Source: Halomarina salina (lineage in GTDB: Archaea > Halobacteriota > Halobacteria > Halobacteriales > Haloarculaceae). Taken from it: a stretch of 64,000 bases of DNA. Positions 1 through 64,000 of this stretch are shown here, in pieces. The first letter of the stretch is position 1, and each line of letters starts with the position of its first letter. The translations under genes and the position numbers were made by a program. The notes beneath the pieces are model-generated. The model did not search any database, was not told where the DNA came from, and saw nothing but the letters and a program-made list of their open reading frames with translations. The DNA lies in contig NZ_JALLGW010000005.1 in NCBI RefSeq assembly GCF_023074835.1, positions 62,001 to 126,000 of the forward strand. Reading direction: 5' to 3'.

Positions 1-204
1 CAGCACGCCATCTTCGACAAGGAGGCGACCGAAGCCCTAGCCGACATCACCATCGAGGAGGCCAAACAGCAAGCGATGGACGCTCTCGATACGAGCGTCG
101 TCGCGAACGACCTCACCGACGCCCTCGTCGGTCGCTACTACCGAGTCAGCGGCCGCGTCATCGGGAAATACCTGCTCGTCGATGAGGCCGACCCACTCCC
201 GTAG
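1..204 (+). CDS. rpa: RPA-type single-stranded DNA-binding protein, C-terminal fragment
   Basis: The reading frame is open from the first base and stops with TAG at 202-204, so only the last 67 residues are present. Segments such as AIFDKEATEALADITIEEA and LVGRYYRVSG match what I remember of the C-terminus of haloarchaeal replication protein A (Rpa1/Rpa3 type), which coats single-stranded DNA in replication and repair. The next gene is an RPA-associated protein, the usual haloarchaeal partner, 37 bp downstream. The identification rests on the C-terminus and this context; OB folds and any zinc finger lie outside the window. Confidence 0.75.
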   Translation, partial: QHAIFDKEATEALADITIEEAKQQAMDALDTSVVANDLTDALVGRYYRVSGRVIGKYLLVDEADPLP

Positions 205-241
205 GCCCACGCCCCGCCACTACCCTCTCCAATTCACTATA

Positions 242-1108
242 ATGAGTAACTCAGCATCCACAGCCGACAGCAGTACCGACAGCAACAGCACCCAGCGACA
301 GGGCCGACAGGTCGCAAAGCGCGCCTTCGCCGTCGAACTCAACGACGCAACCCACGTCTTCAAAGAGAGCGACGAGGAGCGGGCCCCGAACTTCGCGCTG
401 CTCCCAAGCGGCGAGACCGCGAACCGCTACTTCCTCGTCGGGACCGTCACCGAAGTCAACGACGTTGGCAAGGACAGCGAATATTGGCAGGCCCGAATCG
501 TCGATCCCACGGGCACGGTGTTCGTCTACGCTGGTCAGTACCAGCCCGACGTCACCGCGTTTCTCTCCGGCCTCGAACCCCCCGCGTACGTCGCCATCAC
601 TGCCAAGCCCAGCACGTACGAAACCGACGACGGCAACGTGAACGTCTCACTCCGCCCCGAGACCATCACCCGCGTCGATGAAGCCACCCGCAACCAGTGG
701 GTGCGCGAAACCATCGACCGGACGGCTGCCCGCCTCGACGCCTACGAGGACGACGACGGCAACGGCACGCCCCCGTACATCGCGATGAGCCGCGAACAGT
801 ACGGGGACAACCTCTCACTCGAGGTCTACCGCAATGCCCTCAACGACGCTCGCGAAGACGTTGGGATGGACGCTGTCCCCTACGACGACGACACCGAGGG
901 AGAGGTTGAGGTCGAGGCCGACACCAAGGGCGGCTCCACCCGCGTTTACGACGCCGACGACGCCGACCAGAGCGATGACGGCGACCACGACACTGACAGC
1001 AATATCGACAGCAACGGCGAGTCCGACCCCGAGGAGCTGACGGAAGAGGGGGCCATCGACGAAGCGGCCCTCGCCTCGGCCGTCGCCAACGCCGGCCTGG
1101 AGGAGTGA
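242..1108 (+). CDS. rpap: RPA-associated protein (RPAP family, OB fold)
   Basis: This 288-residue protein resembles the haloarchaeal RPA-associated proteins (COG3390) that are co-transcribed with and bind RPA. The conserved part is about residues 20-190: RQVAKRAFAVELNDA, then an OB-like segment around FLVGTVTEV and WQARIVDPTGTVFVYAGQY, then YVAITAKPS. The tail (about 215-270) is a very acidic linker ending in a short Ala-rich helix. I chose ATG 242 rather than the in-frame upstream ATG at 182, because 182 lies inside the previous gene and would add an Arg/Pro-rich stretch unlike the family. It follows rpa by 37 bp, so the two probably form an operon. Confidence 0.85.
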   Translation: MSNSASTADSSTDSNSTQRQGRQVAKRAFAVELNDATHVFKESDEERAPNFALLPSGETANRYFLVGTVTEVNDVGKDSEYWQARIVDPTGTVFVYAGQYQPDVTAFLSGLEPPAYVAITAKPSTYETDDGNVNVSLRPETITRVDEATRNQWVRETIDRTAARLDAYEDDDGNGTPPYIAMSREQYGDNLSLEVYRNALNDAREDVGMDAVPYDDDTEGEVEVEADTKGGSTRVYDADDADQSDDGDHDTDSNIDSNGESDPEELTEEGAIDEAALASAVANAGLEE

Positions 1109-1304
1109 TTCGTCGCAAGAGGCCTTCCACAACAGCACTCCGGCACGGTCGTTCTCTCTCAGGGGGATACGCAAGCATCCCACCCACGTCTCATCCGCGT
1201 TCGAGTAACCGAATCGAACGCGGGTGACACTCCACACGCGACGCCCATTTTTTGTACAGCGATGCTCCTCAATCTGAGTCGCCCCGCCCCACCAGCACGC
1301 CCAC

Positions 1305-1330
1305 TTTGTCTCCCTCGAATCGGTGGAGGG
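1305..1330 (+). promoter_or_regulatory. TTTGTC hairpin leader, copy 1
   Basis: TTTGTC is followed by CCCTC, a loop and GAGGG. The 3' arm (GGTGGAGGG) resembles a Shine-Dalgarno sequence and ends 18 bp before the ATG at 1349. It is one of 14 related leaders in the window. Confidence 0.6.
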
Positions 1331-1348
1331 CACCCGTCCGAATCACCA

Positions 1349-1882
1349 ATGGCAACACTCCAAGTCAGCACCGCCTCAAACGCACCGACTGTCGACCACG
1401 AACGCGTCGACGAACTCCGCTCCTTCCTCACCGAGTGGCTCCTCGGAACCGGCCCATTCGACGACCTCACCGCCGACGTCATCGAACCCGAACCCGAACC
1501 TGAGCAAGACGCCGAGACGGATAGCGATACCGAGACTGGCGACACGCCATCACCGTATCTCGTCTTGTACGGTTACGCCTCCTTCGGGCCAGCACACCGC
1601 CCGACCGTCCGTGACGCTGCTCGGGACCACCTCGACGCCGACGGCGATCTCGAGGGCCTCAGCGACGACGACCGCGACGCCTTCATCGACGCCGAAACCG
1701 AGGACCTCGTGTACGACTACCAGCACGAGCACACCGAGGACTTCCTGCGCGAACTCGCAGAATACCTCACTGAACTGTTCATCGTCCAGACCGCCGGCTA
1801 CGAGAAATGCCGCTTTCCGCTCGTCGGCTACCAGTACACGGTCGACCCCGACGGCGAAATCACCCACGTCTCACTGGCTTGA
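1349..1882 (+). CDS. Hypothetical acidic plasmid protein
   Basis: A 177-residue acidic protein I do not recognise. It has an N-terminal helical part, a low-complexity Glu/Pro/Asp linker at about 50-70, and a C-terminal part with several helices and many Asp/Glu, typical of salt-adapted cytoplasmic proteins. No signal peptide or membrane segment is visible. The start at 1349 was preferred over the upstream in-frame ATG at 1262 because the TTTGTC hairpin leader lies between them, as in other genes of this replicon. Confidence 0.7.
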   Translation: MATLQVSTASNAPTVDHERVDELRSFLTEWLLGTGPFDDLTADVIEPEPEPEQDAETDSDTETGDTPSPYLVLYGYASFGPAHRPTVRDAARDHLDADGDLEGLSDDDRDAFIDAETEDLVYDYQHEHTEDFLRELAEYLTELFIVQTAGYEKCRFPLVGYQYTVDPDGEITHVSLA

Positions 1883-1972
1883 GTGCTCGTCGCCCCCGGG
1901 CCCGCAACTCAGACTTCGAGGACGCTCTCGAGTCCCACTCACACATGACTCACGTCACTACCAGACTCTCTC

Positions 1973-2499
1973 ATGACGTTCTACGCTCGACTCTCCGGCT
2001 ACCTCACGTACCGCACGCATGACCACCTCGACGCTGCGATCCAGCACCTCATCCGTGGCGCCTGGCTCAACACCGACGAACAGTGGCTCCTCAAAGGCCA
2101 CCCCCGGCAGGTTCGCGCCGAATCCACCATCGACAACGAACGCAACCTCCTCGTCATCCCCCCGGCGTCTACCAAAATCTCGGTCGAATCACCACCGAAC
2201 TGTTCTCCGGGGCTACCGACGGCGTCGTCGTCACGTCCTCGAGCGACAACTGCTTCGACGCCTGGGTCGAGACCCCACTCCTGGACGCCGCTAACATCCC
2301 CGCCGGCGACGGCGGCGACGTCTCCTCGATTCAGTGCATCGACCTCGAACAGGTTGCGCGCTCGAACGGCCTCGGCATCAAGAGGCTCGGCGATCCGGGC
2401 CACGAACGGTGGCAGCGCGACGTACTCGACGCGTTCCACGCTCGGTACGACCCCGACGTCCACGAAATCCTCGAATCCCCCTCCGCCCCGCCCGAGTGA
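1973..2499 (+). pseudogene. Hypothetical gene broken by a frameshift in a C tract
   Basis: The N-terminal part (from ATG 1973, MTFYARLSGYLTYRTHDHLD) and the C-terminal part (GVYQNLGRITTELFSGATDG to 2499) lie in different frames that meet at about 2158-2165, in a run of six C. Adding one C restores a continuous protein of about 175 residues, so this is a one-base deletion or a sequencing error rather than two genes. Both halves have the acidic composition of neighbouring proteins, and neither frame continues as plausible haloarchaeal protein past the junction. I do not recognise the family. Programmed frameshifting cannot be excluded but nothing supports it. Confidence 0.65.
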
Positions 2500-2520
2500 C
2501 ACCCCGGGGAGCGCCCGGTA

Positions 2521-2533
2521 ACTGTGCATCTCC
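2521..2533 (+). promoter_or_regulatory. ACTGTGCATCTCC leader motif, copy 1
   Basis: The motif ACTGTGCATCTCC lies about 30 bp before ATG 2564. The same 13 bases occur at 37476-37488 and 41277-41289, with a near copy (CTCTGTGCATTCC) at about 6345, always upstream of a backbone gene. It is a second family of repeated leader elements. Confidence 0.45.
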
Positions 2534-2563
2534 ACGACCAGCCAGCCAGTCATCCAGCCACTC

Positions 2564-3394
2564 ATGAACTCAAATCCAACCGATACGCCAGACACGTTTG
2601 CCGACCTTCGTGAGCGATTCGACGAGGGATGCGTTCTCCACGCCCTCTCGAAAGCTCGCGAAATCGACTACGAAACCCCCCCGGCAGTCTTCTTCCTCGA
2701 CGAAGAGACCGGCCGCGTTTACCGCGTCCTCGAAGCCACGCGTGGCTCACCCGACTCCGGGTGGTTCGTCCTCGCCCTCGGCGGCCAAAACGTCGACGAC
2801 GGCTACGAACGACAACTCCGCGTCCACGACTCGGATACCCGCCGCGTGCTTCACGAATCTGACCTCGAGTCTAACGATTACGATGAACCGACGCCCACCG
2901 ACAGCATCCAGGCAACTACCGATGTTGACGTGGAAGGAACGAGCGAGTACCGATTGGATTGTCGCGCCAGCTACCCACACACCGAAGATGGCGAACTCGA
3001 TTTCCAGACGATGGCCGTGGACCTCGGAATCGCCGAGGTCGCTCCGTACTCCAAAGTATTCATCACCGACGGGACGGGCCACGTCCGGCGTATCGTCTCC
3101 TGCGATACCGACCGGGGACTCGTTCGTCTCCACGACGAATACAACGGCCAGGAATACGAGGTCGAACTCGCCGACCTCTGGTCGGACTGGCGTTACGACG
3201 ACCTCCAGTTCCGCAAGCGCGCCTTCCTCGACTACGACGACTTCGTCATCGACGATGAATGCCGCCCGGCGTTCGAGACACTCCTGGACGCGGCGAAAGC
3301 CCACGCCGCTGCACAAGACGGTGGGGATGAAGCCCTCGATGAGACCATCCGCCTGTTCACCAACCTCCACGAACTCCCGTGGATGATTCGGTGA
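2564..3394 (+). CDS. Hypothetical protein, possible duplicated beta domain
   Basis: A 276-residue acidic protein I do not recognise. Two similar-looking beta-rich stretches can be seen: one at about 42-105 (VFFLDEETGRVYRVLEA and following) and one at about 160-215 (KVFITDGTGHVRRIVSCDTD and following). This may be an internal duplication of a small barrel. A helical C-terminus follows. It is preceded by the ACTGTGCATCTCC leader motif and followed by the hairpin leader of the TFB gene. Confidence 0.7.
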   Translation: MNSNPTDTPDTFADLRERFDEGCVLHALSKAREIDYETPPAVFFLDEETGRVYRVLEATRGSPDSGWFVLALGGQNVDDGYERQLRVHDSDTRRVLHESDLESNDYDEPTPTDSIQATTDVDVEGTSEYRLDCRASYPHTEDGELDFQTMAVDLGIAEVAPYSKVFITDGTGHVRRIVSCDTDRGLVRLHDEYNGQEYEVELADLWSDWRYDDLQFRKRAFLDYDDFVIDDECRPAFETLLDAAKAHAAAQDGGDEALDETIRLFTNLHELPWMIR

Positions 3395-3428
3395 CGACTG
3401 GTTCGCGCTGCCTATTGATGGCGCTCAG

Positions 3429-3456
3429 TTTGTCGCCCCCGCCTCGCTAGAGGGGC
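3429..3456 (+). promoter_or_regulatory. TTTGTC hairpin leader, copy 2
   Basis: TTTGTC is followed by GCCCC, a 12-base loop and GGGGC. The hairpin ends 30 bp before the TFB start at 3487. Confidence 0.6.
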
Positions 3457-3486
3457 TGTCTCGTTCCCCTTCTCACCGTACTCTCC

Positions 3487-4593
3487 ATGTCCCAGCGCAC
3501 TCTCACCGGCGACGCCAGCACCAGTTCCGCCACTATCCCGCACCCGTCTCGGACGACCACACCACGCCCCAGACGAGCTCTGAGGCCCGAAGACGATCCG
3601 GACTCGGACGAACGAACACCAACAGCCTCCGAGACCGAACGCCAGCACCGACACCCCGACCACTGCTGCCCCGAGTGTGCGACTGACGAACATCTCGTCG
3701 TCGACAAGACTGAAACCTTCTGTCAGGCGTGTGGCCTCGTGGTCGCCCGAGACCTTCTTGATCGGGAACTCCAGTGGGAGACAACCGCCGATGGCGAAAG
3801 ACAACCTGCTCGGGGCGGCGCTCCCACGACCATCAGACGCCACGACAAGGGACTCCCGACCGAGATTGGCTCCTACCGCGACGGCTACGGAAACGAACTC
3901 TCATCGAAGACACAGCGCCAGTTCACACGCCTTCGGAAGTGGGACGACCGCGCGAAGGCGAGCACCACTCACGACCAGTCGCTCCGTACCGGCCTTGGCG
4001 AAATCGCCCGTCTCGTGAGTGCGGCCGAACTCCCCGCACCGATCCACGACCGCGCTGCGAGACTCTTTCGCGACGCCTGGGATAGTAATCTCCTCCGTGG
4101 GCGCTCCATCGAAGCCATCGCGACCGCCAGCATCTTCGCCGCCTGTCGCCTCGAACGCCTGCCACGGTTCCTCGAGGAACTTGCCGCCGTTGCCCGCGTC
4201 GACGAATCCGATATCAAAAGCGCCTATCGACTGCTGAATCGCGAGCTCGAACTCGCAACGCCACCGCCGCTCCCGCAGGACTTCCTCCCTCGACTCGCCA
4301 ACGCCGTCGACGCCCACCCCCTGGTCGAACGACGAGCCCACCAACTCGTCACCGCCCCCGCTGTCGGTGTCCTCGCCAACGGCCGACAACCCGCCGGCGT
4401 CGCCGCCGCGTGCCTCTATCACGCTCACGATGAGAGCGATCTCACCAACCTCCGGCTCACGCAACAGCGACTCGGCGACGCAGGCTTCTCCACTCCAACG
4501 ACCATCCGGAACATCCGCCGGGAACTTCTCTCGCTCGACGATGCCGGTGATCTCCCCGATCCAGACGGCAATCTTGACGACTACCTCAGGTAG
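3487..4593 (+). CDS. tfb: Transcription initiation factor TFIIB (TFB)
   Basis: A 368-residue archaeal TFB, which bridges TBP on the promoter and RNA polymerase and recognises the BRE. The sequence shows a zinc ribbon with Cys61/Cys64 (CPEC) and Cys79/Cys82 (CQAC), a B-reader-like segment (HDKGLPTEIGSYRDGYG), and two cyclin-fold repeats at about 155-245 and 255-350 (SIEAIATASIFAACR in the first, PAGVAAACLYHA in the second). The roughly 55-residue N-terminal extension rich in Ser/Thr/Arg is unusual. Haloarchaea carry several TFBs with partly specialised promoter sets; a plasmid TFB could serve backbone promoters, which is inference. A hairpin leader precedes the gene. Confidence 0.93.
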   Translation: MSQRTLTGDASTSSATIPHPSRTTTPRPRRALRPEDDPDSDERTPTASETERQHRHPDHCCPECATDEHLVVDKTETFCQACGLVVARDLLDRELQWETTADGERQPARGGAPTTIRRHDKGLPTEIGSYRDGYGNELSSKTQRQFTRLRKWDDRAKASTTHDQSLRTGLGEIARLVSAAELPAPIHDRAARLFRDAWDSNLLRGRSIEAIATASIFAACRLERLPRFLEELAAVARVDESDIKSAYRLLNRELELATPPPLPQDFLPRLANAVDAHPLVERRAHQLVTAPAVGVLANGRQPAGVAAACLYHAHDESDLTNLRLTQQRLGDAGFSTPTTIRNIRRELLSLDDAGDLPDPDGNLDDYLR

Positions 4594-4634
4594 GCCGGTC
4601 GGTCGGCGCGGCATCGCTCCGCGCAGGTTCGTCG

Positions 4635-4683
4635 TCCTACGCAACAACTGAACCGACCACCGAATTTACTCTGTTGCGTAGAA
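4635..4683. promoter_or_regulatory. TCCTACGCAAC inverted repeat, copy 1
   Basis: Arm TCCTACGCAAC at 4635-4645 faces GTTGCGTAGaa at 4673-4683, 49 bp end to end. The spacer contains an A+T-rich stretch (GAATTTA) that could be a TATA box. It lies just upstream of hairpin leader copy 3. Three more copies with almost the same size are at 7864, 31881 and 42789. Confidence 0.6.
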
Positions 4684-4698
4684 GTAACCCCCGCCTCG

Positions 4699-4725
4699 TT
4701 TGTCTCCCTCGAAATCGGTGGAGGA
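4699..4725 (+). promoter_or_regulatory. TTTGTC hairpin leader, copy 3
   Basis: TTTGTC, then CCTC ... GAGG; GGAGG ends about 9 bp before ATG 4734, an ideal Shine-Dalgarno distance. Confidence 0.65.
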
Positions 4726-4733
4726 CACCCAGA

Positions 4734-4988
4734 ATGGGCACACTCAGCCACCAACGTGCAGCGAATCGCTTCCAGACCTCACTCCGACAGCGTCTCGAGG
4801 CAGCATCCGACCCGAACGTGGCCCAGCAAGCCTACGACGACGCACTCGAGGCGCTCGTCAGCATCGCCATCGACGAAGTCGAACTCGACCGGGCCGCCCG
4901 CGCCCTCGCTACCGACCCCGACGCCATCGACTTTCCCGAGACGAACGCGCAGTCACACTCGAACTCCACCTCCGAGTCTCAAACATGA
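4734..4988 (+). CDS. Hypothetical small helical protein
   Basis: An 84-residue protein, mostly helical in appearance (residues 5-65), with an Ala/Asp/Glu-rich surface and a polar Ser/Thr tail. I do not recognise it. Start 4734 is set by the GGAGG in the leader. Its TGA overlaps the ATG of a possible 52-residue frame at 4985. It lies in a group leading to the PCNA gene. Confidence 0.65.
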   Translation: MGTLSHQRAANRFQTSLRQRLEAASDPNVAQQAYDDALEALVSIAIDEVELDRAARALATDPDAIDFPETNAQSHSNSTSESQT

Positions 4989-5143
4989 CGAGGACTTCGA
5001 CACACCCCGTCCCCGAGAGTCGACAACTCGCAGCCATCAACCCAGACCAGCGCCTCAGTATCGTCCTGCGCGACCACCTCAACATCGACGGTTCCCCTCC
5101 CGTTGGATACCCACGCTCAGTTTTGGCCCCCCAAGGGCGGTGA
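4985..5143 (+). CDS. Possible 52-residue ORF coupled to the preceding gene
   Basis: ATG 4985 overlaps the previous stop (ATGA), a common sign of translational coupling. The frame runs for 52 residues (starting MTRTSTHPVPESRQLAAINP) and ends at 5143, inside the hairpin leader of the next gene. The first 40 residues look like normal haloarchaeal protein; the last ten encode leader DNA. It may be real or chance; I cannot decide. Confidence 0.35.
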   Translation: MTRTSTHPVPESRQLAAINPDQRLSIVLRDHLNIDGSPPVGYPRSVLAPQGR

Positions 5144-5147
5144 GGGG
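5121..5147 (+). promoter_or_regulatory. TTTTGG hairpin leader, copy 4 (variant)
   Basis: TTTTGG replaces TTTGTC. CCCC ... GGGG with GGTGAGGGG ends 6 bp before ATG 5154. Confidence 0.5.
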
Positions 5148-5153
5148 ACAGAG

Positions 5154-5366
5154 ATGAGCATCATCCACACCGTGACTGCATTGCTCGCTCGCGAACTCCT
5201 CGCCCGACTCGACGAGCAGCTGAGTTCGACCACTGAAGCACGGTCGAGCACCCAGAACCGTACCGACGCAGACCAACCCCCGAACACGCTCGAAACCGAT
5301 GAGTACCAACACCGAATCCGACACCGCCGACGCACAGCCCGCGACCGCTCCCGACGTCGAATCTGA
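5154..5366 (+). CDS. Hypothetical small protein overlapping the PCNA gene start
   Basis: A 70-residue frame whose first 50 residues look like a genuine small helical protein (MSIIHTVTALLARELLARLD). The last 22 residues overlap the PCNA gene in another frame and become Arg-rich, as expected when one frame is constrained by the other. The start has a hairpin leader with GGTGAGGGG 6 bp upstream. Overlap with PCNA (5299) suggests coupled translation. Function unknown. Confidence 0.5.
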   Translation: MSIIHTVTALLARELLARLDEQLSSTTEARSSTQNRTDADQPPNTLETDEYQHRIRHRRRTARDRSRRRI

Positions 5367-6303
5367 GGCCGAATCCGAATCCGAGATCGACACCCAACCG
5401 GAACCCGAGGTCGAAACAAAAGCCGAACCGGAATCCGGCCCCAACGTCGAAACCGACACCGACACCGACGGAGACGCCGAGACGGACACCAAAAGCGAGA
5501 GCGAACCCGAAAGTGAGGGTGACGACGACGCAGAAGAGATCGTCATGAGCCCGCCCCAGCAGTTCACGGCCGCCATCAAGGGCGGAGCGATCAAAGAGTT
5601 CGTCAGCACGCTTCGCGCCATCGTCGACGAAGCGAAAATTCGCGTCGGCCCAGACGGTATCCACACCCGAGCCGTCGACCCCGCCAACGTCGCGATGTAC
5701 GACGTCACCCTTGCCGCCGGAGCCTTCGAGTCCTACGACGCTACCGAGGGAGTCCTCGGTGTCAACCTCGAACGCTTCGAGGAAGTCCTCAAACTCGCCA
5801 AGAAAAACGACCTCGTCCAGCTCTCGTTCAACACCACGTCGTTCAAGCTCGTCATCCACATCGACGGCGTCGAGTTCACGATGGCCCTCATCGACCCCGA
5901 CAGCATCCGCAAAGAGCCCGAGATCCCCGAGATGGACCTGCCCATCTCCCTCACGCTCGAGGAAGCACAAATCTCGCGTGGCGTCAAGGCCGCCGATATG
6001 GTCTCCGACCACATCCGCTTCCGCTGTGACGAGGCCGAGACCACCGTTTATATCGAAGCCGAAGGCGACACCGACAACGTCAGTGTCGAACTCGCAGATG
6101 ACGACCTCGTCGCGCTCACGGCCGCTGACGGCAACGCACTCTACAGCCTCGATTACGTCAACGACATCTCCAAACAGTTCCCTAAGAGCACGGAGATCAC
6201 GCTCACCTTCGGCGGCGACTTCCCGATGATGTTCGAGTACCAGTTTAGCGACGGCGAATGCGACGTCCTCGCGATGCTCGCCCCGCGTATCCAGAGCGAC
6301 TAG
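5299..6303 (+). CDS. pcn: DNA polymerase sliding clamp (PCNA) with acidic N-terminal extension
   Basis: Residues 83-334 form a complete archaeal PCNA: FTAAIKGGAIKEFVSTLRAI, then VDPANVAMYDV, LVIHIDGVEFTMALIDPDSIRKEPEIP (interdomain connector) and the C-terminal motif MLAPRIQSD. The ring tethers DNA polymerase, ligase and repair enzymes through PIP boxes. Residues 1-82 are an extra, almost purely acidic low-complexity extension. A second in-frame ATG (5545, Met83) would give a normal-length clamp, so the start may be there; I kept 5299 because the extension has coding composition. A plasmid-borne PCNA beside RPA and TFB suggests a partly autonomous replication set. Confidence 0.93.
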   Translation: MSTNTESDTADAQPATAPDVESEAESESEIDTQPEPEVETKAEPESGPNVETDTDTDGDAETDTKSESEPESEGDDDAEEIVMSPPQQFTAAIKGGAIKEFVSTLRAIVDEAKIRVGPDGIHTRAVDPANVAMYDVTLAAGAFESYDATEGVLGVNLERFEEVLKLAKKNDLVQLSFNTTSFKLVIHIDGVEFTMALIDPDSIRKEPEIPEMDLPISLTLEEAQISRGVKAADMVSDHIRFRCDEAETTVYIEAEGDTDNVSVELADDDLVALTAADGNALYSLDYVNDISKQFPKSTEITLTFGGDFPMMFEYQFSDGECDVLAMLAPRIQSD

Positions 6304-6367
6304 TCGACGCGCCCATCCCGTCGTATCGCACACCAACCACCACACTCTGTGCATTCCCCAAATTCTC

Positions 6368-6616
6368 ATGAACTCCCTCACCACCCTCAGCGACGGCGAA
6401 ACCTACGCCGACGTTCGCTTCGAGGACAACTTCATCGTCACCATTGACCGCACCGCCCGCAAGGACGCCATCACCATCCGCGTCTTCCATCCCGACACGC
6501 CCGAGACTCCCGTCGGCGAACACCACCTCAACCTCACTCTCGACGACGATTCCATCTCCAGGACGCCGAGCGAATCCACCCAGAACAACACCGATCTCAC
6601 CGGGGCGCTCGGCTGA
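6368..6616 (+). CDS. Hypothetical small beta-rich protein
   Basis: An 82-residue protein. Residues 1-62 look like a small beta-sheet domain (TYADVRFEDNFIVTIDR, AITIRVFH, HHLNLTLDDDSI) followed by a disordered tail. Not recognised. A near copy of the ACTGTGCATCTCC leader lies about 20 bp upstream. It is followed by only 1 bp before the next start, so the two genes are surely co-translated. Confidence 0.6.
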   Translation: MNSLTTLSDGETYADVRFEDNFIVTIDRTARKDAITIRVFHPDTPETPVGEHHLNLTLDDDSISRTPSESTQNNTDLTGALG

Positions 6617-6617
6617 G

Positions 6618-6872
6618 ATGGCTCTCGACCGCTACGCAGCGCCACTCTCGCTCGTTGAATCCGAGGCCGAGTCCGGCGACCAACGCAAATGTCCGTACTG
6701 TCGGTGGAACTCGCACACGCTGTACCGACTCGACAGCTGGCCCGCCGACCACGCCGGATGTGCCTACTGCGTCCTTGAGTTCCTCCGCAGCGACGAGTAC
6801 CTCATCTATCACGACCGCGACCACGGCGCCGCACCGACCGGCCCGCCTGCATCCGACCACGCCACCGGCTAA
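6618..6872 (+). CDS. Small zinc-ribbon protein
   Basis: An 84-residue protein with two CxxC knuckles, CPYC near residue 25 and CAYC near residue 50, enclosing a small domain that probably binds zinc. The C-terminus is His/Asp/Pro-rich. ATG 6618 follows the previous stop by one base. Target unknown; small zinc proteins of this type are frequent in haloarchaea and several occur in this window. Confidence 0.7.
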   Translation: MALDRYAAPLSLVESEAESGDQRKCPYCRWNSHTLYRLDSWPADHAGCAYCVLEFLRSDEYLIYHDRDHGAAPTGPPASDHATG

Positions 6873-6889
6873 CCACCTCACCCCACACT

Positions 6890-7765
6890 ATGCCAGCCAA
6901 AACCGACTACTCCAGAAAGACCAAGTGGAAGACCGAACCGTACCGAGGCGAACGCTCCATCGGGGGCAACTTCGTCTACTCCGGGGAGAACCTCCTGGAT
7001 AAGCATCTGTTCGTCCATCGCGTCGCCCCCGGCGGCTTCGATTGGGGGCCCGACGCCTCCGACGAGAAAGCCTGCCAACTCGCCATCGCGCTCCTCGCCC
7101 CGTACAAAGGCGTGGACTACGCCGTCGAACACCACCACCTGTTCGCCGAGAACTTCGTCCGGCGCGAACTCACCGAAGACACCTGGGAAATCAAGCGGAG
7201 TGACTTCCGCAGTTCAGACTACGTCCGTGCCATCGACGGTCGCGACTACCCAGCGAATACCGCCCCCAGCCCAGAGGATATGCCCGCTCTCGAGGACGTT
7301 GACCTCGACGCCATCACGTACGCCGAGGAGATCGCACTCGCAGAGAAATACGACGACGTCCTCTGGCCCAGCGGCAACCGGCGCGACAACCTCCGTCGTC
7401 TCCTCGCCATCTGGAACGGTAAGGAAGACCCGAGTACCGACTCCGTCTCCTCGAGTACTCTGTATCGGGTTCCGGGTCTCTCCATTCCCTCGAACGCCCG
7501 CGGTACGCTCGTCCGCGAGTTCGACACGATGGGCGACCTTGCCGGCTGGATCTGCTTCGGTCGTCACCACGATCGGTTGAACGGCATCAGCAAAGCGACC
7601 GCGAAGAAACTCACCGCCGCTCGCCCCGGTCTCGTCCAGTACTTCGGCGGCGAAGAGTACATCCCCGAACACGAAGGCCGGGAGATGACGCTTTCGGAAG
7701 CCACGGGCGGGGAAAGCGCCCAACAGACGTTCCGGAGCGCCCTCGCAGACAGCACCGATGCCTGA
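6890..7765 (+). CDS. DUF6166-domain protein
   Basis: A 291-residue protein. Residues 14-85 fit the DUF6166 pattern as I know it: YRGERSIGG, an internal insertion, then GGFDWGPDASDEKACQLAIALLAPY. The middle part has acidic helices. Residues 215-260 (GWICFGRHHDRLNGISKATAKKLTAARP) look like a helix-hairpin-helix or helical nucleic-acid-binding part. DUF6166 occurs in phage and plasmid proteins of unknown function. It ends the PCNA-containing gene group; a GTAGAAC inverted repeat follows. Confidence 0.6.
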   Translation: MPAKTDYSRKTKWKTEPYRGERSIGGNFVYSGENLLDKHLFVHRVAPGGFDWGPDASDEKACQLAIALLAPYKGVDYAVEHHHLFAENFVRRELTEDTWEIKRSDFRSSDYVRAIDGRDYPANTAPSPEDMPALEDVDLDAITYAEEIALAEKYDDVLWPSGNRRDNLRRLLAIWNGKEDPSTDSVSSSTLYRVPGLSIPSNARGTLVREFDTMGDLAGWICFGRHHDRLNGISKATAKKLTAARPGLVQYFGGEEYIPEHEGREMTLSEATGGESAQQTFRSALADSTDA

Positions 7766-7791
7766 CGCCACAGCTCGCCCCCACCTCGACA

Positions 7792-7828
7792 GTACCCGTA
7801 GAACACGGGTTCTACATGTTCTCTTGAG
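7792..7828. repeat. Centromere-like 9-bp repeat site, isolated copy
   Basis: GTAGAAC at 7798-7804 and GTTCTAC at 7809-7815 form a perfect inverted repeat with a 4-base loop. Read in 9-base steps (GTACCCGTA, GAACACGGG, TTCTACATG) it matches the repeat arrays upstream of parA. It could alternatively act as a terminator for the gene ending at 7765. Confidence 0.5.
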
Positions 7829-7863
7829 TTCTTCCTCTCCTCCGCGGCCTACGGTCTGCTTGT

Positions 7864-7912
7864 TCCTACGCAACAGACTACACTCGCCGGTCGGTCCAGC
7901 CGTTGCGTAGGA
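7864..7912. promoter_or_regulatory. TCCTACGCAAC inverted repeat, copy 2
   Basis: Perfect 11-bp arms TCCTACGCAAC (7864-7874) and GTTGCGTAGGA (7902-7912), 49 bp end to end. Hairpin leader copy 5 begins 5 bp downstream. Confidence 0.65.
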
Positions 7913-7917
7913 CTCGT

Positions 7918-7944
7918 TTTGTCTCCCCCGGGAGCGGTGGAGGG
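7918..7944 (+). promoter_or_regulatory. TTTGTC hairpin leader, copy 5
   Basis: TTTGTC, then CTCC ... GGAG with GGTGGAGGG. Unlike the other copies, no plausible start codon follows closely; the next convincing gene begins at 8305. Confidence 0.5.
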
Positions 7945-8304
7945 CGGACACCCACACGGAGCGCTCCTAGCGCGTTGTGTCGACACCAACAGCCCAGCGC
8001 GGTTCCGCGTGGGCGTGCCACAATTCGCTCTCCATCCCCAGAATGGAACACCCTCCGTTCTTTCTCCCCTACAGAGGACGCACCGACACGCCACTTGTCA
8101 GAGGCACCACTTTCCCGTTCACTCTGATCTCCTCTCCCCTCTCCGCTGAGGCTCCTGTCCTGACCTCCCTCTTCGCTCACCTCTTCTCGAACCGTTGCAC
8201 CGCCCCCGACCGTGCTTCCACCTCCGTTCTCCGGTCTCTCCGGACAACTGCTGTGCCACCCATCGGTGGTTGCCACTTTTCGTACGAGGAAACACTCCAC
8301 TCCA

Positions 8305-9888
8305 ATGTCCACAGAACCCACCACCACGTCCGATACCGAATCGCCCACCTCGACCGAGACCAAGGCCACGGCCGAGGGCAAGAATACGAACACGAACGAT
8401 ACCCAGCACGCGAACAGCGGGAACGCGTCCGGGGTGACCGACCGCCCGGCCGTTGCCCTGGCCGATCTCCTCACCCGAGAGACCGACATCAAATTCGCCG
8501 GCCTCACCGAGACCGACAGCGGGTCGTATCCCGACGAAATCCCATCGGAAACCCGGTGTCTCGCCGATTCACCTCGCTCGTTCAAAGAGGCGATTCGCGT
8601 GCTGCCGAAGGCCAGTCCGGGTGAACTCTGGGCGACCAACGACTTCGTCGAGACGAGCGGCCGCGTCGATATCACCGCCATCCGCGATGTGCACGGCCTC
8701 GATATCGACGCCCTCGAAGCCGCGACTGGTCGCTCACTTGAGGACCTCGCCGCTGGGAGTAGCGCCGACGCCGTCGTCCGAGTCCGTGATCACAAGGATA
8801 TCGTCGACGACCGCCGGAAAGCATTGAACGCGCTTGGCTACGACGTCAAATTCCGCTGGCAGATCGCCAGCGACTCCTACAGCATCATCAACCCACAGGA
8901 CGCGTATCTCCCCATCATCAGTGCGCTCCAGCAACGCGGCGAAACCGACGCCTTCGGATGGGTGTCCTACCGCGACTGGGGTGGCCTACTCAAGATGGTC
9001 GTCATCTGTCCCAGCCTCCGCCACGTCGTCTCCGGTGAGGAAGCAGACCTCGAGGACGCCGTCGACGAAGATGGTATCACGAGCGTCGTCAGCGCCGCTC
9101 AGACCGACAGTGACACAAGTGATGCCGAGACCGACTCCGACTCCGATGCCCCGGAGACAGTTGTTTACGGCGGCTTTCTGACCGGATACGACTTCCGAGG
9201 CACGCAAACACTCTGGGCGCGACCCATCCTGTTTTTCCCCGACTCGGGGACAGTCCTCCCCGATATGGGTGAGCGCTACACTCGACGCCACTACGGGCAG
9301 GCGACGAACGCCGCCCACGAGCGCAAACAGGGTCGCGTCCCAATCAGCGAGTGGTGGCGGAACATCTACGACGACATCGACACGCGGATGGTCGAAGTCG
9401 ATACCGCCATCCGACGGACTCGCGCCATCGCTTACGACTTCGACGACCTCCCCTTCTCGCTCGAAGACTGCTACACCTACTGGGGAGTCGCGTTCAAATA
9501 CGCCGAACGAGCCGCCGAGCGTGCAACCTCAATCGCCAAGCCCGCACGCCGCCCCACCGTATTCAACATTCAGATCTCGTTGCTCATCGCACTCCTCGAG
9601 GAATACGACGGCTCGATGGCCTCAAACTCTTACCAGGAATACCTCGAAGTCGCCGGAGAACTGTTCAGGAAGCCCGCGATGATGATTCAGTTGGCGATGC
9701 AGGAACACGACCGGCGAGCCGATACGAATGCCGAACGAGTCCTCCCTGAGAGTCAACAGACGCTCTCAGACGCTCTCGAGGACATCGTCGATATTCCCGG
9801 CATCAGCGTCGATACCGAAGCCGACCTCACCGACCAGCAGGCCCAGCGCGTCCAAGACCGACTCCAGCAGCGGCTTGGCGACGCCTAG
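8305..9888 (+). CDS. DUF932-like phage/plasmid protein
   Basis: A 527-residue protein. After a Ser/Thr/Asp-rich N-terminal 45 residues, the middle part (about 175-240) contains DVKFRWQIASDSYSIINPQD and a following LPIISALQQRG, the kind of pattern seen in DUF932 proteins of phages and plasmids; this assignment is from memory and tentative. An acidic linker follows at about 265-295, then a helical domain to about 470 and a short C-terminal helical part. DUF932 proteins have no settled function. ATG 8305 is preferred over the in-frame ATG at 8212, which would add 31 residues of unlikely composition. The 360-bp leader is unusual. Confidence 0.6.
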   Translation: MSTEPTTTSDTESPTSTETKATAEGKNTNTNDTQHANSGNASGVTDRPAVALADLLTRETDIKFAGLTETDSGSYPDEIPSETRCLADSPRSFKEAIRVLPKASPGELWATNDFVETSGRVDITAIRDVHGLDIDALEAATGRSLEDLAAGSSADAVVRVRDHKDIVDDRRKALNALGYDVKFRWQIASDSYSIINPQDAYLPIISALQQRGETDAFGWVSYRDWGGLLKMVVICPSLRHVVSGEEADLEDAVDEDGITSVVSAAQTDSDTSDAETDSDSDAPETVVYGGFLTGYDFRGTQTLWARPILFFPDSGTVLPDMGERYTRRHYGQATNAAHERKQGRVPISEWWRNIYDDIDTRMVEVDTAIRRTRAIAYDFDDLPFSLEDCYTYWGVAFKYAERAAERATSIAKPARRPTVFNIQISLLIALLEEYDGSMASNSYQEYLEVAGELFRKPAMMIQLAMQEHDRRADTNAERVLPESQQTLSDALEDIVDIPGISVDTEADLTDQQAQRVQDRLQQRLGDA

Positions 9889-10007
9889 CCCACTCACAGC
9901 GGGCCCGAAAGCGTCTCGAACGTACCGCAGATGGCCTCTCTCGAGTCACCGGAGGCCGCCCCCAGCCACCGACCGTTGCACATGGACGGGTGCGAATTTG
10001 AGTATTG

Positions 10008-10035
10008 TTTGTCGCTCCCGGAAGCGTGGAGGAGC
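10008..10035 (+). promoter_or_regulatory. TTTGTC hairpin leader, copy 6
   Basis: TTTGTC, then GCTCC ... GGAGC. It ends 31 bp before ATG 10067 of the AAA ATPase. Confidence 0.6.
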
Positions 10036-10066
10036 CGAACAGACTCGGCTTCGCAAGCCCAACACC

Positions 10067-11680
10067 ATGTCCTCAACCACTACATCCGGTAGTCCCGACA
10101 GTCCAGACAGCCCCGAGGAGCAGGTCATCCTCTCGCACCTCGTGAATCGACTCCTACAGCGCGAAGGCGGAAACATCCCCGTCGAACGCGTCACCCTCCG
10201 CGTCTCCGACTACGCCGACCTCTCCGACCAGGACGCCGCCGACCTCATCGACGACGGCGCAGACGCAGGCATCTACACGCTGAATCGGTCACAGAGCGGG
10301 AGCGCCACCATCGTCGGCGTCTCACCACAGGGGCCCGAACCACAGGTCATCACCGATGCCTTCGGCGAACTCCAACACGACACCGGCGCAGACTTCCGCG
10401 TCATCAGCGTCGTCACAGACTCGATAAACGACGCCCTCCACGACGCCGGGTACGATGATTTCACCGCACTCGCGAGCGCCAGCACCGACGACATCGCCGG
10501 CCTCACCGGAACCCTCACCGAGAGCCGCGCAGAGAATCTCCTCAAAGAAGCCCAGCGACACGTCCCCGTCGGTCACCGCCTCGCACAGCGAGCCGCCGCC
10601 TACTACAGCCAACGGAGCAATCCAGACACCGGCCTCGGTGAAGCCCGCGTCACCGACCTCTCGCTCGTCACCGAATCCGTCGGCGAACCGCGCTTCTTAG
10701 CCGAAGGCTGGGACCCCGACGACGAACGTGGGATGTACGTCTCCAACATCGGACGGAACGCCGGGACTCCCGTCCCCACGGGTCTCCACATCCTCGACAA
10801 CCCCGACCATCCCAGCGTCCCGAAGGCCGCGACCCATCCCGATGCGAGCTACGATGCCCTCCCCGTCGACGAACACGGCGAGGTCATCCCGCCCGCCGTC
10901 CCCATCGACCCACGCCTCCAGCTCCCGCTCGACGAACTCATCGCGAAGAAACTCGCCCGAGGACTCGTCCCCGTTAGAGTTGTTGGCCCCCGGGGATCGG
11001 GGAAGAACTACCTGCTTAAGTACCTCTGCCACAAGACGAACCGTGGCTACCAGTCCATCGACGTCGATCGAGCGACTGAACCCGAGGACCTCTTCGGGCC
11101 GCTCGTTCCCGACGGCGACGTCATCGTGCCCCGCAACGGCGCCGTTAAACAAGGACTGCTGAACGGCGATACCATCGTAATCAACGAGTTCCCCGTCATG
11201 CAGGCTGGCGCGGCCATCGCCCTCCACCGGCTCCTGAACGAGGGGACGCTCCTCGTCAAGTCTCACGGCGAACTCGTCGAGCCGCACCCTTCGGCCCGCC
11301 TCGTCATCACGATGAACCCACCCACCAGAGAGTACCGTGACTCCGAGCCGATGAACTCCGCCACCCGTGGCCGTTTCCGAGCCTTCGAACAACCCTACAT
11401 CCAGGACGTTGAGGAAGAAGTCGAGACGCTCGACCGCCAGGTCAACAGTACGGACGTCGTCGTAGACCGCCCGACACTCCGGAAGATCGTCCAGTTCGCT
11501 CATCAGACGCGACAGAACGAGTCCTGGCCGACACTGTCCACCCGGAATCTCACCATTCTCTGCGAGCACATCGAGGATGGAGTGTCGCCGAAGGCCGCGA
11601 CGAAAAACGAGCTCTGGGCAGTTGCCGAACCGAACCAGTATCCCGAAGACGCCTACGAAACGCTCAACGATTTCCTCTGA
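10067..11680 (+). CDS. MoxR/CobS-like AAA+ ATPase
   Basis: A 537-residue protein. The N-terminal half contains a small winged-helix-like part and a helix-hairpin-helix-like segment (about 128-165, ending GLTGTLTESRAENLLKEAQ). The C-terminal half is an AAA+ domain: Walker A GPRGSGKN at 307-314, Walker B TIVINEF at about 368-374, sensor 1 LVITMNPP, and an arginine-finger region SATRGRF. Such MoxR/CobS-type ATPases usually work with a VWA-domain partner to remodel a protein or insert a metal. The VWA gene at 26604 is the obvious partner; in the ancestral order it followed directly, but a 14.85-kb insert now starts 18 bp after this stop codon. Confidence 0.85.
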   Translation: MSSTTTSGSPDSPDSPEEQVILSHLVNRLLQREGGNIPVERVTLRVSDYADLSDQDAADLIDDGADAGIYTLNRSQSGSATIVGVSPQGPEPQVITDAFGELQHDTGADFRVISVVTDSINDALHDAGYDDFTALASASTDDIAGLTGTLTESRAENLLKEAQRHVPVGHRLAQRAAAYYSQRSNPDTGLGEARVTDLSLVTESVGEPRFLAEGWDPDDERGMYVSNIGRNAGTPVPTGLHILDNPDHPSVPKAATHPDASYDALPVDEHGEVIPPAVPIDPRLQLPLDELIAKKLARGLVPVRVVGPRGSGKNYLLKYLCHKTNRGYQSIDVDRATEPEDLFGPLVPDGDVIVPRNGAVKQGLLNGDTIVINEFPVMQAGAAIALHRLLNEGTLLVKSHGELVEPHPSARLVITMNPPTREYRDSEPMNSATRGRFRAFEQPYIQDVEEEVETLDRQVNSTDVVVDRPTLRKIVQFAHQTRQNESWPTLSTRNLTILCEHIEDGVSPKAATKNELWAVAEPNQYPEDAYETLNDFL

Positions 11681-11690
11681 AGGAATCTGC

Positions 11691-11698
11691 ACGTCGGT
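11691..11698. repeat. Left copy of 8-bp target duplication (ACGTCGGT)
   Basis: ACGTCGGT directly precedes the IS-type end GGCCTTGTTGAAATCCTC. The same 8 bases follow the right end at 26552-26559. Confidence 0.75.
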
Positions 11699-11820
11699 GG
11701 CCTTGTTGAAATCCTCGGTTGTTGATAGTTTGTCGGAGCCATGCTGAATACACAGCGCGAGTCGGGCATCGTAGAGTGTGCTGAGAGTGGGCGAACGTAT
11801 CCAACCCCTGCGGGGCAAAG
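11699..11820. mobile_element. Left IS end or remnant
   Basis: About 120 bp of non-coding DNA starting with GGCCTTGTTGAAATCC and containing TGCTGAATACACAGCGC. A related stretch (TGCTGAACTCAGAGCGC) is at about 19960, and TGCTGAATAC recurs near 26340. No transposase frame is recognisable, so this looks like a solo end or small non-autonomous element. Confidence 0.55.
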
Positions 11821-11877
11821 TTGAAACTGACTCGATTGGGAGATACACTATGGAGCGGGAACAGTCCGGCACCAACG

Positions 11878-13050
11878 ATGACGGGTAGTGACCTCCGGAC
11901 CCAAGGTACACGTGCCGAAGAGACGGATATCCTCATCGTCGGCGGCGGTTTAGGCGGCCTCACGCTCGCCGCATACCTCGCCCGGCAGGGCCGCGAGCCG
12001 ACCGTCGTCGAGCAGGCGGTCGAGTGGCGTGCCAGCGGCTACGGCATCGGACTCTGGGCCGATGGGCTGGCCGTCCTCGACGAACTGGGGCTCCTCGACG
12101 CAGCCCGCGACCGGGCTGCCGACCCGGACGGGTTCGAGGTACGCACGAGTGGCGGCGGGGTGCTCGCCCGAACGACGCTTCCTGCGAGACGGACGCTGCT
12201 GTTCGCCATCCATCGGGCCGACCTCCACGCCATCCTCCGTGAACGCGTCCCGAGTGAGTGGATTCGGATGGACACCGCGCCCGCACGCATCGAGGAGCGA
12301 GCGAACGACGTTGCCGTCACGTTCGAGGACGGGGCTACCGAGACTTTCGACCTCGTAGTAGGGGCCGACGGCGTCCACTCGACGGTCCGAGAGCAGTGTT
12401 TCACCGACTGGACGCCCCGCGAGTACGACACGTATGTCTGGTCGCTCTGGGCGGCCCAGGATATCGACGTGGGCCGGGACATGGTGAGTGTCTGGGGCCC
12501 CGGCAGCGAGGGGTTCGTGGCACGAATCGGAGATCGGGTCGGGTTCAACTTGGCCGCGCGGCTCGAGGAGCCGCCCGAGCCGCCGGCACGGGAGGCGTTG
12601 CGGGCCCACGCGGAAGCGATTGGATGGCAGCTCCCGGCGCTGCTCGACGGGACCGACGACCACCCGTTCTTCGACCGGGTACGTGACGTGACCTGCGAGC
12701 GGTGGCGGACCGACCGAGTCGTCCTGCTGGGAGACGCTGCCCACGCCGTCCACCCCATCTCCGGGATGGGGGCCTCGCTCGCCCTGCAGGACGCCCGCGT
12801 GCTCGCCCAAGAACTCGCGACCGGCCTGCCCGGAGAGGTATCCGGGCCACTCGCACGGTTCGAGAAGCGTCGCCGGGAGGACGCAGCCGACGTCCGCCGG
12901 GCAGCACGCTTCGAGGCTGCCGTGACGTTCCTCGAATCCGATCGGCTCCGCCGACTGCGCGACGCCCTCGTCGAACACACGCCGCTGTTCGAGCTGTTCG
13001 TCGAGCGACAGGCGACCGAGCTAAACACGGTTCGGTCACCTACTCGGTGA
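11878..13050 (+). CDS. FAD-dependent monooxygenase (class A flavoprotein)
   Basis: A 390-residue flavoprotein of the aromatic hydroxylase/UbiH group, which uses FAD and NAD(P)H to insert oxygen into a substrate. FAD-binding GGGLGGL lies near residue 23, the DG motif GADGVHSTVR near 165, and the second FAD site GDAAHAVHPISGMGASLALQDA near 285. Length is normal. The substrate cannot be told from sequence. ATG 11878 was chosen because it starts just before the Rossmann strand; the in-frame ATG at 11821 lies in the IS end. A strong hairpin follows the stop codon. It is the first gene of the insert. Confidence 0.85.
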   Translation: MTGSDLRTQGTRAEETDILIVGGGLGGLTLAAYLARQGREPTVVEQAVEWRASGYGIGLWADGLAVLDELGLLDAARDRAADPDGFEVRTSGGGVLARTTLPARRTLLFAIHRADLHAILRERVPSEWIRMDTAPARIEERANDVAVTFEDGATETFDLVVGADGVHSTVREQCFTDWTPREYDTYVWSLWAAQDIDVGRDMVSVWGPGSEGFVARIGDRVGFNLAARLEEPPEPPAREALRAHAEAIGWQLPALLDGTDDHPFFDRVRDVTCERWRTDRVVLLGDAAHAVHPISGMGASLALQDARVLAQELATGLPGEVSGPLARFEKRRREDAADVRRAARFEAAVTFLESDRLRRLRDALVEHTPLFELFVERQATELNTVRSPTR

Positions 13051-13075
13051 GACACGGGCCGGTGATTCCCGTGTC
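13051..13075 (+). terminator. Hairpin directly after the monooxygenase stop
   Basis: Perfect arms GACACGGG (13051-13058) and CCCGTGTC (13068-13075) around a 9-base loop, starting right after TGA. Probable 3'-end structure of the transcript. Confidence 0.5.
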
Positions 13076-13419
13076 CGGTCGGTCAGATTACGTTGAACGG
13101 CCATGGACAGTGGACCATCACGCGCCGACGAGACGGTGAACAGCTGTCGCACTCGGAACCGACGGCCACGCGTCCGGGAGCGATCGGGTCGGGAACCGAG
13201 CGCGTCCGCGACCCAGTTACTACCGGGCCGACATTCCTGATAGAAGTCTTTCAAAATGGTGGTTGAGTGAATCCACTTACTCTCGCTGCTACGCACGAAA
13301 CAGGGGCGATTTGAGCACCATCTACCGACCTAATGCTAAAGCGTGATTTTGAAATGGGCCAGACAAATTGTCAAATATGAAATATATTTATCAGTGGGAA
13401 GCGAGATGGGCCGTATGCC
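13076..13419. other. Gap with A+T-rich promoter for the S9 peptidase
   Basis: About 340 bp without a gene. The first two thirds are G+C-rich and featureless. The last 150 bp are clearly A+T-rich, with a TATA-like AATATATTTA at about 13381-13391, about 30 bp before ATG 13420. That spacing fits a nearly leaderless transcript. Confidence 0.5.
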
Positions 13420-15150
13420 ATGACGGCGACAACCGACCCCGATTCGGAATCGCTCGCTGACTACGTGAATCGCCTCGCCGAGACCCACGGTGTGTCCGGC
13501 TACACCCTGACGCCGGATGGGACCGTCGTCTATGCAGCCTACGACGACGGAGGCTACGACCTGTACACGCCTGACGGCCGCCTGACCGATGCCGATGGCG
13601 ATATCACCGAACCGGAGTGGTTGGAGGAGCGAGGGACACTCCTTGCGTACCGCGACGAGGCAGGCAACGAACAGTACGACCTGCTCGAAGTCGATCCGGA
13701 GACGGGGGCCATCACGCCGCTCCTCAACGACCAGTTCATGAACCTCAAGGCCCGGCAGCATCCGACGGAGCCGGACCGAATCGCGTTCGTCTCCAACCGC
13801 GATCGGTCGCTGGATCTGTACACGCTCAACCTCGACGACGGGGCGCTCACTAAGCACTCCGAGGCCGAGGCGCCGGTCATGGGGTACGCGTGGTCACCGG
13901 ACGGTGAGCGCCTCGCCTACCAGGCCGGTACCTTCGAAGATACGACGATCCGTGTCGTCATCCCCAGCGTCGGGAGAGACGACATCTTCGTCGACGAACC
14001 CGACTCAGAGCAGTCGCTGGTCTTCACCGACGACGGTGCTGGCGCGTGGTCGGAGGCGGGGCTCGTCTTCACGACTAACCACGAGACCGGCTATCGGGAA
14101 CTCGCCGTCGCCGACGCGGCGGGTGAGTACGAACTTCGGTACGTGAACAACCGCGACAAGTACGACCCACAGTGGACCGACGACGGGGACATCGTCTTCC
14201 TCGAGGCCCACGGCGGTGACCGACAGGTGCGTCGGTTCAGCGACGGGGAGACCACCATCATCGAACGGACTGGCATGAACATGGACGTCCAGGCGGTCGA
14301 CGGCGACGTGTACTACAAGCACTGGAGCCCCGCCACTGCCGGTGACGTCCGCCGGAACGAGACGACCGTCGTCGAGGAGGGCTGGGTCGACGTCCAGACG
14401 GTCGCCCCCGAGGAGGTCACGTACGAATCGTTCGACGGCACGGAGATTGCGGCACGTCTCTACCGGCCCGCCGGCGATCCGATCGGCGGGCTCGTCAAGG
14501 CCCACGGCGGCCCGGAGGCACAACACTACAACCGCCTCGATATGATCACGCAGACGCTCGTCCACGCCGGCTTCGAGGTCCTGGCCCCGGATTTCCGCGG
14601 GAGTCTCGGGTACGGCCGGGAGTTCCGGAAGGCGAGCGATGCCGATCTCGGTGGTGACGACCTCACGGACGTCGTCGCCGGGGCGGCGTATCTCCGTGAC
14701 CGTGGCCGCGAGCGAGTCGGGCTGCTCGGTGCCTCCTACGGCGGGTACATGACCCTGATGGGCGTCGGTTCGACCGACGCGTTCGACGCCGGCGCGAGTG
14801 TCTGTGGTGTCGTCAACTGGGAGACCACCGTCGAGAACGCGCGGGAGTACCTCGGTGACGTCCTCATGCGGAAGCTCGGTGCGACGCCCGACGAGAAGCC
14901 CGAACTCTACGAGGAGCGGTCGCCGATCACGTACGTCGACGACATCGACGTGCCGCTGCTGGTCGTCCAGGGGGCGAACGACCCACGAGTCCCCCAGAGC
15001 GAAGCCGAACAGCTCGTCGACTCGCTCACCCAGCGGAACATCGATCACGAGTACCTACTCTTCGCCGACGAAGGCCACGGTGTCGTTCGGACCGAGAACC
15101 GTATCGAGTACATCACGCAGACTGTCGAGTTCTTCGACGCACATATCTGA
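13420..15150 (+). CDS. S9-family serine peptidase (acylaminoacyl/prolyl oligopeptidase type)
   Basis: A 576-residue protein with an N-terminal beta-propeller (repeated blades such as [13 protein letters not shown] and [14 protein letters not shown], residues about 20-320) and a C-terminal alpha/beta hydrolase. The nucleophile motif is GASYGGYM at about 431-438. The catalytic Asp is in QGANDPRVP and the His in DEGHGV. The family cleaves short peptides or N-terminally blocked residues in the cytoplasm. No signal peptide is seen. The next gene starts 31 bp downstream, so they may be co-transcribed. Confidence 0.88.
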
Positions 15151-15181
15151 ATCACGATACGAACGAGACGACTCCACACCA

Positions 15182-15874
15182 ATGCCTTCGACCGATCACA
15201 CGGAACGGCTACAAGCCCCCCACGACGAACCGTCCAGCGGGAGCGGTCCGGCAGCGAACCAACCGATGTCGATCCCGGAGATTCAGGCGTCGTACGCCGA
15301 GTACGCCGACTGGCTCCATCGGTTCGAACTCGTCGACCGGGCCGTCACGGGTCGATACCGCCGTGATCGATTCGGCGACGTATCGGGCAGGGTACTGGAC
15401 GTCGCCTGTGGCACGGGGACGAACTTCCGGTATCTGCCCGAGACCGTCGACCTCGTCGGGATCGACATCAGTCCGGAGATGCTGGCGAATGCGGAGGAGC
15501 AACTCGCCGCACTCGAGAGAGATGGCACGCTCCAGCGGATGGACGCGCAGGAGCTCGCGTTCCCCGACGACAGCTTCGATGCTGTGATTTCGGCACTGTC
15601 GACGTGTACGTTTCCGGACCCCGTTGCGGCGCTGCAGGAGATGGAACGGGTCTGCAAGCCCGAGGGCACGATCCGGCTCGTCGAACACGGGCGCAGTGAC
15701 GTCGGACCGCTCGCGCGATACCAAGAGTGGCGTGCCGAAGCCCACTACGCGAAGATGGGCTGTCGCTGGACGCAAGAACCGACCGCGGTCGTCGCAGATG
15801 CGGGCCTGTCGGTCCGGGACACGACGTCCGGGCTGTTCGGTACCATCACGACGTTCGAAATCGATCCGAGATGA
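15182..15874 (+). CDS. Class I SAM-dependent methyltransferase
   Basis: A 230-residue methyltransferase of the UbiE/methyltransferase-11 type. The SAM motif I is LDVACGTGTNF at about 71-81, followed by GIDISPEML and the post-I region FDAVISALSTCTFPDP. Substrate unknown. The N-terminal 30 residues are polar and probably disordered. Start ATG 15182 is the nearest to the domain that leaves a complete N-terminal helix. It lies between the S9 peptidase and a two-gene unit of a tiny membrane protein and a CPBP protease. Confidence 0.85.
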   Translation: MPSTDHTERLQAPHDEPSSGSGPAANQPMSIPEIQASYAEYADWLHRFELVDRAVTGRYRRDRFGDVSGRVLDVACGTGTNFRYLPETVDLVGIDISPEMLANAEEQLAALERDGTLQRMDAQELAFPDDSFDAVISALSTCTFPDPVAALQEMERVCKPEGTIRLVEHGRSDVGPLARYQEWRAEAHYAKMGCRWTQEPTAVVADAGLSVRDTTSGLFGTITTFEIDPR

Positions 15875-15883
15875 GGACTTCCG

Positions 15884-16039
15884 ATGATGATAGCACCTAC
15901 AGAGACCACGATTGCCATGGTACTGGCGGCCCTCGGCGTCGTCGGCACGGTCGTCTGGTACGCACTGGCCTGGTACGGTATCAGAACGCTGCGAGAACTC
16001 CGCGACGCAGTCGACCAGCGGAGCCCGAATAGCGAATGA
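15884..16039 (+). CDS. 51-residue single-span membrane protein
   Basis: ATG 15884 starts a 51-residue frame (MMIAPTETTIAMVLAALGVV at the N-terminus) with one clear hydrophobic span (about 10-33) and a charged cytoplasmic tail. Its stop overlaps the next gene's ATG (ATGA at 16036), which suggests coupled translation with the CPBP membrane protease. It may be a partner or regulator of the protease; that is inference. It is easy to miss because of its size. Confidence 0.6.
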   Translation: MMIAPTETTIAMVLAALGVVGTVVWYALAWYGIRTLRELRDAVDQRSPNSE

Positions 16040-16920
16040 CCGCCCGGACTACAGATTCGGACGAGCGCGTCCGCTGGCCGCCCGCGTTCCACGGTCGGAG
16101 CTGGCTCCCGCTCGTGTTCGTCGTGGCGTTTTCGCTGTGGGTGATGGTCTCGAACGTCTCGTTTAGCTGGGTGTTCGGGTCGAATCCATCAGTCGTCGCC
16201 GAATCACTGTGGAATCTCCCCTCGGGGATGGTCCAGTTCGGGCTCGTCCTGCTGGTGTTGCGGTTCGAAGGGGTTCGGCTTCGTGACCTCGGGCTCGGAC
16301 GACGACAGCTCACAATGGCCCTCGTCACAGTTGCCGGGTTCGTACTCGCGGTGAACGTGGCCGTGGCCGGACTCGTCGTCCTCGGTGGCGGCCAGCTGTC
16401 GGTGGTACCGTTCGGACTCTACCGGTCGCCACCCCTAGAGTACTCCGTACCTGCGCTCGTGGCGGCTGGCGTGGCCCAGTACGTGTTCGTCGGCCCGGTC
16501 GAGGAGCTGGCGTTTCGCGGCTACCTGCAGAACAAACTGACTGACCTCCTCGGGCCTCGTTCCGCTCGGTTCCGGACCGCCGTGGCCATCGTGGCGACGG
16601 CCGCCGTCTTCGCCGTGTTGCATGTCCCGACCCTGGTGCTGGTCGAGGGGGTACCGCTCGGGCAGGCAGTCGGCTCGCTCGTGATGCTCACACTCTCCGG
16701 TATCGCCTTCGGGACGATCTACGCCCTGACGCACAACCTGTTCCTCGTCGCCTTCCTGCACGGTATCGGGAACTTCTGGCCACTGGTCGTCGATCCCGGA
16801 GTGGGTGCCTGGCCCAATTGGGGACTCATTCTCATCCTGTACGGCCTCGTCGTGGTACTGTATCGGCAGTGGAACGGCGGTGTGTTCCAGTCTCCCGAGA
16901 GAGTCGGCACGGAGGTCTGA
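16036..16920 (+). CDS. CPBP-family intramembrane metalloprotease
   Basis: A 294-residue polytopic membrane protein with about eight hydrophobic spans. The three CPBP (Abi/CAAX protease) motifs are present: EELAFRGYL from residue 156 (EExxxR), FAVLHVP (FxxxH) and FLHGIGNF (HxxxN). The family includes eukaryotic Rce1 and prokaryotic proteins involved in bacteriocin immunity and protein processing; the substrate here is unknown. Translation is probably coupled to the upstream 51-residue membrane protein. Confidence 0.85.
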   Translation: MTARTTDSDERVRWPPAFHGRSWLPLVFVVAFSLWVMVSNVSFSWVFGSNPSVVAESLWNLPSGMVQFGLVLLVLRFEGVRLRDLGLGRRQLTMALVTVAGFVLAVNVAVAGLVVLGGGQLSVVPFGLYRSPPLEYSVPALVAAGVAQYVFVGPVEELAFRGYLQNKLTDLLGPRSARFRTAVAIVATAAVFAVLHVPTLVLVEGVPLGQAVGSLVMLTLSGIAFGTIYALTHNLFLVAFLHGIGNFWPLVVDPGVGAWPNWGLILILYGLVVVLYRQWNGGVFQSPERVGTEV

Positions 16921-16998
16921 TACGCGCGTTCAACGCGAGAGTGTCGAAACTCAGGCTGGCAGCCGTAATTTCATAATCGTGCCACTGATACGTCAGGT

Positions 16999-17925
16999 AT
17001 GGATACCGAGCGGACAGCGGCCGACGTCTTCAGACTGTTGTCCGACGAGATACGCCTCGATATCCTCCGAACAGTCGCCAGAGCACAGCACGAGAACCGG
17101 GAGACAGGAGTCACCGAGCTATCGTTTTCGGACATTTACGAGCGTGTCGACGTCGACGGCACCTCCAAGCTGTCGTACCATCTCGGGGAATTGACCGGAA
17201 CGTTCCTCAGGAAACACGAGAACGGCTACGCGTTCACCCACGCCGGTGAGCAGCTGGTACGCTTCGTCCTCGCCGAGAACTACCGCCACCCGGCAGCGGT
17301 CGGACCGATCGAGACGGACGGGACCTGCTTGCACTGTGGTGAGGCCGGCCTCCACGCCACGCTCCACGACCAGTATTTTTTGCTCCAGTGTCCGGCCTGT
17401 GAGCGACCGAGTTTCTCGTACAACGTCACGCCAGCTCAGGTGCAGGCTCACGACGGCCCAGCCCTGATCGATGCCGTAATCGGGGACTTAGCTGGCGACC
17501 TGCTCAAGATGCGCCAGGGCGTCTGTCCGGACTGTGCCGGCCGCATCGACACCGAGGTGTTCGATGCGAGGGAGGTGCCGGTCGGGAACACGGTTCCGGC
17601 GTCGTTTGCGACGAGCAGCGAGTGCAAGCAGTGTCTACGATTTCTGAGTCTCCCGCTGACGCACGCGGCTGCCTACCACCCCGAATCAGTCGTCTTCCAC
17701 TGGAAACACGGCGTCGATATCATGGGCACCGGTCTGTGGGAGTTCCACCACCACCTCCACGACGGGCAGTGGACCGCTGACCGCGTCGATACCGATCCGG
17801 ACGAGTACCGGGTCGAGTTGCGACGTGACAGCGCGTCACTCCGATTGTACCTCGACGAGGACGCTGCAGTCACGCGAACCGAGCACGTCAAACAGAGAGA
17901 TCAGAACGACCGCCGATCCAGATAA
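16999..17925 (+). CDS. ArsR-type winged-helix regulator with zinc-knuckle C-terminal domain
   Basis: A 308-residue protein. Residues 5-90 form a winged helix (AADVFRLLSDEIRLDILRTV, then SKLSYHLGELTGTFL as the recognition region). The large C-terminal domain has several Cys pairs: CLHC near 112, CPAC near 133, CPDC near 176 and CKQC near 213. It probably binds zinc or senses a metal or redox state. This ArsR-like architecture is common in haloarchaea. The next regulator starts 6 bp downstream, so they form an operon. Confidence 0.75.
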   Translation: MDTERTAADVFRLLSDEIRLDILRTVARAQHENRETGVTELSFSDIYERVDVDGTSKLSYHLGELTGTFLRKHENGYAFTHAGEQLVRFVLAENYRHPAAVGPIETDGTCLHCGEAGLHATLHDQYFLLQCPACERPSFSYNVTPAQVQAHDGPALIDAVIGDLAGDLLKMRQGVCPDCAGRIDTEVFDAREVPVGNTVPASFATSSECKQCLRFLSLPLTHAAAYHPESVVFHWKHGVDIMGTGLWEFHHHLHDGQWTADRVDTDPDEYRVELRRDSASLRLYLDEDAAVTRTEHVKQRDQNDRRSR

Positions 17926-17931
17926 GAACGT

Positions 17932-18570
17932 ATGCGCGAAGTGACGATCCACCTCTCCGGCGAGGAGTTGGCGGCGTTCGGCATCGAGGAGTTCGTCTCG
18001 GTGATTCAGAGCGCCGGGCTGGAGCAGGTCAACGAACTCCAGTGTCAGCGGCCCGGCTGCCTCCTCGCGATCGAGGTCAGGGATCCGATTCCCGCCGCTC
18101 AGTTCTCGACGCTGGAGAATCTGGAGTGGTGGGAACAGATCGACCGCGACGACGGCGTGACGTACCTCTGTAAACTCGCAGTCCCGGCCTTCGACGAGGG
18201 ATTCGTTCCGCATCACGAGACGAGCGTCTCGCAGAGTGCAGTCGAGAGTGCTGGCGACGGTGTCGACGTGACGATGGTCGGGAGCCAGGAGGCGCTCTCC
18301 GAACGCGTCCGTGAATACGGTGACACGGGTGCCGACCCGCTTCTCCGGACGTTGACCGATTACGACGGCCCGGAGAACCCACTCGATGCGGTGACGCCGC
18401 GCCAGCAGGAGGTGCTTGAGACGGCCTTCGGCATGGGGTACTTCGACGTGCCCAGGGAAGCAACGACTGACGACATCGCCAGAGCACTCGACCTCGATCC
18501 GTCGACCGTTCGAGAACACCTCCAGCGGGCCCAGCGGAACGTTCTGACCGAGATACTCGACGGGGCGTAG
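17932..18570 (+). CDS. HTH-10 (Bat-type) transcriptional regulator
   Basis: A 212-residue protein with the haloarchaeal Bat-like layout: an N-terminal sensory beta domain (MREVTIHLSGEELAAFGIEE) and a C-terminal HTH-10 domain at about 160-210, starting LTPRQQEVLETAF-like (VTPRQQEVLETAFGMGYFDVPRE is shortened here to its first part) and ending in a helix beginning STVREHLQRAQRN. It follows the ArsR-like gene by 6 bp. Proximity to the MerB-like gene suggests, but does not prove, control of it. Confidence 0.8.
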   Translation: MREVTIHLSGEELAAFGIEEFVSVIQSAGLEQVNELQCQRPGCLLAIEVRDPIPAAQFSTLENLEWWEQIDRDDGVTYLCKLAVPAFDEGFVPHHETSVSQSAVESAGDGVDVTMVGSQEALSERVREYGDTGADPLLRTLTDYDGPENPLDAVTPRQQEVLETAFGMGYFDVPREATTDDIARALDLDPSTVREHLQRAQRNVLTEILDGA

Positions 18571-18577
18571 CGACCGC

Positions 18578-18624
18578 TTCATATAAACCCACCCACGGAT
18601 GTGGGAGATAGCTCGATCGGCCGT
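18578..18624 (+). promoter_or_regulatory. Promoter and hairpin upstream of the MerB-like gene
   Basis: TATA-like TTCATATAAAC (18578-18588) is followed at once by a CCCAC ... GTGGG inverted repeat. The hairpin or operator would sit close to the transcription start, about 50 bp before ATG 18646. Confidence 0.45.
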
Positions 18625-18645
18625 CCCGTACAATGAGTGAATGCG

Positions 18646-19278
18646 ATGAGCGAGACCGACACTCAGTCTCACCGAATCGACGAGGAGCTCCAGACACACG
18701 TGGCGCGAGCGTTCGAGTTCGACGACCCACCGGAGACGTTCGAGGCGTTCTGGCAGCAGATGATGCGGACGTTCGCCGATGCGCTCGACCGTGGCGTGAC
18801 GGTCGAAGACCTCTGCACGACCGACGAGTCACCCCACTGGGCCACTGTGAACGGCGAGACCCGCTACTACCAGTGTGTCACCGACGCGTTCCTCCTCGGG
18901 ATGTACCTCGACGAGGACGTCACTGCCCGGACCGTCTCGCCCGTCTCCGAGACGGAACTCGTCGTCGAGTTCGACGCTGACGGCGTCGTCTCCGCGCCGG
19001 ACGGTGCCGTGCTCTCGTTCGGCGTCGAACGGTCGGTCGACCCCCCGGACGGCCCCGTCACGCCCGAAGCCATGTACGGACGCTTCTGTCCGTACAGCAA
19101 GGCCTTCGCGTCCTACGAGGAATACGAACAGTGGGTCGCGGCGAACCCGGAGGTAGTTTCCGACGTCCAGCCCCTCGACGAGTCGTTGAATCTACAGGCT
19201 CGCCTCGTAAGAGATGTCGAACCCTTCGGTGACAGCACGGAGTCACGGAACGCCTCTGGGGGCGACTGTTCCTGCTAA
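18646..19278 (+). CDS. merB: MerB-like organomercurial lyase
   Basis: A 210-residue protein resembling MerB, which splits the carbon-mercury bond of organomercurials to give Hg(II) for MerA. The active-site pattern CxxD is present as Cys77-VT-Asp80 (YYQCVTDAF, compare Cys96/Asp99 of the R831b enzyme). A further Cys148 (RFCPYSKAF) lies where the third catalytic Cys is expected. The C-terminus is GGDCSC. An upstream HTH-like extension typical of MerB fits residues 1-60. ATG 18646 was preferred to GTG 18637. MerA is encoded 5 kb away in the same insert. Confidence 0.75.
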   Translation: MSETDTQSHRIDEELQTHVARAFEFDDPPETFEAFWQQMMRTFADALDRGVTVEDLCTTDESPHWATVNGETRYYQCVTDAFLLGMYLDEDVTARTVSPVSETELVVEFDADGVVSAPDGAVLSFGVERSVDPPDGPVTPEAMYGRFCPYSKAFASYEEYEQWVAANPEVVSDVQPLDESLNLQARLVRDVEPFGDSTESRNASGGDCSC

Positions 19279-19326
19279 TTGCTCCCCAGGCAAGCAATCA
19301 TTAGTCCGTCCTCAGAAAACAGCCGC

Positions 19327-19830
19327 ATGGAATTCTCCGTGCGAGAGGCAGTGGCTGGAGACGCTCACCGGATTCGTGACGTGCATCTCGCCTCGATCGA
19401 GGGGCTTGGCAGCCAGAGTTACACCGAGGAGCAGGTGGCAGCATGGGCCCACGACCGCGATCCAGACGAGTATCCAATCGACTCCGAAAACACGTATTTC
19501 GTTGTTGCCGAGGACGAGACCGCGGTGATCGGATTCGGATGGATGGAACCAGATGCGGGCGAGTACTTCCAGACCGAAGTCGAAGGGGAGATTACGGCGA
19601 TATACATCCACCCGTCTGCCACTCGACATGGAGTCGGGTCTCGAATCTACACCGAGTTAGAGGCACAAGCAATTCGACAGAACATCGATTCGTTGGGCTT
19701 GTGGGCCTCACGTAACGCGGTGCCCTTCTACGAGGCTCAGGGCTACGAACGTGTAACGGATCATCGTCACGAGTACCAGAACGGTATCGAGATCACACTC
19801 GTCGAGATGGAAAAACAGTCGATTCGATAG
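19327..19830 (+). CDS. GNAT-family N-acetyltransferase
   Basis: A 167-residue GNAT protein that transfers acetyl from acetyl-CoA to an amino group. It shows FSVREAVAGDAHRIRDVH (strand/helix 1), ITAIYIHPSATRHGVGSRIY (acetyl-CoA loop, pattern HGVGSR), LWASRNAVPFYEAQGYE (motif B) and a final strand. Substrate unknown. It is followed by an IS remnant, so it ends the left group of the insert. Confidence 0.85.
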   Translation: MEFSVREAVAGDAHRIRDVHLASIEGLGSQSYTEEQVAAWAHDRDPDEYPIDSENTYFVVAEDETAVIGFGWMEPDAGEYFQTEVEGEITAIYIHPSATRHGVGSRIYTELEAQAIRQNIDSLGLWASRNAVPFYEAQGYERVTDHRHEYQNGIEITLVEMEKQSIR

Positions 19831-20006
19831 ATCCGCACCCATGACTAACGACTGTTTCGTTGTTGACCTCCTGGAATGAAAGATGAGTCTCTGCTGCATA
19901 CACCCTCTGAGTGTTGCACGCCATTTCTCACAGTGTTTGGTGAGGTTTCCGTGGTCGTGCTGAACTCAGAGCGCTAGTCGGTCATGCCAAGGATGAGATG
20001 GTATGA
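19831..20006. mobile_element. IS remnant
   Basis: Non-coding DNA with GCATACACCCTCTGAG and TGCTGAACTCAGAGCGCTAG. These resemble the insert ends (TGCTGAATACACAGCGC at the left, TGCTGAATACACCCTCTG at the right), so an older copy of the same element family probably sat here. Confidence 0.4.
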
Positions 20007-20441
20007 CTATCTTAGCCCGATTTTCTTGTGGCGTTTGTATAGATACACTACACCTGCCGGAATCGTGATCAGTTGCACAGCCGAAAACACAAACGAACCC
20101 AAGTGCAGTATGGCAACAGCGCCCCACAGCATTCGGTTTGGTATCCAATTGCTGTTGCTCTGACGGAGTTCTCTAACATCGAGATAGAGGCACAACGAGT
20201 ACAGTGGTGCTAGGAGGCTCCCGATTAAAACTGTCGCTGCTACCGTGAGTATGGAGAACAAGAATACTAAGCCAGTCTCTGAACCGGAAGGCACGAGGCT
20301 TGGTGGAGAACTGGCCTGTGGTTCGCTAACTAAGTGAAGAATACCGTACGAAGCCCACACTACTCCTAAAACTCCGATAAAAAACGCGACGCCATACCAC
20401 CATCGTGAACTGGGAGACTTACTGGATGACTTCCTTGACAT
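20007..20441 (-). CDS. Small membrane protein with three to four spans
   Basis: A 144-residue protein of unknown function. Hydrophobic spans are visible at about 15-37 (WWYGVAFFIGVLGVVWASYG), 58-80 and 105-130, with a short basic N-terminus and a Lys/Arg-rich end. It reads against its neighbours and is more A+T-rich than they are. Confidence 0.6.
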   Translation of the reverse strand: MSRKSSSKSPSSRWWYGVAFFIGVLGVVWASYGILHLVSEPQASSPPSLVPSGSETGLVFLFSILTVAATVLIGSLLAPLYSLCLYLDVRELRQSNSNWIPNRMLWGAVAILHLGSFVFSAVQLITIPAGVVYLYKRHKKIGLR

Positions 20442-20857
20442 AGACTCTGTGAAAGCGTGGCGGTGTTAGGTTATATCGATAATGAAATGAAACAATTACT
20501 CGTCAGCGGTGACTACATCCTCTGAGTCGGTCACGTCAATACTGACGAAACTCGAATAGTTCGGGCGGCCCGTTTTGTATACTGGGGGCGAGTACAGCAA
20601 TAAGGCGAGTCGACAAAGACGCGTTCGATAACAATTCGTCTTCACCTGTTGTGCCTACTAATTGATTCACATTGCTCCGGGGTCAACTCTAGCCTCGTCT
20701 ACCGCTCTGTTCACGAGGAGAAAAACACCGTACTGAAGCTCGTGATTCCGAATTAACATCTTTCCAAACCAGGCATCGACACGGAGCGCAGTACTATTCT
20801 CGTAGCACTATGATTGATGTCGTAATGGTTTTGCCGCTGGCACCGTAACACTCGCGT
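20442..20857. other. 416-bp gap
   Basis: A+T-richer than the surroundings, with no convincing gene. The last 60 bp before the HMA chaperone carry A+T-rich stretches that could be its promoter. Confidence 0.4.
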
Positions 20858-21064
20858 ATGGAGCGCAGAACTATCCCCGTCGCCGGTATGTCGTGCAACG
20901 GCTGCGAGGAGAACGTGAAAAACGCCCTTCGGAACCTCGAAGGAGTCACCCGGATCGAAGCCGACCACGAGACCGACACTGTCGAACTCGTCGCCGAGGA
21001 CGATGTCGCGGACGACGACATTGAAGCCGCCATTGAAAACGCGGGCTACGACGTAACGGCCTGA
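20858..21064 (+). CDS. Heavy-metal-associated (CopZ/MerP-type) chaperone
   Basis: A 68-residue single HMA domain with the metal site GMSCNGC at residues 11-17 and the typical beta-alpha-beta-beta-alpha-beta length. It would bind a soft metal such as Cu(I) or Hg(II) in the cytoplasm and hand it to the P1B ATPase encoded next to it. The last 19 bp overlap the 3' end of that convergent ATPase gene. It could be a MerP-like carrier given MerA and MerB nearby; there is no signal peptide, unlike bacterial MerP. Confidence 0.88.
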   Translation: MERRTIPVAGMSCNGCEENVKNALRNLEGVTRIEADHETDTVELVAEDDVADDDIEAAIENAGYDVTA

Positions 21065-23337
21065 TCGGCAGTCACTCCTTCTTCTATAATCCCGTCCGTG
21101 TCACTGCCTTCGACGGTGAAGTCGGTGTTGACGCCCTCGCCGGAGAGGAGCTGGCCGGCGAAGCTGTTGGCCAGCACCGCCGACACGGACAGCACCATCG
21201 CAATCATCGCGAACACGGGGTGGACGAGCCCGGTCGTCGCCGCCGCGACGCCGATGCCGTTGAACGCGAACGCCGCACCGAGGTTCTGACGGGTCTTCCG
21301 GTAGCTCTCCCGGCCGATCTCGTGGGCGTCCATCACGCCGCCGAGCCGGTCGCCCATCAACACGATGTCGGCGGATTCGATGGCGATGTCCGTTCCCGCC
21401 CCGATTGCGATCCCGATGTCGGCCTGCGTGAGCGCCGGTGCGTCGTTGATGCCGTCGCCGACCATCGCCACACGGTGGCCCTCATCCTGTAAGCGACCGA
21501 TCTCCTCGCGCTTCTCGTCGGGCAGTACGTCGGCCATCACGCGGTCGATTCCGACCTCCTCGGCGACCGCTTCGGCGGTGCGTTCGTTGTCGCCGGTGAT
21601 CATCACGGGCGTGATGCCGGCGTCGTGCATTCGCCGGACGGTCGCGGCGGCGTCGACCTTGATCTCGTCGCCGATGCCGATCAGGCCCACGAGGTCGCCG
21701 TCCCGGACGACGGCCGAGACCGTGAGCCCCCGGTGCTGGAGGCGCTCGATCTCGTCGACCACGGACGAGAGGTCGATGCCCTCGTCGGCGAGCCACCCCG
21801 GTTTCCCGACCAGCACGTCGTCACCATCCACGGTCGCCCGGACGCCCTTGCCGGTGACGGAGTCGAACGCCTCGGGGTCGGCGTACGCCACCCCGCGTTC
21901 GTCGGCACGGTCGAGAATGGCGTCGGCGAGCGGGTGTTCCGAGAACGCCTCCGCACTCGCCGCCACCGCCAGTACGTCATCCTCCGTTCCGTCGAACGCG
22001 ACGACTTCGCTGACGGCGGGCTCGCCGACGGTGATAGTGCCGGTCTTGTCCAGCACGATCCGGTCGACGTCGGGGAAGATCTGGAAGGCGTCCCCGGAGC
22101 GCATCAGAATGCCGTGGTTCGCGGCCTTCCCGCCGCCGCGAATCAGTGCCAGTGGCGTCGCCATCCCGAGCGCACACGGATACCCGAGGACGAGAACGGC
22201 CAGCGCCGCGAACGCGCCGCGCTGGACGTTCGGGCCGGCACCCCACGCGAGCGGCGCGACCAGCCAGAACACGAAGGCCAGCGCCGCGATGGTCAGCACG
22301 GCCGGGACGAAGTACCTGAGGACGCGGTCGGCGAGCTGGATGATGCCGGGCTTCATCGCCCGCGCCTCCTCGATCTCGCGGGCGACCTGATTCAGGAACG
22401 CATCCTCGCCCGTCGCTGTCACCTCGACGAGGAGCGTGCCCGTCTCGTTGACGCTGCCACCGATCACCGCGTCACCCGCCGCTTTCTCCTCGGGGATGGA
22501 CTCACCGGTGGCGACCGACTCGTCGACTGTCGAGGTGCCGTCGACGATTGTGCCGTCGACGGGGACGTTCTCGCCGGGCTTGATGCGGACGCGGTCGCCG
22601 ACTTCGAGGTCGTCGACGGGGACTTCCTCAACCTCACCGTCGTCGCTGACGCGACGTGCGGTGTCCGGTTGCAGGTCGAGCAGGCTCTGGACGGCCTGCG
22701 ACGCGCGCGTCCGGACGGTGAGACTGGTGTACTCCGAGAGGATGTGGTAGGTGGTGATGAACACGGAGACGGCGAAGAAGTGGACGGTCGGGAACCCTGG
22801 GAAGATGGACAGACCGAGGAAGCCGCCGAGCAACCCGCCGAACGCGCCCGCCTCCAGCAGGACGTGCTGGTTGAGGATGCCGCGACGGAGGCTCTGGTAG
22901 GCCTTGTCGATGATGTAGCGGCCGGGGCCGAACATCGTCCCGAGTGCCAGCGCGAGCGCGAAGAGATCCATCGCCAGCGACGCCGACTCGAAGCGACCGA
23001 TCACGACGATCATCCAGCCCATCAGCGCGGCGACGACGATGGCGGCGCTCCCTGCGAGGAGGAGGCGACGCCTGCCATCGGCGAGTTCGGCCTGCTGTTG
23101 TTCGTACCGCTTCTCCTTGTCCGGGTCGCGGATCGTGTAGCCGAGATCGCGGAGCGTGTCCTTCACCTCGACTTCGCTGATCCGGTCGTCGTCGTACTGG
23201 ACGAGTACCTCCTCGTGGGCGAGGCTCACGTCCACGTCGGCGACACCGTCGGTGCGGCGGTACGCCTTCTCGATGCTCTCGGCGCAGAACGAGCAGGACA
23301 TCCCGCCGACGTTGAACTGTCTCCGTGTCGTTCCCAT
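21046..23337 (-). CDS. P1B-type heavy-metal ATPase with YPC membrane motif
   Basis: A 763-residue P-type ATPase. It has an N-terminal HMA domain (GMSCSFC at about 12-18), membrane spans, the actuator motif TGES, phosphorylation motif DKTGTIT and hinge GDGINDAP. The membrane ion site reads GYPCALG (Tyr386-Pro-Cys388, at 22174-22182), where copper and zinc pumps have CPC; this variant points to a different or altered metal preference. The start at 23337 was chosen because upstream residues in the frame are shadow sequence of the divergent regulator gene. Genomic context with MerA suggests export of a soft metal. Confidence 0.88.
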   Translation of the reverse strand: MGTTRRQFNVGGMSCSFCAESIEKAYRRTDGVADVDVSLAHEEVLVQYDDDRISEVEVKDTLRDLGYTIRDPDKEKRYEQQQAELADGRRRLLLAGSAAIVVAALMGWMIVVIGRFESASLAMDLFALALALGTMFGPGRYIIDKAYQSLRRGILNQHVLLEAGAFGGLLGGFLGLSIFPGFPTVHFFAVSVFITTYHILSEYTSLTVRTRASQAVQSLLDLQPDTARRVSDDGEVEEVPVDDLEVGDRVRIKPGENVPVDGTIVDGTSTVDESVATGESIPEEKAAGDAVIGGSVNETGTLLVEVTATGEDAFLNQVAREIEEARAMKPGIIQLADRVLRYFVPAVLTIAALAFVFWLVAPLAWGAGPNVQRGAFAALAVLVLGYPCALGMATPLALIRGGGKAANHGILMRSGDAFQIFPDVDRIVLDKTGTITVGEPAVSEVVAFDGTEDDVLAVAASAEAFSEHPLADAILDRADERGVAYADPEAFDSVTGKGVRATVDGDDVLVGKPGWLADEGIDLSSVVDEIERLQHRGLTVSAVVRDGDLVGLIGIGDEIKVDAAATVRRMHDAGITPVMITGDNERTAEAVAEEVGIDRVMADVLPDEKREEIGRLQDEGHRVAMVGDGINDAPALTQADIGIAIGAGTDIAIESADIVLMGDRLGGVMDAHEIGRESYRKTRQNLGAAFAFNGIGVAAATTGLVHPVFAMIAMVLSVSAVLANSFAGQLLSGEGVNTDFTVEGSDTDGIIEEGVTADQAVTS

Positions 23338-23398
23338 CCTGGGTCGTCCTTGTCGCGGGACGTCCATAACCGTTACGACGAAAATTATAGCGGTTGTA

Positions 23399-23411
23399 GA
23401 TACTTTGTATC
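23399..23411. promoter_or_regulatory. Palindrome GATAC-TTT-GTATC in divergent promoter
   Basis: A perfect 5-bp inverted repeat with a 3-base centre sits midway between the divergent ATPase and ArsR-like genes, next to an A+T-rich AAAATTATAG stretch. It is a candidate operator for the regulator starting at 23471. Confidence 0.5.
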
Positions 23412-23470
23412 GTAGTCGTCTATGTGGCGGTACTCTTACCATCGTTGTTCTCTTATCCAGTGGCAAGGAA

Positions 23471-24025
23471 ATGGCCCTGCTTGAATCCGACGTGCCGATC
23501 CGCGAGGTCGTCACGACCGACCCCGAGAAGGCGAAGGCCCTCGAGAACGACGTGCGGGCGAAGATCCTGGATATGCTCGCCGACGAGGAACACACCATCG
23601 AGGAGATCCACGAGGAGCTGTGGCGTCGCGGCGAGGAGAAGGCCGAGACGACGGTGCGCCACCACGTGAACGTGCTGAAGGACGCGGGGATGGTCGAGAT
23701 CGCCCGGCTCGAAGAGGCTGGCGGCGGCACGCGGAAGTACTACAAGTCGAACACGCGCGTCTTCTCGTACGACTTGCCCGAGGACAGCGAGGAGACCCTC
23801 GCGGGGGCACAGGCGACGGCGACCGAGGAGTTGGAATCGCTGGTCGAGGCGCTGTACGCCGAACACGGCGACGAGATCGAGGCGGTCGCCCGCGAGATGA
23901 AACCCTGCGAGTACTGCGAGACCCAGCATTACGAGGAGTTCGTCCTCCGTGAACTGTTGAATCGGGCCCTCATCGACCTGGGCGAGACCGGCGTCCTCGA
24001 CGGCGTGTTCGCGGAGAGCGACTGA
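23471..24025 (+). CDS. ArsR-like metalloregulator with C-terminal CEYC motif
   Basis: A 184-residue winged-helix protein. Residues 18-85 are an ArsR/HTH-20 fold (ALENDVRAKILDMLADEEHT, then TTVRHHVNVLKDAGMVEIAR). A C-terminal helix carries CEYC near residue 150, a likely soft-metal site. It is divergent from the P1B ATPase with a palindrome in between, and probably represses that gene until metal binds. ATG 23471 fits the domain; upstream in-frame sequence is antisense to the ATPase. Confidence 0.8.
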   Translation: MALLESDVPIREVVTTDPEKAKALENDVRAKILDMLADEEHTIEEIHEELWRRGEEKAETTVRHHVNVLKDAGMVEIARLEEAGGGTRKYYKSNTRVFSYDLPEDSEETLAGAQATATEELESLVEALYAEHGDEIEAVAREMKPCEYCETQHYEEFVLRELLNRALIDLGETGVLDGVFAESD

Positions 24026-24028
24026 GGG

Positions 24029-25528
24029 TCACTCGACGCAACAGCTCATTTTCGACGTATCACGGCGGAACGCCTGACAGGCGTGCTTGAACGCCTCGGA
24101 GAACGTCGGGAACGGGTGGATCGTGTCGATGATGTCGTCGACGGTCAGCCCGAACCTCACGGCCAGCGTCGCCTCGGGAATCATATCGGCTGCCCGAGCC
24201 CCGACCATGTGGACACCGACGATCTCGTCGGTCTCGTGGTGCTTGACGACCTGCACCAGCCCCCGCGTGTCCTCGACAGCCTTCGCCTTCGGGACGTCCT
24301 CCATCTCCACCGTCCGGCAGGTACAGGTGCCGTGTTCGTCCACGTACTCCAGTTCCGTCGTCCCGACCGCGGCCACCTCGGGACTCGTGAACACCACCTT
24401 CGGGACGGCGTGGTAGTCGACGGTCGCGCCCTCGTCCTCTTCTCGCGGGCCCTGCCCGCTCGAACGGCCTGCGGAGCTTTGCTCCGCGCTGCCGAAGGCG
24501 TTCTTCACCGCGTGGTTGCCTTCCTTTGCGGCGACGGTCTCCAGCATCGGTTCGCCGATGCAGTCGCCCGCGGCGTACACGTCGGGGGTCGCCGTCTGGA
24601 ACATCTCGTCCACGACGACGGCTCCAGAGTCGTCGGTCTCGATGCCGACCTCAGCCAGTCCGATGTCGTCCGTGTTGGGGCTGACCCCGGTGGCGACGAA
24701 CAGGTCGCTGGCCGTGTACGTGCGCGACTGCTCATCGACGGTCACGTCGACCGAGACCCCACCCGAGGACGTACCTCCATCTCCCTCGCGCACTCGATCG
24801 ACCGTGGCATCAGTGACGACCTCGATTCCTTCATCCTCGAAGCATCGCTGGAGTTCACGTCCGAGTTGGCCCTCCATCCCCGAGAGCACGTGACTCGACC
24901 GTTGGAGGAGCGTCACGTCCGCACCCATGTGATGGAGAATTTGGCCCCACTCCAGCGCGACGTAGCCACCACCGATCATCACGACGCTCTCGGGGAGATT
25001 GTGGCGTTCGAGAATCGTCTCGCTGGTCTCGTAGTCTACGCTCTCGATCCCGTCGATCGGCGCGATGTGTGGCGAGCTGCCGGTCGCGACGAGCAGCTTC
25101 TCTCCCGTGATGGTCGTGCCGGCATCCTCGCCATCGACGACCCTGATTGCCGTGTCCTCGACCACGTGTCCGAAGCCCTCGTAGATGTCGGTCCCGAAGT
25201 GATCGGCCACGTCGACGTAGTTCTGTTCGCGGAGCGATGTGACGATGCTGTCCTTCTGGTCAATCGCCGCCGACCAGTCCGTCCTCGGCTGGTCGTCGTC
25301 GTACGCCACGGCGTCGAAGGGGTTGCGCGGCGGTTCGAACGCGGTCTTGCCGACCTCCAGAAGGTGTTTGCTCGGGACACAGCCGACGTTCACGCACGTA
25401 CCGCCGAGCGGCAGTCCCGTGTTCACCAGCGCGGTCGAGAGGTCACGGCGGTCGGCCTCTGTGATGGCCGCGAACGCTGCCGCGCCGCCGCCCAGAATCA
25501 CGAGGTCGTAGGATTGGTCAGTGACCAT
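24029..25528 (-). CDS. merA: Mercuric reductase MerA
   Basis: A 499-residue flavoprotein disulphide reductase. It shows the FAD motif GGGAAA near residue 13, redox-active Cys45/Cys50 (GTCVNVGCVPSK), an NADPH-binding GGGYVALEW, and the MerA-specific C-terminal Cys pair (SCCVE, Cys496/Cys497) that receives Hg(II). It reduces Hg(II) to volatile Hg(0) with NADPH. It lacks the N-terminal HMA domain of many bacterial MerA proteins; the separate HMA chaperone at 20858 could substitute. A Gly/Asp/Glu-rich insertion lies around residue 350. It diverges from an HxlR-like regulator across a 78-bp promoter region. Confidence 0.92.
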   Translation of the reverse strand: MVTDQSYDLVILGGGAAAFAAITEADRRDLSTALVNTGLPLGGTCVNVGCVPSKHLLEVGKTAFEPPRNPFDAVAYDDDQPRTDWSAAIDQKDSIVTSLREQNYVDVADHFGTDIYEGFGHVVEDTAIRVVDGEDAGTTITGEKLLVATGSSPHIAPIDGIESVDYETSETILERHNLPESVVMIGGGYVALEWGQILHHMGADVTLLQRSSHVLSGMEGQLGRELQRCFEDEGIEVVTDATVDRVREGDGGTSSGGVSVDVTVDEQSRTYTASDLFVATGVSPNTDDIGLAEVGIETDDSGAVVVDEMFQTATPDVYAAGDCIGEPMLETVAAKEGNHAVKNAFGSAEQSSAGRSSGQGPREEDEGATVDYHAVPKVVFTSPEVAAVGTTELEYVDEHGTCTCRTVEMEDVPKAKAVEDTRGLVQVVKHHETDEIVGVHMVGARAADMIPEATLAVRFGLTVDDIIDTIHPFPTFSEAFKHACQAFRRDTSKMSCCVE

Positions 25529-25606
25529 CGATACCTTCGGTTTACAACGCGAAGCTATTGTACTGTGGAGTCCGAAGCGATGAAGTAGGTACGAGGCCAC
25601 GAAGTA

Positions 25607-25954
25607 ATGGCAGACGCCACATCTCCCCCGGAACCGACGTGCGACGTGGACGGGACGTGTTACTGTCCGCTGACGGGCGTGATCGACACGCTGAGCCGGA
25701 AGTACGCGATGCAACTGGTCAGTATCGTCGGTGCGCACGACTCGCTTCGCTTCGGCGAAATCGAAGCGCATCTCACGAGCGCCAGCTCCTCGACGATCTC
25801 GAAACGACTGTCCGAGTTCGAGGCGGCTGGACTGGTCTCGCGGACGCAGTACAACGAGATTCCACCGCGTGTGGAGTACGCGCTGACCGACGATGGACAC
25901 GAAGTGCGTGCGCGGTTAGAACCGCTTCTCCAGTGGGCCGAGGAGCAGTCGTAG
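25607..25954 (+). CDS. HxlR-type winged-helix regulator with N-terminal cysteines
   Basis: A 115-residue HxlR/MarR-like DNA-binding protein: GVIDTLSRKYAMQLVSIVG is the HxlR helix 1-2 region and TISKRLSEFEAAGLVSRT the recognition helix and wing start. The N-terminus has three Cys (CDVDGTCYCP at about 12-21), which could sense Hg(II) or thiol stress. It is divergent from merA and is its likely regulator. Family assignment is firm; the mercury-sensing role is inference. Confidence 0.8.
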   Translation: MADATSPPEPTCDVDGTCYCPLTGVIDTLSRKYAMQLVSIVGAHDSLRFGEIEAHLTSASSSTISKRLSEFEAAGLVSRTQYNEIPPRVEYALTDDGHEVRARLEPLLQWAEEQS

Positions 25955-26551
25955 TCCAGCAGAGGAACCGAACCAATTACTCTCGAATGAAGAGCAAACG
26001 CGTTTCACAACTACTCGATGCAGTTTGTGACGGCTACTAACCGCGATTGGTGGGAACGGATTGGGGGTTTGCTGAATATACCCCTCTGTATCGCTCACGC
26101 CGCTACTGACAGCATCTGAGTAGCTCTCAGCAATCGTGGTGCATACAGAGGTGCTCTACTAATATTGAGGAGGGCCGAACCGTGACCAATACCAGATACC
26201 GATCCGTTAATAATCTGTCTGATTAATGGCGCTCGATTTAGCAAAAATGCCCAATAATTGACGGTATCATTATTAGTCTGTCCACTTGACCCTAACTACA
26301 CCCTCCCGGTAAAGCCGTGACTGCGAGGTTGAGTCCGTGCTGAATACACCCTCTGGGCCTTGTTTAGACGCGGTGCAGATCGTCCACTACGCCTTTGCTC
26401 AAAGAACGAAATCGAGTAGAGAGACCCTCACAGACTGATTCTACTCACCCAGTAGAGGCACTAACCGACGCCTTCAGGAGCGTCTAAACAAGGCTCACCC
26501 TCTGTATCTCGCAAGCGTGTTCTATCAGTTACTGAGGATTTCAACAGAGCC
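25955..26551. other. Non-coding right end of the insert with IS and MITE debris
   Basis: About 600 bp with no gene and clearly lower G+C. It contains two TGCTGAATA-type end fragments (near 26069 and 26338), an inverted ACCCCTCTGTAT / ATACAGAGGTG pair (about 26080-26155), a 140-bp nested MITE (26356-26495) and the terminal inverted repeat at 26534-26551. Confidence 0.6.
26356..26495. mobile_element. 140-bp MITE with 9-bp target duplication
   Basis: Inverted ends GGCCTTGTTTAGACGC (26356-26371) and GCGTCTAAACAAGGCT (26480-26495) enclose non-coding DNA. The flanks are perfect 9-bp direct repeats CACCCTCTG at 26347-26355 and 26496-26504. The element is nested inside the right end of the 14.85-kb insert and is therefore younger than that end. 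Confidence 0.75.
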
Positions 26552-26559
26552 ACGTCGGT
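26552..26559. repeat. Right copy of 8-bp target duplication (ACGTCGGT)
   Basis: Directly after the right inverted end; identical to 11691-11698. Its last T is also the first base of hairpin leader copy 7. Confidence 0.75.
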
Positions 26560-26585
26560 TTGTGCGCCCCGCGTCAGCGAGGGCG
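26559..26585 (+). promoter_or_regulatory. TTTGTG hairpin leader, copy 7
   Basis: TTTGTG, then CGCCC ... GGGCG. It ends 18 bp before ATG 26604 of the VWA gene. Confidence 0.6.
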
Positions 26586-26603
26586 TTCGTCCCCTAACAT
26601 CCC

Positions 26604-29549
26604 ATGTTACTCAGCCATCGTCACCGAGACCGAAATCACCAACAGATCGTCGACGACCTCACGCCACAGGCCGCGACCAGAGCCCGTATCTCCACACAGC
26701 GAGCTGACCGACTCCGCGAGTTCATCCTCGGTCATCTCCCCGGTGAAGTAACCGTCGACGTCGTCATCACATCCAGCGTCCAGACTGCCGCTGTCCTCCC
26801 GGCCGACGTCGATGCCATCGTCTCCTCAGACGCCACCGACATCGAACGCGCCCAGGCCGAACGATTCCTCGCCGGCGTCGACGCTGACTATCTCGTGCTC
26901 GTCACCGGGAACGAAGCCGACCTTACGCGAATCCCGCTCAACGACCAGGTCACCGCCGATCATGCCCACCAATTCGGCCTCGCCTTCCACGAACTCCTCC
27001 ACATCCTCAAGACGGCGATCACCGCCATCGGTGAGCTACTCGATACCGAAATCGACTCGCAGTATCACGCGCAGGTTCACGACCTCATCAACATCATCGA
27101 AGACGGCGCAATCGAAAGCGAAGCCATCCGCGGCGAGAACTTCAGCGACAACGCTGGCATCCGCCTCGAACTCACCCGACGACTCCACTCACAGACGCCC
27201 GACGACATCCCCAACGGACAGGAGGTTCGCTACTCATTCTGGGACGCCGTCACCTCGTGTCTGTACGACGAAGCCATCTATCCGACGAGTATCACGGATG
27301 TCCTCCTCGACGAGGACGACGACCGAGTCCGCTTCAAGAGCGAGGCCGACCGCGCCGCGTTCGAGGCCATCCACACCGAACTGTGTACCCTCTCGCGTGA
27401 CGCACTCGCGATTCGGAGTGCCGACCGCGACGACACGACCCACGCCCACGATAAGACCGCCTCCGTCCGTCGCGCCCGTCGCGTCATCCAGACCTGGACT
27501 GACCATATCCAGCCCGTCCTCGAGGCCGACACTCGAGACCAACAGCAGGACCAGGACAACGAGCACGCACAGGGCGACGGCCAGGGGCAATCTCAGGAGC
27601 GTGACGGCGACGAGCAGAGTCAACAGCAGGAGTCCAGCGGAGACGCCACAGGCCGCTCCGAGTCGGCATCCGACCCCGACGGTGTCGGCGACATCTCCAG
27701 TGGAAACGGACAGCCTCAGACCGCCACAGAGGACGCCTCAGCCACGCCAGGTGAGAACGCCGAGCCATCCCTGCCCGAAGATTTCGATCCAAGAGAGGTT
27801 ACGCTCTCACGAGAGGCGACCGACGACCCCCATCAGAACATCTTCGAGCAACCGCAAGTCACAGCCGACCCCAATCCGGATGATATCGACGCCTATTCCT
27901 CTAGAACGACCCCCGACGACGCGGATGACAGCATCAGCGACACCGACGCTGACGGTGAGGCCGGTGCACCCTCGCCCGGAACCAGTGACAGTGGGGCTGA
28001 CGCCAGCGGAGATGGCGACCAGAGGGGTGACGGCGAAGCTAGCAACCCCTCCAGTGGCGATTCTGCACCTGAATCTTCGACTCGGGTACAGGCGATTGCC
28101 CAAGCCACCGAGCGGACCCGAGAACGCGAGAAAGCGGGAGGCGCTAACGGAACGAAGACAGAAACAGAACCCAGCGCTGGAAACGAGTCAGGAGCGCAGC
28201 CCACTCCCACTGACTCACACGTAGCGGGCGACTCGGCTGGGGGTGACCGTCCACGAGAGCAGAGTAGCCAGCTCACACTAGCCAACTTCGAGGAAGAAAA
28301 TCAACCCCGCACCAAGGACGACCTCGAAGAATCACCGTCGTCCAGTGAGAACGAAGGAGAGAGTGAGAGCGAAAGCGGTTCCCCTGGCGTCGGTGGCGAT
28401 GGCGGTCGCGATGTCGAGGTCAATGACGGTGAGGATACCGAAGACACGGAAGGTATGGAGAACACAGGTTCTACGGGTTCTACGAGTTCTGCGAGTAGTG
28501 TGGCCGACCAGACGCAGGATCTCCCCGACGGGCCAGCCCACGCACAGAGTTCCTCACGGTCGCAGCGCGAAGAGCAGGCAGCGTACGAAGACGCCCTCGC
28601 CGGCGACGAGCGGGCAGCCCGTACCGAAGCCGACCGCGAACAAATCGACAAACAGGCGCTCGAAGATGAACTCGACGCACTCGGCGACCACCTCGAACGC
28701 CAACACCGACAGCACTCTCACGATACCGGCGGTGAGGAGAACAGCGGACAGCGTGGAGGGGTGGGATACTCGCCGGAGAACCTCACCGACCTCGAAATCC
28801 TCCCGGTGGCTGATGATCTTGTCCCACCCCATGAGTGGGCCGCCATCGAAGACGGCGCTGGCCGCGTTGCCGACACGCTCGAAATGTACCTCCGACTCGA
28901 CCGCCGCAAGAGTACCCGACGCGGGCTCTCAGCCGGAGCCTACGACACGCGCGCCGGCCACCGCCTCGCCATCGGTGACCCTCGGGTCTGTAAGAGCCGG
29001 ACGATGGGCAACGAAAAACAGTATGCCCTCGTCCTCATCCTCGACCGCTCGGGGTCGATGCGAGGCGGGTCACCCGCGAAGATCGAGGTCGCGACCCAGG
29101 CGCTCACTCGATTCGCCCTCGCCGCCGAGAATCTCGGTATCCGCGTCGCGGTCATTGACTTCATCCACGGCAACGCCCGCCTCATCAAGCCGTTCAGCAT
29201 TGAGACGCGACACATCCAGTCATCCCTTCTCGATACGTCCTGTGGCGGCGGGACGCCACTCGCTGAGGCCATCGGCCTCGCGAACGACCTCGTCGAAGCC
29301 CAGCGCGACGACCCGCTCATCATCAGCGTTGGCGATGATCAGACCTCGGCAGACGCCGTGAAAGACGTTATCCGCCGGGCGTACGCCCCCGTATGTTCAC
29401 TCACCATCGCGACCGATACCGACCCCGGCACGCTCTCAGGCTCGGCTTCAGAACTCGCGACCTACTACGAGCGTCAGGAGACAGTCTATTCGCCTGAGCG
29501 TCTCGACGACAGACTCGACCAGTTCGCCAGTCTCCTCGCCGGTCTCTGA
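26604..29549 (+). CDS. CobT-like protein: HExxH domain, long acidic linker, von Willebrand A domain
   Basis: A 981-residue protein. Residues 1-300 are a helical domain with HELLHIL at 129-135, a zinc-metallopeptidase-like motif followed by IIEDGAIESEAI. Residues 310-720 are a very acidic Gln/Ser/Gly-rich linker. The C-terminal VWA domain has the MIDAS motif DRSGS at 814-818, TSCGGGTPL and a later Asp (SVGDDQT). The layout recalls CobT/DUF2201-type partners of MoxR/CobS ATPases, so it probably works with the AAA protein at 10067. The linker holds QLTLANF (28269-28289), a possible PCNA-binding box, and a Gly-Ser-Thr stretch encoded by centromere-like repeats. Confidence 0.83.
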   Translation: MLLSHRHRDRNHQQIVDDLTPQAATRARISTQRADRLREFILGHLPGEVTVDVVITSSVQTAAVLPADVDAIVSSDATDIERAQAERFLAGVDADYLVLVTGNEADLTRIPLNDQVTADHAHQFGLAFHELLHILKTAITAIGELLDTEIDSQYHAQVHDLINIIEDGAIESEAIRGENFSDNAGIRLELTRRLHSQTPDDIPNGQEVRYSFWDAVTSCLYDEAIYPTSITDVLLDEDDDRVRFKSEADRAAFEAIHTELCTLSRDALAIRSADRDDTTHAHDKTASVRRARRVIQTWTDHIQPVLEADTRDQQQDQDNEHAQGDGQGQSQERDGDEQSQQQESSGDATGRSESASDPDGVGDISSGNGQPQTATEDASATPGENAEPSLPEDFDPREVTLSREATDDPHQNIFEQPQVTADPNPDDIDAYSSRTTPDDADDSISDTDADGEAGAPSPGTSDSGADASGDGDQRGDGEASNPSSGDSAPESSTRVQAIAQATERTREREKAGGANGTKTETEPSAGNESGAQPTPTDSHVAGDSAGGDRPREQSSQLTLANFEEENQPRTKDDLEESPSSSENEGESESESGSPGVGGDGGRDVEVNDGEDTEDTEGMENTGSTGSTSSASSVADQTQDLPDGPAHAQSSSRSQREEQAAYEDALAGDERAARTEADREQIDKQALEDELDALGDHLERQHRQHSHDTGGEENSGQRGGVGYSPENLTDLEILPVADDLVPPHEWAAIEDGAGRVADTLEMYLRLDRRKSTRRGLSAGAYDTRAGHRLAIGDPRVCKSRTMGNEKQYALVLILDRSGSMRGGSPAKIEVATQALTRFALAAENLGIRVAVIDFIHGNARLIKPFSIETRHIQSSLLDTSCGGGTPLAEAIGLANDLVEAQRDDPLIISVGDDQTSADAVKDVIRRAYAPVCSLTIATDTDPGTLSGSASELATYYERQETVYSPERLDDRLDQFASLLAGL
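28462..28497 (+). repeat. Centromere-like 9-bp repeats inside the VWA gene
   Basis: TACGGGTTC, TACGAGTTC and a degenerate third unit follow ACACAGGTTC. The complements are GAACCCGTA and GAACTCGTA, the same 9-mers as upstream of parA. Nine bases are three codons, so the array is translated as a Gly/Ser/Thr linker. Confidence 0.55.
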
Positions 29550-29566
29550 GGGTCACTCCTGGCCAA

Positions 29567-29594
29567 TTTGTCGCCCCCGAAACGGTAGCGGGGC
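29567..29594 (+). promoter_or_regulatory. TTTGTC hairpin leader, copy 8
   Basis: TTTGTC, then GCCCC ... GGGGC, beginning 18 bp after the VWA stop and ending 32 bp before ATG 29627. Confidence 0.6.
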
Positions 29595-29626
29595 GTCCCT
29601 CCGACGCCCGCACCAGTCACTGATTT

Positions 29627-30637
29627 ATGTCCTGTCGAACACTCCATACAGCCGACGGCAACGTGCCCAACCTCGTCCTCCCGCCCGGGGCGCTCGCCCA
29701 CACCGACCGAGAATACGAGTACGACGTCGAACGCGATCCGGCCAATATCGAACCAATCGAACACCAGATCCGCTTCGACTTCATCCGCGGTGGCCCCGTC
29801 CGCCGCGACCAGCTTCTCGGCAGCTACAATCCCTGGAAGTACGACCCGACAGATCCCGCCACCCTCCCCTGGCAGGGCGTCAAGCAGAAACCACTCGGCC
29901 TCGCCTACGCCGAAACCTCCTGTGCCGCTCGCATCCACGAGGAGAAACGATTCTACGACCACGTCGACGATGACGCCACCCTCGAGGATGCACCGGCATT
30001 CCTCGCAGCACGACTCCGAATCGCTCGCGAAACCCCCGATCCAGAACAGGCCCTCGAAGAGGAACGCCAGCGCCGCGAAAAATGGTATCGCGAACTCATC
30101 CTCGGGCCCAACCTCAGTCAGGTCCTCAAGGACTCGTCGTACGGCACGCTCATCGAGGCGTGTATCGGGCCCGCACCCGACACTGACCGGCTGCTCGAAC
30201 ATAACGCCTTCGTCGGGATGGTCCTCGTCGACGACGACACCGACACCGACGCCTTCGCTCGCGACCGCACCCTCGATTCAACGTACGTCCTTCGAGAATC
30301 CGCGCTCTCGCATACCCAGACCGATGACCCCGTCCGACTCGCTGACTACGGCATCGACCTCCCCGCCCCGCTCCTGGTCGGCGAATACCAAAGCGCCAGC
30401 CAGTACCCGCTCATCCCGTGGGGCGACGCCCTGACCTGCGCCTGTCCGTACAAACAGTCCGCACCGTGGCGCGTGATGTGCAAACACGAACTGCTCGCGA
30501 GCGTCGTCTGCGGTGGCCGCGACTCGATCTTCCTCCCCGTCTCCCGGGGCATAGACGTCCCGCACCGAGCGCGGCGCTTCGTCAGCCCCGAAATCGCGGT
30601 CTCACACCACTCCCGAGCGGAGGGCTATCACCGATGA
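29627..30637 (+). CDS. SWIM zinc-finger-like plasmid protein
   Basis: A 336-residue acidic protein. Near residues 268-284 it has CAC followed by 11 residues and CKH, the CxCxnCxH pattern of SWIM zinc fingers, which bind DNA or proteins. The remaining sequence has a helical middle rich in Glu/Arg (EEERQRREKWYRELIL) and no enzyme motif I recognise. It overlaps the following gene by ATGA (30634), so the two are translationally coupled. Confidence 0.65.
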   Translation: MSCRTLHTADGNVPNLVLPPGALAHTDREYEYDVERDPANIEPIEHQIRFDFIRGGPVRRDQLLGSYNPWKYDPTDPATLPWQGVKQKPLGLAYAETSCAARIHEEKRFYDHVDDDATLEDAPAFLAARLRIARETPDPEQALEEERQRREKWYRELILGPNLSQVLKDSSYGTLIEACIGPAPDTDRLLEHNAFVGMVLVDDDTDTDAFARDRTLDSTYVLRESALSHTQTDDPVRLADYGIDLPAPLLVGEYQSASQYPLIPWGDALTCACPYKQSAPWRVMCKHELLASVVCGGRDSIFLPVSRGIDVPHRARRFVSPEIAVSHHSRAEGYHR

Positions 30638-31487
30638 CGACGCTGCTCGAACGCGAACATCGGAAACTCGTCACCGACCCACTCGACGCCATCAGCCAGC
30701 AGACCGGCGATTCGCCGTATCAGGTGTTCTCGGATTGGATCGACCTCGCCCTCGCCAGTTTCAGCGGCGACGAAGACGCGTATCAACAACCGGTCACCCG
30801 GTATGCGAACGACGGTCGCGATGAAGACACCGTCCGAGAGCTCGCAACTCAGCACGCAAACGCCCTCGGGGGACTCGTCCTCGCGATGAACAGACCAACG
30901 AAGACGTCCTCGGCGGCGTGTACGAACACTATGGCCTGACGAGCAGTCACTTCGCCCAGTACTTCACGCCGGGGGCGGTGAGCCGCGCGATGGCAGCGAT
31001 GAATCTCCCCAATGGTGAGGACCTCCGCGACGCCACCCCCGAAGATCCGCTCGTCATCGGAGACGTCTCCGGCTGTGGAAGTGGCCGACTCATCGTCGAA
31101 ACCGCGAACCACCTCCGCGAAATCGGTCCGGAGGCCCCCGCCGTCTTCCTAGGTTACGACAAAGACCCGATCTGCGCGAAAATGGCGGTTCTGAACTTCG
31201 TCCTCAACGACCTCACCGGGTACGTCTTGCTCGGTGATGCCCTGAAACTCGAGGCTCACCGCGTCTGGTTCGTCAGCGTCGCCCAACTCGCCCGTGGTGA
31301 CCACCCGGTGAAAGCCCTCGATGCCGACGGGCGCGACCGCGTGTTAGCTCGCTTCTTCGGTGTGCCACTCGACGACGAGCGCGTCACCGAACCGCCCACG
31401 GCACACGCGACGAGTGTTGAATCTGCCCTCGATGTCGCCCTCGACGGTGAGAACACCGCTCAGGTCGGCTTCGACGAGTTCGCGTGA
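30634..31487 (+). pseudogene. Adenine-methylase-like gene, frameshifted
   Basis: The N-terminal part (MTTLLEREHRKLVTDPLDAI, from 30634) and the main part (30918-31487) are in different frames that meet near 30886-30892. Upstream of ATG 30918 the second frame reads QTNEDVLGGVYEHYGL, clearly the missing continuation, so a small deletion is likely. The main part resembles HsdM/Eco57I-type N6-adenine methylases: YFTPGAVSRAMAAM, SAM motif DVSGCGSGRLIVE and GYDKDPICAKMAVLNFVLND. After GDAL, where NPPF/Y should follow, there is only LKLEAHRVWFV, so catalytic motif IV is missing. It may be a relic or a non-catalytic relative. Confidence 0.65.
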
Positions 31488-31494
31488 CGCTCCG

Positions 31495-31860
31495 ATGACC
31501 GTCTCCTGCAATCGGAAGACGTGCGACCGAACGTGGCCTCGCGATCCCGTCCTTGAAATCCGGTGTCCCACGTGTGGGGCCGACATCGGCACGAAGTGCA
31601 AGCGCCCCTCCGGACACGGCGGGAACTTCGTCCACCCACACGCCGCTCGTGACCGGCTCGCCGTCGCTGACGGACACTATGGCCACTGCCCGCTGGGAAT
31701 CTGCGCCGAATCACTCGCCCAAATGCCGAGTAAAGCGGCTACCGGGGGCTCGAAGAGCAGCAACGCCACTCTCGAAGCCGGGTATGAGAGTGAGAGTGAG
31801 AACAGGCGTGAAGGCAAGACCGCAGACTCGACCAGCCAGCTCACGTTTGAGGAACTTTGA
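31495..31860 (+). CDS. Zinc-finger protein with C-terminal PIP-like box
   Basis: A 121-residue protein. Residues 22-65 (CPTCGADIGTKCKRPSGHGG and a following HPHAARDR) match a compact zinc finger with CPxC, a later C, and H/H-x-x-R seen in phage and actinobacterial small proteins. The C-terminus ends QLTFEEL (31837-31857), fitting the PCNA-interacting pattern Qxx(hydrophobic)xx(hydrophobic) right at the end of the protein, where PIP boxes are often found. A clamp is encoded at 5299. The PIP reading is inference. Confidence 0.6.
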   Translation: MTVSCNRKTCDRTWPRDPVLEIRCPTCGADIGTKCKRPSGHGGNFVHPHAARDRLAVADGHYGHCPLGICAESLAQMPSKAATGGSKSSNATLEAGYESESENRREGKTADSTSQLTFEEL

Positions 31861-31880
31861 TCGGAGGACAGGTCGGCTTG

Positions 31881-31929
31881 TCCTACGCAACGATTGAACC
31901 GTCGATTGACTCTACTCTGTTGCGTAGGA
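31881..31929. promoter_or_regulatory. TCCTACGCAAC inverted repeat, copy 3
   Basis: Perfect 11-bp arms TCCTACGCAAC (31881-31891) and GTTGCGTAGGA (31919-31929), 49 bp end to end, 18 bp before hairpin leader copy 9. Confidence 0.65.
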
Positions 31930-31947
31930 CACACGTTCCCGCGCCGG

Positions 31948-31974
31948 TTTGTCGCCCCCGAGTCGGTGAGGGAC
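31948..31974 (+). promoter_or_regulatory. TTTGTC hairpin leader, copy 9
   Basis: TTTGTC, then GCCC ... GGG with GGTGAGGG about 9 bp before ATG 31982, a good Shine-Dalgarno distance. Confidence 0.65.
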
Positions 31975-31981
31975 TCGAATC

Positions 31982-32329
31982 ATGACATTCGATATCGAGA
32001 CGGACGCACCCGAGCGTGTCCGCTACGAAGCCGAACAGCTCCACGAACTCGCTGTCAACCACTTCGGATACGACACCGAACACGTCCTGTTCACCGCCCA
32101 CGCCGACGGTACGATCTCCGGCCGTATAGCGCTCTACGTCGCTGGCGACTACCACGACTACGAACACGACAATAACGACGACAGCGACGAGATAGAACAG
32201 GTCTCGACTAACGCTCGGGACGACACGTCCCACGACCAGGACCGCGACCCGGACCCACCGGCTGTCGGCGCAACTGTTCCCCGCCCGTCGACCGACGTGA
32301 CCACTGATACCGCCGAGGCCGGAGCCTGA
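31982..32329 (+). CDS. Hypothetical protein with small N-terminal domain and acidic tail
   Basis: A 115-residue protein. Residues 1-60 (RVRYEAEQLHELAVNHFGYD, then VLFTAHADGTISGRIALYVAG) look like a small alpha/beta domain; the rest is an Asp/Pro/Thr-rich tail. Not recognised. It starts a three-gene group with gaps of 2 bp. Confidence 0.6.
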   Translation: MTFDIETDAPERVRYEAEQLHELAVNHFGYDTEHVLFTAHADGTISGRIALYVAGDYHDYEHDNNDDSDEIEQVSTNARDDTSHDQDRDPDPPAVGATVPRPSTDVTTDTAEAGA

Positions 32330-32331
32330 CG

Positions 32332-32634
32332 ATGGGTGTCCTCGAGGACCACCCGGACGCCACGAACGTTCGCGTGACGTTCCACCCGCAAATTTGGCAC
32401 CACGGCTGTGCCGTCACCAGCGACGACACCGAAACATATCTCGTCTCCCTCAAGCAGGCGCTCACTCTCGACGGCGAACTCGTCCCCGACGATACGGATG
32501 GCTCTGACCAACTCGCTCGGGGCGGCGACGCCCCCGACATCGCACGGAATTGGTCAGGCCTCTTCTATGTGACCATCGACGAACTTGTCAACGAGACCGA
32601 GATTGAGGCCGGAAACGAGCACACTCCACGGTAA
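32332..32634 (+). CDS. Hypothetical protein
   Basis: A 100-residue acidic protein with alpha/beta character (TNVRVTFHPQIWHHGCAVTS). Not recognised. It lies 2 bp after the previous stop and 2 bp before the next GTG start, so it is part of a tight operon. Confidence 0.6.
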   Translation: MGVLEDHPDATNVRVTFHPQIWHHGCAVTSDDTETYLVSLKQALTLDGELVPDDTDGSDQLARGGDAPDIARNWSGLFYVTIDELVNETEIEAGNEHTPR

Positions 32635-32636
32635 CT

Positions 32637-32999
32637 GTGCCGCCCCACGACATCCCCCGCTGGGAAGACATCGACCCCAACGATATCGACTACGAAGCCC
32701 GCGACGAGAACCCGACCGGCCACGAACGGACACTCCGCTCACTCCGGTCGCAAATCGACTCCACCGAAGCGATTCTCAGGCGCTACCTTCGCGAACTCGG
32801 CGTCTCAACAAGTGGCGACCTCGCCCGTGTGTCGATCCCGACGCACGTACAATATCGCGACCCCTTCGCGTTCGACCGCGCACGCCAGGCCCGCACCGCC
32901 CAATCGAATCTTCGGAGCCGACGCCAATACTTTTGCCAAGTATTTGCCGAGCATCGACGTCGCAAACAGAAGACTGAAACCACGGATTCGGGTCACTAG
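32637..32999 (+). CDS. Hypothetical helical protein, GTG start
   Basis: A 120-residue protein starting with GTG 32637 (GTGCCGCCCC). It is helical, acidic at the N-terminus and strongly basic at the C-terminus (RSRRQYFCQVFAEHRRRKQK), so it may bind nucleic acid. No ATG gives a better start. It ends just before the origin-like repeats at 33027. Confidence 0.6.
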   Translation: MPPHDIPRWEDIDPNDIDYEARDENPTGHERTLRSLRSQIDSTEAILRRYLRELGVSTSGDLARVSIPTHVQYRDPFAFDRARQARTAQSNLRSRRQYFCQVFAEHRRRKQKTETTDSGH

Positions 33000-33026
33000 G
33001 CCTATATTCGCCAGTATTCGGGCGAT

Positions 33027-33102
33027 TTACAACACGAAAAGGGGGTGTGTTACAACACGAAATAGGGGGGTCCAAAGTCCGTTACAACTCGAAAAAGGGG
33101 GG
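33027..33102 (+). repeat. Three direct repeats resembling origin recognition boxes
   Basis: TTACAACACGAAAAGGGGG (33027), TTACAACACGAAATAGGGGG (33050) and TTACAACTCGAAAAAGGGGG (33082) are in the same orientation, 23 and 32 bp apart. A dyad-like 5' part, GAAA and a run of G resemble the haloarchaeal ORB to which Orc1/Cdc6 binds. No Orc1/Cdc6 gene is in the window. Confidence 0.5.
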
Positions 33103-33133
33103 TATCTGGCCAACCAACTGCTTGCAATTTCGA

Positions 33134-33144
33134 TCCTACGCAAC
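33134..33144. promoter_or_regulatory. TCCTACGCAAC half-site
   Basis: One perfect arm; the opposite arm has decayed to TTGTACATAGGA at 33166-33177. It lies about 200 bp before the gene at 33342. Confidence 0.45.
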
Positions 33145-33341
33145 AATTGAATCCGGATGGCTCCCTTGTACATAGGAACCGAGCCGACGTCGCCGATTGG
33201 CGCTTCTTCGGTAAACGTTCACTCGGGCTCAGAACCCGATACTTCTGCAACCCGTGTCTCGGTGTATTGGCTACAGTCCCCACATTTCCACATTCAATGT
33301 GGGCTGCGCGTAGTTATGCCTGAACTCCACCTACAACGTGT

Positions 33342-33701
33342 GTGAATATTCCCTCCACGTACCCGACACTCAGCTTGGAATCTGAGGTGGCTCTCGACTC
33401 ATATGATATGATTACGATCATGGATGGCCCGGGTGTGAAGGGCCTCGAGCGATACTTTCTCGGGTACTTCAACGAAGACCTCCGCGACGCTGACGGAACC
33501 TTTCTGGCCCGCCCCGTCGGGCATCACGAACTCCCCCATCCGATGACGCTCCCAGAAATCGAGGAGTGGGCGCTCAAATACCTCAGCGTTCCCGAGGAAG
33601 CCCTCTCAGAATGCGAAGAACGAGAGCTCCGCACCAACCGACGCAAGCGGACAGATCTGCCCGACGGAAGGAACACCGAGGACAGCACCGGAGCGACCTA
33701 G
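33342..33701 (+). CDS. Hypothetical protein, probable GTG start
   Basis: A 119-residue frame starting with GTG 33342; an alternative ATG is at 33408. The core (MDGPGVKGLERYFLGYFNED, then HPMTLPEIEEWALKYL) is alpha/beta and acidic, and the end is charged and disordered. Not recognised. No hairpin leader of the common type is seen here. Confidence 0.55.
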   Translation: MNIPSTYPTLSLESEVALDSYDMITIMDGPGVKGLERYFLGYFNEDLRDADGTFLARPVGHHELPHPMTLPEIEEWALKYLSVPEEALSECEERELRTNRRKRTDLPDGRNTEDSTGAT

Positions 33702-33764
33702 CCAGTCTTCGCCCCCCTCGATACGGGTCAAATCCGCGCCTCAAAACCAAGAGAACACCCTTCC

Positions 33765-34706
33765 ATGACCAACCCAACCACCACCAGCAACGAAGCACCG
33801 ACCGACCACATCAGGACGCCGGCGATCTCATCGACGACCGATGTAGATACAGCTCCGGCTGGATACCCCCAGAAACCTCGATCGCCGAGAGGCAACCTAA
33901 CCCGCCGAAGCGCCCTCGCCGGTGCTGGCCTCCTCGCAGCAAGCAGTCTCTCCGGGTGTCTCGGACTCCTCGGCGCAGAACCCGTTGCCGCAGACCAACC
34001 GATGGCCACTCCCGGAACCGCAACCCCCACGCCAAGCACCGGCCCGGGAGTGGGAGGCAGTGACGGCGACGACTACCACGACCACGGAGACCACGACGGG
34101 CCATCGATACCGGACGCCGACCAGACGCCGACGGCCGAGGCACCGACGTCGATTGTCGGCCCCGGTGTCCTTCCCGCCGATATCGAACCAGAACAGGGAC
34201 GCGGTGACTCCGAATCGTTCCACGAGCCCGACCACCGTGCCTGGGTGGGACCACTAACCTCCGCGAATCACGGCCTCCAAGACATCACCGTCACGAATAC
34301 CCCCCACGACGACCGGAAGAACAGTCCGATGCCTGCGCGCCTCGATGTCGACTACCTCGACGAGCCCATTATCGAATCTGACAGGACGTTCTCCATTACG
34401 GGCGCGATGCACTACGCTCATGCGTGTGGCTACTACGGCATCAACTATCTCGACGCGATCGACGGCGAAGCCATCATCGCACTCGCATACAACATTGACG
34501 AGACCACCTGTACGCCCGAACATCCCGGACGTCTCGGCGCACGATACGGGCCCATCACCATCACTGGGAAACTCGATCCGAGTATGGACGCTGACCACCT
34601 CATCGTCACCTTCCTCAGCGGCGTCCACGCCTACAAACTCGATGAATCCGGTGGCGACTGGGGCGGCCCGTGGCGCTCTGTCGCGAACTGGCACTTCCAC
34701 ATATAG
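33765..34706 (+). CDS. Tat-dependent lipoprotein
   Basis: A 313-residue protein with a twin-arginine signal (LTRRSALAGAGLLAASS, Arg47-Arg48) and a lipobox ending LSGC with Cys65, so it is probably exported folded and lipid-anchored outside the cell. A His/Asp-rich linker (DDYHDHGDHDG) follows. The domain at 150-313 is beta-rich with several His and Cys and ends in aromatic residues. Function unknown. The 46-residue region before the Arg pair is longer than usual, so the true start could be further downstream, though no in-frame ATG is obvious. Confidence 0.7.
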   Translation: MTNPTTTSNEAPTDHIRTPAISSTTDVDTAPAGYPQKPRSPRGNLTRRSALAGAGLLAASSLSGCLGLLGAEPVAADQPMATPGTATPTPSTGPGVGGSDGDDYHDHGDHDGPSIPDADQTPTAEAPTSIVGPGVLPADIEPEQGRGDSESFHEPDHRAWVGPLTSANHGLQDITVTNTPHDDRKNSPMPARLDVDYLDEPIIESDRTFSITGAMHYAHACGYYGINYLDAIDGEAIIALAYNIDETTCTPEHPGRLGARYGPITITGKLDPSMDADHLIVTFLSGVHAYKLDESGGDWGGPWRSVANWHFHI

Positions 34707-34748
34707 ACGGCCACGTCTCAAGGGGCGCGGTTGCCGCCTGTCACCCTG

Positions 34749-34774
34749 TTTGTGCCCCCCGTCGAAAGCGCGGG
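34749..34774 (+). promoter_or_regulatory. TTTGTG hairpin leader, copy 10
   Basis: TTTGTG, then CCC ... GGG. The next start (34850) is 75 bp away, longer than for most copies. Confidence 0.45.
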
Positions 34775-34849
34775 ATCAGTCACCAAAGGCACTCCCGTCC
34801 TGTTGTGTCCCTGATGACGTGACCACCACCCACGAACCCCGACGATATC

Positions 34850-35314
34850 ATGAACTCCGAGACAGCCAGCGCCAGCCCGCAGAACCGCACGTTTACCGTC
34901 CATCACCAATCCGTTTTCGTAATCGACTCCGACGCTGATGTCGACGGTGATACCGACCGCACGCCCGGCACGAAGACCATCGACGAACACGGCCTGCTCG
35001 CGCTCGACGACAAACCGTTCGAGACCACACTCTTCCATCACGGCGTCGACATCGATACCCGCCAGCGAACCTCACGGATCGAGACTGGCGGGAGCGACGA
35101 GTTCATCGACGACCGGCCACTCTCAGCCATCCGCTCGGGACGGACCACCACCGATCCCCTCAAGACCGCCCCCGGTCAGCAGGGGACGCTGTTCGCCGAT
35201 ACCGCACTCGACCAACGAACACTCAACGGCGAGCAAGCCAACGCCCGCTTCATGTTCGAGATCCAGAAGCGCCGACAAAGCTCCCGCAAGGAGCCCCAGG
35301 ACGACGAGGCCTGA
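34850..35314 (+). CDS. Hypothetical acidic protein
   Basis: A 154-residue protein. The first half (TFTVHHQSVFVIDSDADVDG, then GLLALDDKPFETTLFHHGVD) looks like a beta domain; the second half is polar and ends in a basic helix. It contains QQGTLF, a weak PIP-like element. Not recognised. Confidence 0.6.
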   Translation: MNSETASASPQNRTFTVHHQSVFVIDSDADVDGDTDRTPGTKTIDEHGLLALDDKPFETTLFHHGVDIDTRQRTSRIETGGSDEFIDDRPLSAIRSGRTTTDPLKTAPGQQGTLFADTALDQRTLNGEQANARFMFEIQKRRQSSRKEPQDDEA

Positions 35315-35324
35315 ACGCCAACCT

Positions 35325-35332
35325 CTCTTAAA
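35325..35332 (+). promoter_or_regulatory. TATA box for the gene at 35369
   Basis: CTTAAATA in the 54-bp gap, about 37 bp before ATG 35369; the strongest TATA-like site in this part of the backbone. Confidence 0.4.
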
Positions 35333-35368
35333 TATGACAGTGGTGTATAGACCCTGAGACGCCCTCCT

Positions 35369-36118
35369 ATGCCTACCGACGACCGCGACTACTACAGCCC
35401 CGAGGATTTCGGCGACACCTACTACGAGAACGAACACTACGGCCCCAGAACTCCCGATAGCGACTCGGGCCCGTATAACACCGAGACTGACTGTAGCGAG
35501 TGCGACCGGCCCATTACCGCAAGCGACGACCTCTGTGCAGACTGCGAACGCGAACTCGAGGAAGCCAACGCCCACCCTGACGCCTACGCGCCCGTTTTCG
35601 ACGAGCTCGCCATCGGCTACGAACCCACCGTCGACGACATTGCGTTCGCCGTCGTCCCCGCCTGCTCGCGCTATGAGGCCATCATCAAGGCCACTCACGC
35701 GTTCCACGACCGCGAGACCATCCCCGATCTCCCGACCGGATTCGACGGCCGGACGTTTTTCCTCATCCACGAAGCCCCAGAGTCCGACATCCGACCGTTC
35801 ACCGTCGGACGGGGCGCGCTCCCCGATGCCGTGCCTGTCGCCAGCGAAGACGGCCTTCGCCTGTTGAATAAAGCGCGGAGACGGACCGACTGGCTCGACA
35901 ATCCACTCGAGGACCGCCCAGCCGCACCGTGGTTCTATCTCAACGACGAAGCTGGCGCACCAGTCACTACGGCCAGCGACTTTGTCGACCTCCTCGATGG
36001 GTATCACGTCCCCGACAGTCCAGAGGAGTACACGCCACCCGAATACGGGAGCGCAGAACCAGAACTCTGGATTGTGCCCGGCTTCGCCTACACGATCACG
36101 CCGATCGTGACGTCCTGA
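35369..36118 (+). CDS. Hypothetical protein with zinc ribbon
   Basis: A 249-residue protein. A Tyr/Asp-rich N-terminus is followed by a four-Cys knuckle (CSEC near residue 35 and CADC near 50), then an alpha/beta domain (about 70-245) with RTFFLIHEAPESDIRPFTVG. Not recognised. It begins a new transcript with its own TATA box and is followed by the hairpin leader of the 36209 group. Confidence 0.6.
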   Translation: MPTDDRDYYSPEDFGDTYYENEHYGPRTPDSDSGPYNTETDCSECDRPITASDDLCADCERELEEANAHPDAYAPVFDELAIGYEPTVDDIAFAVVPACSRYEAIIKATHAFHDRETIPDLPTGFDGRTFFLIHEAPESDIRPFTVGRGALPDAVPVASEDGLRLLNKARRRTDWLDNPLEDRPAAPWFYLNDEAGAPVTTASDFVDLLDGYHVPDSPEEYTPPEYGSAEPELWIVPGFAYTITPIVTS

Positions 36119-36170
36119 AGCCCGTCTGCGAATCCACGTTGCCCGTCTCCGGCCGCGAAGTCACCGCTTG

Positions 36171-36198
36171 TTTGTGGCTCCCCGTAGCCGGTGGAGGA
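36171..36198 (+). promoter_or_regulatory. TTTGTG hairpin leader, copy 11
   Basis: TTTGTG, then CTCC ... GGAG with GGTGGAGG about 11 bp before ATG 36209. Confidence 0.65.
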
Positions 36199-36208
36199 CA
36201 ACCACGAG

Positions 36209-36499
36209 ATGACACACAGCGACAGCATCGGAAATACGAATACGAACCAACACGGAAGTGGCTTCCTCGCCTGCCCCGAGTGCGGCGGCGAGCGCTTCTC
36301 CTGGATCATCCACCAGGTCCAATTCGGCGGTGTGCATCGCTTCGAGAACGGCCACGTGGACGTTGAGGCCAGCAAAGACGGCCCCATCACGGGGTCAGAC
36401 ATCGGCGAGAACGGCGTCTTCTGCGTCGAGTGTGGCGAAGACCGCCCCTACGACGACCTTGTGCTTGCGGACCGCGTCGCCACCACGGGGGAGCGATGA
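36209..36499 (+). CDS. Small zinc-ribbon protein
   Basis: A 96-residue protein with CPECGG near residue 22 and CVECGE near 72, a split zinc ribbon enclosing a beta-rich insert. ATG 36209 was chosen over GTG 36191, which lies within the hairpin leader. The stop overlaps the next ATG (36496), so this is the first of four coupled genes. Confidence 0.65.
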   Translation: MTHSDSIGNTNTNQHGSGFLACPECGGERFSWIIHQVQFGGVHRFENGHVDVEASKDGPITGSDIGENGVFCVECGEDRPYDDLVLADRVATTGER

Positions 36500-36672
36500 T
36501 GCCTGAGTGTCTCGACTGCGGGCAGTCAGTCGCATTCAACCACGAAGTCGAAGGAACCGAAACCCGAATCTACGACGGGGAAGGCTACTTGGACAGCGTA
36601 GAGCACCAACAACTCGAGACGCGAGCTTGCTGGTGTGACGAGTGTGGAAGCCACAACGTGGAGTTCCACTGA
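36496..36672 (+). CDS. Very small zinc-ribbon protein
   Basis: A 58-residue protein with CLDC near the N-terminus and CDEC near the C-terminus, the minimal four-Cys zinc ribbon. Both ends overlap neighbours by ATGA, so it is translated as part of a coupled set. Function unknown. Confidence 0.6.
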   Translation: MMPECLDCGQSVAFNHEVEGTETRIYDGEGYLDSVEHQQLETRACWCDECGSHNVEFH

Positions 36673-37136
36673 TGACCCGCCCCAGCCACGTCTTCGACGA
36701 CGAGGAACCCATTTACGCGCAACTCCACCCGGGAATGTTCTTCGTCACCAGAGACGGGGGCCACATCTTCCGCGTCATCCGCGTCGATGAAGCCGCCGAC
36801 GAAATCAGACTCATCGACCAGTCAACGGGCGACCACGGGATACGCTCCGGCGACGAGATGTGGGCCTTCTGGGACCACGAAGCGTTCGCCGTCCCGCCAG
36901 CGGTCCTCAACAATCCCGAACGGGTCGTCACCGAATACGCCTGGTTCCACCTCAGCCGTGATCTCGAAACGATAGGCCGTAGCCACGAACATCACATGGC
37001 TGGGAGCGAACGCGTCTCCGACATCGAATTCGCACTCTGGGCCACCAGCGAAGCACGCCGCGACAACTGGCCGCCCGACGACGCTGCCGGACTCTTCGTC
37101 GGCTCCGCTCCCGAAGATACCGAGGAGGCCCATTAA
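36672..37136 (+). CDS. Hypothetical protein
   Basis: A 154-residue protein. Residues 15-75 are beta-rich (GMFFVTRDGGHIFRVIRVDE, then EIRLIDQSTGDHGIRSGDEM), similar in style to the beta stretches of the 2564 gene. The C-terminal half is helical. Not recognised. ATG 36672 overlaps the previous stop, and the TAATG junction at 37136 links it to the next gene. Confidence 0.6.
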   Translation: MTRPSHVFDDEEPIYAQLHPGMFFVTRDGGHIFRVIRVDEAADEIRLIDQSTGDHGIRSGDEMWAFWDHEAFAVPPAVLNNPERVVTEYAWFHLSRDLETIGRSHEHHMAGSERVSDIEFALWATSEARRDNWPPDDAAGLFVGSAPEDTEEAH

Positions 37137-37432
37137 TGGGAGCACACACGTTCTACACCCGTTCGAGCGGAGAAAACGCAAAAAGTGGCTTCCAGAACGC
37201 TGTCGAGGACGCGCAATACCGCCACGGACACGCCGGCTACACCGGCACGATAGCCGAGAAGACGTCGTTCACCGAGATACCCCCCGATGAAGTCGGAGAT
37301 ACCGACCCCGGCGAATACGCCAGCCAGCTCATCCGTGACCAGGACCCGCGTATCGACAGCAAATGGGGACCCGCCGGGTGTATCTACCTCGGCGACAACA
37401 CGTACCTCTTCTTCGGCTGGGCGAGCGCCTGA
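37136..37432 (+). CDS. Conserved phage/plasmid-type small protein
   Basis: A 98-residue protein containing GHAGYTGTIAEK and a C-terminal CIYLGDNTYLFFGWAS. I remember the GYTGTI element in phage and plasmid hypothetical proteins but know of no function. It is the last of four coupled genes (36209-37432), directly before the Mom-like gene. Confidence 0.6.
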   Translation: MGAHTFYTRSSGENAKSGFQNAVEDAQYRHGHAGYTGTIAEKTSFTEIPPDEVGDTDPGEYASQLIRDQDPRIDSKWGPAGCIYLGDNTYLFFGWASA

Positions 37433-37475
37433 CGCCCCCGGCCCGCGAACAACACACCTCACCACCCTACCCGGA

Positions 37476-37488
37476 ACTGTGCATCTCC
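37476..37488 (+). promoter_or_regulatory. ACTGTGCATCTCC leader motif, copy 2
   Basis: Identical 13 bases to 2521-2533. The GTG inside the motif (37479) is in frame with the following gene, but the GTG at 37506 is preferred as start because in the other copies the motif is untranslated. Confidence 0.45.
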
Positions 37489-37505
37489 CCCACCCCGACT
37501 CCAGA

Positions 37506-38882
37506 GTGATACGGCCGCTTCGTCCCGGCGACATCGTCGCCTTCCCCTACCTCGATGCCGTCGGTCGCTACGTCGGCGACGACGCCACTCCGATGTTCGA
37601 GTGGTACGTCCCACCAGGGGGCCCACTCTGTTTTGGGCATCCCGCTACTCTCACCACGGCCGACGACGACGAGATCGACACGATGGTTGACTCCGGGGAG
37701 GTCGTCATCGTCGAGACCGGCTTCGACTCCCTCGCTGCCTATCACGCCCATCGGACCTATCGCGATTGCGACCCCCGACTCGTCGCGCCCGGCGGAGCAC
37801 CCACTACCAGCCACCTCGAACTCCGTGCCGAACGTGGAGGCGGGACTCGTTCGCGAGTCAACGGCTTCCTCAAACATCCGACCGTCCAATACCAGCACGA
37901 CCCCGTCACCAAGCCGTTCCGAATCGCGCTCACCGCAGTCTATGAGGGGCGAGACGTTGCGATGGCCGTCCTCGGCCGCCCCAGTGGACGACACAACGCC
38001 GATGGACAGACCCTCGAACTGTACCGCTTTGCCGCCCATCCCAACCGGCCCGCGAACACCGGGTCGTGGCTCCTCTCGCGGTGTTGCCGGTGGGCCACGC
38101 TCGAAGGCTACGACCGGCTCCTCACCTACGCAGGCGTCCAAAACGATAACGAGGGGACGATGTACCGAGCTGCCGGATTCACACACCTCGATACCACCAC
38201 CACAGACCTGCGCGAGTGGCACTCTCGCAGCGGGCGCGTCGGTGGAGGAACCTACCGGAGACGTCGCTACAGACGTTGCCTCTCCAAACACTCACTCGAA
38301 GCCCGGCGGCCCGCCGGTCGTGTCGACGCCGAACAGTCCCACCTTACCGACCGGGGCACAGCACACGGTGGCGGGGATACCTCACTGCAGGACATCCCAC
38401 AGGGCGACCTGATCCAAACCCGAGAAGACACGCTCGGCCGTCGAGGAGGCAGTCTCTCACCGGACGCACAGGCGCTCTTCGAGAAATATAGCCTCGGCGT
38501 GGACGAGGCCATTAGAGACACCACCCCTGCCCCACTCGTCGCCTGCTTTGGGTATCGAACCCCCGAGGACGCCCTGGTAGCCGCGCTCGCCGTCCGTGAT
38601 CACTCCGGAGAGCCGAACCCTCGCAACAACTCGGCGGCCGTCACGCTGGCATCTGTGGCCGTACAAACGCCGCTGCTCGCCTACCCCGTGAACACACTTC
38701 GTGGGCTCATCGCCGACGCCGTCGAGTGGGCATCCCTCCACGGATACGCCACCGTCGAAACCCGCCTCGAGAATCCCATCGCAGTCAACGCCCTCAACGG
38801 CCTCACCACGCTCGTCGAGGCCGGGGCAGACTCGGCCAAGCCAATCGAAATCGCGTCACCGACGCCCCCCTCGTCGGCGTGA
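37506..38882 (+). CDS. Mom-like GNAT-fold protein
   Basis: A 458-residue protein. Residues about 130-240 strongly recall phage Mu Mom and related XF1762-type proteins, which modify DNA bases: AMAVLGRPSGR (VLGRPSGR at 155-162), LELYRFAAHPNRPANTGSWL, WATLEGYDRLLTYA and GTMYRAAGF (from Gly217). Mom converts adenine in DNA to a carbamoylmethyl derivative. The N-terminal 125 residues are an unknown acidic domain. The C-terminal part (about 330-440) has a second GNAT-like helix/strand pattern (LLAYPVNTLRGLIADAVEWA). No ATG is available near the start; GTG 37506 is used, GTG 37479 is an alternative. A DpdA-like gene follows 77 bp downstream. Confidence 0.65.
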   Translation: MIRPLRPGDIVAFPYLDAVGRYVGDDATPMFEWYVPPGGPLCFGHPATLTTADDDEIDTMVDSGEVVIVETGFDSLAAYHAHRTYRDCDPRLVAPGGAPTTSHLELRAERGGGTRSRVNGFLKHPTVQYQHDPVTKPFRIALTAVYEGRDVAMAVLGRPSGRHNADGQTLELYRFAAHPNRPANTGSWLLSRCCRWATLEGYDRLLTYAGVQNDNEGTMYRAAGFTHLDTTTTDLREWHSRSGRVGGGTYRRRRYRRCLSKHSLEARRPAGRVDAEQSHLTDRGTAHGGGDTSLQDIPQGDLIQTREDTLGRRGGSLSPDAQALFEKYSLGVDEAIRDTTPAPLVACFGYRTPEDALVAALAVRDHSGEPNPRNNSAAVTLASVAVQTPLLAYPVNTLRGLIADAVEWASLHGYATVETRLENPIAVNALNGLTTLVEAGADSAKPIEIASPTPPSSA

Positions 38883-38896
38883 CCACTAGGAGCACG

Positions 38897-38924
38897 TTTG
38901 TTCGCGGCGGCGCCGTGCGCCGCT
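38897..38924 (+). promoter_or_regulatory. TTTGTT hairpin leader, copy 12 (variant)
   Basis: TTTGTT, then a very strong GCGGCGC-cgt-GCGCCGC hairpin ending 36 bp before ATG 38960. The base pairing is kept while the sequence differs from other copies, which supports selection for structure. Confidence 0.55.
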
Positions 38925-38959
38925 AGCCGATCACCACCTTCTCACCGCAGATTCGAGAT

Positions 38960-40018
38960 ATGGCACACGCCCAACCACAGCACACGAGCCCCGACTCGTC
39001 GATACACGTCCAGGATATCGAGACTGCTCGACGTGCTGAGTACGTCGCCTTCCTCTCGCGACACCCCTTCGCGACCGACGCCCACGAACTCGGCTTCGTC
39101 ACCGGCATCCGCGAGGACTGTCGCCTCCAGACCGACCACCTCCGCAACGTCGACATCCCACTCGGGATGCTCGACAACGACTTCAAAAACCCCGACCTCA
39201 AGCGGTATCTCGAAACCTTCCGAACCCACGAACCCGAAATCGGCGTCATCGGCGACGCACCGACTCCCGACGCCGCTCATCGCTACGTCGACGCCGCCCG
39301 CGAGCTCAAAGCCGACTTCCCAGACGCGACGCTCATCATCGTCCCGAAGTGCCACGAAGCAATCGCCATCATCGGGGACGCCGAGGTCCCAGGAACCCCG
39401 CTCGTCCTGGGCTACTCGATGGGTTACTCGGATATCCTCGCGAACGAGTTCTCCGATTACGCTAACTGGCGCGGCCAGCGTGTGCATCTCCTCGGCGCGA
39501 GTCCACCCAAGCAGTGGAACGCCATCCAGCAACTCACCCAGCCGACGCTGACCGGCGATCCACCCGCCGATATCGTCGGCCTCGACTGGAACGGCCCGCA
39601 CAAAGTCGCCTACAACGGCGAGTCCTGGTCGCGAGACGGGTGGCAACGCGCCGACCAACTCTCCATTCGTAGCACCGTCCGTCGAAGCCTCCGAGAGATG
39701 CGAGCCTACTGGGAAGACCGGGGCGTATGGCCCACGATGCCCACGCTCCGCGACTGCTACGGGCCCGCCGTCAGAGAACCAGACGACCCCGTGTGGGCGG
39801 CGACGGGCGGTGACATCTACGAACCCGACGCGCTCCCCGGCCCGGACGAGTGGGAGACACGCGTCGACTACGATGACGATGAAACCTCCCCACTCGAACA
39901 CGCCATCGTCGTCTCCTACGACGACGGTCGGACCCTCGCATACCGCTCGCAAACCGAGCGTGACCACGTCGAATACTACGAGGGACTGTGGGACAGCGTC
40001 GTCGAAGAGCGAGTGTAG
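38960..40018 (+). CDS. TGT/DpdA-like TIM-barrel protein (possibly DUF6610)
   Basis: A 352-residue protein resembling the tRNA-guanine transglycosylase superfamily, in particular DpdA, which swaps guanine in DNA for a 7-deazaguanine. Suggestive features are an acidic residue after a strand (GVIGDAPT, Asp99), VLGYSMGYSD, the loop HLLGASPPKQ at 176-185 and VGLDWNG with Asp209, followed by AYNGESW. Spacing and order fit the DpdA style rather than tRNA TGT. No zinc site of the canonical TGT type is seen. I believe related haloarchaeal proteins are catalogued as DUF6610, but this is from memory. The neighbouring Mom-like gene supports a DNA-modification role. Confidence 0.5.
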   Translation: MAHAQPQHTSPDSSIHVQDIETARRAEYVAFLSRHPFATDAHELGFVTGIREDCRLQTDHLRNVDIPLGMLDNDFKNPDLKRYLETFRTHEPEIGVIGDAPTPDAAHRYVDAARELKADFPDATLIIVPKCHEAIAIIGDAEVPGTPLVLGYSMGYSDILANEFSDYANWRGQRVHLLGASPPKQWNAIQQLTQPTLTGDPPADIVGLDWNGPHKVAYNGESWSRDGWQRADQLSIRSTVRRSLREMRAYWEDRGVWPTMPTLRDCYGPAVREPDDPVWAATGGDIYEPDALPGPDEWETRVDYDDDETSPLEHAIVVSYDDGRTLAYRSQTERDHVEYYEGLWDSVVEERV

Positions 40019-40036
40019 CTAATCCCATCGCAAGGA

Positions 40037-40570
40037 TTAACGCGTGCGGAATTCGCCCGCAGTGAGCGTTTCGAGGTACTCGACACTAACATACCGAAAT
40101 TCGATACAATCGCTGAAGCCGTGTCGAGGGATTATCGCCTCGGCCGCCTTGCCTGCTGGTTTGTCGGTCGTCAAGAGAACAATATGGTCTACCTCTCCAG
40201 CGTCAAGTATCTGGGCAGCAAGGCCAACAAGCGCCGTATCCGCTTTCTCGATGAGGTCTTCCTCGCGGTCGGTTTCGTTCGCGATGAAGCGGCGGGCCTC
40301 ATCCATCACAGTCGAGACAAGTGGGTTGGTGTAGTCGAGATCATCGGCGACAACGATCCATCCCTCTTCGAATCCCTTCGGATACGGAATGCTCCCTGAC
40401 GGGTATTCGTTCGCCGCGGGATCGCCGCCAAGTTCCTCGTAAACCCGCTGTGGAATACGGAGTGAGATACCTGCCTGTCGAACGGCTCGGCGAAGCCGTT
40501 GGAATTTGTCGTTATCCGGGCCACCACATCGGACGAACACACCGGTATCAGCGAGATAAACCGTCGTCAT
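40037..40570 (-). CDS. PIN-domain ribonuclease, probable toxin
   Basis: A 177-residue PIN-like protein: YLADTGVFVRCGG (first Asp), YEELGG (Glu), and a later acidic cluster with VLLTTDKPAGKAA. PIN toxins are RNases that cut tRNA, rRNA or mRNA. It overlaps the upstream HTH gene by ATGA (40567-40570), the arrangement of a toxin-antitoxin operon. It is longer than typical VapC (about 130 residues), having a helical insert in the middle. Confidence 0.75.
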   Translation of the reverse strand: MTTVYLADTGVFVRCGGPDNDKFQRLRRAVRQAGISLRIPQRVYEELGGDPAANEYPSGSIPYPKGFEEGWIVVADDLDYTNPLVSTVMDEARRFIANETDREEDLIEKADTALVGLAAQILDAGEVDHIVLLTTDKPAGKAAEAIIPRHGFSDCIEFRYVSVEYLETLTAGEFRTR

Positions 40571-41103
40571 GCAGCCGCGTCGGCATATTCAGCGGCGACT
40601 GGTTCCAGCGCCTGTAGGATGATTTCGGCCTCGAGCGGTGAGAGGTCAAGTTCCCGAGCCGCGATTCGATGATTGACTGTACCGTCTATGTACTCGTAGG
40701 CGTACTCAAGGGCGGCAGCGAGGCCGTCAAGGCCATGTCGCTCGATGTAGACATCGATGTCCTCGTCCTCATCGCGGCGGGCAACAGCTGCGATAAGGGC
40801 AGGGGTAATCGTCTGGGTTTCTCCGTCCGTCGAGAGTGTGAGTGCAATCGCCTCCGCGTCGTATTCATAGGGACGTTGCTCGCGGGATTTCTCCACTAGA
40901 CCAGCGGTTTCGAGGTTCTGGACGTAATCGTAAGCAGTCCCTTGGGGGATGTCGAGCGTGTCGACGATCTCAGACACGGTAATTGGGCCATATTGTAAGA
41001 TGTGGGCATACAGCCGGGCGAGCGCTGGGCTGTCGAGAAGGTCAGCGACCGTCTGCAACTGCTGAATAGGCGGTCGGCCCGATCGGGAGGGAGAGTGCGC
41101 CAT
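40567..41103 (-). CDS. Winged-helix regulator, probable antitoxin
   Basis: A 178-residue protein with a winged helix at about 20-85 (ALARLYAHILQYGPITVSEI, then YDYVQNLETAGLVEKS), related in style to TrmB/ArsR folds, and a helical C-terminal domain that could bind the PIN toxin. It is the first gene of the two-gene unit and its promoter region just upstream is A+T-rich (ATTGTGAATTATGGATAAT). PIN toxins paired with HTH rather than AbrB-type antitoxins are less common. Confidence 0.75.
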   Translation of the reverse strand: MAHSPSRSGRPPIQQLQTVADLLDSPALARLYAHILQYGPITVSEIVDTLDIPQGTAYDYVQNLETAGLVEKSREQRPYEYDAEAIALTLSTDGETQTITPALIAAVARRDEDEDIDVYIERHGLDGLAAALEYAYEYIDGTVNHRIAARELDLSPLEAEIILQALEPVAAEYADAAA

Positions 41104-41276
41104 CTCAATTGTGAATTATGGATAATTCGTGATAAGGGTTCCGGCAACCACGCCACAAACCACTGTCGGACTGAACTCGGTTCTGGCGACCCCTAAGCGA
41201 TACTGTGGAACAGCACATCGACCCCGTTCACGGTCGACACCCATATCTCAAGAGAGACAACCGCTCCCGTCACGAT

Positions 41277-41289
41277 ACTGTGCATCTCC
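41277..41289 (+). promoter_or_regulatory. ACTGTGCATCTCC leader motif, copy 3
   Basis: Identical to the other two copies. Here it is followed 28 bp later by a TTTGTC hairpin leader, so the two element families can occur in tandem in one leader. Confidence 0.45.
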
Positions 41290-41316
41290 CCGACGGCGAC
41301 GCCTAATTTGGGCTCA

Positions 41317-41343
41317 TTTGTCCGGCCCCGCGTAGCGGAGGCC
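41317..41343 (+). promoter_or_regulatory. TTTGTC hairpin leader, copy 13
   Basis: TTTGTC, then GGCC ... GGCC, ending 8 bp before ATG 41352. Confidence 0.55.
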
Positions 41344-41351
41344 ATCCCCAA

Positions 41352-41585
41352 ATGGAACCCAACACAGACGACCAGATCGAAGGACAGCGAATCGTCGCCA
41401 TCCGCAAGATGAGCGATACAGAACTCGAACGCGAAGGCTGGACTGCTCGTCGCGGGAACTCGCCGCCTGTCATCGAACTCGAATCCGGGGCTATCCTCTA
41501 TCCCTCAATGGACCCCGAAGGAAACGGCCCCGGCGCACTGTTCGGTATCGGCGTTGACGATGAAGCGTTCTTCCTCTCGCCCTGA
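41352..41585 (+). CDS. Hypothetical small protein
   Basis: A 77-residue acidic protein (core GQRIVAIRKMSDTELEREGW, then VIELESGAILYPSMDPEGNG), probably a small beta/alpha fold ending with a hydrophobic C-terminus. The pattern DxELxxEGW with an acidic strand is seen in many haloarchaeal small proteins. Function unknown. Confidence 0.6.
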   Translation: MEPNTDDQIEGQRIVAIRKMSDTELEREGWTARRGNSPPVIELESGAILYPSMDPEGNGPGALFGIGVDDEAFFLSP

Positions 41586-41621
41586 CCCGACTCTCAAATC
41601 CAATTCCAATTTCAGCTCCCC

Positions 41622-42206
41622 ATGCATATGCTCATCCGCGTCATCTCGCAGGCCCACTGCACCGAGGACGCAACCGGAATCGCTCGTGGCCTCTTCGGTG
41701 GCTACGACGCCCCGCTGTATCCCACATTCGACTACGGCACGCTCATGATCGACGGTGGTCGATGGAGCGACTCGCTCCCCCAAGAGCTCCGAGACATCGG
41801 CTCCGTCCCCGCGGACAGCGACACCGGGAACGGACTCATCGAGGAGGCGTGGCACTCGACGATGAACGAACTCTCACGGAAACTCGCCGTCATCCGCGCC
41901 GGCTTCGAGCAGCTCTCCGATGAAGAAATTCTCGAAGGCGCGAGCGTCGAAGCCAGTGTCGAACCCTGGAATCCACTCGGGCTCGCAACCGACGAAGACG
42001 ACTACATCGACACGTACACCGGCGATATCCGGTACGCGATGTACGGCGTCGGGGAATACGGCGGCCCCATGTACTACCTCTACGACGAGTACGGAACGGC
42101 CATTCGAACCCCCTCGGAATACCGCGATCTCCTCGAAACCATCTCAACCGGCGACAGCGACGACGACCAGCAGTGGTTCGTCACGCCCGTCGACGACCAC
42201 TACTGA
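41622..42206 (+). CDS. Hypothetical protein
   Basis: A 194-residue acidic protein with an N-terminal strand (MHMLIRVISQAHC), a helical centre and a Tyr/Gly-rich part near the end (YAMYGVGEYGGPMYYLYDEY). Not recognised. It lies 36 bp after the 41352 gene and probably belongs to the same transcript. Confidence 0.6.
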   Translation: MHMLIRVISQAHCTEDATGIARGLFGGYDAPLYPTFDYGTLMIDGGRWSDSLPQELRDIGSVPADSDTGNGLIEEAWHSTMNELSRKLAVIRAGFEQLSDEEILEGASVEASVEPWNPLGLATDEDDYIDTYTGDIRYAMYGVGEYGGPMYYLYDEYGTAIRTPSEYRDLLETISTGDSDDDQQWFVTPVDDHY

Positions 42207-42300
42207 CTTCTACGAATCCGGCGAGTAAGCAAGGCCGCGACCTCGGAGGAATGGCTCAGGATTTACCGATCAGTACACTCGGGAGTGGGGGAGATGGCGC

Positions 42301-42786
42301 CTACTCGCCGCTCGCTTTCCCCGCGTACTTCGAGGTCACCGTTCCCTTGCTATTCCTGAAGACGCAGTAGCGATACGGGCCGTGTGGACACTGCTTGCAG
42401 CCAGGGCCACAGTCGAGTTTCCGTATCTCGACCGTCCCGTATCGCCGCAACTCCTCATCCGAGAGTGTAATCCGCTCTGACTTCGGCATCTCCTCAAACT
42501 CCTTCTGTCGACGACGGCGCTCCGGAGCAGGCTGGTCCTTCTGTGGCAGCGTATCAACCGTCTCACCGCCCCGATCCTCAGCAGTCCCGTCTGCGTCCTC
42601 ACTCTCGTCCGCCCCCGCAACCGAGACGGGTCGCGACTTGTGGGCAATCAACTCCTCGGCGTACTCGATCACGCGCTCGAGCTTCGGAATGCTCTGGGAT
42701 TGAAGCGGGTCCACGACCCAATTCGCCAGCTCATCCGGGGGCTCAGGGTAATCTTCGTCGGTGCTGTCGGAGAAGTCCGAGGCCAT
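42301..42786 (-). CDS. DUF6788-like zinc-binding protein
   Basis: A 161-residue protein. The C-terminus (about 128-155) has CGPGCKQCPHGPYRYCVFRN, close to the CxxxxCxxCPHGPY element that I associate with DUF6788-type phage/plasmid proteins. The rest is acidic with a helical, charged middle (ERRRRQKEFEEMPKSERITL). The start at 42786 lies 2 bp from the TCCTACGCAAC inverted repeat, so this gene and the 42889 gene are divergent from a shared control region. Confidence 0.6.
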   Translation of the reverse strand: MASDFSDSTDEDYPEPPDELANWVVDPLQSQSIPKLERVIEYAEELIAHKSRPVSVAGADESEDADGTAEDRGGETVDTLPQKDQPAPERRRRQKEFEEMPKSERITLSDEELRRYGTVEIRKLDCGPGCKQCPHGPYRYCVFRNSKGTVTSKYAGKASGE

Positions 42787-42788
42787 TT

Positions 42789-42836
42789 TCCTACGCAACA
42801 CACAACGTATGGACTCAGTATAATTGTTGCGTAGGA
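42789..42836. promoter_or_regulatory. TCCTACGCAAC inverted repeat, copy 4
   Basis: Perfect 11-bp arms TCCTACGCAAC (42789-42799) and GTTGCGTAGGA (42826-42836), 48 bp end to end, with TATAATT in the spacer. It lies between divergent genes, unlike the other copies. Confidence 0.65.
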
Positions 42837-42853
42837 AACGAACTCGCGCCCCG

Positions 42854-42881
42854 TTTGTCGCCCCCGGAATCGGTGAGGGAC
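42854..42881 (+). promoter_or_regulatory. TTTGTC hairpin leader, copy 14
   Basis: TTTGTC, then GCCC ... GGG with GGTGAGGG, about 8-10 bp before ATG 42889. Nearly identical to copy 9. Confidence 0.65.
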
Positions 42882-42888
42882 TTGCCCG

Positions 42889-43299
42889 ATGGATACCGAA
42901 ATCGCCACCGCCAGCCGAACCACGACCGACCACCAGCCGACGCCGCCCGCCCCGACTCCGGACATGGACTCCGTAGACGCCAGCATCGCCCGCACCCGCC
43001 GTGTGCAACACCTCAGTGCCGTCGTCAGGGCACGCCTCGACGAGGCACACCGCCACACAGACGACCTAGAAGCCCTCGCGAAGGCCGTCGTCGAAGCCCT
43101 CTATCGAGAACACCCACACATCCGCCTCGAGGACGCTCTCGAACTCGCACGTATCGTCGAACGCCCACCTGAAGACGACTCGACCAAAGGCGCAATCGAA
43201 CACGTCGTCGACGATGCCTGCTCGCACCTCGATGCGTGGGGACGCTTCGGACCAGAGAACGCGAACACCCACGGCGAACACGAGCGGATACAGGTGTGA
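42889..43299 (+). CDS. Hypothetical helical protein
   Basis: A 136-residue protein with a Thr/Pro-rich N-terminus and long helices at 35-110 (VQHLSAVVRARLDEAHRHTD, then LEDALELARIVER). Not recognised. The next gene starts 5 bp downstream. Confidence 0.6.
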   Translation: MDTEIATASRTTTDHQPTPPAPTPDMDSVDASIARTRRVQHLSAVVRARLDEAHRHTDDLEALAKAVVEALYREHPHIRLEDALELARIVERPPEDDSTKGAIEHVVDDACSHLDAWGRFGPENANTHGEHERIQV

Positions 43300-43303
43300 C
43301 GCG

Positions 43304-43732
43304 ATGAGCCACGACGCCGCAGTCCTTGAACAGCTCCCGCCACAGAAACTTCTCGATACATCGAATTATCGCGTCATCACCCCAGCAATCACGATGATGG
43401 GGGAAGTGGAAACCGTCGAACAGTACCTCGAGTACGAACGAGCGAATCGAAATCGGGGGGGCATTATCCGCCGACTCACCGAGCGCCGCGACACCATCTA
43501 CGAGGAGCGCGGGGAGACGCTACCAGTCGACGTCGAGATCCCGACCGAGAATCCGGACGAACCCCCGGTCCAGATTCACATCAAGTCCGACGCGCAGACG
43601 CAGACGGAAACGGAATTGCGTGCGTCGGGCATCTCACCGTCGCCATCGACAGATGCCCTCGCACTCGTCCACGAACACAGGCCAACAGGTGTCGCCGGGT
43701 CATCCGAACCACCGGCCTGGGACGAGCTCTAG
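43304..43732 (+). CDS. Hypothetical protein
   Basis: A 142-residue acidic protein. Residues 10-65 form a helical part (TVEQYLEYERANRNRGGIIR), followed by Glu/Pro-rich strands (PPVQIHIKSDAQTQTETEL) and a disordered tail. Not recognised. Probably co-transcribed with the 42889 gene. Confidence 0.6.
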   Translation: MSHDAAVLEQLPPQKLLDTSNYRVITPAITMMGEVETVEQYLEYERANRNRGGIIRRLTERRDTIYEERGETLPVDVEIPTENPDEPPVQIHIKSDAQTQTETELRASGISPSPSTDALALVHEHRPTGVAGSSEPPAWDEL

Positions 43733-43767
43733 TCGTGAACTACGTCTGGCGAATTGCCTGGCATCCA

Positions 43768-44961
43768 TTAGCGAGCCACCGTCGATTCCCCCGTCTCCGT
43801 CACAGCAGCGCCCGTGTCCGTGATGTCTCCGAACAAGCGCCGAATCGGATGCCGCAACGCCGCCAAGCGACCGAGATCGCCGCTCCGGTAGTTCACCGCC
43901 CACGTCCGCGTGTTCCCCTTCGTGTCTCGGCGGGCGACCACGAACTTCACCGGGCCGAACGGGACCTTCACCAGCGACAACCACGACTCGCACAACGCCG
44001 TCCCTCGGAAACTCAACGACGCACCACCCACCCAGTGTGCAACCTGCTGGTCGACGTCCTCCGATGAAAACCACGTCCTGGCATCCTCCATGAACTCCTC
44101 GAACCGCTCAGGGAACTCACTGCCGATGTGGGTGATGAGATACTCCGACTCGCCGTCTTTGGTATCCTTCTTCCAGAACTCAAGGAAGATGTGATTCGAC
44201 GGCGAGCGCAGGACGTTCACCCACGCTCGCTCGCGGCCCTTGCCGTGGAGCGAGACTGTGTCGATTCGCTCCCAGCCCTCCTGAGACCGCCCCTCATCGT
44301 AGTGACCGCGCAGCGGCGGGATGACCTCGAGCGCGTGGGCCCGTAGATACTCCGTCGGGAACGGCACCTCCAGGCGCACTTCCTCAGCCGGTTCGGGGTC
44401 CAACAATCGTTGCACGGGGTCAGGATAGCCGTCCACTCCCCCGACGAGAGGGACCGCGTGAGGCCACGGCCGCTTGACGCGGTGTTCGGCGAACGCCATG
44501 TCGTGGCCCTCGAAATCAGACTGGTACGCCCAGAACACCGAGTAGCCCGCGTTTAGATACTCCCCAGTGATCGGGCCAATCTCTTTCTCGGCGTGCTTGT
44601 GCTGAATCTCGACGATGAGCCCCTTCCCAAAGGGGTACAACTCGGTGGAGAACGTCGCGACGACATCCGCAATCCGATTTGTCCCGGGGATTTGCCGCTC
44701 GTGATCTACGGACGCCGTCTCGAACACCTCACGCAGCTTCATCGCCGCGATGGTCTTGAGTTTGGCGTGGAGATTCGACTCGCCCGGACACTCCGACCCT
44801 CGCGGATGCACGAAATGCTTCGAGACAAAGCACCCCCGGTTGTAGTGCGACCGGCGAACGCCGAGTGACTCTTCGCAAAGTGGGCACAGAATCGTGTCGT
44901 CGTCTCCGACGTCCAGAGGAAGAACCCGGTCGCCGTTCGGACGCATCGCGAGGTAAGGCAT
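43768..44961 (-). CDS. CoiA-like competence/nuclease-type protein
   Basis: A 397-residue protein resembling CoiA family members. The N-terminus has a zinc knuckle (CPLC near residue 26), then FVSKHFVH, ESNLHAKLKTIAAMKL and, as in restriction-endonuclease-like folds, ADVVATF (about 98) and IVEIQHKHAEKEIG (about 117). CoiA is linked to natural transformation in bacteria but its biochemistry is not settled. The C-terminal 200 residues are a separate alpha/beta region. The gene faces the ParA locus. Confidence 0.7.
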   Translation of the reverse strand: MPYLAMRPNGDRVLPLDVGDDDTILCPLCEESLGVRRSHYNRGCFVSKHFVHPRGSECPGESNLHAKLKTIAAMKLREVFETASVDHERQIPGTNRIADVVATFSTELYPFGKGLIVEIQHKHAEKEIGPITGEYLNAGYSVFWAYQSDFEGHDMAFAEHRVKRPWPHAVPLVGGVDGYPDPVQRLLDPEPAEEVRLEVPFPTEYLRAHALEVIPPLRGHYDEGRSQEGWERIDTVSLHGKGRERAWVNVLRSPSNHIFLEFWKKDTKDGESEYLITHIGSEFPERFEEFMEDARTWFSSEDVDQQVAHWVGGASLSFRGTALCESWLSLVKVPFGPVKFVVARRDTKGNTRTWAVNYRSGDLGRLAALRHPIRRLFGDITDTGAAVTETGESTVAR

Positions 44962-45638
44962 GGTGGAGGTTTTCGGAGGGGGGCGGCGGTCGCGTGCCGC
45001 TCAGATGCTCTACGCGACGAGGCGACAAAAAGGGATTTGGACCCTCACGCTCTCTCCCCCCACAAAACCGCGTATTCACGGCGAGACGCGCTGGGGGATG
45101 GTCAGACTACGGCACTTACCGGGGCATCTGCAACGGAGTGGCTTCCCACGGCACCACCCGTGAGATTCCACTGGAACACCCTCCTAAAGATGTCAGCGTG
45201 ACAGCGGGAGGTCACCCCGTATGTTGGGGCAATCTCTGCCTCGTCACCTGTCCGCACAGACGCTCCTATCCGGGTGTCGAAGTCTTGGCCAATCGAAATA
45301 GGGACTCAGGCCGTATATCATTTCGGTGATGGGGTAGATCGACGGACTACGCTACATTCGTTTAGCCACTCGGCCCATGAGCCAGCAGAAACGCATCTGG
45401 TCGAAGAACCTGTAGAACACAGGTTCTGTGTGGAACCTTTGTACCACGGTAGTAGGGCCAAGGAGGAACACGAATCTTAGCGTATAACTCGTAAAACCCG
45501 TAGAACCTGTATAACTCATATAACCCAAAGAACGTGTCTGACGTAGATTTATACGCGTTCTACGAGTACCTCGCCACATAACCTGTAGAACTGGCAGTAC
45601 CCGTATCACACAGGTTCTACAGATAACACGAGATACCC
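44962..45638. other. 677-bp gap: partition site and possible ORB dyad
   Basis: No convincing gene. It contains a TTCCACTGGAA dyad at 45166-45176, resembling the palindromic part of haloarchaeal origin boxes, and then the 9-bp repeat arrays (45403-45623) that lead to parA. Confidence 0.6.
45403..45623 (+). repeat. Centromere-like 9-bp repeat arrays upstream of parA
   Basis: Six tandem 9-mers at 45485-45538: TAACTCGTA, AAACCCGTA, GAACCTGTA, TAACTCATA, TAACCCAAA, GAACGTGTC. A second run begins at 45579 (TAACCTGTA, GAACTGGCA, GTACCCGTA). At 45403-45437 there is an inverted form around GTAGAACACAGGTTCTGT. Tandem short repeats just before parA are typical of partition sites and autoregulatory operators. 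Confidence 0.7.
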
Positions 45639-46445
45639 ATGACACATCGACTCTCGATCTCGATGCAAAAAGGCGGTGTCGGAAAGAGTACGACGACGAT
45701 CAATCTCGCAGGAGCGCTCGCCGTCTCTGAGGGACTTGATGAGGATAGCGACGTGCTCGTCGTCGATGCAGACCCCCAGGGATTCATCACCATCACGCTG
45801 GGTCTGCGCGAATACTACGTGAGTGAGGATCGGTCCCTCTACGACATTATGACAGATATTGATCGATTCGACGAGGTAAATGACCTCATCGTCTCACACA
45901 GCGAGTTCGACGTCCTACCAGCCCACGGGAGCAATTTCCAGCTCGAACGTGAGCTCTGGTCACTCAGCAGGACCCAGGAGCGCCTGGGGATGGTACTCGA
46001 CCGGATTGAGCACGACTACGACTATGTGCTCATTGATTCACCACCCAACATGGGACCACTCGCAGACGGCGCGTTGTTAGCCGCCCGTAACGTCCTGTTT
46101 GTCTCACGTGCAGACCCAATCGCGACGTTCTCGATGAATCTCCTTACACAGGAGATCAACCAACTCGAACGCGAGTTCCAAACAGATATCGGGATTGTGG
46201 GAGCGGTGGTCAATGCTGTAACCCGGAACAACATCAGCGAGGACCGCCTCGAGTGGTTCCACAAGAACATCGGAGAAGAGCACACGTTCACCATACCAGA
46301 GACAGTCGCCATCGAAGGCGCGTTTGCTCAAAACCACAGTATCTACACCTATGAACCGGAGAATCGCCATCGGGAACAGAAGGCCGAGGAAGTCCGTGAG
46401 ACCTACAACGGCCTCGCACGTGCCGTGGAGGATTACTTCGCATGA
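45639..46445 (+). CDS. parA: ParA/Soj-type partition ATPase
   Basis: A 268-residue deviant Walker ATPase. The motif KGGVGKSTTT lies at 12-21 with the signature lysine, followed by VDADPQGF (A'), and VLIDSPPNMGPL (Walker B region). ParA uses ATP-dependent DNA binding to position plasmid copies, with a centromere-binding partner. The gene starts just after the 9-bp repeat arrays and overlaps the next gene by ATGA, a standard par operon layout. Confidence 0.92.
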   Translation: MTHRLSISMQKGGVGKSTTTINLAGALAVSEGLDEDSDVLVVDADPQGFITITLGLREYYVSEDRSLYDIMTDIDRFDEVNDLIVSHSEFDVLPAHGSNFQLERELWSLSRTQERLGMVLDRIEHDYDYVLIDSPPNMGPLADGALLAARNVLFVSRADPIATFSMNLLTQEINQLEREFQTDIGIVGAVVNAVTRNNISEDRLEWFHKNIGEEHTFTIPETVAIEGAFAQNHSIYTYEPENRHREQKAEEVRETYNGLARAVEDYFA

Positions 46446-46927
46446 CTGACGGAGAACCCGAAGACGAAACCGAATCCGAAGACGCTGATCCACCGTCCGG
46501 CGGAGATTTTGATGACGCTCTCGGCAACGCTCTCAGTGGTCGAGTCGGGAAGCGGCCCCAGGAGACCGATGATGAAGCCGGTGATGAAGGAGATGGAAAT
46601 GAGACAGGTAACACGGGTGATACGGGTTCTACGAGTTCCGCGAGTTCGACAAGTTCCGAGGGTGAGACAAGTTCTACTGAGAAGACTCGCGGCCCTGACC
46701 CCGACCCGAACAGCACCCGCAGAACCCGGACGAAGTACGCTGTGTACCTCACTGAAGAGTTCCAAGAGGAGCTCAACCAGGCATACACGAAAGCGAATGC
46801 CCAACGAGTCATGGAAGACAAGGGGGAGATCGAGAAACACAAGCACTTCCTCGAAGCAGTCATGAGAGCCGGACTCAACCACGACGACCTCGACGCGTAC
46901 ATCGAAGAACTGCTCGAGCGCTACTGA
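46442..46927 (+). CDS. ParA partner, putative centromere-binding protein
   Basis: A 161-residue protein translationally coupled to parA. The first 90 residues are acidic and disordered with a Ser/Thr/Gly stretch (TGSTSSASSTSS) that is itself encoded by the 9-bp centromere-like repeats. The C-terminal part (about 95-160) starts with basic RRTRTKYAVYLTEEFQEELN and then helices; a strand followed by two helices would suit a ribbon-helix-helix DNA-binding fold. Position and size suit a ParB-analogue, but I see no ParB nuclease-fold domain. Confidence 0.65.
   Translation: MTDGEPEDETESEDADPPSGGDFDDALGNALSGRVGKRPQETDDEAGDEGDGNETGNTGDTGSTSSASSTSSEGETSSTEKTRGPDPDPNSTRRTRTKYAVYLTEEFQEELNQAYTKANAQRVMEDKGEIEKHKHFLEAVMRAGLNHDDLDAYIEELLERY
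46621..46656 (+). repeat. Centromere-like 9-bp repeats inside the ParA-partner gene
   Basis: Four consecutive 9-mers TACGGGTTC, TACGAGTTC, CGCGAGTTC, GACAAGTTC; complements are GAACCCGTA, GAACTCGTA, GAACTCGCG, GAACTTGTC. The orientation is opposite to the array before parA. Confidence 0.6.
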
Positions 46928-47021
46928 GACGAACAACGGAACGCGCGGGAAATCCTGATCCAAAGAACGGGGAAACGGCTACCGACCGTTGCACACGGTT
47001 GAGAGGGAATTATGAGATGTC

Positions 47022-48314
47022 CTACCCTGTCTCCGACTCTGTATCCACCCCACCGTCCTCTGTGTGTTCCTCATCTCCCTCCTTAACGGGGGGTCGTTGT
47101 TTCTCACGGTGTTCGGCGAAGGCAGCTTCAGCGCGGTCGGCCAGCTCTCCGGCCTCGATATGTGAGTAGTGTTCGCGAACGATCTCCTCGGAATTGTCGA
47201 GATAGCGAGCCGCCTCAGCGTGGCCATACGCCCTGACGAGGACTTCACCGACACCACGGCGGGCTCCGTGCGGCGCGAGATACCCGTGCTTGTCGTCCAG
47301 TTCGATGCCCGCCTCGTCCGTGAGACGCTTCAGAACCGTCCGAGCGCCATGGGTCGTCAACGCCGGTGGTGCGATATCATAGTCCGCGAGGAGTTCGATA
47401 ACGGACGCCTCACCGTCGTTCACCTGCTCTCGGCGGAGGTTCTCGACCTCCCCGATGTCGTATCCCCGACTAGTCATCGCCTGTGTGAACGTCTGTACGA
47501 GCGTCGGGTAATCGAGCGTCGGAAACACCGGCCAGTCCTCACTCGAAGGAGCGAGCACACTCCGAACGCGCTCAATCGAGGGTACTGCTGGCTCAGGAAG
47601 CGGTCTATCGTCCCACTTCCCGCTCTTCCCAAGGACCTGGATACTGTTGTCCTCGAGGGCGACGTCCGCCCAGCGGAGACCATCCCGACCGCGTCGATCA
47701 TCACCGTCGTCGGCCAGTATCTCCGCGCCCCGAACCCCGGTAAAGCAGAGGACGTAGACGAGCGCCCGGTCGCGACAGGCTTTGATTGCGGCCTGGCGGT
47801 CGCTCGCGACGTCGTCAATTGCCTCGTGTGCTCGTTCGTCGACGTACGAGAGGAGTTGCTCGCGCTGCTCGGCCGTCCACGCCTGCTGTTCCCCGCTCTT
47901 TCGCCCGGTGTCCTCGGGAAGTGGCTCTTTCGCACGACGGCGTTGGGCGGGATTCCCCGACAGATAGCCCTCACGTGCCGCCCACCCACAGAACCCGGAG
48001 ACGTGGGCGTAGTAGTTCCGGACTGTGCCCTCAGTCCAGCCCTGTCGAGAGAGGTAGCGAGCGTACTCCCGGAGGGATTCGACGGTCAGCTCCTCGAAGG
48101 TCACCGACGACGTCGATCGGTCGCCGGCGAGGAACTCGACGAAACGATTCACTTCGCGGTCGGCGTGTCGTCGATACTGTCCGCTCTCGCCATCTCGCCC
48201 TTTCCCTTTGTCAGTTAGGTAGTCCTCGAGGACGTCGAGGACGGCCACCGCGTCCCACCGTGACTCTTGAGTGGTGTCTTGAGGGTCTGTATCCCGGGGT
48301 TTGGGCGGCGACAT
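47022..48314 (-). CDS. Tyrosine recombinase (integrase/XerC type)
   Basis: A 430-residue integrase. The N-terminal SAM-like core-binding domain spans about 25-135 (RYLSRQGWTEGTVRNYYAHV). The catalytic domain shows the first Arg in TGVRGAEIL, Lys in GKSGKWD, HGARRG (His-x-x-Arg) and the nucleophile Tyr in REHYSHIE. It may integrate the element or resolve dimers. The C-terminal tail is acidic. An exact 9-bp palindrome lies upstream of its start. Confidence 0.88.
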   Translation of the reverse strand: MSPPKPRDTDPQDTTQESRWDAVAVLDVLEDYLTDKGKGRDGESGQYRRHADREVNRFVEFLAGDRSTSSVTFEELTVESLREYARYLSRQGWTEGTVRNYYAHVSGFCGWAAREGYLSGNPAQRRRAKEPLPEDTGRKSGEQQAWTAEQREQLLSYVDERAHEAIDDVASDRQAAIKACRDRALVYVLCFTGVRGAEILADDGDDRRGRDGLRWADVALEDNSIQVLGKSGKWDDRPLPEPAVPSIERVRSVLAPSSEDWPVFPTLDYPTLVQTFTQAMTSRGYDIGEVENLRREQVNDGEASVIELLADYDIAPPALTTHGARTVLKRLTDEAGIELDDKHGYLAPHGARRGVGEVLVRAYGHAEAARYLDNSEEIVREHYSHIEAGELADRAEAAFAEHREKQRPPVKEGDEEHTEDGGVDTESETG

Positions 48315-48735
48315 GGTGTTGGCTGTGGCAGACGGCGGCCATCTCCTTGAATCTGTTTACGTTTATCGCGCTAAACGTAAGCGGCTGTACGATGCCACCA
48401 GACAACCCAATTAGACAAGTAGAAGCCCTGAAAACCGCGAATATCCGACTTCAAAAAATCCATAAATCATATATTGCTATATGATTTCTGACTCTCCTGA
48501 GGTCCCACAGTATCGGAAAGTAGAACGCTACCAATCGCTTGGTTTCCACCTCTATCGGCTCGAATCCATCCTCTCGTCTCTGTTCGGCACTTTTCATACT
48601 TGATCTGACGCCTGTATTCGGGACAATATGAGGGAGTCGCGTCTATGACAAAGATATGGGATTTTCAGCAAGCGAGTCACTGTCGACCACATTTCCAACA
48701 CTACCCCTTTCCGACCCGGAAGAGAACGAACAGCC
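48315..48735. other. 421-bp gap with integrase operator
   Basis: Includes the 48357-48380 palindrome and then A+T-rich DNA without a recognised gene up to 48736. It marks the junction between the plasmid backbone and the Zn/Cd resistance block. Confidence 0.5.
48357..48380. promoter_or_regulatory. Palindrome TTACGTTTA-N6-TAAACGTAA
   Basis: Perfect 9-bp arms at 48357-48365 and 48372-48380 with a CGCG-containing centre, 43-66 bp upstream of the integrase start. The A+T-rich arms may overlap its TATA box, so this is a likely operator. Confidence 0.6.
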
Positions 48736-49023
48736 ATGCCCAGCGATTCCGACTCGAACGGTGTCCGCGTCTGGCTCGTCGAGCGGACGTACTCCGACGA
48801 CGAGCAGAATCTCATCATCCTCACCTATGCAACCCCAGACGGTGAACGATACTTCCGGAAAGAACGGGCGCTCACTTCCTTCACCGACGTCCGCGACACG
48901 ACGGCCGCCGTCGACGCCGACCCGGACAATCTCGGCTCGGTCAATGACGCCGATCTGCAGGAGCAGTACGCCGCCGAGGCCCAGCGAATGCGGGAGGAAC
49001 ACGACCCCGACGACGTGATCTGA
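48736..49023 (+). CDS. Hypothetical small acidic protein
   Basis: A 95-residue protein (VWLVERTYSDDEQNLIILTY, then GERYFRKERALTSF), a small beta/alpha fold with an acidic tail. Similar small proteins are common in haloarchaeal genomes but I know no function. It lies 65 bp before an HTH-10 regulator. Confidence 0.6.
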   Translation: MPSDSDSNGVRVWLVERTYSDDEQNLIILTYATPDGERYFRKERALTSFTDVRDTTAAVDADPDNLGSVNDADLQEQYAAEAQRMREEHDPDDVI

Positions 49024-49088
49024 CTCCAGTCGACACGATGGCAGCACCGAGCCCACGTGTTATATCCAGCCGCCCTCTACGCGTGGGT

Positions 49089-49838
49089 ATGCGCGAACTC
49101 GTCTTCGCCCTCGAATACGAGCCGGGGTGTAACAGGGTGGCGGACGCCCTCGCTGACCACCCCGACGCCCGCGTCCGCTCGCTCTCGCTGCACGCCACTG
49201 CGGAGCAGCTCTGGCGAGTCGACCACGCGACCGGCATTCCGGACGCACTCGACGCCATCGAGGACGCCTTTCTCACCAGCGACTACTACGCCGACTGTCT
49301 GGCTACCGAGGACTGCGGCGCCACACAGACCACTCGCGTCCTCGACCGCACGGACGACACGCTCGTCCTGTACTCCGACTGGGAGCGCACCCCCTCCTGC
49401 GCGTCCGTCCCCCACATCGCCCGCGACCATCTCGGCAAGAGCGTGTTGTTCGAGACCCGTCACGAGGGCCGCCACTACACGTGGCGACTCATCCACTCCG
49501 GAGAGGGCGACGTGGCCGCGTTCTTCGACGCCCTCGAAGTCGCCGTCGGGGACTGCGCCCGGATGGAGATGCTCCGAACCGCGGACACGACTGCGTCGGT
49601 GGGGGGAAGCGACGAGACGCAAAGTGGTCTGTCGCCGGAGCAGGAGGCCGCACTCCGGGCAGCCGTCGAACACGGGTACTACGAGTCCCCACGCGAAGTC
49701 GACGTCGGCGAACTGGCCGAGCATCTCGACGTGCCGCGGTCGACGCTCACCTACCGACTCCGCCGGGCGGAGGAACACTTGGCGAAGCAGCACGTCGCCG
49801 ACGAACGGTTGCCCGAAGATCCCCCGGCAACACGCTGA
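49089..49838 (+). CDS. HTH-10 (Bat-type) regulator
   Basis: A 249-residue protein with an N-terminal sensory domain containing Cys residues (YYADCLATEDCG near 70, SCASVPH near 108) and a C-terminal HTH-10 at about 180-235 (LSPEQEAALRAAVEHGYYES, then STLTYRLRRAEEHLAKQ). ATG 49089 was chosen over 49038 because the family begins MRELVF-like. It is 59 bp upstream of the Zn/Cd ATPase gene, with a palindrome in between, and may control it. Confidence 0.8.
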   Translation: MRELVFALEYEPGCNRVADALADHPDARVRSLSLHATAEQLWRVDHATGIPDALDAIEDAFLTSDYYADCLATEDCGATQTTRVLDRTDDTLVLYSDWERTPSCASVPHIARDHLGKSVLFETRHEGRHYTWRLIHSGEGDVAAFFDALEVAVGDCARMEMLRTADTTASVGGSDETQSGLSPEQEAALRAAVEHGYYESPREVDVGELAEHLDVPRSTLTYRLRRAEEHLAKQHVADERLPEDPPATR

Positions 49839-49846
49839 ACCTCGAT

Positions 49847-49860
49847 TTGGAATATTCCAA
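49847..49860. promoter_or_regulatory. Palindrome TTGGAATATTCCAA before the Zn/Cd ATPase
   Basis: A perfect 14-bp palindrome 37 bp before ATG 49898. Its AATATT centre could be the TATA region, so binding of a repressor would block TBP/TFB. Candidate operator of the flanking regulators. Confidence 0.6.
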
Positions 49861-49897
49861 CAAAGGCTTATCGAACTGACGCCCCTACTGTGAGGTG

Positions 49898-52267
49898 ATG
49901 ACAGAGAATCCGGACGCAGCGGGGGAGACGAGCGGGGGCGGGCAGCGACGGGAGCTGACCGCCCGCCTCGTCGTCCCCGAGATGGACTGTCCGTCCTGCG
50001 CCCAGAAAGTCGACAAGAGCCTCCAGCGCGTCGACGGCGTCGTTGACGCCACGCTCCAGCCGACCACCGGTACGGCCAACGTCACGTACGACTCAGACCG
50101 CATCAGCGAGGCCGATGTGGTCGACGCAATCGAAGGCGCCGGCTACGAGGTCGTCAGAGAGTCGGATTCCGACCACGATGAGTCAGAGGATGCGGCCGGT
50201 GGCGCCGACATCGCGCCACCGTCGGAGGTCTGGACGAGTCCTCGCGCGAAGAAGACGTGGCTCGGCGCGGCGTTCGTCACGCTCGGCCTCCTCTTCGAGT
50301 TCCTCCTCACCGGGCAGAACGTCACGGTGGCGAGCGTCCTCGAGTACCCGCTCCACATCGCCGACGTCCTGTTCCTCGGCGCTGTCGCCGCCAGCGGCAT
50401 CCCCGTCGTCCGCAGCGGGTACTACTCCGCGAAGAACCGAAGCCTCGACATCGACCTGCTGATGGGGACGGCGATCATCGCGGCGACCGGTATCGGCTAC
50501 TTCGTCGAGGCGGCGACGCTGGCCGTCCTGTTCAGCATCGCCGAGCTGCTCGAGGATTACGCGATGGACAGGGCGCGGGACTCCCTGCGCGAGCTGATGG
50601 AACTCTCGCCCGACGAGGCCACCGTCGTGCGCGACGGCGAGGAAGTCACGGTGCCCGCCGACGAAGTGGAGGTGGGTGAGACCGTGGTCGTTCGCCCCGG
50701 TGACAAGATTCCGTTGGACGGCACGGTCGTCGAGGGCGAGAGCGCGGTCGACCAGTCGCCGATTACCGGCGAGAGCGTCCCCGTCGACAAGACCGCCGGC
50801 GACGAGGTGTACGCGGGCGCGATCAACGAGGAGGGCTACCTCGAAGTCGAAGTCACGTCGACGGCGGGCGACTCGACGCTCTCGCGCATCATCGAGATGG
50901 TGCAGGGCGCACAGGCGAAGAAGACCGACACCGAGCAGTTCGTCGACCGCTTCTCGGGCTACTACACGCCGGTCGTGGTCGTGTTGGCAATCCTGACCGC
51001 CGCCATTCCACCGTTGGTCATCGCCGACCCCGTCTCGGTGGACGTGGCCGGGTACGGGTTCACCTTCGCCGGCGACTGGCAGACGTGGTTCATCCGCGGA
51101 CTCACCCTGCTGGTGATTGCCTGCCCGTGCGCGTTCGTCATCTCGACGCCCGTCTCCGTGGTGTCGGGGATCACCAGCGCCGCGAAGAACGGCGTGCTGA
51201 TCAAGGGCGGCAACTACCTCGAAGCGATGGGCGAAGTCGATGCCGTCGCGCTCGACAAGACGGGGACGCTCACGAAGGGCGAACTCGCCGTCACCGACGT
51301 CGTCCCGGTCGGCGACACCACTGAGGACGATCTGCTCCGTCGCGCCGCCGGGCTGGAGCGGCGCAGTGAGCATCCCATCGCCGCAGCGATTCTCGCCCGT
51401 GCCGACGAGGCGGGCGTGGGCAACCTGCCCGACCCGACTGGCTTCGAGAGCCTCACCGGGAAGGGCATCCGCGGGGAGATCGACGGCGAGACGTACTACG
51501 CGGGCAAGCCCGCACTCTTCGAGGAGTTGGGCTTCGACCTCGCTCGGGCACGCCGCGAGACGGACGGCGGCGTCGTGGCGGAAGAGGCGGCCGAGTCCGA
51601 CGACGGGCCGTTCGCCGAGGACGCGCTCGCCGCGCTGGAGCGGGAGGGCAAGACGGTCGTTATCGTCGGAACGGAGTCGGAGTTGCTGGGTGCCATCGCC
51701 ATCGCCGACGAGGTGCGCCCGGCCTCGAAGCGGGCCGTCCAGCGCCTGCAGGAGCTTGGTGTCGAGCGCGTCGTGATGCTGACGGGCGACAACGAGGGCA
51801 CCGCCCGCGCCATCGCCGAGCAGGTCGACGTCGACGAGTACCGCGCCGAACTCTTGCCGGAGGAGAAGGTCGACGCCGTCGAGGAGTTGCAGGCGGAGTA
51901 CGGCGAGGTGGCGATGGTCGGCGATGGCATCAACGACGCGCCCGCGCTCGCCACCGCGGAGGTCGGTATTGCGATGGGAGCCGCCGGCACCGACACCGCG
52001 CTCGAGACCGCCGACATCGCGCTGATGGGCGACGACGTCGGGAAGCTGCCGTACCTCTACGAACTGTCGCACACGGCCAACGGCGTCATCCGGCAGAACA
52101 TCTGGACGAGCCTCGGCGTGAAGGCGCTGCTTGCCGTCGGCGTGCCGATTGGGCTCGTCAGCGTCGCCGTCGCTGTCGTCGTCGGCGACATGGGGATGAG
52201 TCTCGGCGTCACCGGGAACGCGATGCGGCTGTCACGGATCGAGCCCGACCGGTTCTCCGACACCTGA
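49898..52267 (+). CDS. P1B-type Zn/Cd/Pb-transporting ATPase (ZntA/CadA-like)
   Basis: A 789-residue P-type ATPase: an HMA domain (MDCPSCAQKV near 30), spans, TGES (ITGESVPVD), the membrane motif ACPCAF (CPC, as in Zn/Cd pumps), DKTGTLT and GDGINDAPAL. CPCAF and a short metal-binding N-terminus fit Zn(II)/Cd(II)/Pb(II) export. ATG 49898 is preferred to GTG 49895. It is flanked by an HTH-10 regulator upstream and a convergent HTH gene downstream. Confidence 0.9.
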   Translation: MTENPDAAGETSGGGQRRELTARLVVPEMDCPSCAQKVDKSLQRVDGVVDATLQPTTGTANVTYDSDRISEADVVDAIEGAGYEVVRESDSDHDESEDAAGGADIAPPSEVWTSPRAKKTWLGAAFVTLGLLFEFLLTGQNVTVASVLEYPLHIADVLFLGAVAASGIPVVRSGYYSAKNRSLDIDLLMGTAIIAATGIGYFVEAATLAVLFSIAELLEDYAMDRARDSLRELMELSPDEATVVRDGEEVTVPADEVEVGETVVVRPGDKIPLDGTVVEGESAVDQSPITGESVPVDKTAGDEVYAGAINEEGYLEVEVTSTAGDSTLSRIIEMVQGAQAKKTDTEQFVDRFSGYYTPVVVVLAILTAAIPPLVIADPVSVDVAGYGFTFAGDWQTWFIRGLTLLVIACPCAFVISTPVSVVSGITSAAKNGVLIKGGNYLEAMGEVDAVALDKTGTLTKGELAVTDVVPVGDTTEDDLLRRAAGLERRSEHPIAAAILARADEAGVGNLPDPTGFESLTGKGIRGEIDGETYYAGKPALFEELGFDLARARRETDGGVVAEEAAESDDGPFAEDALAALEREGKTVVIVGTESELLGAIAIADEVRPASKRAVQRLQELGVERVVMLTGDNEGTARAIAEQVDVDEYRAELLPEEKVDAVEELQAEYGEVAMVGDGINDAPALATAEVGIAMGAAGTDTALETADIALMGDDVGKLPYLYELSHTANGVIRQNIWTSLGVKALLAVGVPIGLVSVAVAVVVGDMGMSLGVTGNAMRLSRIEPDRFSDT

Positions 52268-52276
52268 CGGCCTCCT

Positions 52277-52717
52277 TCACTCTCCAAGTCTGCTGTACTC
52301 CCGGAGCTGTTCCCGGAGGCCGTCTTCCTCGACTGGAGGATCGAACTCTCCCTCGTTCTCTCGTGCCCACTCCGTCAGCTCCCCGACGTCTTCGTCGAAG
52401 TGCCGGCGTAACGCTTTGATCGTGCGGTACCGCTCCGTGAGACCTGTGTGGTCGAGGTAGAGGCGGAGCTTTGCGCCCGCCTCGGTCAGGCGGTATGCGT
52501 GGGAGGTGCCGCGCCCCTCGATTTCTCGGCGCTCGTACAGTCCGAGTTCCTCGCCCTCCCGCAGGCGGGTCGAGACCGTCGACCGGCTGACCGTCGATTC
52601 CTCCACTAACCGTGTGAACTGGCTCCCGTTTGGTTCGATTTCACAGAGCAGTTCGACCGCGCCCTTGGCCTCGAGGTAGGCCGACAGGGGTGCGTCCGAG
52701 CCGTCTTCACCACTCAT
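52277..52717 (-). CDS. Winged-helix (MarR-like) regulator
   Basis: A 146-residue protein with a winged helix at about 15-90 (LSAYLEAKGAVELLCEIEPN, then VSRSTVSTRLREGEELGLYE) and an acidic C-terminal helix. The start at 52717 matches a leaderless transcript. An inverted ATAGTA / TACTAT pair is just upstream. It ends 9 bp from the convergent ATPase stop. Confidence 0.75.
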   Translation of the reverse strand: MSGEDGSDAPLSAYLEAKGAVELLCEIEPNGSQFTRLVEESTVSRSTVSTRLREGEELGLYERREIEGRGTSHAYRLTEAGAKLRLYLDHTGLTERYRTIKALRRHFDEDVGELTEWARENEGEFDPPVEEDGLREQLREYSRLGE

Positions 52718-52726
52718 GGCACCAAT

Positions 52727-52747
52727 AGTACAGTACATACTATACTA
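52727..52747. promoter_or_regulatory. ATAGTA...TACTAT inverted repeat at the regulator promoter
   Basis: ATAGTA and TACTAT arms around CAGTACA, about 10-25 bp upstream of the start on the minus strand. Candidate autoregulatory operator. Confidence 0.45.
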
Positions 52748-52997
52748 ATACTTGGGGATTGTGCCGCCGCTGAACGGTGCAGAGCGGATAGAATACCGAC
52801 ACGCGTTTACGCGTCCCGCCACTTCACAGGCATCAGTCACCGACGGGGTCTGCTTCCCGGAAACACGGAAACGACACGCCCTCAGTTTAGTACAAATCAT
52901 ACCATTGATCGGCAAAATGATGCTCGCGAACGCGGCGGACGCGGCGACAGCCGACCCGAGGAGACACCGAGTCGTCACCGTCTCGAACCCTCCATAG

Positions 52998-54905
52998 ATG
53001 CCGCTGGACGACTCCCTCCGAGACGCCGTGAACGACGTGCGGCTGCAGGCGGAGGAACTCTTCCCCGAACACGGCAATCTCACGTACGTCATCGGAAAGA
53101 TCGTCCTCCCGACCCACCTCCTCGCGGACGGACACGACCACCAGACCAACACCCCCTTCGACTTCGAGGGGATGCTCAAACTGGCCATCTACAGGCGCGT
53201 GACCGGAATGAGTCAGGAGGCCATCTCCGACCAGCTCGAAAACTGGCCCTACCTCCAGCAGCGGTTCGGCTTGGACGGTGCCCCGTCGCAGGAGACCATC
53301 TCCTACACGAAGCGACACCGGTTCGAGGATCTGGACACGCGCCATTTCCTGCGGGCGGTCGCCGACGAGTTTGCCGAGTTGACCGAGGAACACGACTCCA
53401 CGTACAGCCCCGACCAACCGCCAGACAGCGATCCGTCACCGGAGGAGGTCGCGGCGAGCGGCGAGCCGATTCACCACTACGTGGATCGGCACGCCAAGCA
53501 CGTCATCACCGGGGCGCAAAACGAGGTCTGGCCGGTGCTTGACACCGGCCGCGCCGACAACACCAAGCACGCCGACAGGCGGGTGTGGGAACACCAGACC
53601 GCGATGAGCCTCTCGAAACGCGCGGGGACGCACAGCGTGTTCCGGACGTTCAACAAGTTCCGCCGAGACGCACTCCACCACGACACCCACCTGTACGCAG
53701 TCCAGATGCTCGGCCTCCCCGACGACCACGACTACGACCTCTCCGAGTACCCCGGAGCCCGCCTCCCCACGCCCGACTGGCGAGACGTCGCCTCCTCTGT
53801 CACGAACCAGTTCAACGCCGCCGTCGACAGGCAGATGACCAACATCGCGCCGACCGCGCTGTTCACAGAGCCGGTGGTGGCCGCCCTCGACACGACCCAC
53901 GACCCGTTCAACGTCTCCCCGTGGAAGGACGAAGAGGACATCGAGCCGGAGGACGACCGGATCGCGGTCGGCAGAGACACGGGAAGGACGAAGGTGCCAA
54001 AGGACGACTACCCCGAGATGGTGAACGGCGGCGAGGACAGCCACACCTACCAGTACGAGTACGCGACGCTCACGGTCGTCGGTCGGAACGCACCCATCGT
54101 GCTGGCGGTCGAACCCGTCCGTCACGACTCGACGTGGGAAGGGGAGGAGGGGGAGACCGTTAGCTGGGCCGAAGTGGTCGACCGCTTGCTCACACAGGCG
54201 CGGAAGCACGTCGACATCCAGCTCGTGATGGCCGACCGGGCGTTCGACGGACACGCCGTCGGCCACGTCATCGACCAGTACCACGGCGTGAACTACCTGA
54301 TTCCCAAAAAGAAGAACGCGACCGTCGGGGGCGAGAACGTCGCCGACAAGTTGAGCGACGTGAAGGAAGACATGACGCTGCGGAGTCGCGTCGAACGGGA
54401 CGCGTCCCTGTACCTGACCTCGGACACCCCGTACGTGGACGTGGCGGACGACCCGACCGTGGGCGAGGACGGCTACAGCCACGACGCGAGCTTTCTGTAC
54501 GTGCCGGCGGAGGACGAGGACTGGGCCGTGGACGAGGACAACGAGTACGCCGTGTTCGTGACGAACGCGGACGACGTGTCGCCGATGGAGGCCATCGGGC
54601 TCTCTGACGAGTACTCCAAGCGGTGGGACATCGAAATCGAGTACAAGATGGTCAAGCCGCTGCTGCCGTCGATCCGGTCGACGGACTACCGGATGCGGTT
54701 CTTCACGTTCGCGTACAGCCTGCTGCTGTACAATCTGTGGCGGATGGTGGATCACTCGCTGAAGACGTTGGTGTCGGAGGTGTACGACGAGTACGGCCGG
54801 GGGCCGCACGAGGAGCGGTTGGATCCGTTGCTGACGCTGGCCGACCTCCACATGACCGTGGTGGCGTTGATGCTGTTGCCGGACGGGGTCGACCCGCCGT
54901 TCTGA
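52998..54905 (+). CDS. IS4-type transposase (full length)
   Basis: A 635-residue DDE transposase. The N-terminus is HTH-like (YRRVTGMSQEAISDQLENWP). DDE-type residues are visible as VVAALDTTHDPF (first Asp), VMADRAFDG (second Asp) and the IS4 C-terminal signature YSKRWDIEIEYKMVKPLLP (Y-x3-R-W-x-x-E-x-x-Y-K). It is intact and could be active. I could not resolve clear terminal inverted repeats in the flanking 250-400 bp, so element limits are open. Confidence 0.85.
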   Translation: MPLDDSLRDAVNDVRLQAEELFPEHGNLTYVIGKIVLPTHLLADGHDHQTNTPFDFEGMLKLAIYRRVTGMSQEAISDQLENWPYLQQRFGLDGAPSQETISYTKRHRFEDLDTRHFLRAVADEFAELTEEHDSTYSPDQPPDSDPSPEEVAASGEPIHHYVDRHAKHVITGAQNEVWPVLDTGRADNTKHADRRVWEHQTAMSLSKRAGTHSVFRTFNKFRRDALHHDTHLYAVQMLGLPDDHDYDLSEYPGARLPTPDWRDVASSVTNQFNAAVDRQMTNIAPTALFTEPVVAALDTTHDPFNVSPWKDEEDIEPEDDRIAVGRDTGRTKVPKDDYPEMVNGGEDSHTYQYEYATLTVVGRNAPIVLAVEPVRHDSTWEGEEGETVSWAEVVDRLLTQARKHVDIQLVMADRAFDGHAVGHVIDQYHGVNYLIPKKKNATVGGENVADKLSDVKEDMTLRSRVERDASLYLTSDTPYVDVADDPTVGEDGYSHDASFLYVPAEDEDWAVDEDNEYAVFVTNADDVSPMEAIGLSDEYSKRWDIEIEYKMVKPLLPSIRSTDYRMRFFTFAYSLLLYNLWRMVDHSLKTLVSEVYDEYGRGPHEERLDPLLTLADLHMTVVALMLLPDGVDPPF

Positions 54906-55296
54906 CGGGGGCAACTTTCTGGTAATTATTCTCACCGATTAGCGACTCGTAGCTCTGCCACACTCCGTTTTCGCCGGTATTTCTCGGAAAGAGTATGTTT
55001 TCGTCGGTGGTGGCCGGAGCAAGTCCCGACTGACCTCCCAAATACCGATTCACCCCCGATAATCGGTTGATTCGGTTGGTAGCTACCCCTACTTTCCGAA
55101 ACTATGGAAGTTGAGACTACAGCAGGTATAGCGGGCCTGTAATGCGTGGAATCGGCCGAATCGAAAAGGAGAATCCGCTTCAGATCGCTTTCTGAACGGC
55201 CGCTCTTGTTCCACAGGCAACTATTCCAGCGGATTTCGGAGACTCTGGATAGTGTCGCCACTGTGAAGACACGCTATCGCGGAGAGAGTCTCGTTA
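54906..55296. other. 391-bp gap between two transposase genes
   Basis: Probably holds the ends of both IS elements. A hairpin with arms ACCGATT (55044-55050) and AATCGGT (55061-55067) is visible. No gene seen. Confidence 0.4.
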
Positions 55297-56973
55297 CTAT
55301 CCGATTCCGGTTTCCTTCTTCACCAGTGTCAGCGTGTTGTCGGCTGTCACAATGGGCGAGTGTTCGTACTCGCCGGTCAACTGTACCTGCACAAGCAAAT
55401 CAACCGCTCGCCAGATCGAGTACAGGAGACAGGCGAACGCGAAATAGAAGAATCGGAGGCTAAAATTCTTCGAGGTCGTCGCACCCATGAATCGTTTGAT
55501 CGACTTGTACCCGCTCTCAATCTCCCATCTGTATCCGTACTCAGTAAGGAACCCGCTATTCCGATTCGTCATGAACACCGAGTACTGCCGATGATCGGTG
55601 TGCTCGGAATTCTCATTCCGTCGATAGATGAGTGTCGTTGAATGCCATTCGTTGTCGCCGAGATGCAATTTCCGATCTGTCTCGTACCGGTCCTTGTTGC
55701 GCTTGAGAAGTCGTTTCGCCTGGGCTTTCTCACTCGTCTGCATCCGCTTGGGCACCACGTAGGAGAGCCCGCGCTGGCTGAGCATCTCCAGGATGTGCTG
55801 GCTGTCGAACTCACGGTCCATCAGCACGTTATCGACATGAACGAGGTTCTCTGCAGAGTCCAAGAGGTTCTCGACGATCTCCATGCGCGTATATCCTTTG
55901 CGCACTGGCCGCGCGTCTAACACGATTGGGACAGCATTCCCGACCAGCTGGACTGTCGCCCACTGGTAGGCGTACTCATCGGTTTTCTCCTTCGTGCCGA
56001 TAATTTCGTCCTCATGCCCGGTTCGATCTCCTGTGAACGGGTCTGATTCAGTGATATTGATCGCGACGATGCCAGCCCGGAACAACTCCTCAGTCTCTGC
56101 GATACGATCTAAGAGGCGACTCACGGCTTGGCGGTACATTTCACGTATTTGCCTGATCGAAAGATCCCGGAGATGCTCGCGATGAGCATGACCGAGTGGT
56201 GTTCGCTCCCGATTGGACTCGTGGATGAAGCTCCGAGCGCCTTCGTTGACAGCCAAGTTCTCTCGAAGCCTCAGATAGGTCTGGAGGTCCCAGTAAGCGT
56301 TCTCGTGGATTTCACAGCCCTCGCCTCGGTCCAGTGAGAACGCTGGGAAAGCGACACGGCTAACATTCTCAGTGACTGTTTCGGCCTGCTCTAATACGGT
56401 CTGATCATCGGGGTCCGGTTCCGTACGCTCGTCACCGTGTCTGCGGCTCTGCCGTTCAGGTTCGCACGGGACTGAGATACCAGCATTCTGTGCTTTGATG
56501 AGGATTGTTCGAGCCGCGGTCTCGACGGTATCTTGGAGATCAGTAGTGAAGCGGTGGTGCCAGCTGCGCCACAGGGTTGACTGATCGGGTACTGACTGCA
56601 GGCCAATCTGTTCGCAGAGCTCGGGATGCTGGGTGAGGTATTCGACGAGGGCAGTCTCGTGGTCCCAGCCATAGCATTCTTTCAGCAGGAATAGGCGAAA
56701 TAGTGTCTCCATTTCGTAGCTCGTTGACCCTGCGTATCGGTCGTGGGCATCGAATCGGACATATGCGAGTGGGAGTGTGGAGACGAACGGTTCGACCGTC
56801 TCGTGCGCCTCCTGTTGGAACCAGGTTTCCGCGACGATACGAACGTCTGTTTCTACTGCGGCGAGTGATGAGCGGTCGAACAGTGGCGTGGACTCGTACG
56901 CAGGCCAGTCGGTGAAGGGCTGTTGGGCGATTTGTCGAAAGACAGTGCGGCGAGATTTACGTGTTGGAGCCAC
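55297..56973 (-). CDS. IS4-type transposase (second family, full length)
   Basis: A 558-residue DDE transposase, distinct from the one at 52998. It has an N-terminal helical part (SYEMETLFRLFLLKECYGWD), GIVAINITESDPF (first Asp region), VLMDREFDS (second Asp) and the IS4 signature YRWEIESGYKSIKRFMG. The frame is intact. Terminal repeats not resolved. The domain order and length are like other haloarchaeal IS4-group elements, but I cannot name the IS. Confidence 0.85.
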   Translation of the reverse strand: MAPTRKSRRTVFRQIAQQPFTDWPAYESTPLFDRSSLAAVETDVRIVAETWFQQEAHETVEPFVSTLPLAYVRFDAHDRYAGSTSYEMETLFRLFLLKECYGWDHETALVEYLTQHPELCEQIGLQSVPDQSTLWRSWHHRFTTDLQDTVETAARTILIKAQNAGISVPCEPERQSRRHGDERTEPDPDDQTVLEQAETVTENVSRVAFPAFSLDRGEGCEIHENAYWDLQTYLRLRENLAVNEGARSFIHESNRERTPLGHAHREHLRDLSIRQIREMYRQAVSRLLDRIAETEELFRAGIVAINITESDPFTGDRTGHEDEIIGTKEKTDEYAYQWATVQLVGNAVPIVLDARPVRKGYTRMEIVENLLDSAENLVHVDNVLMDREFDSQHILEMLSQRGLSYVVPKRMQTSEKAQAKRLLKRNKDRYETDRKLHLGDNEWHSTTLIYRRNENSEHTDHRQYSVFMTNRNSGFLTEYGYRWEIESGYKSIKRFMGATTSKNFSLRFFYFAFACLLYSIWRAVDLLVQVQLTGEYEHSPIVTADNTLTLVKKETGIG

Positions 56974-57082
56974 GGAGGGACGGTGGCAACGACGTAGTCA
57001 AGTATTCATCTAACTGCTCGATACAGGATCCCGGCTATTCGCTTCTTAGAGACTGACTATAGAGGTACATGGGAAGGCCAAT

Positions 57083-57785
57083 GAGGCACTGTTGAGTTAA
57101 GGTCTGGAGAACGAAGCGGTCGAAATTTGTGGTGCCTATGCCAGAAATCGTCCGGCAAGGGAGGCTAGCGGCTGCATCGAATTAGATTTTGTGAGGCTGA
57201 AGCGACACCGCAACCGTTGATGCGGCTCAGTATCCACCTTCACGCGGCTGAATTGTCACTCTCATATACTGTTGGTGTTATCGATTGTCTTGGTGTCCAA
57301 CGCGCTCGATCCACTGTTCATAACTAGGTACAGAAAGCCGATTTACAGCCCCGTGACGGCAAGAACCCGAATCACGTTGCGGTCGACGAAACCGTGATTC
57401 AACTCAACGGTCAACAATTTTGGCTGTACGCCGCGGTCGATCCCGAAACAAACGAATTGCTGCACGTGCGTCTGTTTCCGACGCGAACCATCGTCCTGAC
57501 AAAGCAGTTCCTGCAGGAACTCCAAGAGAAACACGACATCGCTGATGCCGTGTTTCTCGTTGATGGTGCACCGTGGTTACAAACCGTGCTATTCAAGGAA
57601 ACTCCGATCTCAGCATGTCACCCATGGAAATCGGAGTACTGTCGAACGTGTTTTCAAAGAGGTAAATCTACGAACCGAACAGTTTACGAATCATTTCCGA
57701 CACCCCTCAGCCGAATCGGCCTATGGTTTCAAACATTCGCATTCGCGTGGAACCAACTAATCTGAACAACGCTTGCCCTGTTGAA
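57083..57785 (+). mobile_element. Decayed ISH15-like IS6 element
   Basis: The left end appears to begin GGCACTGTTGAGTTAAGG near 57083 and the right end lies near 57785. The inside encodes a degenerate IS6 transposase (see next entry). Limits are approximate. Confidence 0.5.
57138..57775 (+). pseudogene. ISH15-like IS6 transposase pseudogene
   Basis: Fragments of an IS6 transposase appear in all three frames. They are MPEIVRQGRLAA (57138), then LHAAELSLSYTVGVIDCLGV with QRARSTVHN and a stop where Trp is expected, then HVAVDETVIQLNGQQFWLYA (first DDE Asp) and DAVFLVDGAPWLQT (second Asp). A shifted HGNRSTVERVFKEVNLRTEQ (third residue, Glu) and a shifted FAFAWNQLI end the series. At least three frameshifts and one nonsense codon make it inactive. 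Confidence 0.75.
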
Positions 57786-57853
57786 CGCAAGACAGCGTCG
57801 GGGTAGGGTCAGTTTCTACAGACTCACAGCGTCAAAGACGAGTTTTTGAACTC

Positions 57854-58479
57854 ACTCAGCTTTGCACGTTGAAGTAGGAGCATAACATAGGCGGTAGCAA
57901 AGACGGATAATGCCGATTACGGACTTCCTGTCGTGTACGCGCGTGTTCGACGAGTTCGAGTCGCTGTCACCAGCACAACGCCGTCACGCGAAAACCTACG
58001 CCACCGGTCTTGTTGCGGCCAGCGACAAGACCGTGGCGGGTATCGCACGCGAAGGCCTTCCGGCCAACAGCAAATGCGCCCTTAACAAGTTCCTCACCGA
58101 ATACAACTGGGATGAACAGCAATTCAACCACGAACGCCTCGAAGAACTCCAAAAACACGGTGAAACGCGCTGGTCGAAGGATGGTTACATCATCCTTGAC
58201 GACACCTTCACCGAGAAAGCCGGGGACGAAGTCCCCCGCATTGGCCGCTTCTACGATCACGCTGAAGGTGATACTGTCTGGGGCCAAGACCTCATCTACG
58301 CCTTCTACGCTGACGACAAAACAGTCTATCCGCTTCGAGCGAACCTCGAACATTCCCTGAAGGAAGCAGTGTACAACCTTCTCTCGTGGGTTCGAGACAA
58401 CGATGATTGTGGCCCTTATGGAAGAGATCGACCACCTCTTCGTTCACTCAACCGCCGACGCTAACGTGCAAAGCTGAGT
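57854..58479 (+). mobile_element. 626-bp non-autonomous transposon with 17-bp inverted ends
   Basis: Perfect 17-bp inverted ends ACTCAGCTTTGCACGTT (57854-57870) and AACGTGCAAAGCTGAGT (58463-58479) enclose a transposase remnant whose middle is deleted. No target duplication is obvious in the immediate flanks. Confidence 0.7.
57910..58477 (+). pseudogene. Internally deleted transposase
   Basis: The first about 165 residues (MPITDFLSCTRVFDEFESLS, SDKTVAGIAREG, YIILDDTFTEKAG with a DDE-like Asp) look like the N-terminus of an IS701/IS4-type transposase. After WVRDNDD the frame jumps: the C-terminal end (VALMEEIDHLFVHSTADANV) is found in another frame and stops at 58477. So N- and C-terminal parts were fused by a deletion of most of the catalytic domain. 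Confidence 0.7.
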
Positions 58480-58561
58480 ATAGGACCGCTAAACCGTATT
58501 TTGACGAGTGTCTAAACAACCCCGTCCTTCAGAATAGAACGGTGGACCAACCATGCTATTC

Positions 58562-59005
58562 CTATTGCCGTTCTACTAGAACATTATTGGTTACCCGAAG
58601 GACAACGGAGTCGTGTTGATTAACGACCTTCCGCATAATCGTCACGAGTCCTCGGGAAGGATTGGATTTTGATGGGCGCTTCTCAAGGATTTCAAGTGTC
58701 GTGGAAAGTATATCTCCGGGACGAACAGGATTCGGGAACTCTGCTTCGTCAAAACCGACGCTCCCCAGCAGGTGGCTTTCTCGAAAGAAACTATCGACAA
58801 CCTGTTTCTGGGAGAGTGCAAAGGTTTGCAGTCCACTGGCGATTACGCCATTAAACGGCGTTTTCGCTGCTGCCTCTTCGTCAATATGGAACGGAAGCGG
58901 ATCGTATTTCTGCCCGAACTCAAGGATTTCCTGCTTGGTGACTTCGACATCATCGGTTTTGTGAGTTTCGCCGACGATGAAATCGTCGTAATATTTATAA
59001 TCCAT
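58562..59005 (-). CDS. MaoC-like hot-dog protein (enoyl-CoA hydratase type)
   Basis: A 147-residue single hot-dog protein. PLPFHIDEEAAAKTPFNGVI and ASGLQTFAL match the MaoC hydratase region (Asp/His site), though with ASG where AHG is common. These enzymes hydrate trans-2-enoyl-CoA or dehydrate the R-hydroxy form. The start at 59005 avoids overlap with the upstream gene. It is the last gene of the acyl-CoA operon. Confidence 0.8.
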   Translation of the reverse strand: MDYKYYDDFIVGETHKTDDVEVTKQEILEFGQKYDPLPFHIDEEAAAKTPFNGVIASGLQTFALSQKQVVDSFFRESHLLGSVGFDEAEFPNPVRPGDILSTTLEILEKRPSKSNPSRGLVTIMRKVVNQHDSVVLRVTNNVLVERQ

Positions 59006-59015
59006 CTTATTTTGT

Positions 59016-60221
59016 CTATAGGAGATCATTTTGCTTAGCGATCGTGTTGAGTTGGATCTCGTCAGTTCCTTCTACGATCCGAAGCACTCTAGCTAGATGG
59101 AGATGATCAACAAATGGATTGTCCTCTGATAGGCCGTTTGCGCCGTGAATCTGGACCGCGTTGTCCGCAATTTCCCAGAAAGCGTTAGTCGCGAACCAAT
59201 GGAAGATCGAGACATCCTCAACGATGTCATTACCCTGATCCAGATTCCATGCAGTTCGTAGGCCCCCAGCGTCTGCCATATACGTTTTTGCACGTCCTCG
59301 TGCATACATGCTTGACACCTGCTGGAATGACCCGATGGACTCCCCGAACGCCTCACGTTCCCGTGCATACTCCCTGCTCTTCTCAAGCAGATACTGCGAG
59401 TAGCCAACAGCTTCTGCTCCGAGTTCGAGTCGACCCATCGTCAATAGTTCCATTGCATCTCGAAATGCGCCATGCTTGGGGCCAAGAACGCGTGATTCAG
59501 ATACGGCAACGTCGTCCAGAAGGATTTCGGCTTGCCAACCCTCCAAGCCAATAGCGTTGTTGACTGATCCGACTTCGAACTCGTCGCGTTCGACGATGAA
59601 ACAAGTGATACCATCGTATCGCCGATCGACCTCCGCCAGCGGCTTTGTCCGAGCCAGCACAAGGGCGAAATCGCAGAATGCCGCGTTCGTAATCCACTGC
59701 TTTCGGCCGTTGATTATCCATTCGTCGCCGTTCTTTTCAGCTTCGGTCGACATCGAGGGTGAGTCAGAACCGACATCGGGTTCAGTTTGACCGAATGCAG
59801 TCGATTTCTTACCACGCACGACTGGCTTGAGGTACCGTTCGACCTGTTCACCCTCAGCAAGACCCAATAGCGCATTTGGCCCCTCCGGCCCCTTGAGGAC
59901 ATGCTCAGAGAGCCCTCGTCCCTTCGAAGCGACGTGGCGCTTCACTGCGTACCACGTTATTTTTGAGACCCCTTGGCCACCAACCTCTTCGGGCATATGC
60001 ATGGCGTAAAACCCCGCCTCACCACTCTTTTGACGAATACTCTGAATCGCTTCGAGTATCTCCTCGGTGGGTTGACCGTTTGCTCGTCGACCCAAGGTGG
60101 GATTGTTAAGTTTCGATTCAAGGCCACTCGCTAAGGGGGCGACCTCACGCTCAATAAACTCATCAAGGCTGTTCAATACGAGCTGCGTCTCTTCGTCAAC
60201 GTCGAAATTAATGCCTGTCAT
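59016..60221 (-). CDS. Acyl-CoA dehydrogenase
   Basis: A 401-residue FAD enzyme that introduces a 2,3 double bond into acyl-CoA. It shows STAFGQTEPDVGSDSPSMST (FAD loop), WIINGRKQWITNA, and near the C-terminus IHGANGLSEDNPFVDHLHLA and RIVEGTDEIQLN. Length and motifs are standard. Chain-length preference cannot be predicted. Confidence 0.9.
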   Translation of the reverse strand: MTGINFDVDEETQLVLNSLDEFIEREVAPLASGLESKLNNPTLGRRANGQPTEEILEAIQSIRQKSGEAGFYAMHMPEEVGGQGVSKITWYAVKRHVASKGRGLSEHVLKGPEGPNALLGLAEGEQVERYLKPVVRGKKSTAFGQTEPDVGSDSPSMSTEAEKNGDEWIINGRKQWITNAAFCDFALVLARTKPLAEVDRRYDGITCFIVERDEFEVGSVNNAIGLEGWQAEILLDDVAVSESRVLGPKHGAFRDAMELLTMGRLELGAEAVGYSQYLLEKSREYAREREAFGESIGSFQQVSSMYARGRAKTYMADAGGLRTAWNLDQGNDIVEDVSIFHWFATNAFWEIADNAVQIHGANGLSEDNPFVDHLHLARVLRIVEGTDEIQLNTIAKQNDLL

Positions 60222-60251
60222 ATCCCTGTTTGAATGTCGTCTAAGATGCTG

Positions 60252-61901
60252 TCAATCGAGATATCGACCTTCGTACTCTTCGCGGATTACTTTCTTGTTG
60301 TTTTTCCCCACACTTGTTTTTGGAATTTCATCGGTAAACTCAATTTCATCGGGGAGCTGCCAGTCGGCGAACCGCTGGGAAAGAATTTCATCGAGTTCTT
60401 CACGATTGAAATCGTCTTCGACCTCAACAAGTGCGAATGGGCGCTCTTCCCATTCCGGATGTTCAAGGCCAACAACGCACGCGTCTCTGACATTCGGGTG
60501 TTCGATGAGGAGGTTTTCCATGTCGACAGACGAAATCCATTCCCCACCGCTTTTAATAACATCCTTGATACGGTCAGTAATCTTTAGATATCCTTCCTTA
60601 TCGATTACCCCGGCGTCGCCGCTTTCCCAGAACCCATCGTCAGTGAACGAATGTTCCGTTCGGTCGTCGTCATAGTAACTGCTTGTCACCCATGGACCAC
60701 GGATGAGAATTTCTCCGGCGGATTCACCGTCGTGTGGCAGTTCCTCGCCTGTGGTAGGATCGACTATTTTCATCTCGATACCCGGGACAGTCAGTCCCTG
60801 CTTGCGCCGCATATCGAGCTTTTCTTCCTCAGAGAGGTCTTCTTCAAGCGACGGCTTGATGAAGTTCATCGTTACCAGCGGGGTCGTCTCAGTTGCGCCA
60901 TATGCATGGACGATCTCTGCCCCCGTGAGTTCTTTGTATCCCTGCATCATGTCCAGCGGCGGCTCTGTTGCTCCAGACATCATCTGTAGATCGTTCCAGT
61001 TCGGGATATCGTCGAGATCTCGAATGTAATCGAGCATCGGCATAAAAATAGCTGGTGCCCCGTTTGTTACGGTCGCGTCCTCGTCACGGATGAGATCAAC
61101 CAGCGGTTCGGGATTTTCCGCCTGATATCGGCCCGGGAACGCGAGCTTTGCGCCAGCGTACGTCGCAGCGTAGGCCAGTCCCCAGCCCTGTCCATGGAAC
61201 ATCGGCGTGATTTGAGCGACTGAGTCCTCATGTGAGATACCGACGGAGTTCGCCAACTGCATCGTGTGTAGGTAGATGTTCCGGTGGGAATAGTACACTC
61301 CTTTGGGACGCCCCGTCGTTCCAGTCGTGTAGCAGGCACTGTATGCCGATGTTTCGTCGATGTATGGCCAATCGTACTCCGGCTCCGCCTCAGTTAATAT
61401 ATCTTCATAGGAGAACGTCGGCTCGAGATCGGTTTCGACCTCGTCGAGATCGTTATCAGTCATGACGACGAATCCCTCTATGGAACTGACCTCGTGGGCG
61501 ACACCTTCAGCGACTTCCAGAAGGGATTCGTCGACCACTAAGAATCGCGGTTCCGAGTGATTTAACACATACTGTAGTTGATCTGAATGCAGTCGGAGAT
61601 TGAGCTGAAGGAAAACGGCACCGGTTCCGGGAATACCGAAATAGCATTCATAGTGACGGTGATCATTCCACGCAAGTACACCTACGCGATCTCCGGCCTC
61701 AACACCCAACTCTTCGAGGGCATTGGCCAAGCGCTGCATCCGTTCGTACGCCTCTCCGTAGGTGTACCGGAACTGGTCTTCACCTGTCCCTGAGACGATT
61801 TCCCGATCAGGAACGTTTCGTGCTGCCGCCTCGATGAATCTTGTCGTGTTGAGCGGATATTCGTCTCCACTAGTCGATGGGAATCCATCTATGACCTCCA
61901 T
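60252..61901 (-). CDS. Fatty-acyl/medium-chain acyl-CoA ligase (ANL superfamily)
   Basis: A 549-residue AMP-forming ligase. The P-loop YTTGTTGRPKGVYYSH lies near 190, HAYGATETTPL near 330, YKITDR-like YLKITDRIKDVIKSGGEWIS near 435, and the catalytic Lys in KTSVGKNNKKVIRE near 530. It activates a carboxylic acid to its CoA ester for the following oxidation steps. Similar to medium-chain or aromatic acid ligases; the substrate is unknown. Confidence 0.9.
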   Translation of the reverse strand: MEVIDGFPSTSGDEYPLNTTRFIEAAARNVPDREIVSGTGEDQFRYTYGEAYERMQRLANALEELGVEAGDRVGVLAWNDHRHYECYFGIPGTGAVFLQLNLRLHSDQLQYVLNHSEPRFLVVDESLLEVAEGVAHEVSSIEGFVVMTDNDLDEVETDLEPTFSYEDILTEAEPEYDWPYIDETSAYSACYTTGTTGRPKGVYYSHRNIYLHTMQLANSVGISHEDSVAQITPMFHGQGWGLAYAATYAGAKLAFPGRYQAENPEPLVDLIRDEDATVTNGAPAIFMPMLDYIRDLDDIPNWNDLQMMSGATEPPLDMMQGYKELTGAEIVHAYGATETTPLVTMNFIKPSLEEDLSEEEKLDMRRKQGLTVPGIEMKIVDPTTGEELPHDGESAGEILIRGPWVTSSYYDDDRTEHSFTDDGFWESGDAGVIDKEGYLKITDRIKDVIKSGGEWISSVDMENLLIEHPNVRDACVVGLEHPEWEERPFALVEVEDDFNREELDEILSQRFADWQLPDEIEFTDEIPKTSVGKNNKKVIREEYEGRYLD

Positions 61902-62049
61902 GAATTCTTGTTATGTGCCCCCATATATATAGGTTCGGGGTAACAACCTATTCTGCTGTTGCCGATTGGGAAACAATTTTCAGAGGTGTCTACCGACAGA
62001 TCTTCAGATAGGAAGGTGAAACCGAATATCTAGTAAAAACGAAAAAAGT
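61902..62049. other. 148-bp gap within the acyl-CoA gene set
   Basis: A+T-rich (TATATATAGG near 61925), on the minus strand just upstream of the ligase gene; likely an internal promoter, so the DUF35-thiolase pair and the ligase-dehydrogenase-MaoC trio may be separate transcripts. Confidence 0.4.
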
Positions 62050-63222
62050 TCAGCGGTTACTGAGGATCGTTACTGTCGATACGCCGCCTTCACCTACAAG
62101 TGCGCCACCCGAGTTCTGGGCTAATCCAATAGACGGATTTTCAACCTGCCGGGCTCCCGCCTCGCCACGGAGTTGCCAGACGAGTTCACAGATCTGGGCC
62201 ACCCCCGTTGCTCCCACGGGATGACCGCGTGACTTGAGTCCACCACTTGGATTAACCGGAGTACGACCATCGAGCATAACGTCACCACTCCGGACGAGTG
62301 AAGCACCTTCCCCTTGATCCGCTAACCCGAGTCCTTCATAATGCATTAGCTCGCCGATGGTAGCCGCATCATGAACTTCGACAACATCCAGATCATCCGG
62401 GCCGATACCAGCCTCACTGTAGGCCTTTTGGGCCACGCGTTCGTCAAGTTCTTCACGCCAGAATTCGACCTCCTCAAGGTAATTGCCGCTCAACATTTCG
62501 GCAGCATCGACGTAGATTGGTTCTTCAACCAACTCTTCGGCGATTTCGGTGCGTGCGATGACTGCTGCTGCTGCTCCATCTGACATTGGACAGGCATCAA
62601 GCAGCCGGATAGGATCGGAGATTGGGCGGGATTCAAGGATGTCGTCGCGGTCAACGTTGAGCTGAAGATGTGCCCGTGGATTTTTAAGCCCATTGTCATG
62701 ATTTTTGACCGCGATGTCGGCCAATTCCTCGCGTACATTACCGAACTGATTCATGTAGGCGTTAGCGCGCATCCCGTAGAGACCCATGAACGTCATCCCC
62801 ATTGCACCCTCAACTTCTGCGTCCGCCGCACCAGCCATATCTTTGAGAGCAACCTCCGTCGGGACACCAGTCATTTTCTCAACACCCATAGCGAGCACGA
62901 TATCGGATTCGCCTGATTGAACTCTCTTATAGGCCTCTTGGAATGCACAGGTTGAGCTGGCACACGCGTTCTCAACTCGGATGATCGGGATACCTGTTAC
63001 CCCTACTTCTCGGAGTATTGCTTGGCCAATAACACTGGTTTGATCCTGAGCAGTAGTAGCGACATTACCGATATACGCTTCCTCGATATCATCTGGTTCA
63101 ACGCTCGAAGACAAGAGCGCTTCACGAACGGCTCTGCTCCCAAACTCAGTTACGCGCTGTCCCTCCAGTTCGCCGAAGTCGGACTGACCGACGTTGACGA
63201 CAGCTACTTCGTTTTCAGTCAT
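62050..63222 (-). CDS. SCP2-type thiolase
   Basis: A 390-residue thiolase with active Cys in ENACASSTCAF (near 87), His in VHDAATIGE and the C-terminal GGLKSRGHPVGATG. It resembles SCP2/archaeal acetyl-CoA acetyltransferases that pair with DUF35 proteins. It would cleave 3-ketoacyl-CoA or condense acetyl-CoA. It overlaps the DUF35 gene by ATGA, so they make a coupled pair. Confidence 0.88.
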   Translation of the reverse strand: MTENEVAVVNVGQSDFGELEGQRVTEFGSRAVREALLSSSVEPDDIEEAYIGNVATTAQDQTSVIGQAILREVGVTGIPIIRVENACASSTCAFQEAYKRVQSGESDIVLAMGVEKMTGVPTEVALKDMAGAADAEVEGAMGMTFMGLYGMRANAYMNQFGNVREELADIAVKNHDNGLKNPRAHLQLNVDRDDILESRPISDPIRLLDACPMSDGAAAAVIARTEIAEELVEEPIYVDAAEMLSGNYLEEVEFWREELDERVAQKAYSEAGIGPDDLDVVEVHDAATIGELMHYEGLGLADQGEGASLVRSGDVMLDGRTPVNPSGGLKSRGHPVGATGVAQICELVWQLRGEAGARQVENPSIGLAQNSGGALVGEGGVSTVTILSNR

Positions 63223-63653
63223 TGTTCTTCCTCCATGGGGCGGAACATATGGCCAAACAACGGTTCACCGGTCTCCGTATCTGTCTTGATTTTTTCAAGT
63301 ACCAGTTCCACTTGGTCGCCAACTTCGAGTGATCTTTCTTTCCACTCGGTGAAACGGGAGTAAATCTGTACGTTTTCCAGGTTCACAAAGCCGAATGCGT
63401 ACGGCGGTTCGATTCCTTCTTGACCAGTATGTGCGACGGTGTAGGTCTCGAGTTGTCCTGTTCGTGCAAGTTCGACATCAGAGACGTTGTCCGAAAGACA
63501 ATTGCGGCAAAACGGCCGAGATGGAAAGACAACGTACTCGCACTCGGAACATTCGGTCCCTATCAGCACTGGATTGTCATCGGCGGCAATACGAATCGAC
63601 CCGTCAACGACGAGTCCCGACGACTCATTATAGTCGGGATGCACTTGTCGCAT
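63219..63653 (-). CDS. DUF35 OB-fold zinc-ribbon protein, thiolase partner
   Basis: A 144-residue protein with a rubredoxin-like zinc ribbon (CSECEYVVFPSRPFCRNC near 46-63) and an OB fold (LETYTVAHTG, PYAFGFVNLENVQIYSRF). DUF35 proteins form complexes with thiolase or HMG-CoA synthase and channel acyl-CoA. Met at 63653 was chosen because upstream frame residues lack similarity. It is the promoter-proximal gene of the operon. Confidence 0.85.
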   Translation of the reverse strand: MRQVHPDYNESSGLVVDGSIRIAADDNPVLIGTECSECEYVVFPSRPFCRNCLSDNVSDVELARTGQLETYTVAHTGQEGIEPPYAFGFVNLENVQIYSRFTEWKERSLEVGDQVELVLEKIKTDTETGEPLFGHMFRPMEEEQ

Positions 63654-63799
63654 ACGCTCCCAAATTGATGCTGTGCATATAAGTGTTTGGCCGGTAATGC
63701 GGTGGTGCAGTATCCATTGGGGGAACGCGCAGTCGCCCTGTTTCTGCTCGTTTCGGGACGCTATGCTGCTCCTTTCGAGAGACCGTGCTGACGAGACGG

Positions 63800-63822
63800 G
63801 CCAGTCGGTGACGCCGACTGGC
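63800..63822 (-). terminator. Hairpin after the transposase fragment
   Basis: Perfect arms GCCAGTCGG (63800-63808) and CCGACTGGC (63814-63822) around TGACG, about 30 bp downstream of the minus-strand stop at 63854. Likely a 3'-end structure. Confidence 0.45.
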
Positions 63823-63853
63823 TCATCACATCCTCGCAGGTGAAGTTCCCAAA

Positions 63854-64000
63854 TCATTGGGTGAAACTTACCTGAGGACGCCTATTGCGGAACAAATCGT
63901 ACATCGCGTGGAGCGCGAGTAGAGCCGTACGCACGTTTGGTACCGCGTGTACGGCGTTCGGAGTCCCGTATTTCAACCGCCAGTTGCTGCCCTCAATCGC
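63854..64000 (-). CDS. C-terminal fragment, probable transposase
   Basis: An open minus-strand frame enters from beyond the window and stops at 63854. Its 48 residues include EGSNWRLKYGTPNAVHAVPN and ALLALHAMYDLF, which look like the C-terminus of a DDE transposase (Glu followed by a basic/aromatic stretch). Assignment is tentative. Confidence 0.45.
   Translation of the reverse strand, partial: AIEGSNWRLKYGTPNAVHAVPNVRTALLALHAMYDLFRNRRPQVSFTQ

Follow-up and report, generated by a model that had tools for sequence, protein, structure and literature searches.

Three remote origin recognition boxes as a candidate binding array for a plasmid's own Orc1/Cdc6 in Halomarina salina

Introduction

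What purpose might a cluster of origin recognition boxes (ORBs) serve where no initiator gene lies beside it? The question is raised by three direct repeats in an intergenic gap of contig C5 (NZ_JALLGW010000005.1; total length 135,404 bp) of Halomarina salina. The window, by which the whole stretch of DNA analysed is meant, comprises 64,000 nucleotides and corresponds to G000:C5:62001-126000. In a first-pass annotation of this window the repeats had been described as ORB-type, with a G run and in a low-G+C gap, and had been tentatively read as a replication origin at which a host Orc1 or some other initiator might bind. The description was confirmed, the proposed origin and its foreign initiator were not. 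On the best reading of the sequences, the triplet consists of ORBs and forms a remote array of candidate binding sites for the plasmid's own Orc1/Cdc6, a view based on the identity of the boxes with those of the origin, on the conservation of their position and spacing, and on their co-variation with the origin boxes of the same plasmid.

The box triplet and its probable cognate origin

Three same-strand copies of TTACAAC(A/T)CGAAA..GGGG were located on the forward strand of the window, at 33027-33045 (remote box 1, TTACAACACGAAAAGGGGG, an exact match to the origin-box pattern), 33050-33068 (box 2, 23 bp after box 1) and 33082-33100 (box 3, 32 bp after box 2), giving a start-to-start spacing of 23 + 32 bp. 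A pattern search of the whole window with up to 3 mismatches returned 3 matches, all of them members of the triplet, whereas 100 dinucleotide shuffles of the window averaged 0.29 matches and none of them contained 3. Each box ends in a G run, and such a G-string of haloarchaeal ORBs is described in the available text of PMC3528665. The G+C content of the gap was 0.46-0.48 over C5:95,000-95,150, compared with ~0.6 over most of the window, and an Rfam scan of the window gave 0 matches.

An orc1/cdc6 gene is absent not only beside the repeats, as had been noted at first pass, but from the entire window. A search for the initiator gene beyond it, which the same annotation had advised, led to the same contig: of 13 Orc1 matches in the genome, 2 are on C5, both outside the window and within C5:1810-12515, >80 kb from the triplet as the contig is laid out. 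The ORF C5:11085-12515(-) scores as Orc1/Cdc6, its product matching the Cdc6 AAA+ lid (PF22703, 84.2 bits) and the C-terminal winged helix (PF09079, 38.0 bits) above the respective cut-offs, and reaching 231 of 501 bits for NF001625, which is under that cut-off.

When the whole genome was searched with up to 2 mismatches, the box pattern was found on C5 alone, in the triplet and at 11 places around C5:10,680-13,260; the other nine contigs held no box at this threshold. Ten of the 11 places carry at most 1 mismatch and flank orc1, four of them upstream of the gene and six downstream, with a box array directly downstream at C5:10680-11045. Of the upstream boxes, the outermost two are inverted, face each other across 316 bp, have an extended G tail each and enclose a stretch rich in AT (0.72 over 40 nt). 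Inverted boxes, an AT-rich stretch and a G tail constitute the usual build of a haloarchaeal origin according to the same part of PMC3528665, and the orc1-flanking boxes with their inverted pair are likely the true origin of C5.

Across the 16 fixed positions of the cognate-origin box, the triplet boxes show 0 mismatches. With a matrix trained on the plasmid's own origin, box 1 reached 28.4 bits, compared with 17.1 for the best of 6 shuffles, and the remote boxes scored 28-40 bits with the own-origin matrix, exceeding 6 shuffles. The distance from triplet to orc1 origin is ~83 kb along the contig, or ~52 kb the other way if C5 is circular. Circularity is not demonstrated, since no overlap of the contig ends was found; C5 is collinear with the circular record of Haloplanus sp. 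GDY1, which is compatible with a circular C5.

Conservation of the remote site in related plasmids

Relatives were sought by similarity to both proteins flanking the triplet. The protein of the type encoded at 33342..33701 was detected in 10/146 family genomes and in 10 plasmid records, several of which represent the same replicon (matching lengths and coordinates), so that 15 distinct replicons were counted. Own-type Orc1 boxes adjoin the 33342-type gene or the gene pair in 5/15 replicons, and the remote cluster stands at the homologous place of the backbone in five plasmids, namely C5, S. rubrum, S. salinus, GDY1 and G089. It comprises 3 boxes with spacing 23/32 in both S. rubrum (NZ_CP026311.1, 106923-106996) and S. 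salinus (NZ_CP104004.1 = G143:C2, 91269-91342), 2 boxes in GDY1 (NZ_CP098516.1, 151083-151133) and 1 box in G089 (G089:C49, 4434). GDY1 retains the last two boxes, one of them with a mismatch, and its first copy is visible but decayed. The conservation of the S. salinus boxes is partly selected, this plasmid having first been met via an exact pattern match; S. rubrum, GDY1 and G089 were identified by protein similarity first and scanned for boxes afterwards. In NZ_CP104004.1 the origin region is repeated at an offset of ~193,090 bp, which probably represents an uncollapsed overlap of a ~193 kb circular plasmid.

Four further replicons, H. rubicundus, G047:C3, G065:C4 and DFY28, were scanned with matrices derived from the respective own origin boxes, and none showed a box of its own type next to the 33342-type gene. 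For HW8-1 the scans covered boxes of the TTACAAC type and one of the three Orc1 box types native to it; for G076, G021 and G028 they consisted of a loose pattern run across the retrieved stretch, and G025 and G029 lay outside the box scans. The plasmid of Halobaculum magnesiiphilum, with an Orc1 of the same type (91%), carries no remote box within 2 mismatches, so the remote site is not required by this Orc1 type; a 33342-type gene is likewise absent from it.

At the 48 fixed box positions, identity to C5 was 48/48 in S. rubrum, 48/48 in S. salinus and 41/48 in GDY1, compared with 73/144, 71/144 and 52/144, respectively, at 144 spacer positions (36-51% around the boxes) and 251/300, 251/300 and 212/300 at 300 neighbouring coding positions. 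Conservation of boxes versus spacer gave Fisher p values of 3e-12 to 1e-9, where S. rubrum and S. salinus are near-identical at the remote site and thus not independent. The 9 variable positions within the boxes vary freely, with 4, 4 and 5 of 9 identical to C5 in the three plasmids in the same order.

G089 is the most diverged of the five plasmids, its Orc1 being ~59% identical to that of C5. At the position of GAAA in C5, its origin boxes (n = 9) carry GACA/GATA in 8 cases and GACG in 1, and the single remote box, which reads TTACAACTCGACAAAGGGGGG, carries GACA. The orc1 module of G089 is located at a different place of the backbone than in C5, and the remote box has therefore retained its separate place and yet matches the initiator. 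This co-variation of remote and origin boxes is regarded as the strongest sign that the site may work with the plasmid's own Orc1, and from the sequences compared we infer that Orc1 would, with high confidence, bind the remote array.

Flanking genes and other elements of the window

The array is abutted by the 3' end of a conserved gene for a 120-aa protein (32637..32999, +), the left backbone anchor, whose product was found in 6/146 family genomes and has no Pfam match. To its right follows a conserved gene for a 119-aa protein (33342..33701, +), also with no Pfam match, which is placed directly right of the array in C5, GDY1 and G089 and at ~1.5 kb from it in S. rubrum and S. salinus. A palindrome, CCACATTCAATGTGG, occupies 33288..33302 (no strand assigned), shortly before the 33342 gene starts; similar palindromes occur in S. 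rubrum, S. salinus and GDY1, with shortened forms in other plasmids, and it is probably a promoter operator of the 33342 gene, predicted as separate from the ORB array.

Beside the array, at 33135..33144 (+), lies the single dyad arm CCTACGCAAC, at which place S. rubrum and S. salinus carry the full dyad; the arm is probably an element separate from the ORB array. The dispersed dyad, TCCTACGCAAC-N26..27-GTTGCGTAGGA, was observed at window positions 4636, 7865, 31882 and 42790 (C5:66636, 69865, 93882 and 104790), with further copies at C5:17061 and C5:33538. S. rubrum, S. salinus and GDY1, like C5, contain several copies, and G089 contains none. In several copies a conserved GTTTGTC.CCCCCGAGTCGGTG.GGGAC stretch comes next, a short way ahead of an ATG, and 8 dyad copies fold into two hairpins with almost no covariation and no Rfam match; the dyad may serve as an operator or as an RNA leader.

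A different dyad, TTCCACTGGAA, had been put forward at first pass as a further piece of the repeat feature. It does exist at window position 45166, but a second copy is found at C5:79695 (window 17695), the dyad was missing from all four related plasmids that were scanned and likewise from the GDY1 sequence in the alignment, and it was discarded as a part of the ORB array. Iterated GTAGAACCTGTATAAC-like repeats, likely a plasmid centromere, are located within window 45380-46445 upstream of a ParA gene (45639-46445, AAA_31). A plasmid-encoded TFIIB-like factor and a PCNA are encoded at window 3487-4593 and 5299-6303.

Anatomy of the remote site

In 5/5 plasmids the remote boxes are all direct and an inverted partner is absent. 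The 40-nt AT maximum was 0.62-0.65 at the remote sites versus 0.70-0.72 between the inverted origin boxes, and the 12-nt tail contained 6-9 G at the remote boxes versus 10-11 in the inverted origin pair, both in 5/5 plasmids. No GC-skew reversal was detected around the triplet, which is situated neither in an intergenic region adjoining orc1/cdc6 nor directly downstream of a cdc6 gene. Lacking the inverted pair, the AT-rich core and the extended G tail, the triplet is probably not an origin.

The doublet formed by remote boxes 1 and 2 of C5 is 42/46 identical to the 23-bp-spaced doublet that ends its orc1-downstream array, and in the three plasmids having both doublets, remote and orc1-tail copies of the same plasmid are 42-43/46 identical. 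GDY1 has no intact doublet either at the remote site or at the orc1-downstream array. By this resemblance the remote site is built like the downstream array and not like the origin. A role of the remote position as replication terminus was also considered and rejected as a general rule, the shorter arc between origin and array ranging from ~17 kb on the 139-kb G089 replicon to ~95 kb on the 198-kb plasmid of S. rubrum.

Wider box searches

In viral contigs, 15 stretches with one exact box match each were obtained and set aside as being at about chance level (estimated from the size of the collection and the 16 fixed bases of the pattern). A pattern scan of genome contigs yielded 91 stretches. 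Neighbouring 8-kb tiles taken for remote clusters proved to be two sides of one origin, and Natrinema hispanicum, considered as a remote-array case, carries two whole origins on one contig. Several haloarchaeal tiles contained a single box with no orc1 within the tile.

One remote box of its own was observed at G065:C4:167349, ~66 kb from the orc1 of that plasmid and of a different ORB type (CCATTCACACTCTGGGGGG; 28.7 bits versus 19.0 for the best of 6 shuffles). It adjoins a parA-like gene and AATTCA-type repeats, and both Orc1 and ORB type differ from those of C5. Boxes of the CCATTCACAC type were seen beside the box array of an Orc1 of the TTACAAC type in L046 near 1343-1377 and at places in G015, G053 and G093, where they are single or form a doublet ~34 bp apart; crosstalk between plasmids is a possible explanation.

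Possible roles of the remote array

A negative-control site for the plasmid's own Orc1, acting by titration or handcuffing, is favoured over an origin, because the remote site is built like the downstream array and because a precedent exists in oriC2D of Haloarcula hispanica; we put the chances of this role at about even. The remote array would hold Orc1 away from the origin or, alternatively, would pair with the orc1-downstream array, and either titration or handcuffing would limit initiation and copy number. A replication fork would duplicate the remote array some time after the origin. Against such a role it must be said that three remote boxes on top of ten origin boxes offer a modest titration capacity, and that the remote cluster shrinks to 2 boxes in GDY1, one of them mismatched, and to 1 in G089.

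A more specific version, in which the remote array would serve as a timer dedicated to replication, is rather unlikely. Orc1 bound at the orc1-tail and remote arrays would silence the origin through a DNA loop or handcuff, and later passage of the fork over the remote array would shift the balance. If true, the array would give datA or Vibrio crtS an archaeal equivalent that works through Orc1, lies far from a plasmid origin and stays tuned to its own initiator as initiator specificity changes.

Orc1 at the array could instead regulate transcription of the neighbouring genes and so couple a gene block to plasmid replication. In favour of this, the array of C5, GDY1 and G089 occupies the gap that precedes the 33342 gene, and Orc1 boxes are also present just upstream of orc1. 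The distance to the next promoter, however, varies from ~100 to 210 bp in these three plasmids and grows to ~1.5 kb in S. rubrum and S. salinus, with other genes between; the array stays instead with the 3' end of the upstream gene, and homologous genes of other plasmids keep their upstream region without boxes. A transcriptional role is judged improbable, to about the same degree as the timer.

Somewhat less probable still is a part in plasmid segregation or higher-order structure, by which Orc1 would bridge origin and remote array or couple replication to partition. The 23/32 bp spacing, fixed in three plasmids, would suit such a structure, and in the unrelated plasmid G065:C4 the sole remote own-type box is the one beside a parA-like gene, but in C5 the parA gene is 12.5 kb from the array.

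Were the array a backup (dormant) origin, or a second one for this replicon, the match of its boxes with those of the origin would be explained, and dormant origins exist in haloarchaea (PMC4595724, available text). This reading is nevertheless considered a poor candidate, given that in 5/5 plasmids the boxes are direct only, with no AT-rich stretch and fewer tail G, and that the GC skew does not reverse.

A functionless remnant, left by an earlier origin or by duplication of the orc1-tail array, would agree with the likeness of the remote doublet to the orc1-tail doublet and with the decayed copy in GDY1; it is very unlikely, because the boxes are conserved amid a spacer of low identity and because the G089 box follows the variant of its own origin. 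The origin for a host Orc1 or a different initiator, suggested at first pass by the lack of an adjoining orc1, hardly merits consideration beside an orc1 on C5 itself that is flanked by ten boxes of the same sequence, a sequence confined to this contig at up to 2 mismatches.

Comparison with known systems

The E. coli datA locus, which finds mention in PMC4010727, is a remote cluster of initiator boxes that could titrate the initiator. Both it and the triplet are remote initiator-box clusters with potential for titration, but the initiator belongs to another family, and the triplet is plasmid-borne. Iteron control loci of the P1 incA kind are direct repeats bound by the plasmid initiator outside the core origin and next to the origin. 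Direct repeats outside the core origin, predicted as sites of the plasmid's own initiator, are likewise present in the triplet; iteron loci, in contrast, adjoin the origin, and Orc1/Cdc6 is unrelated to Rep proteins.

The orc1/cdc6-adjacent haloarchaeal oriC, as given in the available text of PMC3528665, shares the same kind of box with a G run, but the triplet is not adjacent to orc1/cdc6 and lacks inverted boxes, AT-rich core and extended G tail. The published origin survey covered, according to that text, solely the intergenic regions directly beside orc1/cdc6, and remote arrays would therefore be missed by it. In the literature searched, which mostly did not extend to subscription journals, no ORB cluster far from the origin on an archaeal plasmid was found described.

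The closest archaeal parallel discussed here, oriC2D of Haloarcula hispanica, consists of 11 ORBs downstream of cdc6E, supports no autonomous replication, reduces the copy number of oriC2 plasmids and was deletable solely once oriC2 was gone, for which titration was proposed by the authors (available parts of PMC3936714). Like oriC2D, the triplet lies outside the actual origin and comprises several ORBs of the type belonging to the initiator of its replicon, and its doublet resembles the orc1-downstream array of this plasmid. The two differ in that oriC2D is directly downstream of cdc6E, as far as that text describes it, and the triplet tens of kilobases away and unlinked from the origin, and in that repression was measured for oriC2D. 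ORB arrays beside orc1 are thus already known, and archaeal initiator titration has been proposed for them in the case of oriC2D; apparently new, with respect to the literature searched, is an array remote from the origin that keeps its position across plasmids and stays matched to its own initiator. A conserved remote array that follows the base changes of its origin offers a clean way to test genetically for control of replication by Orc1 over long range.
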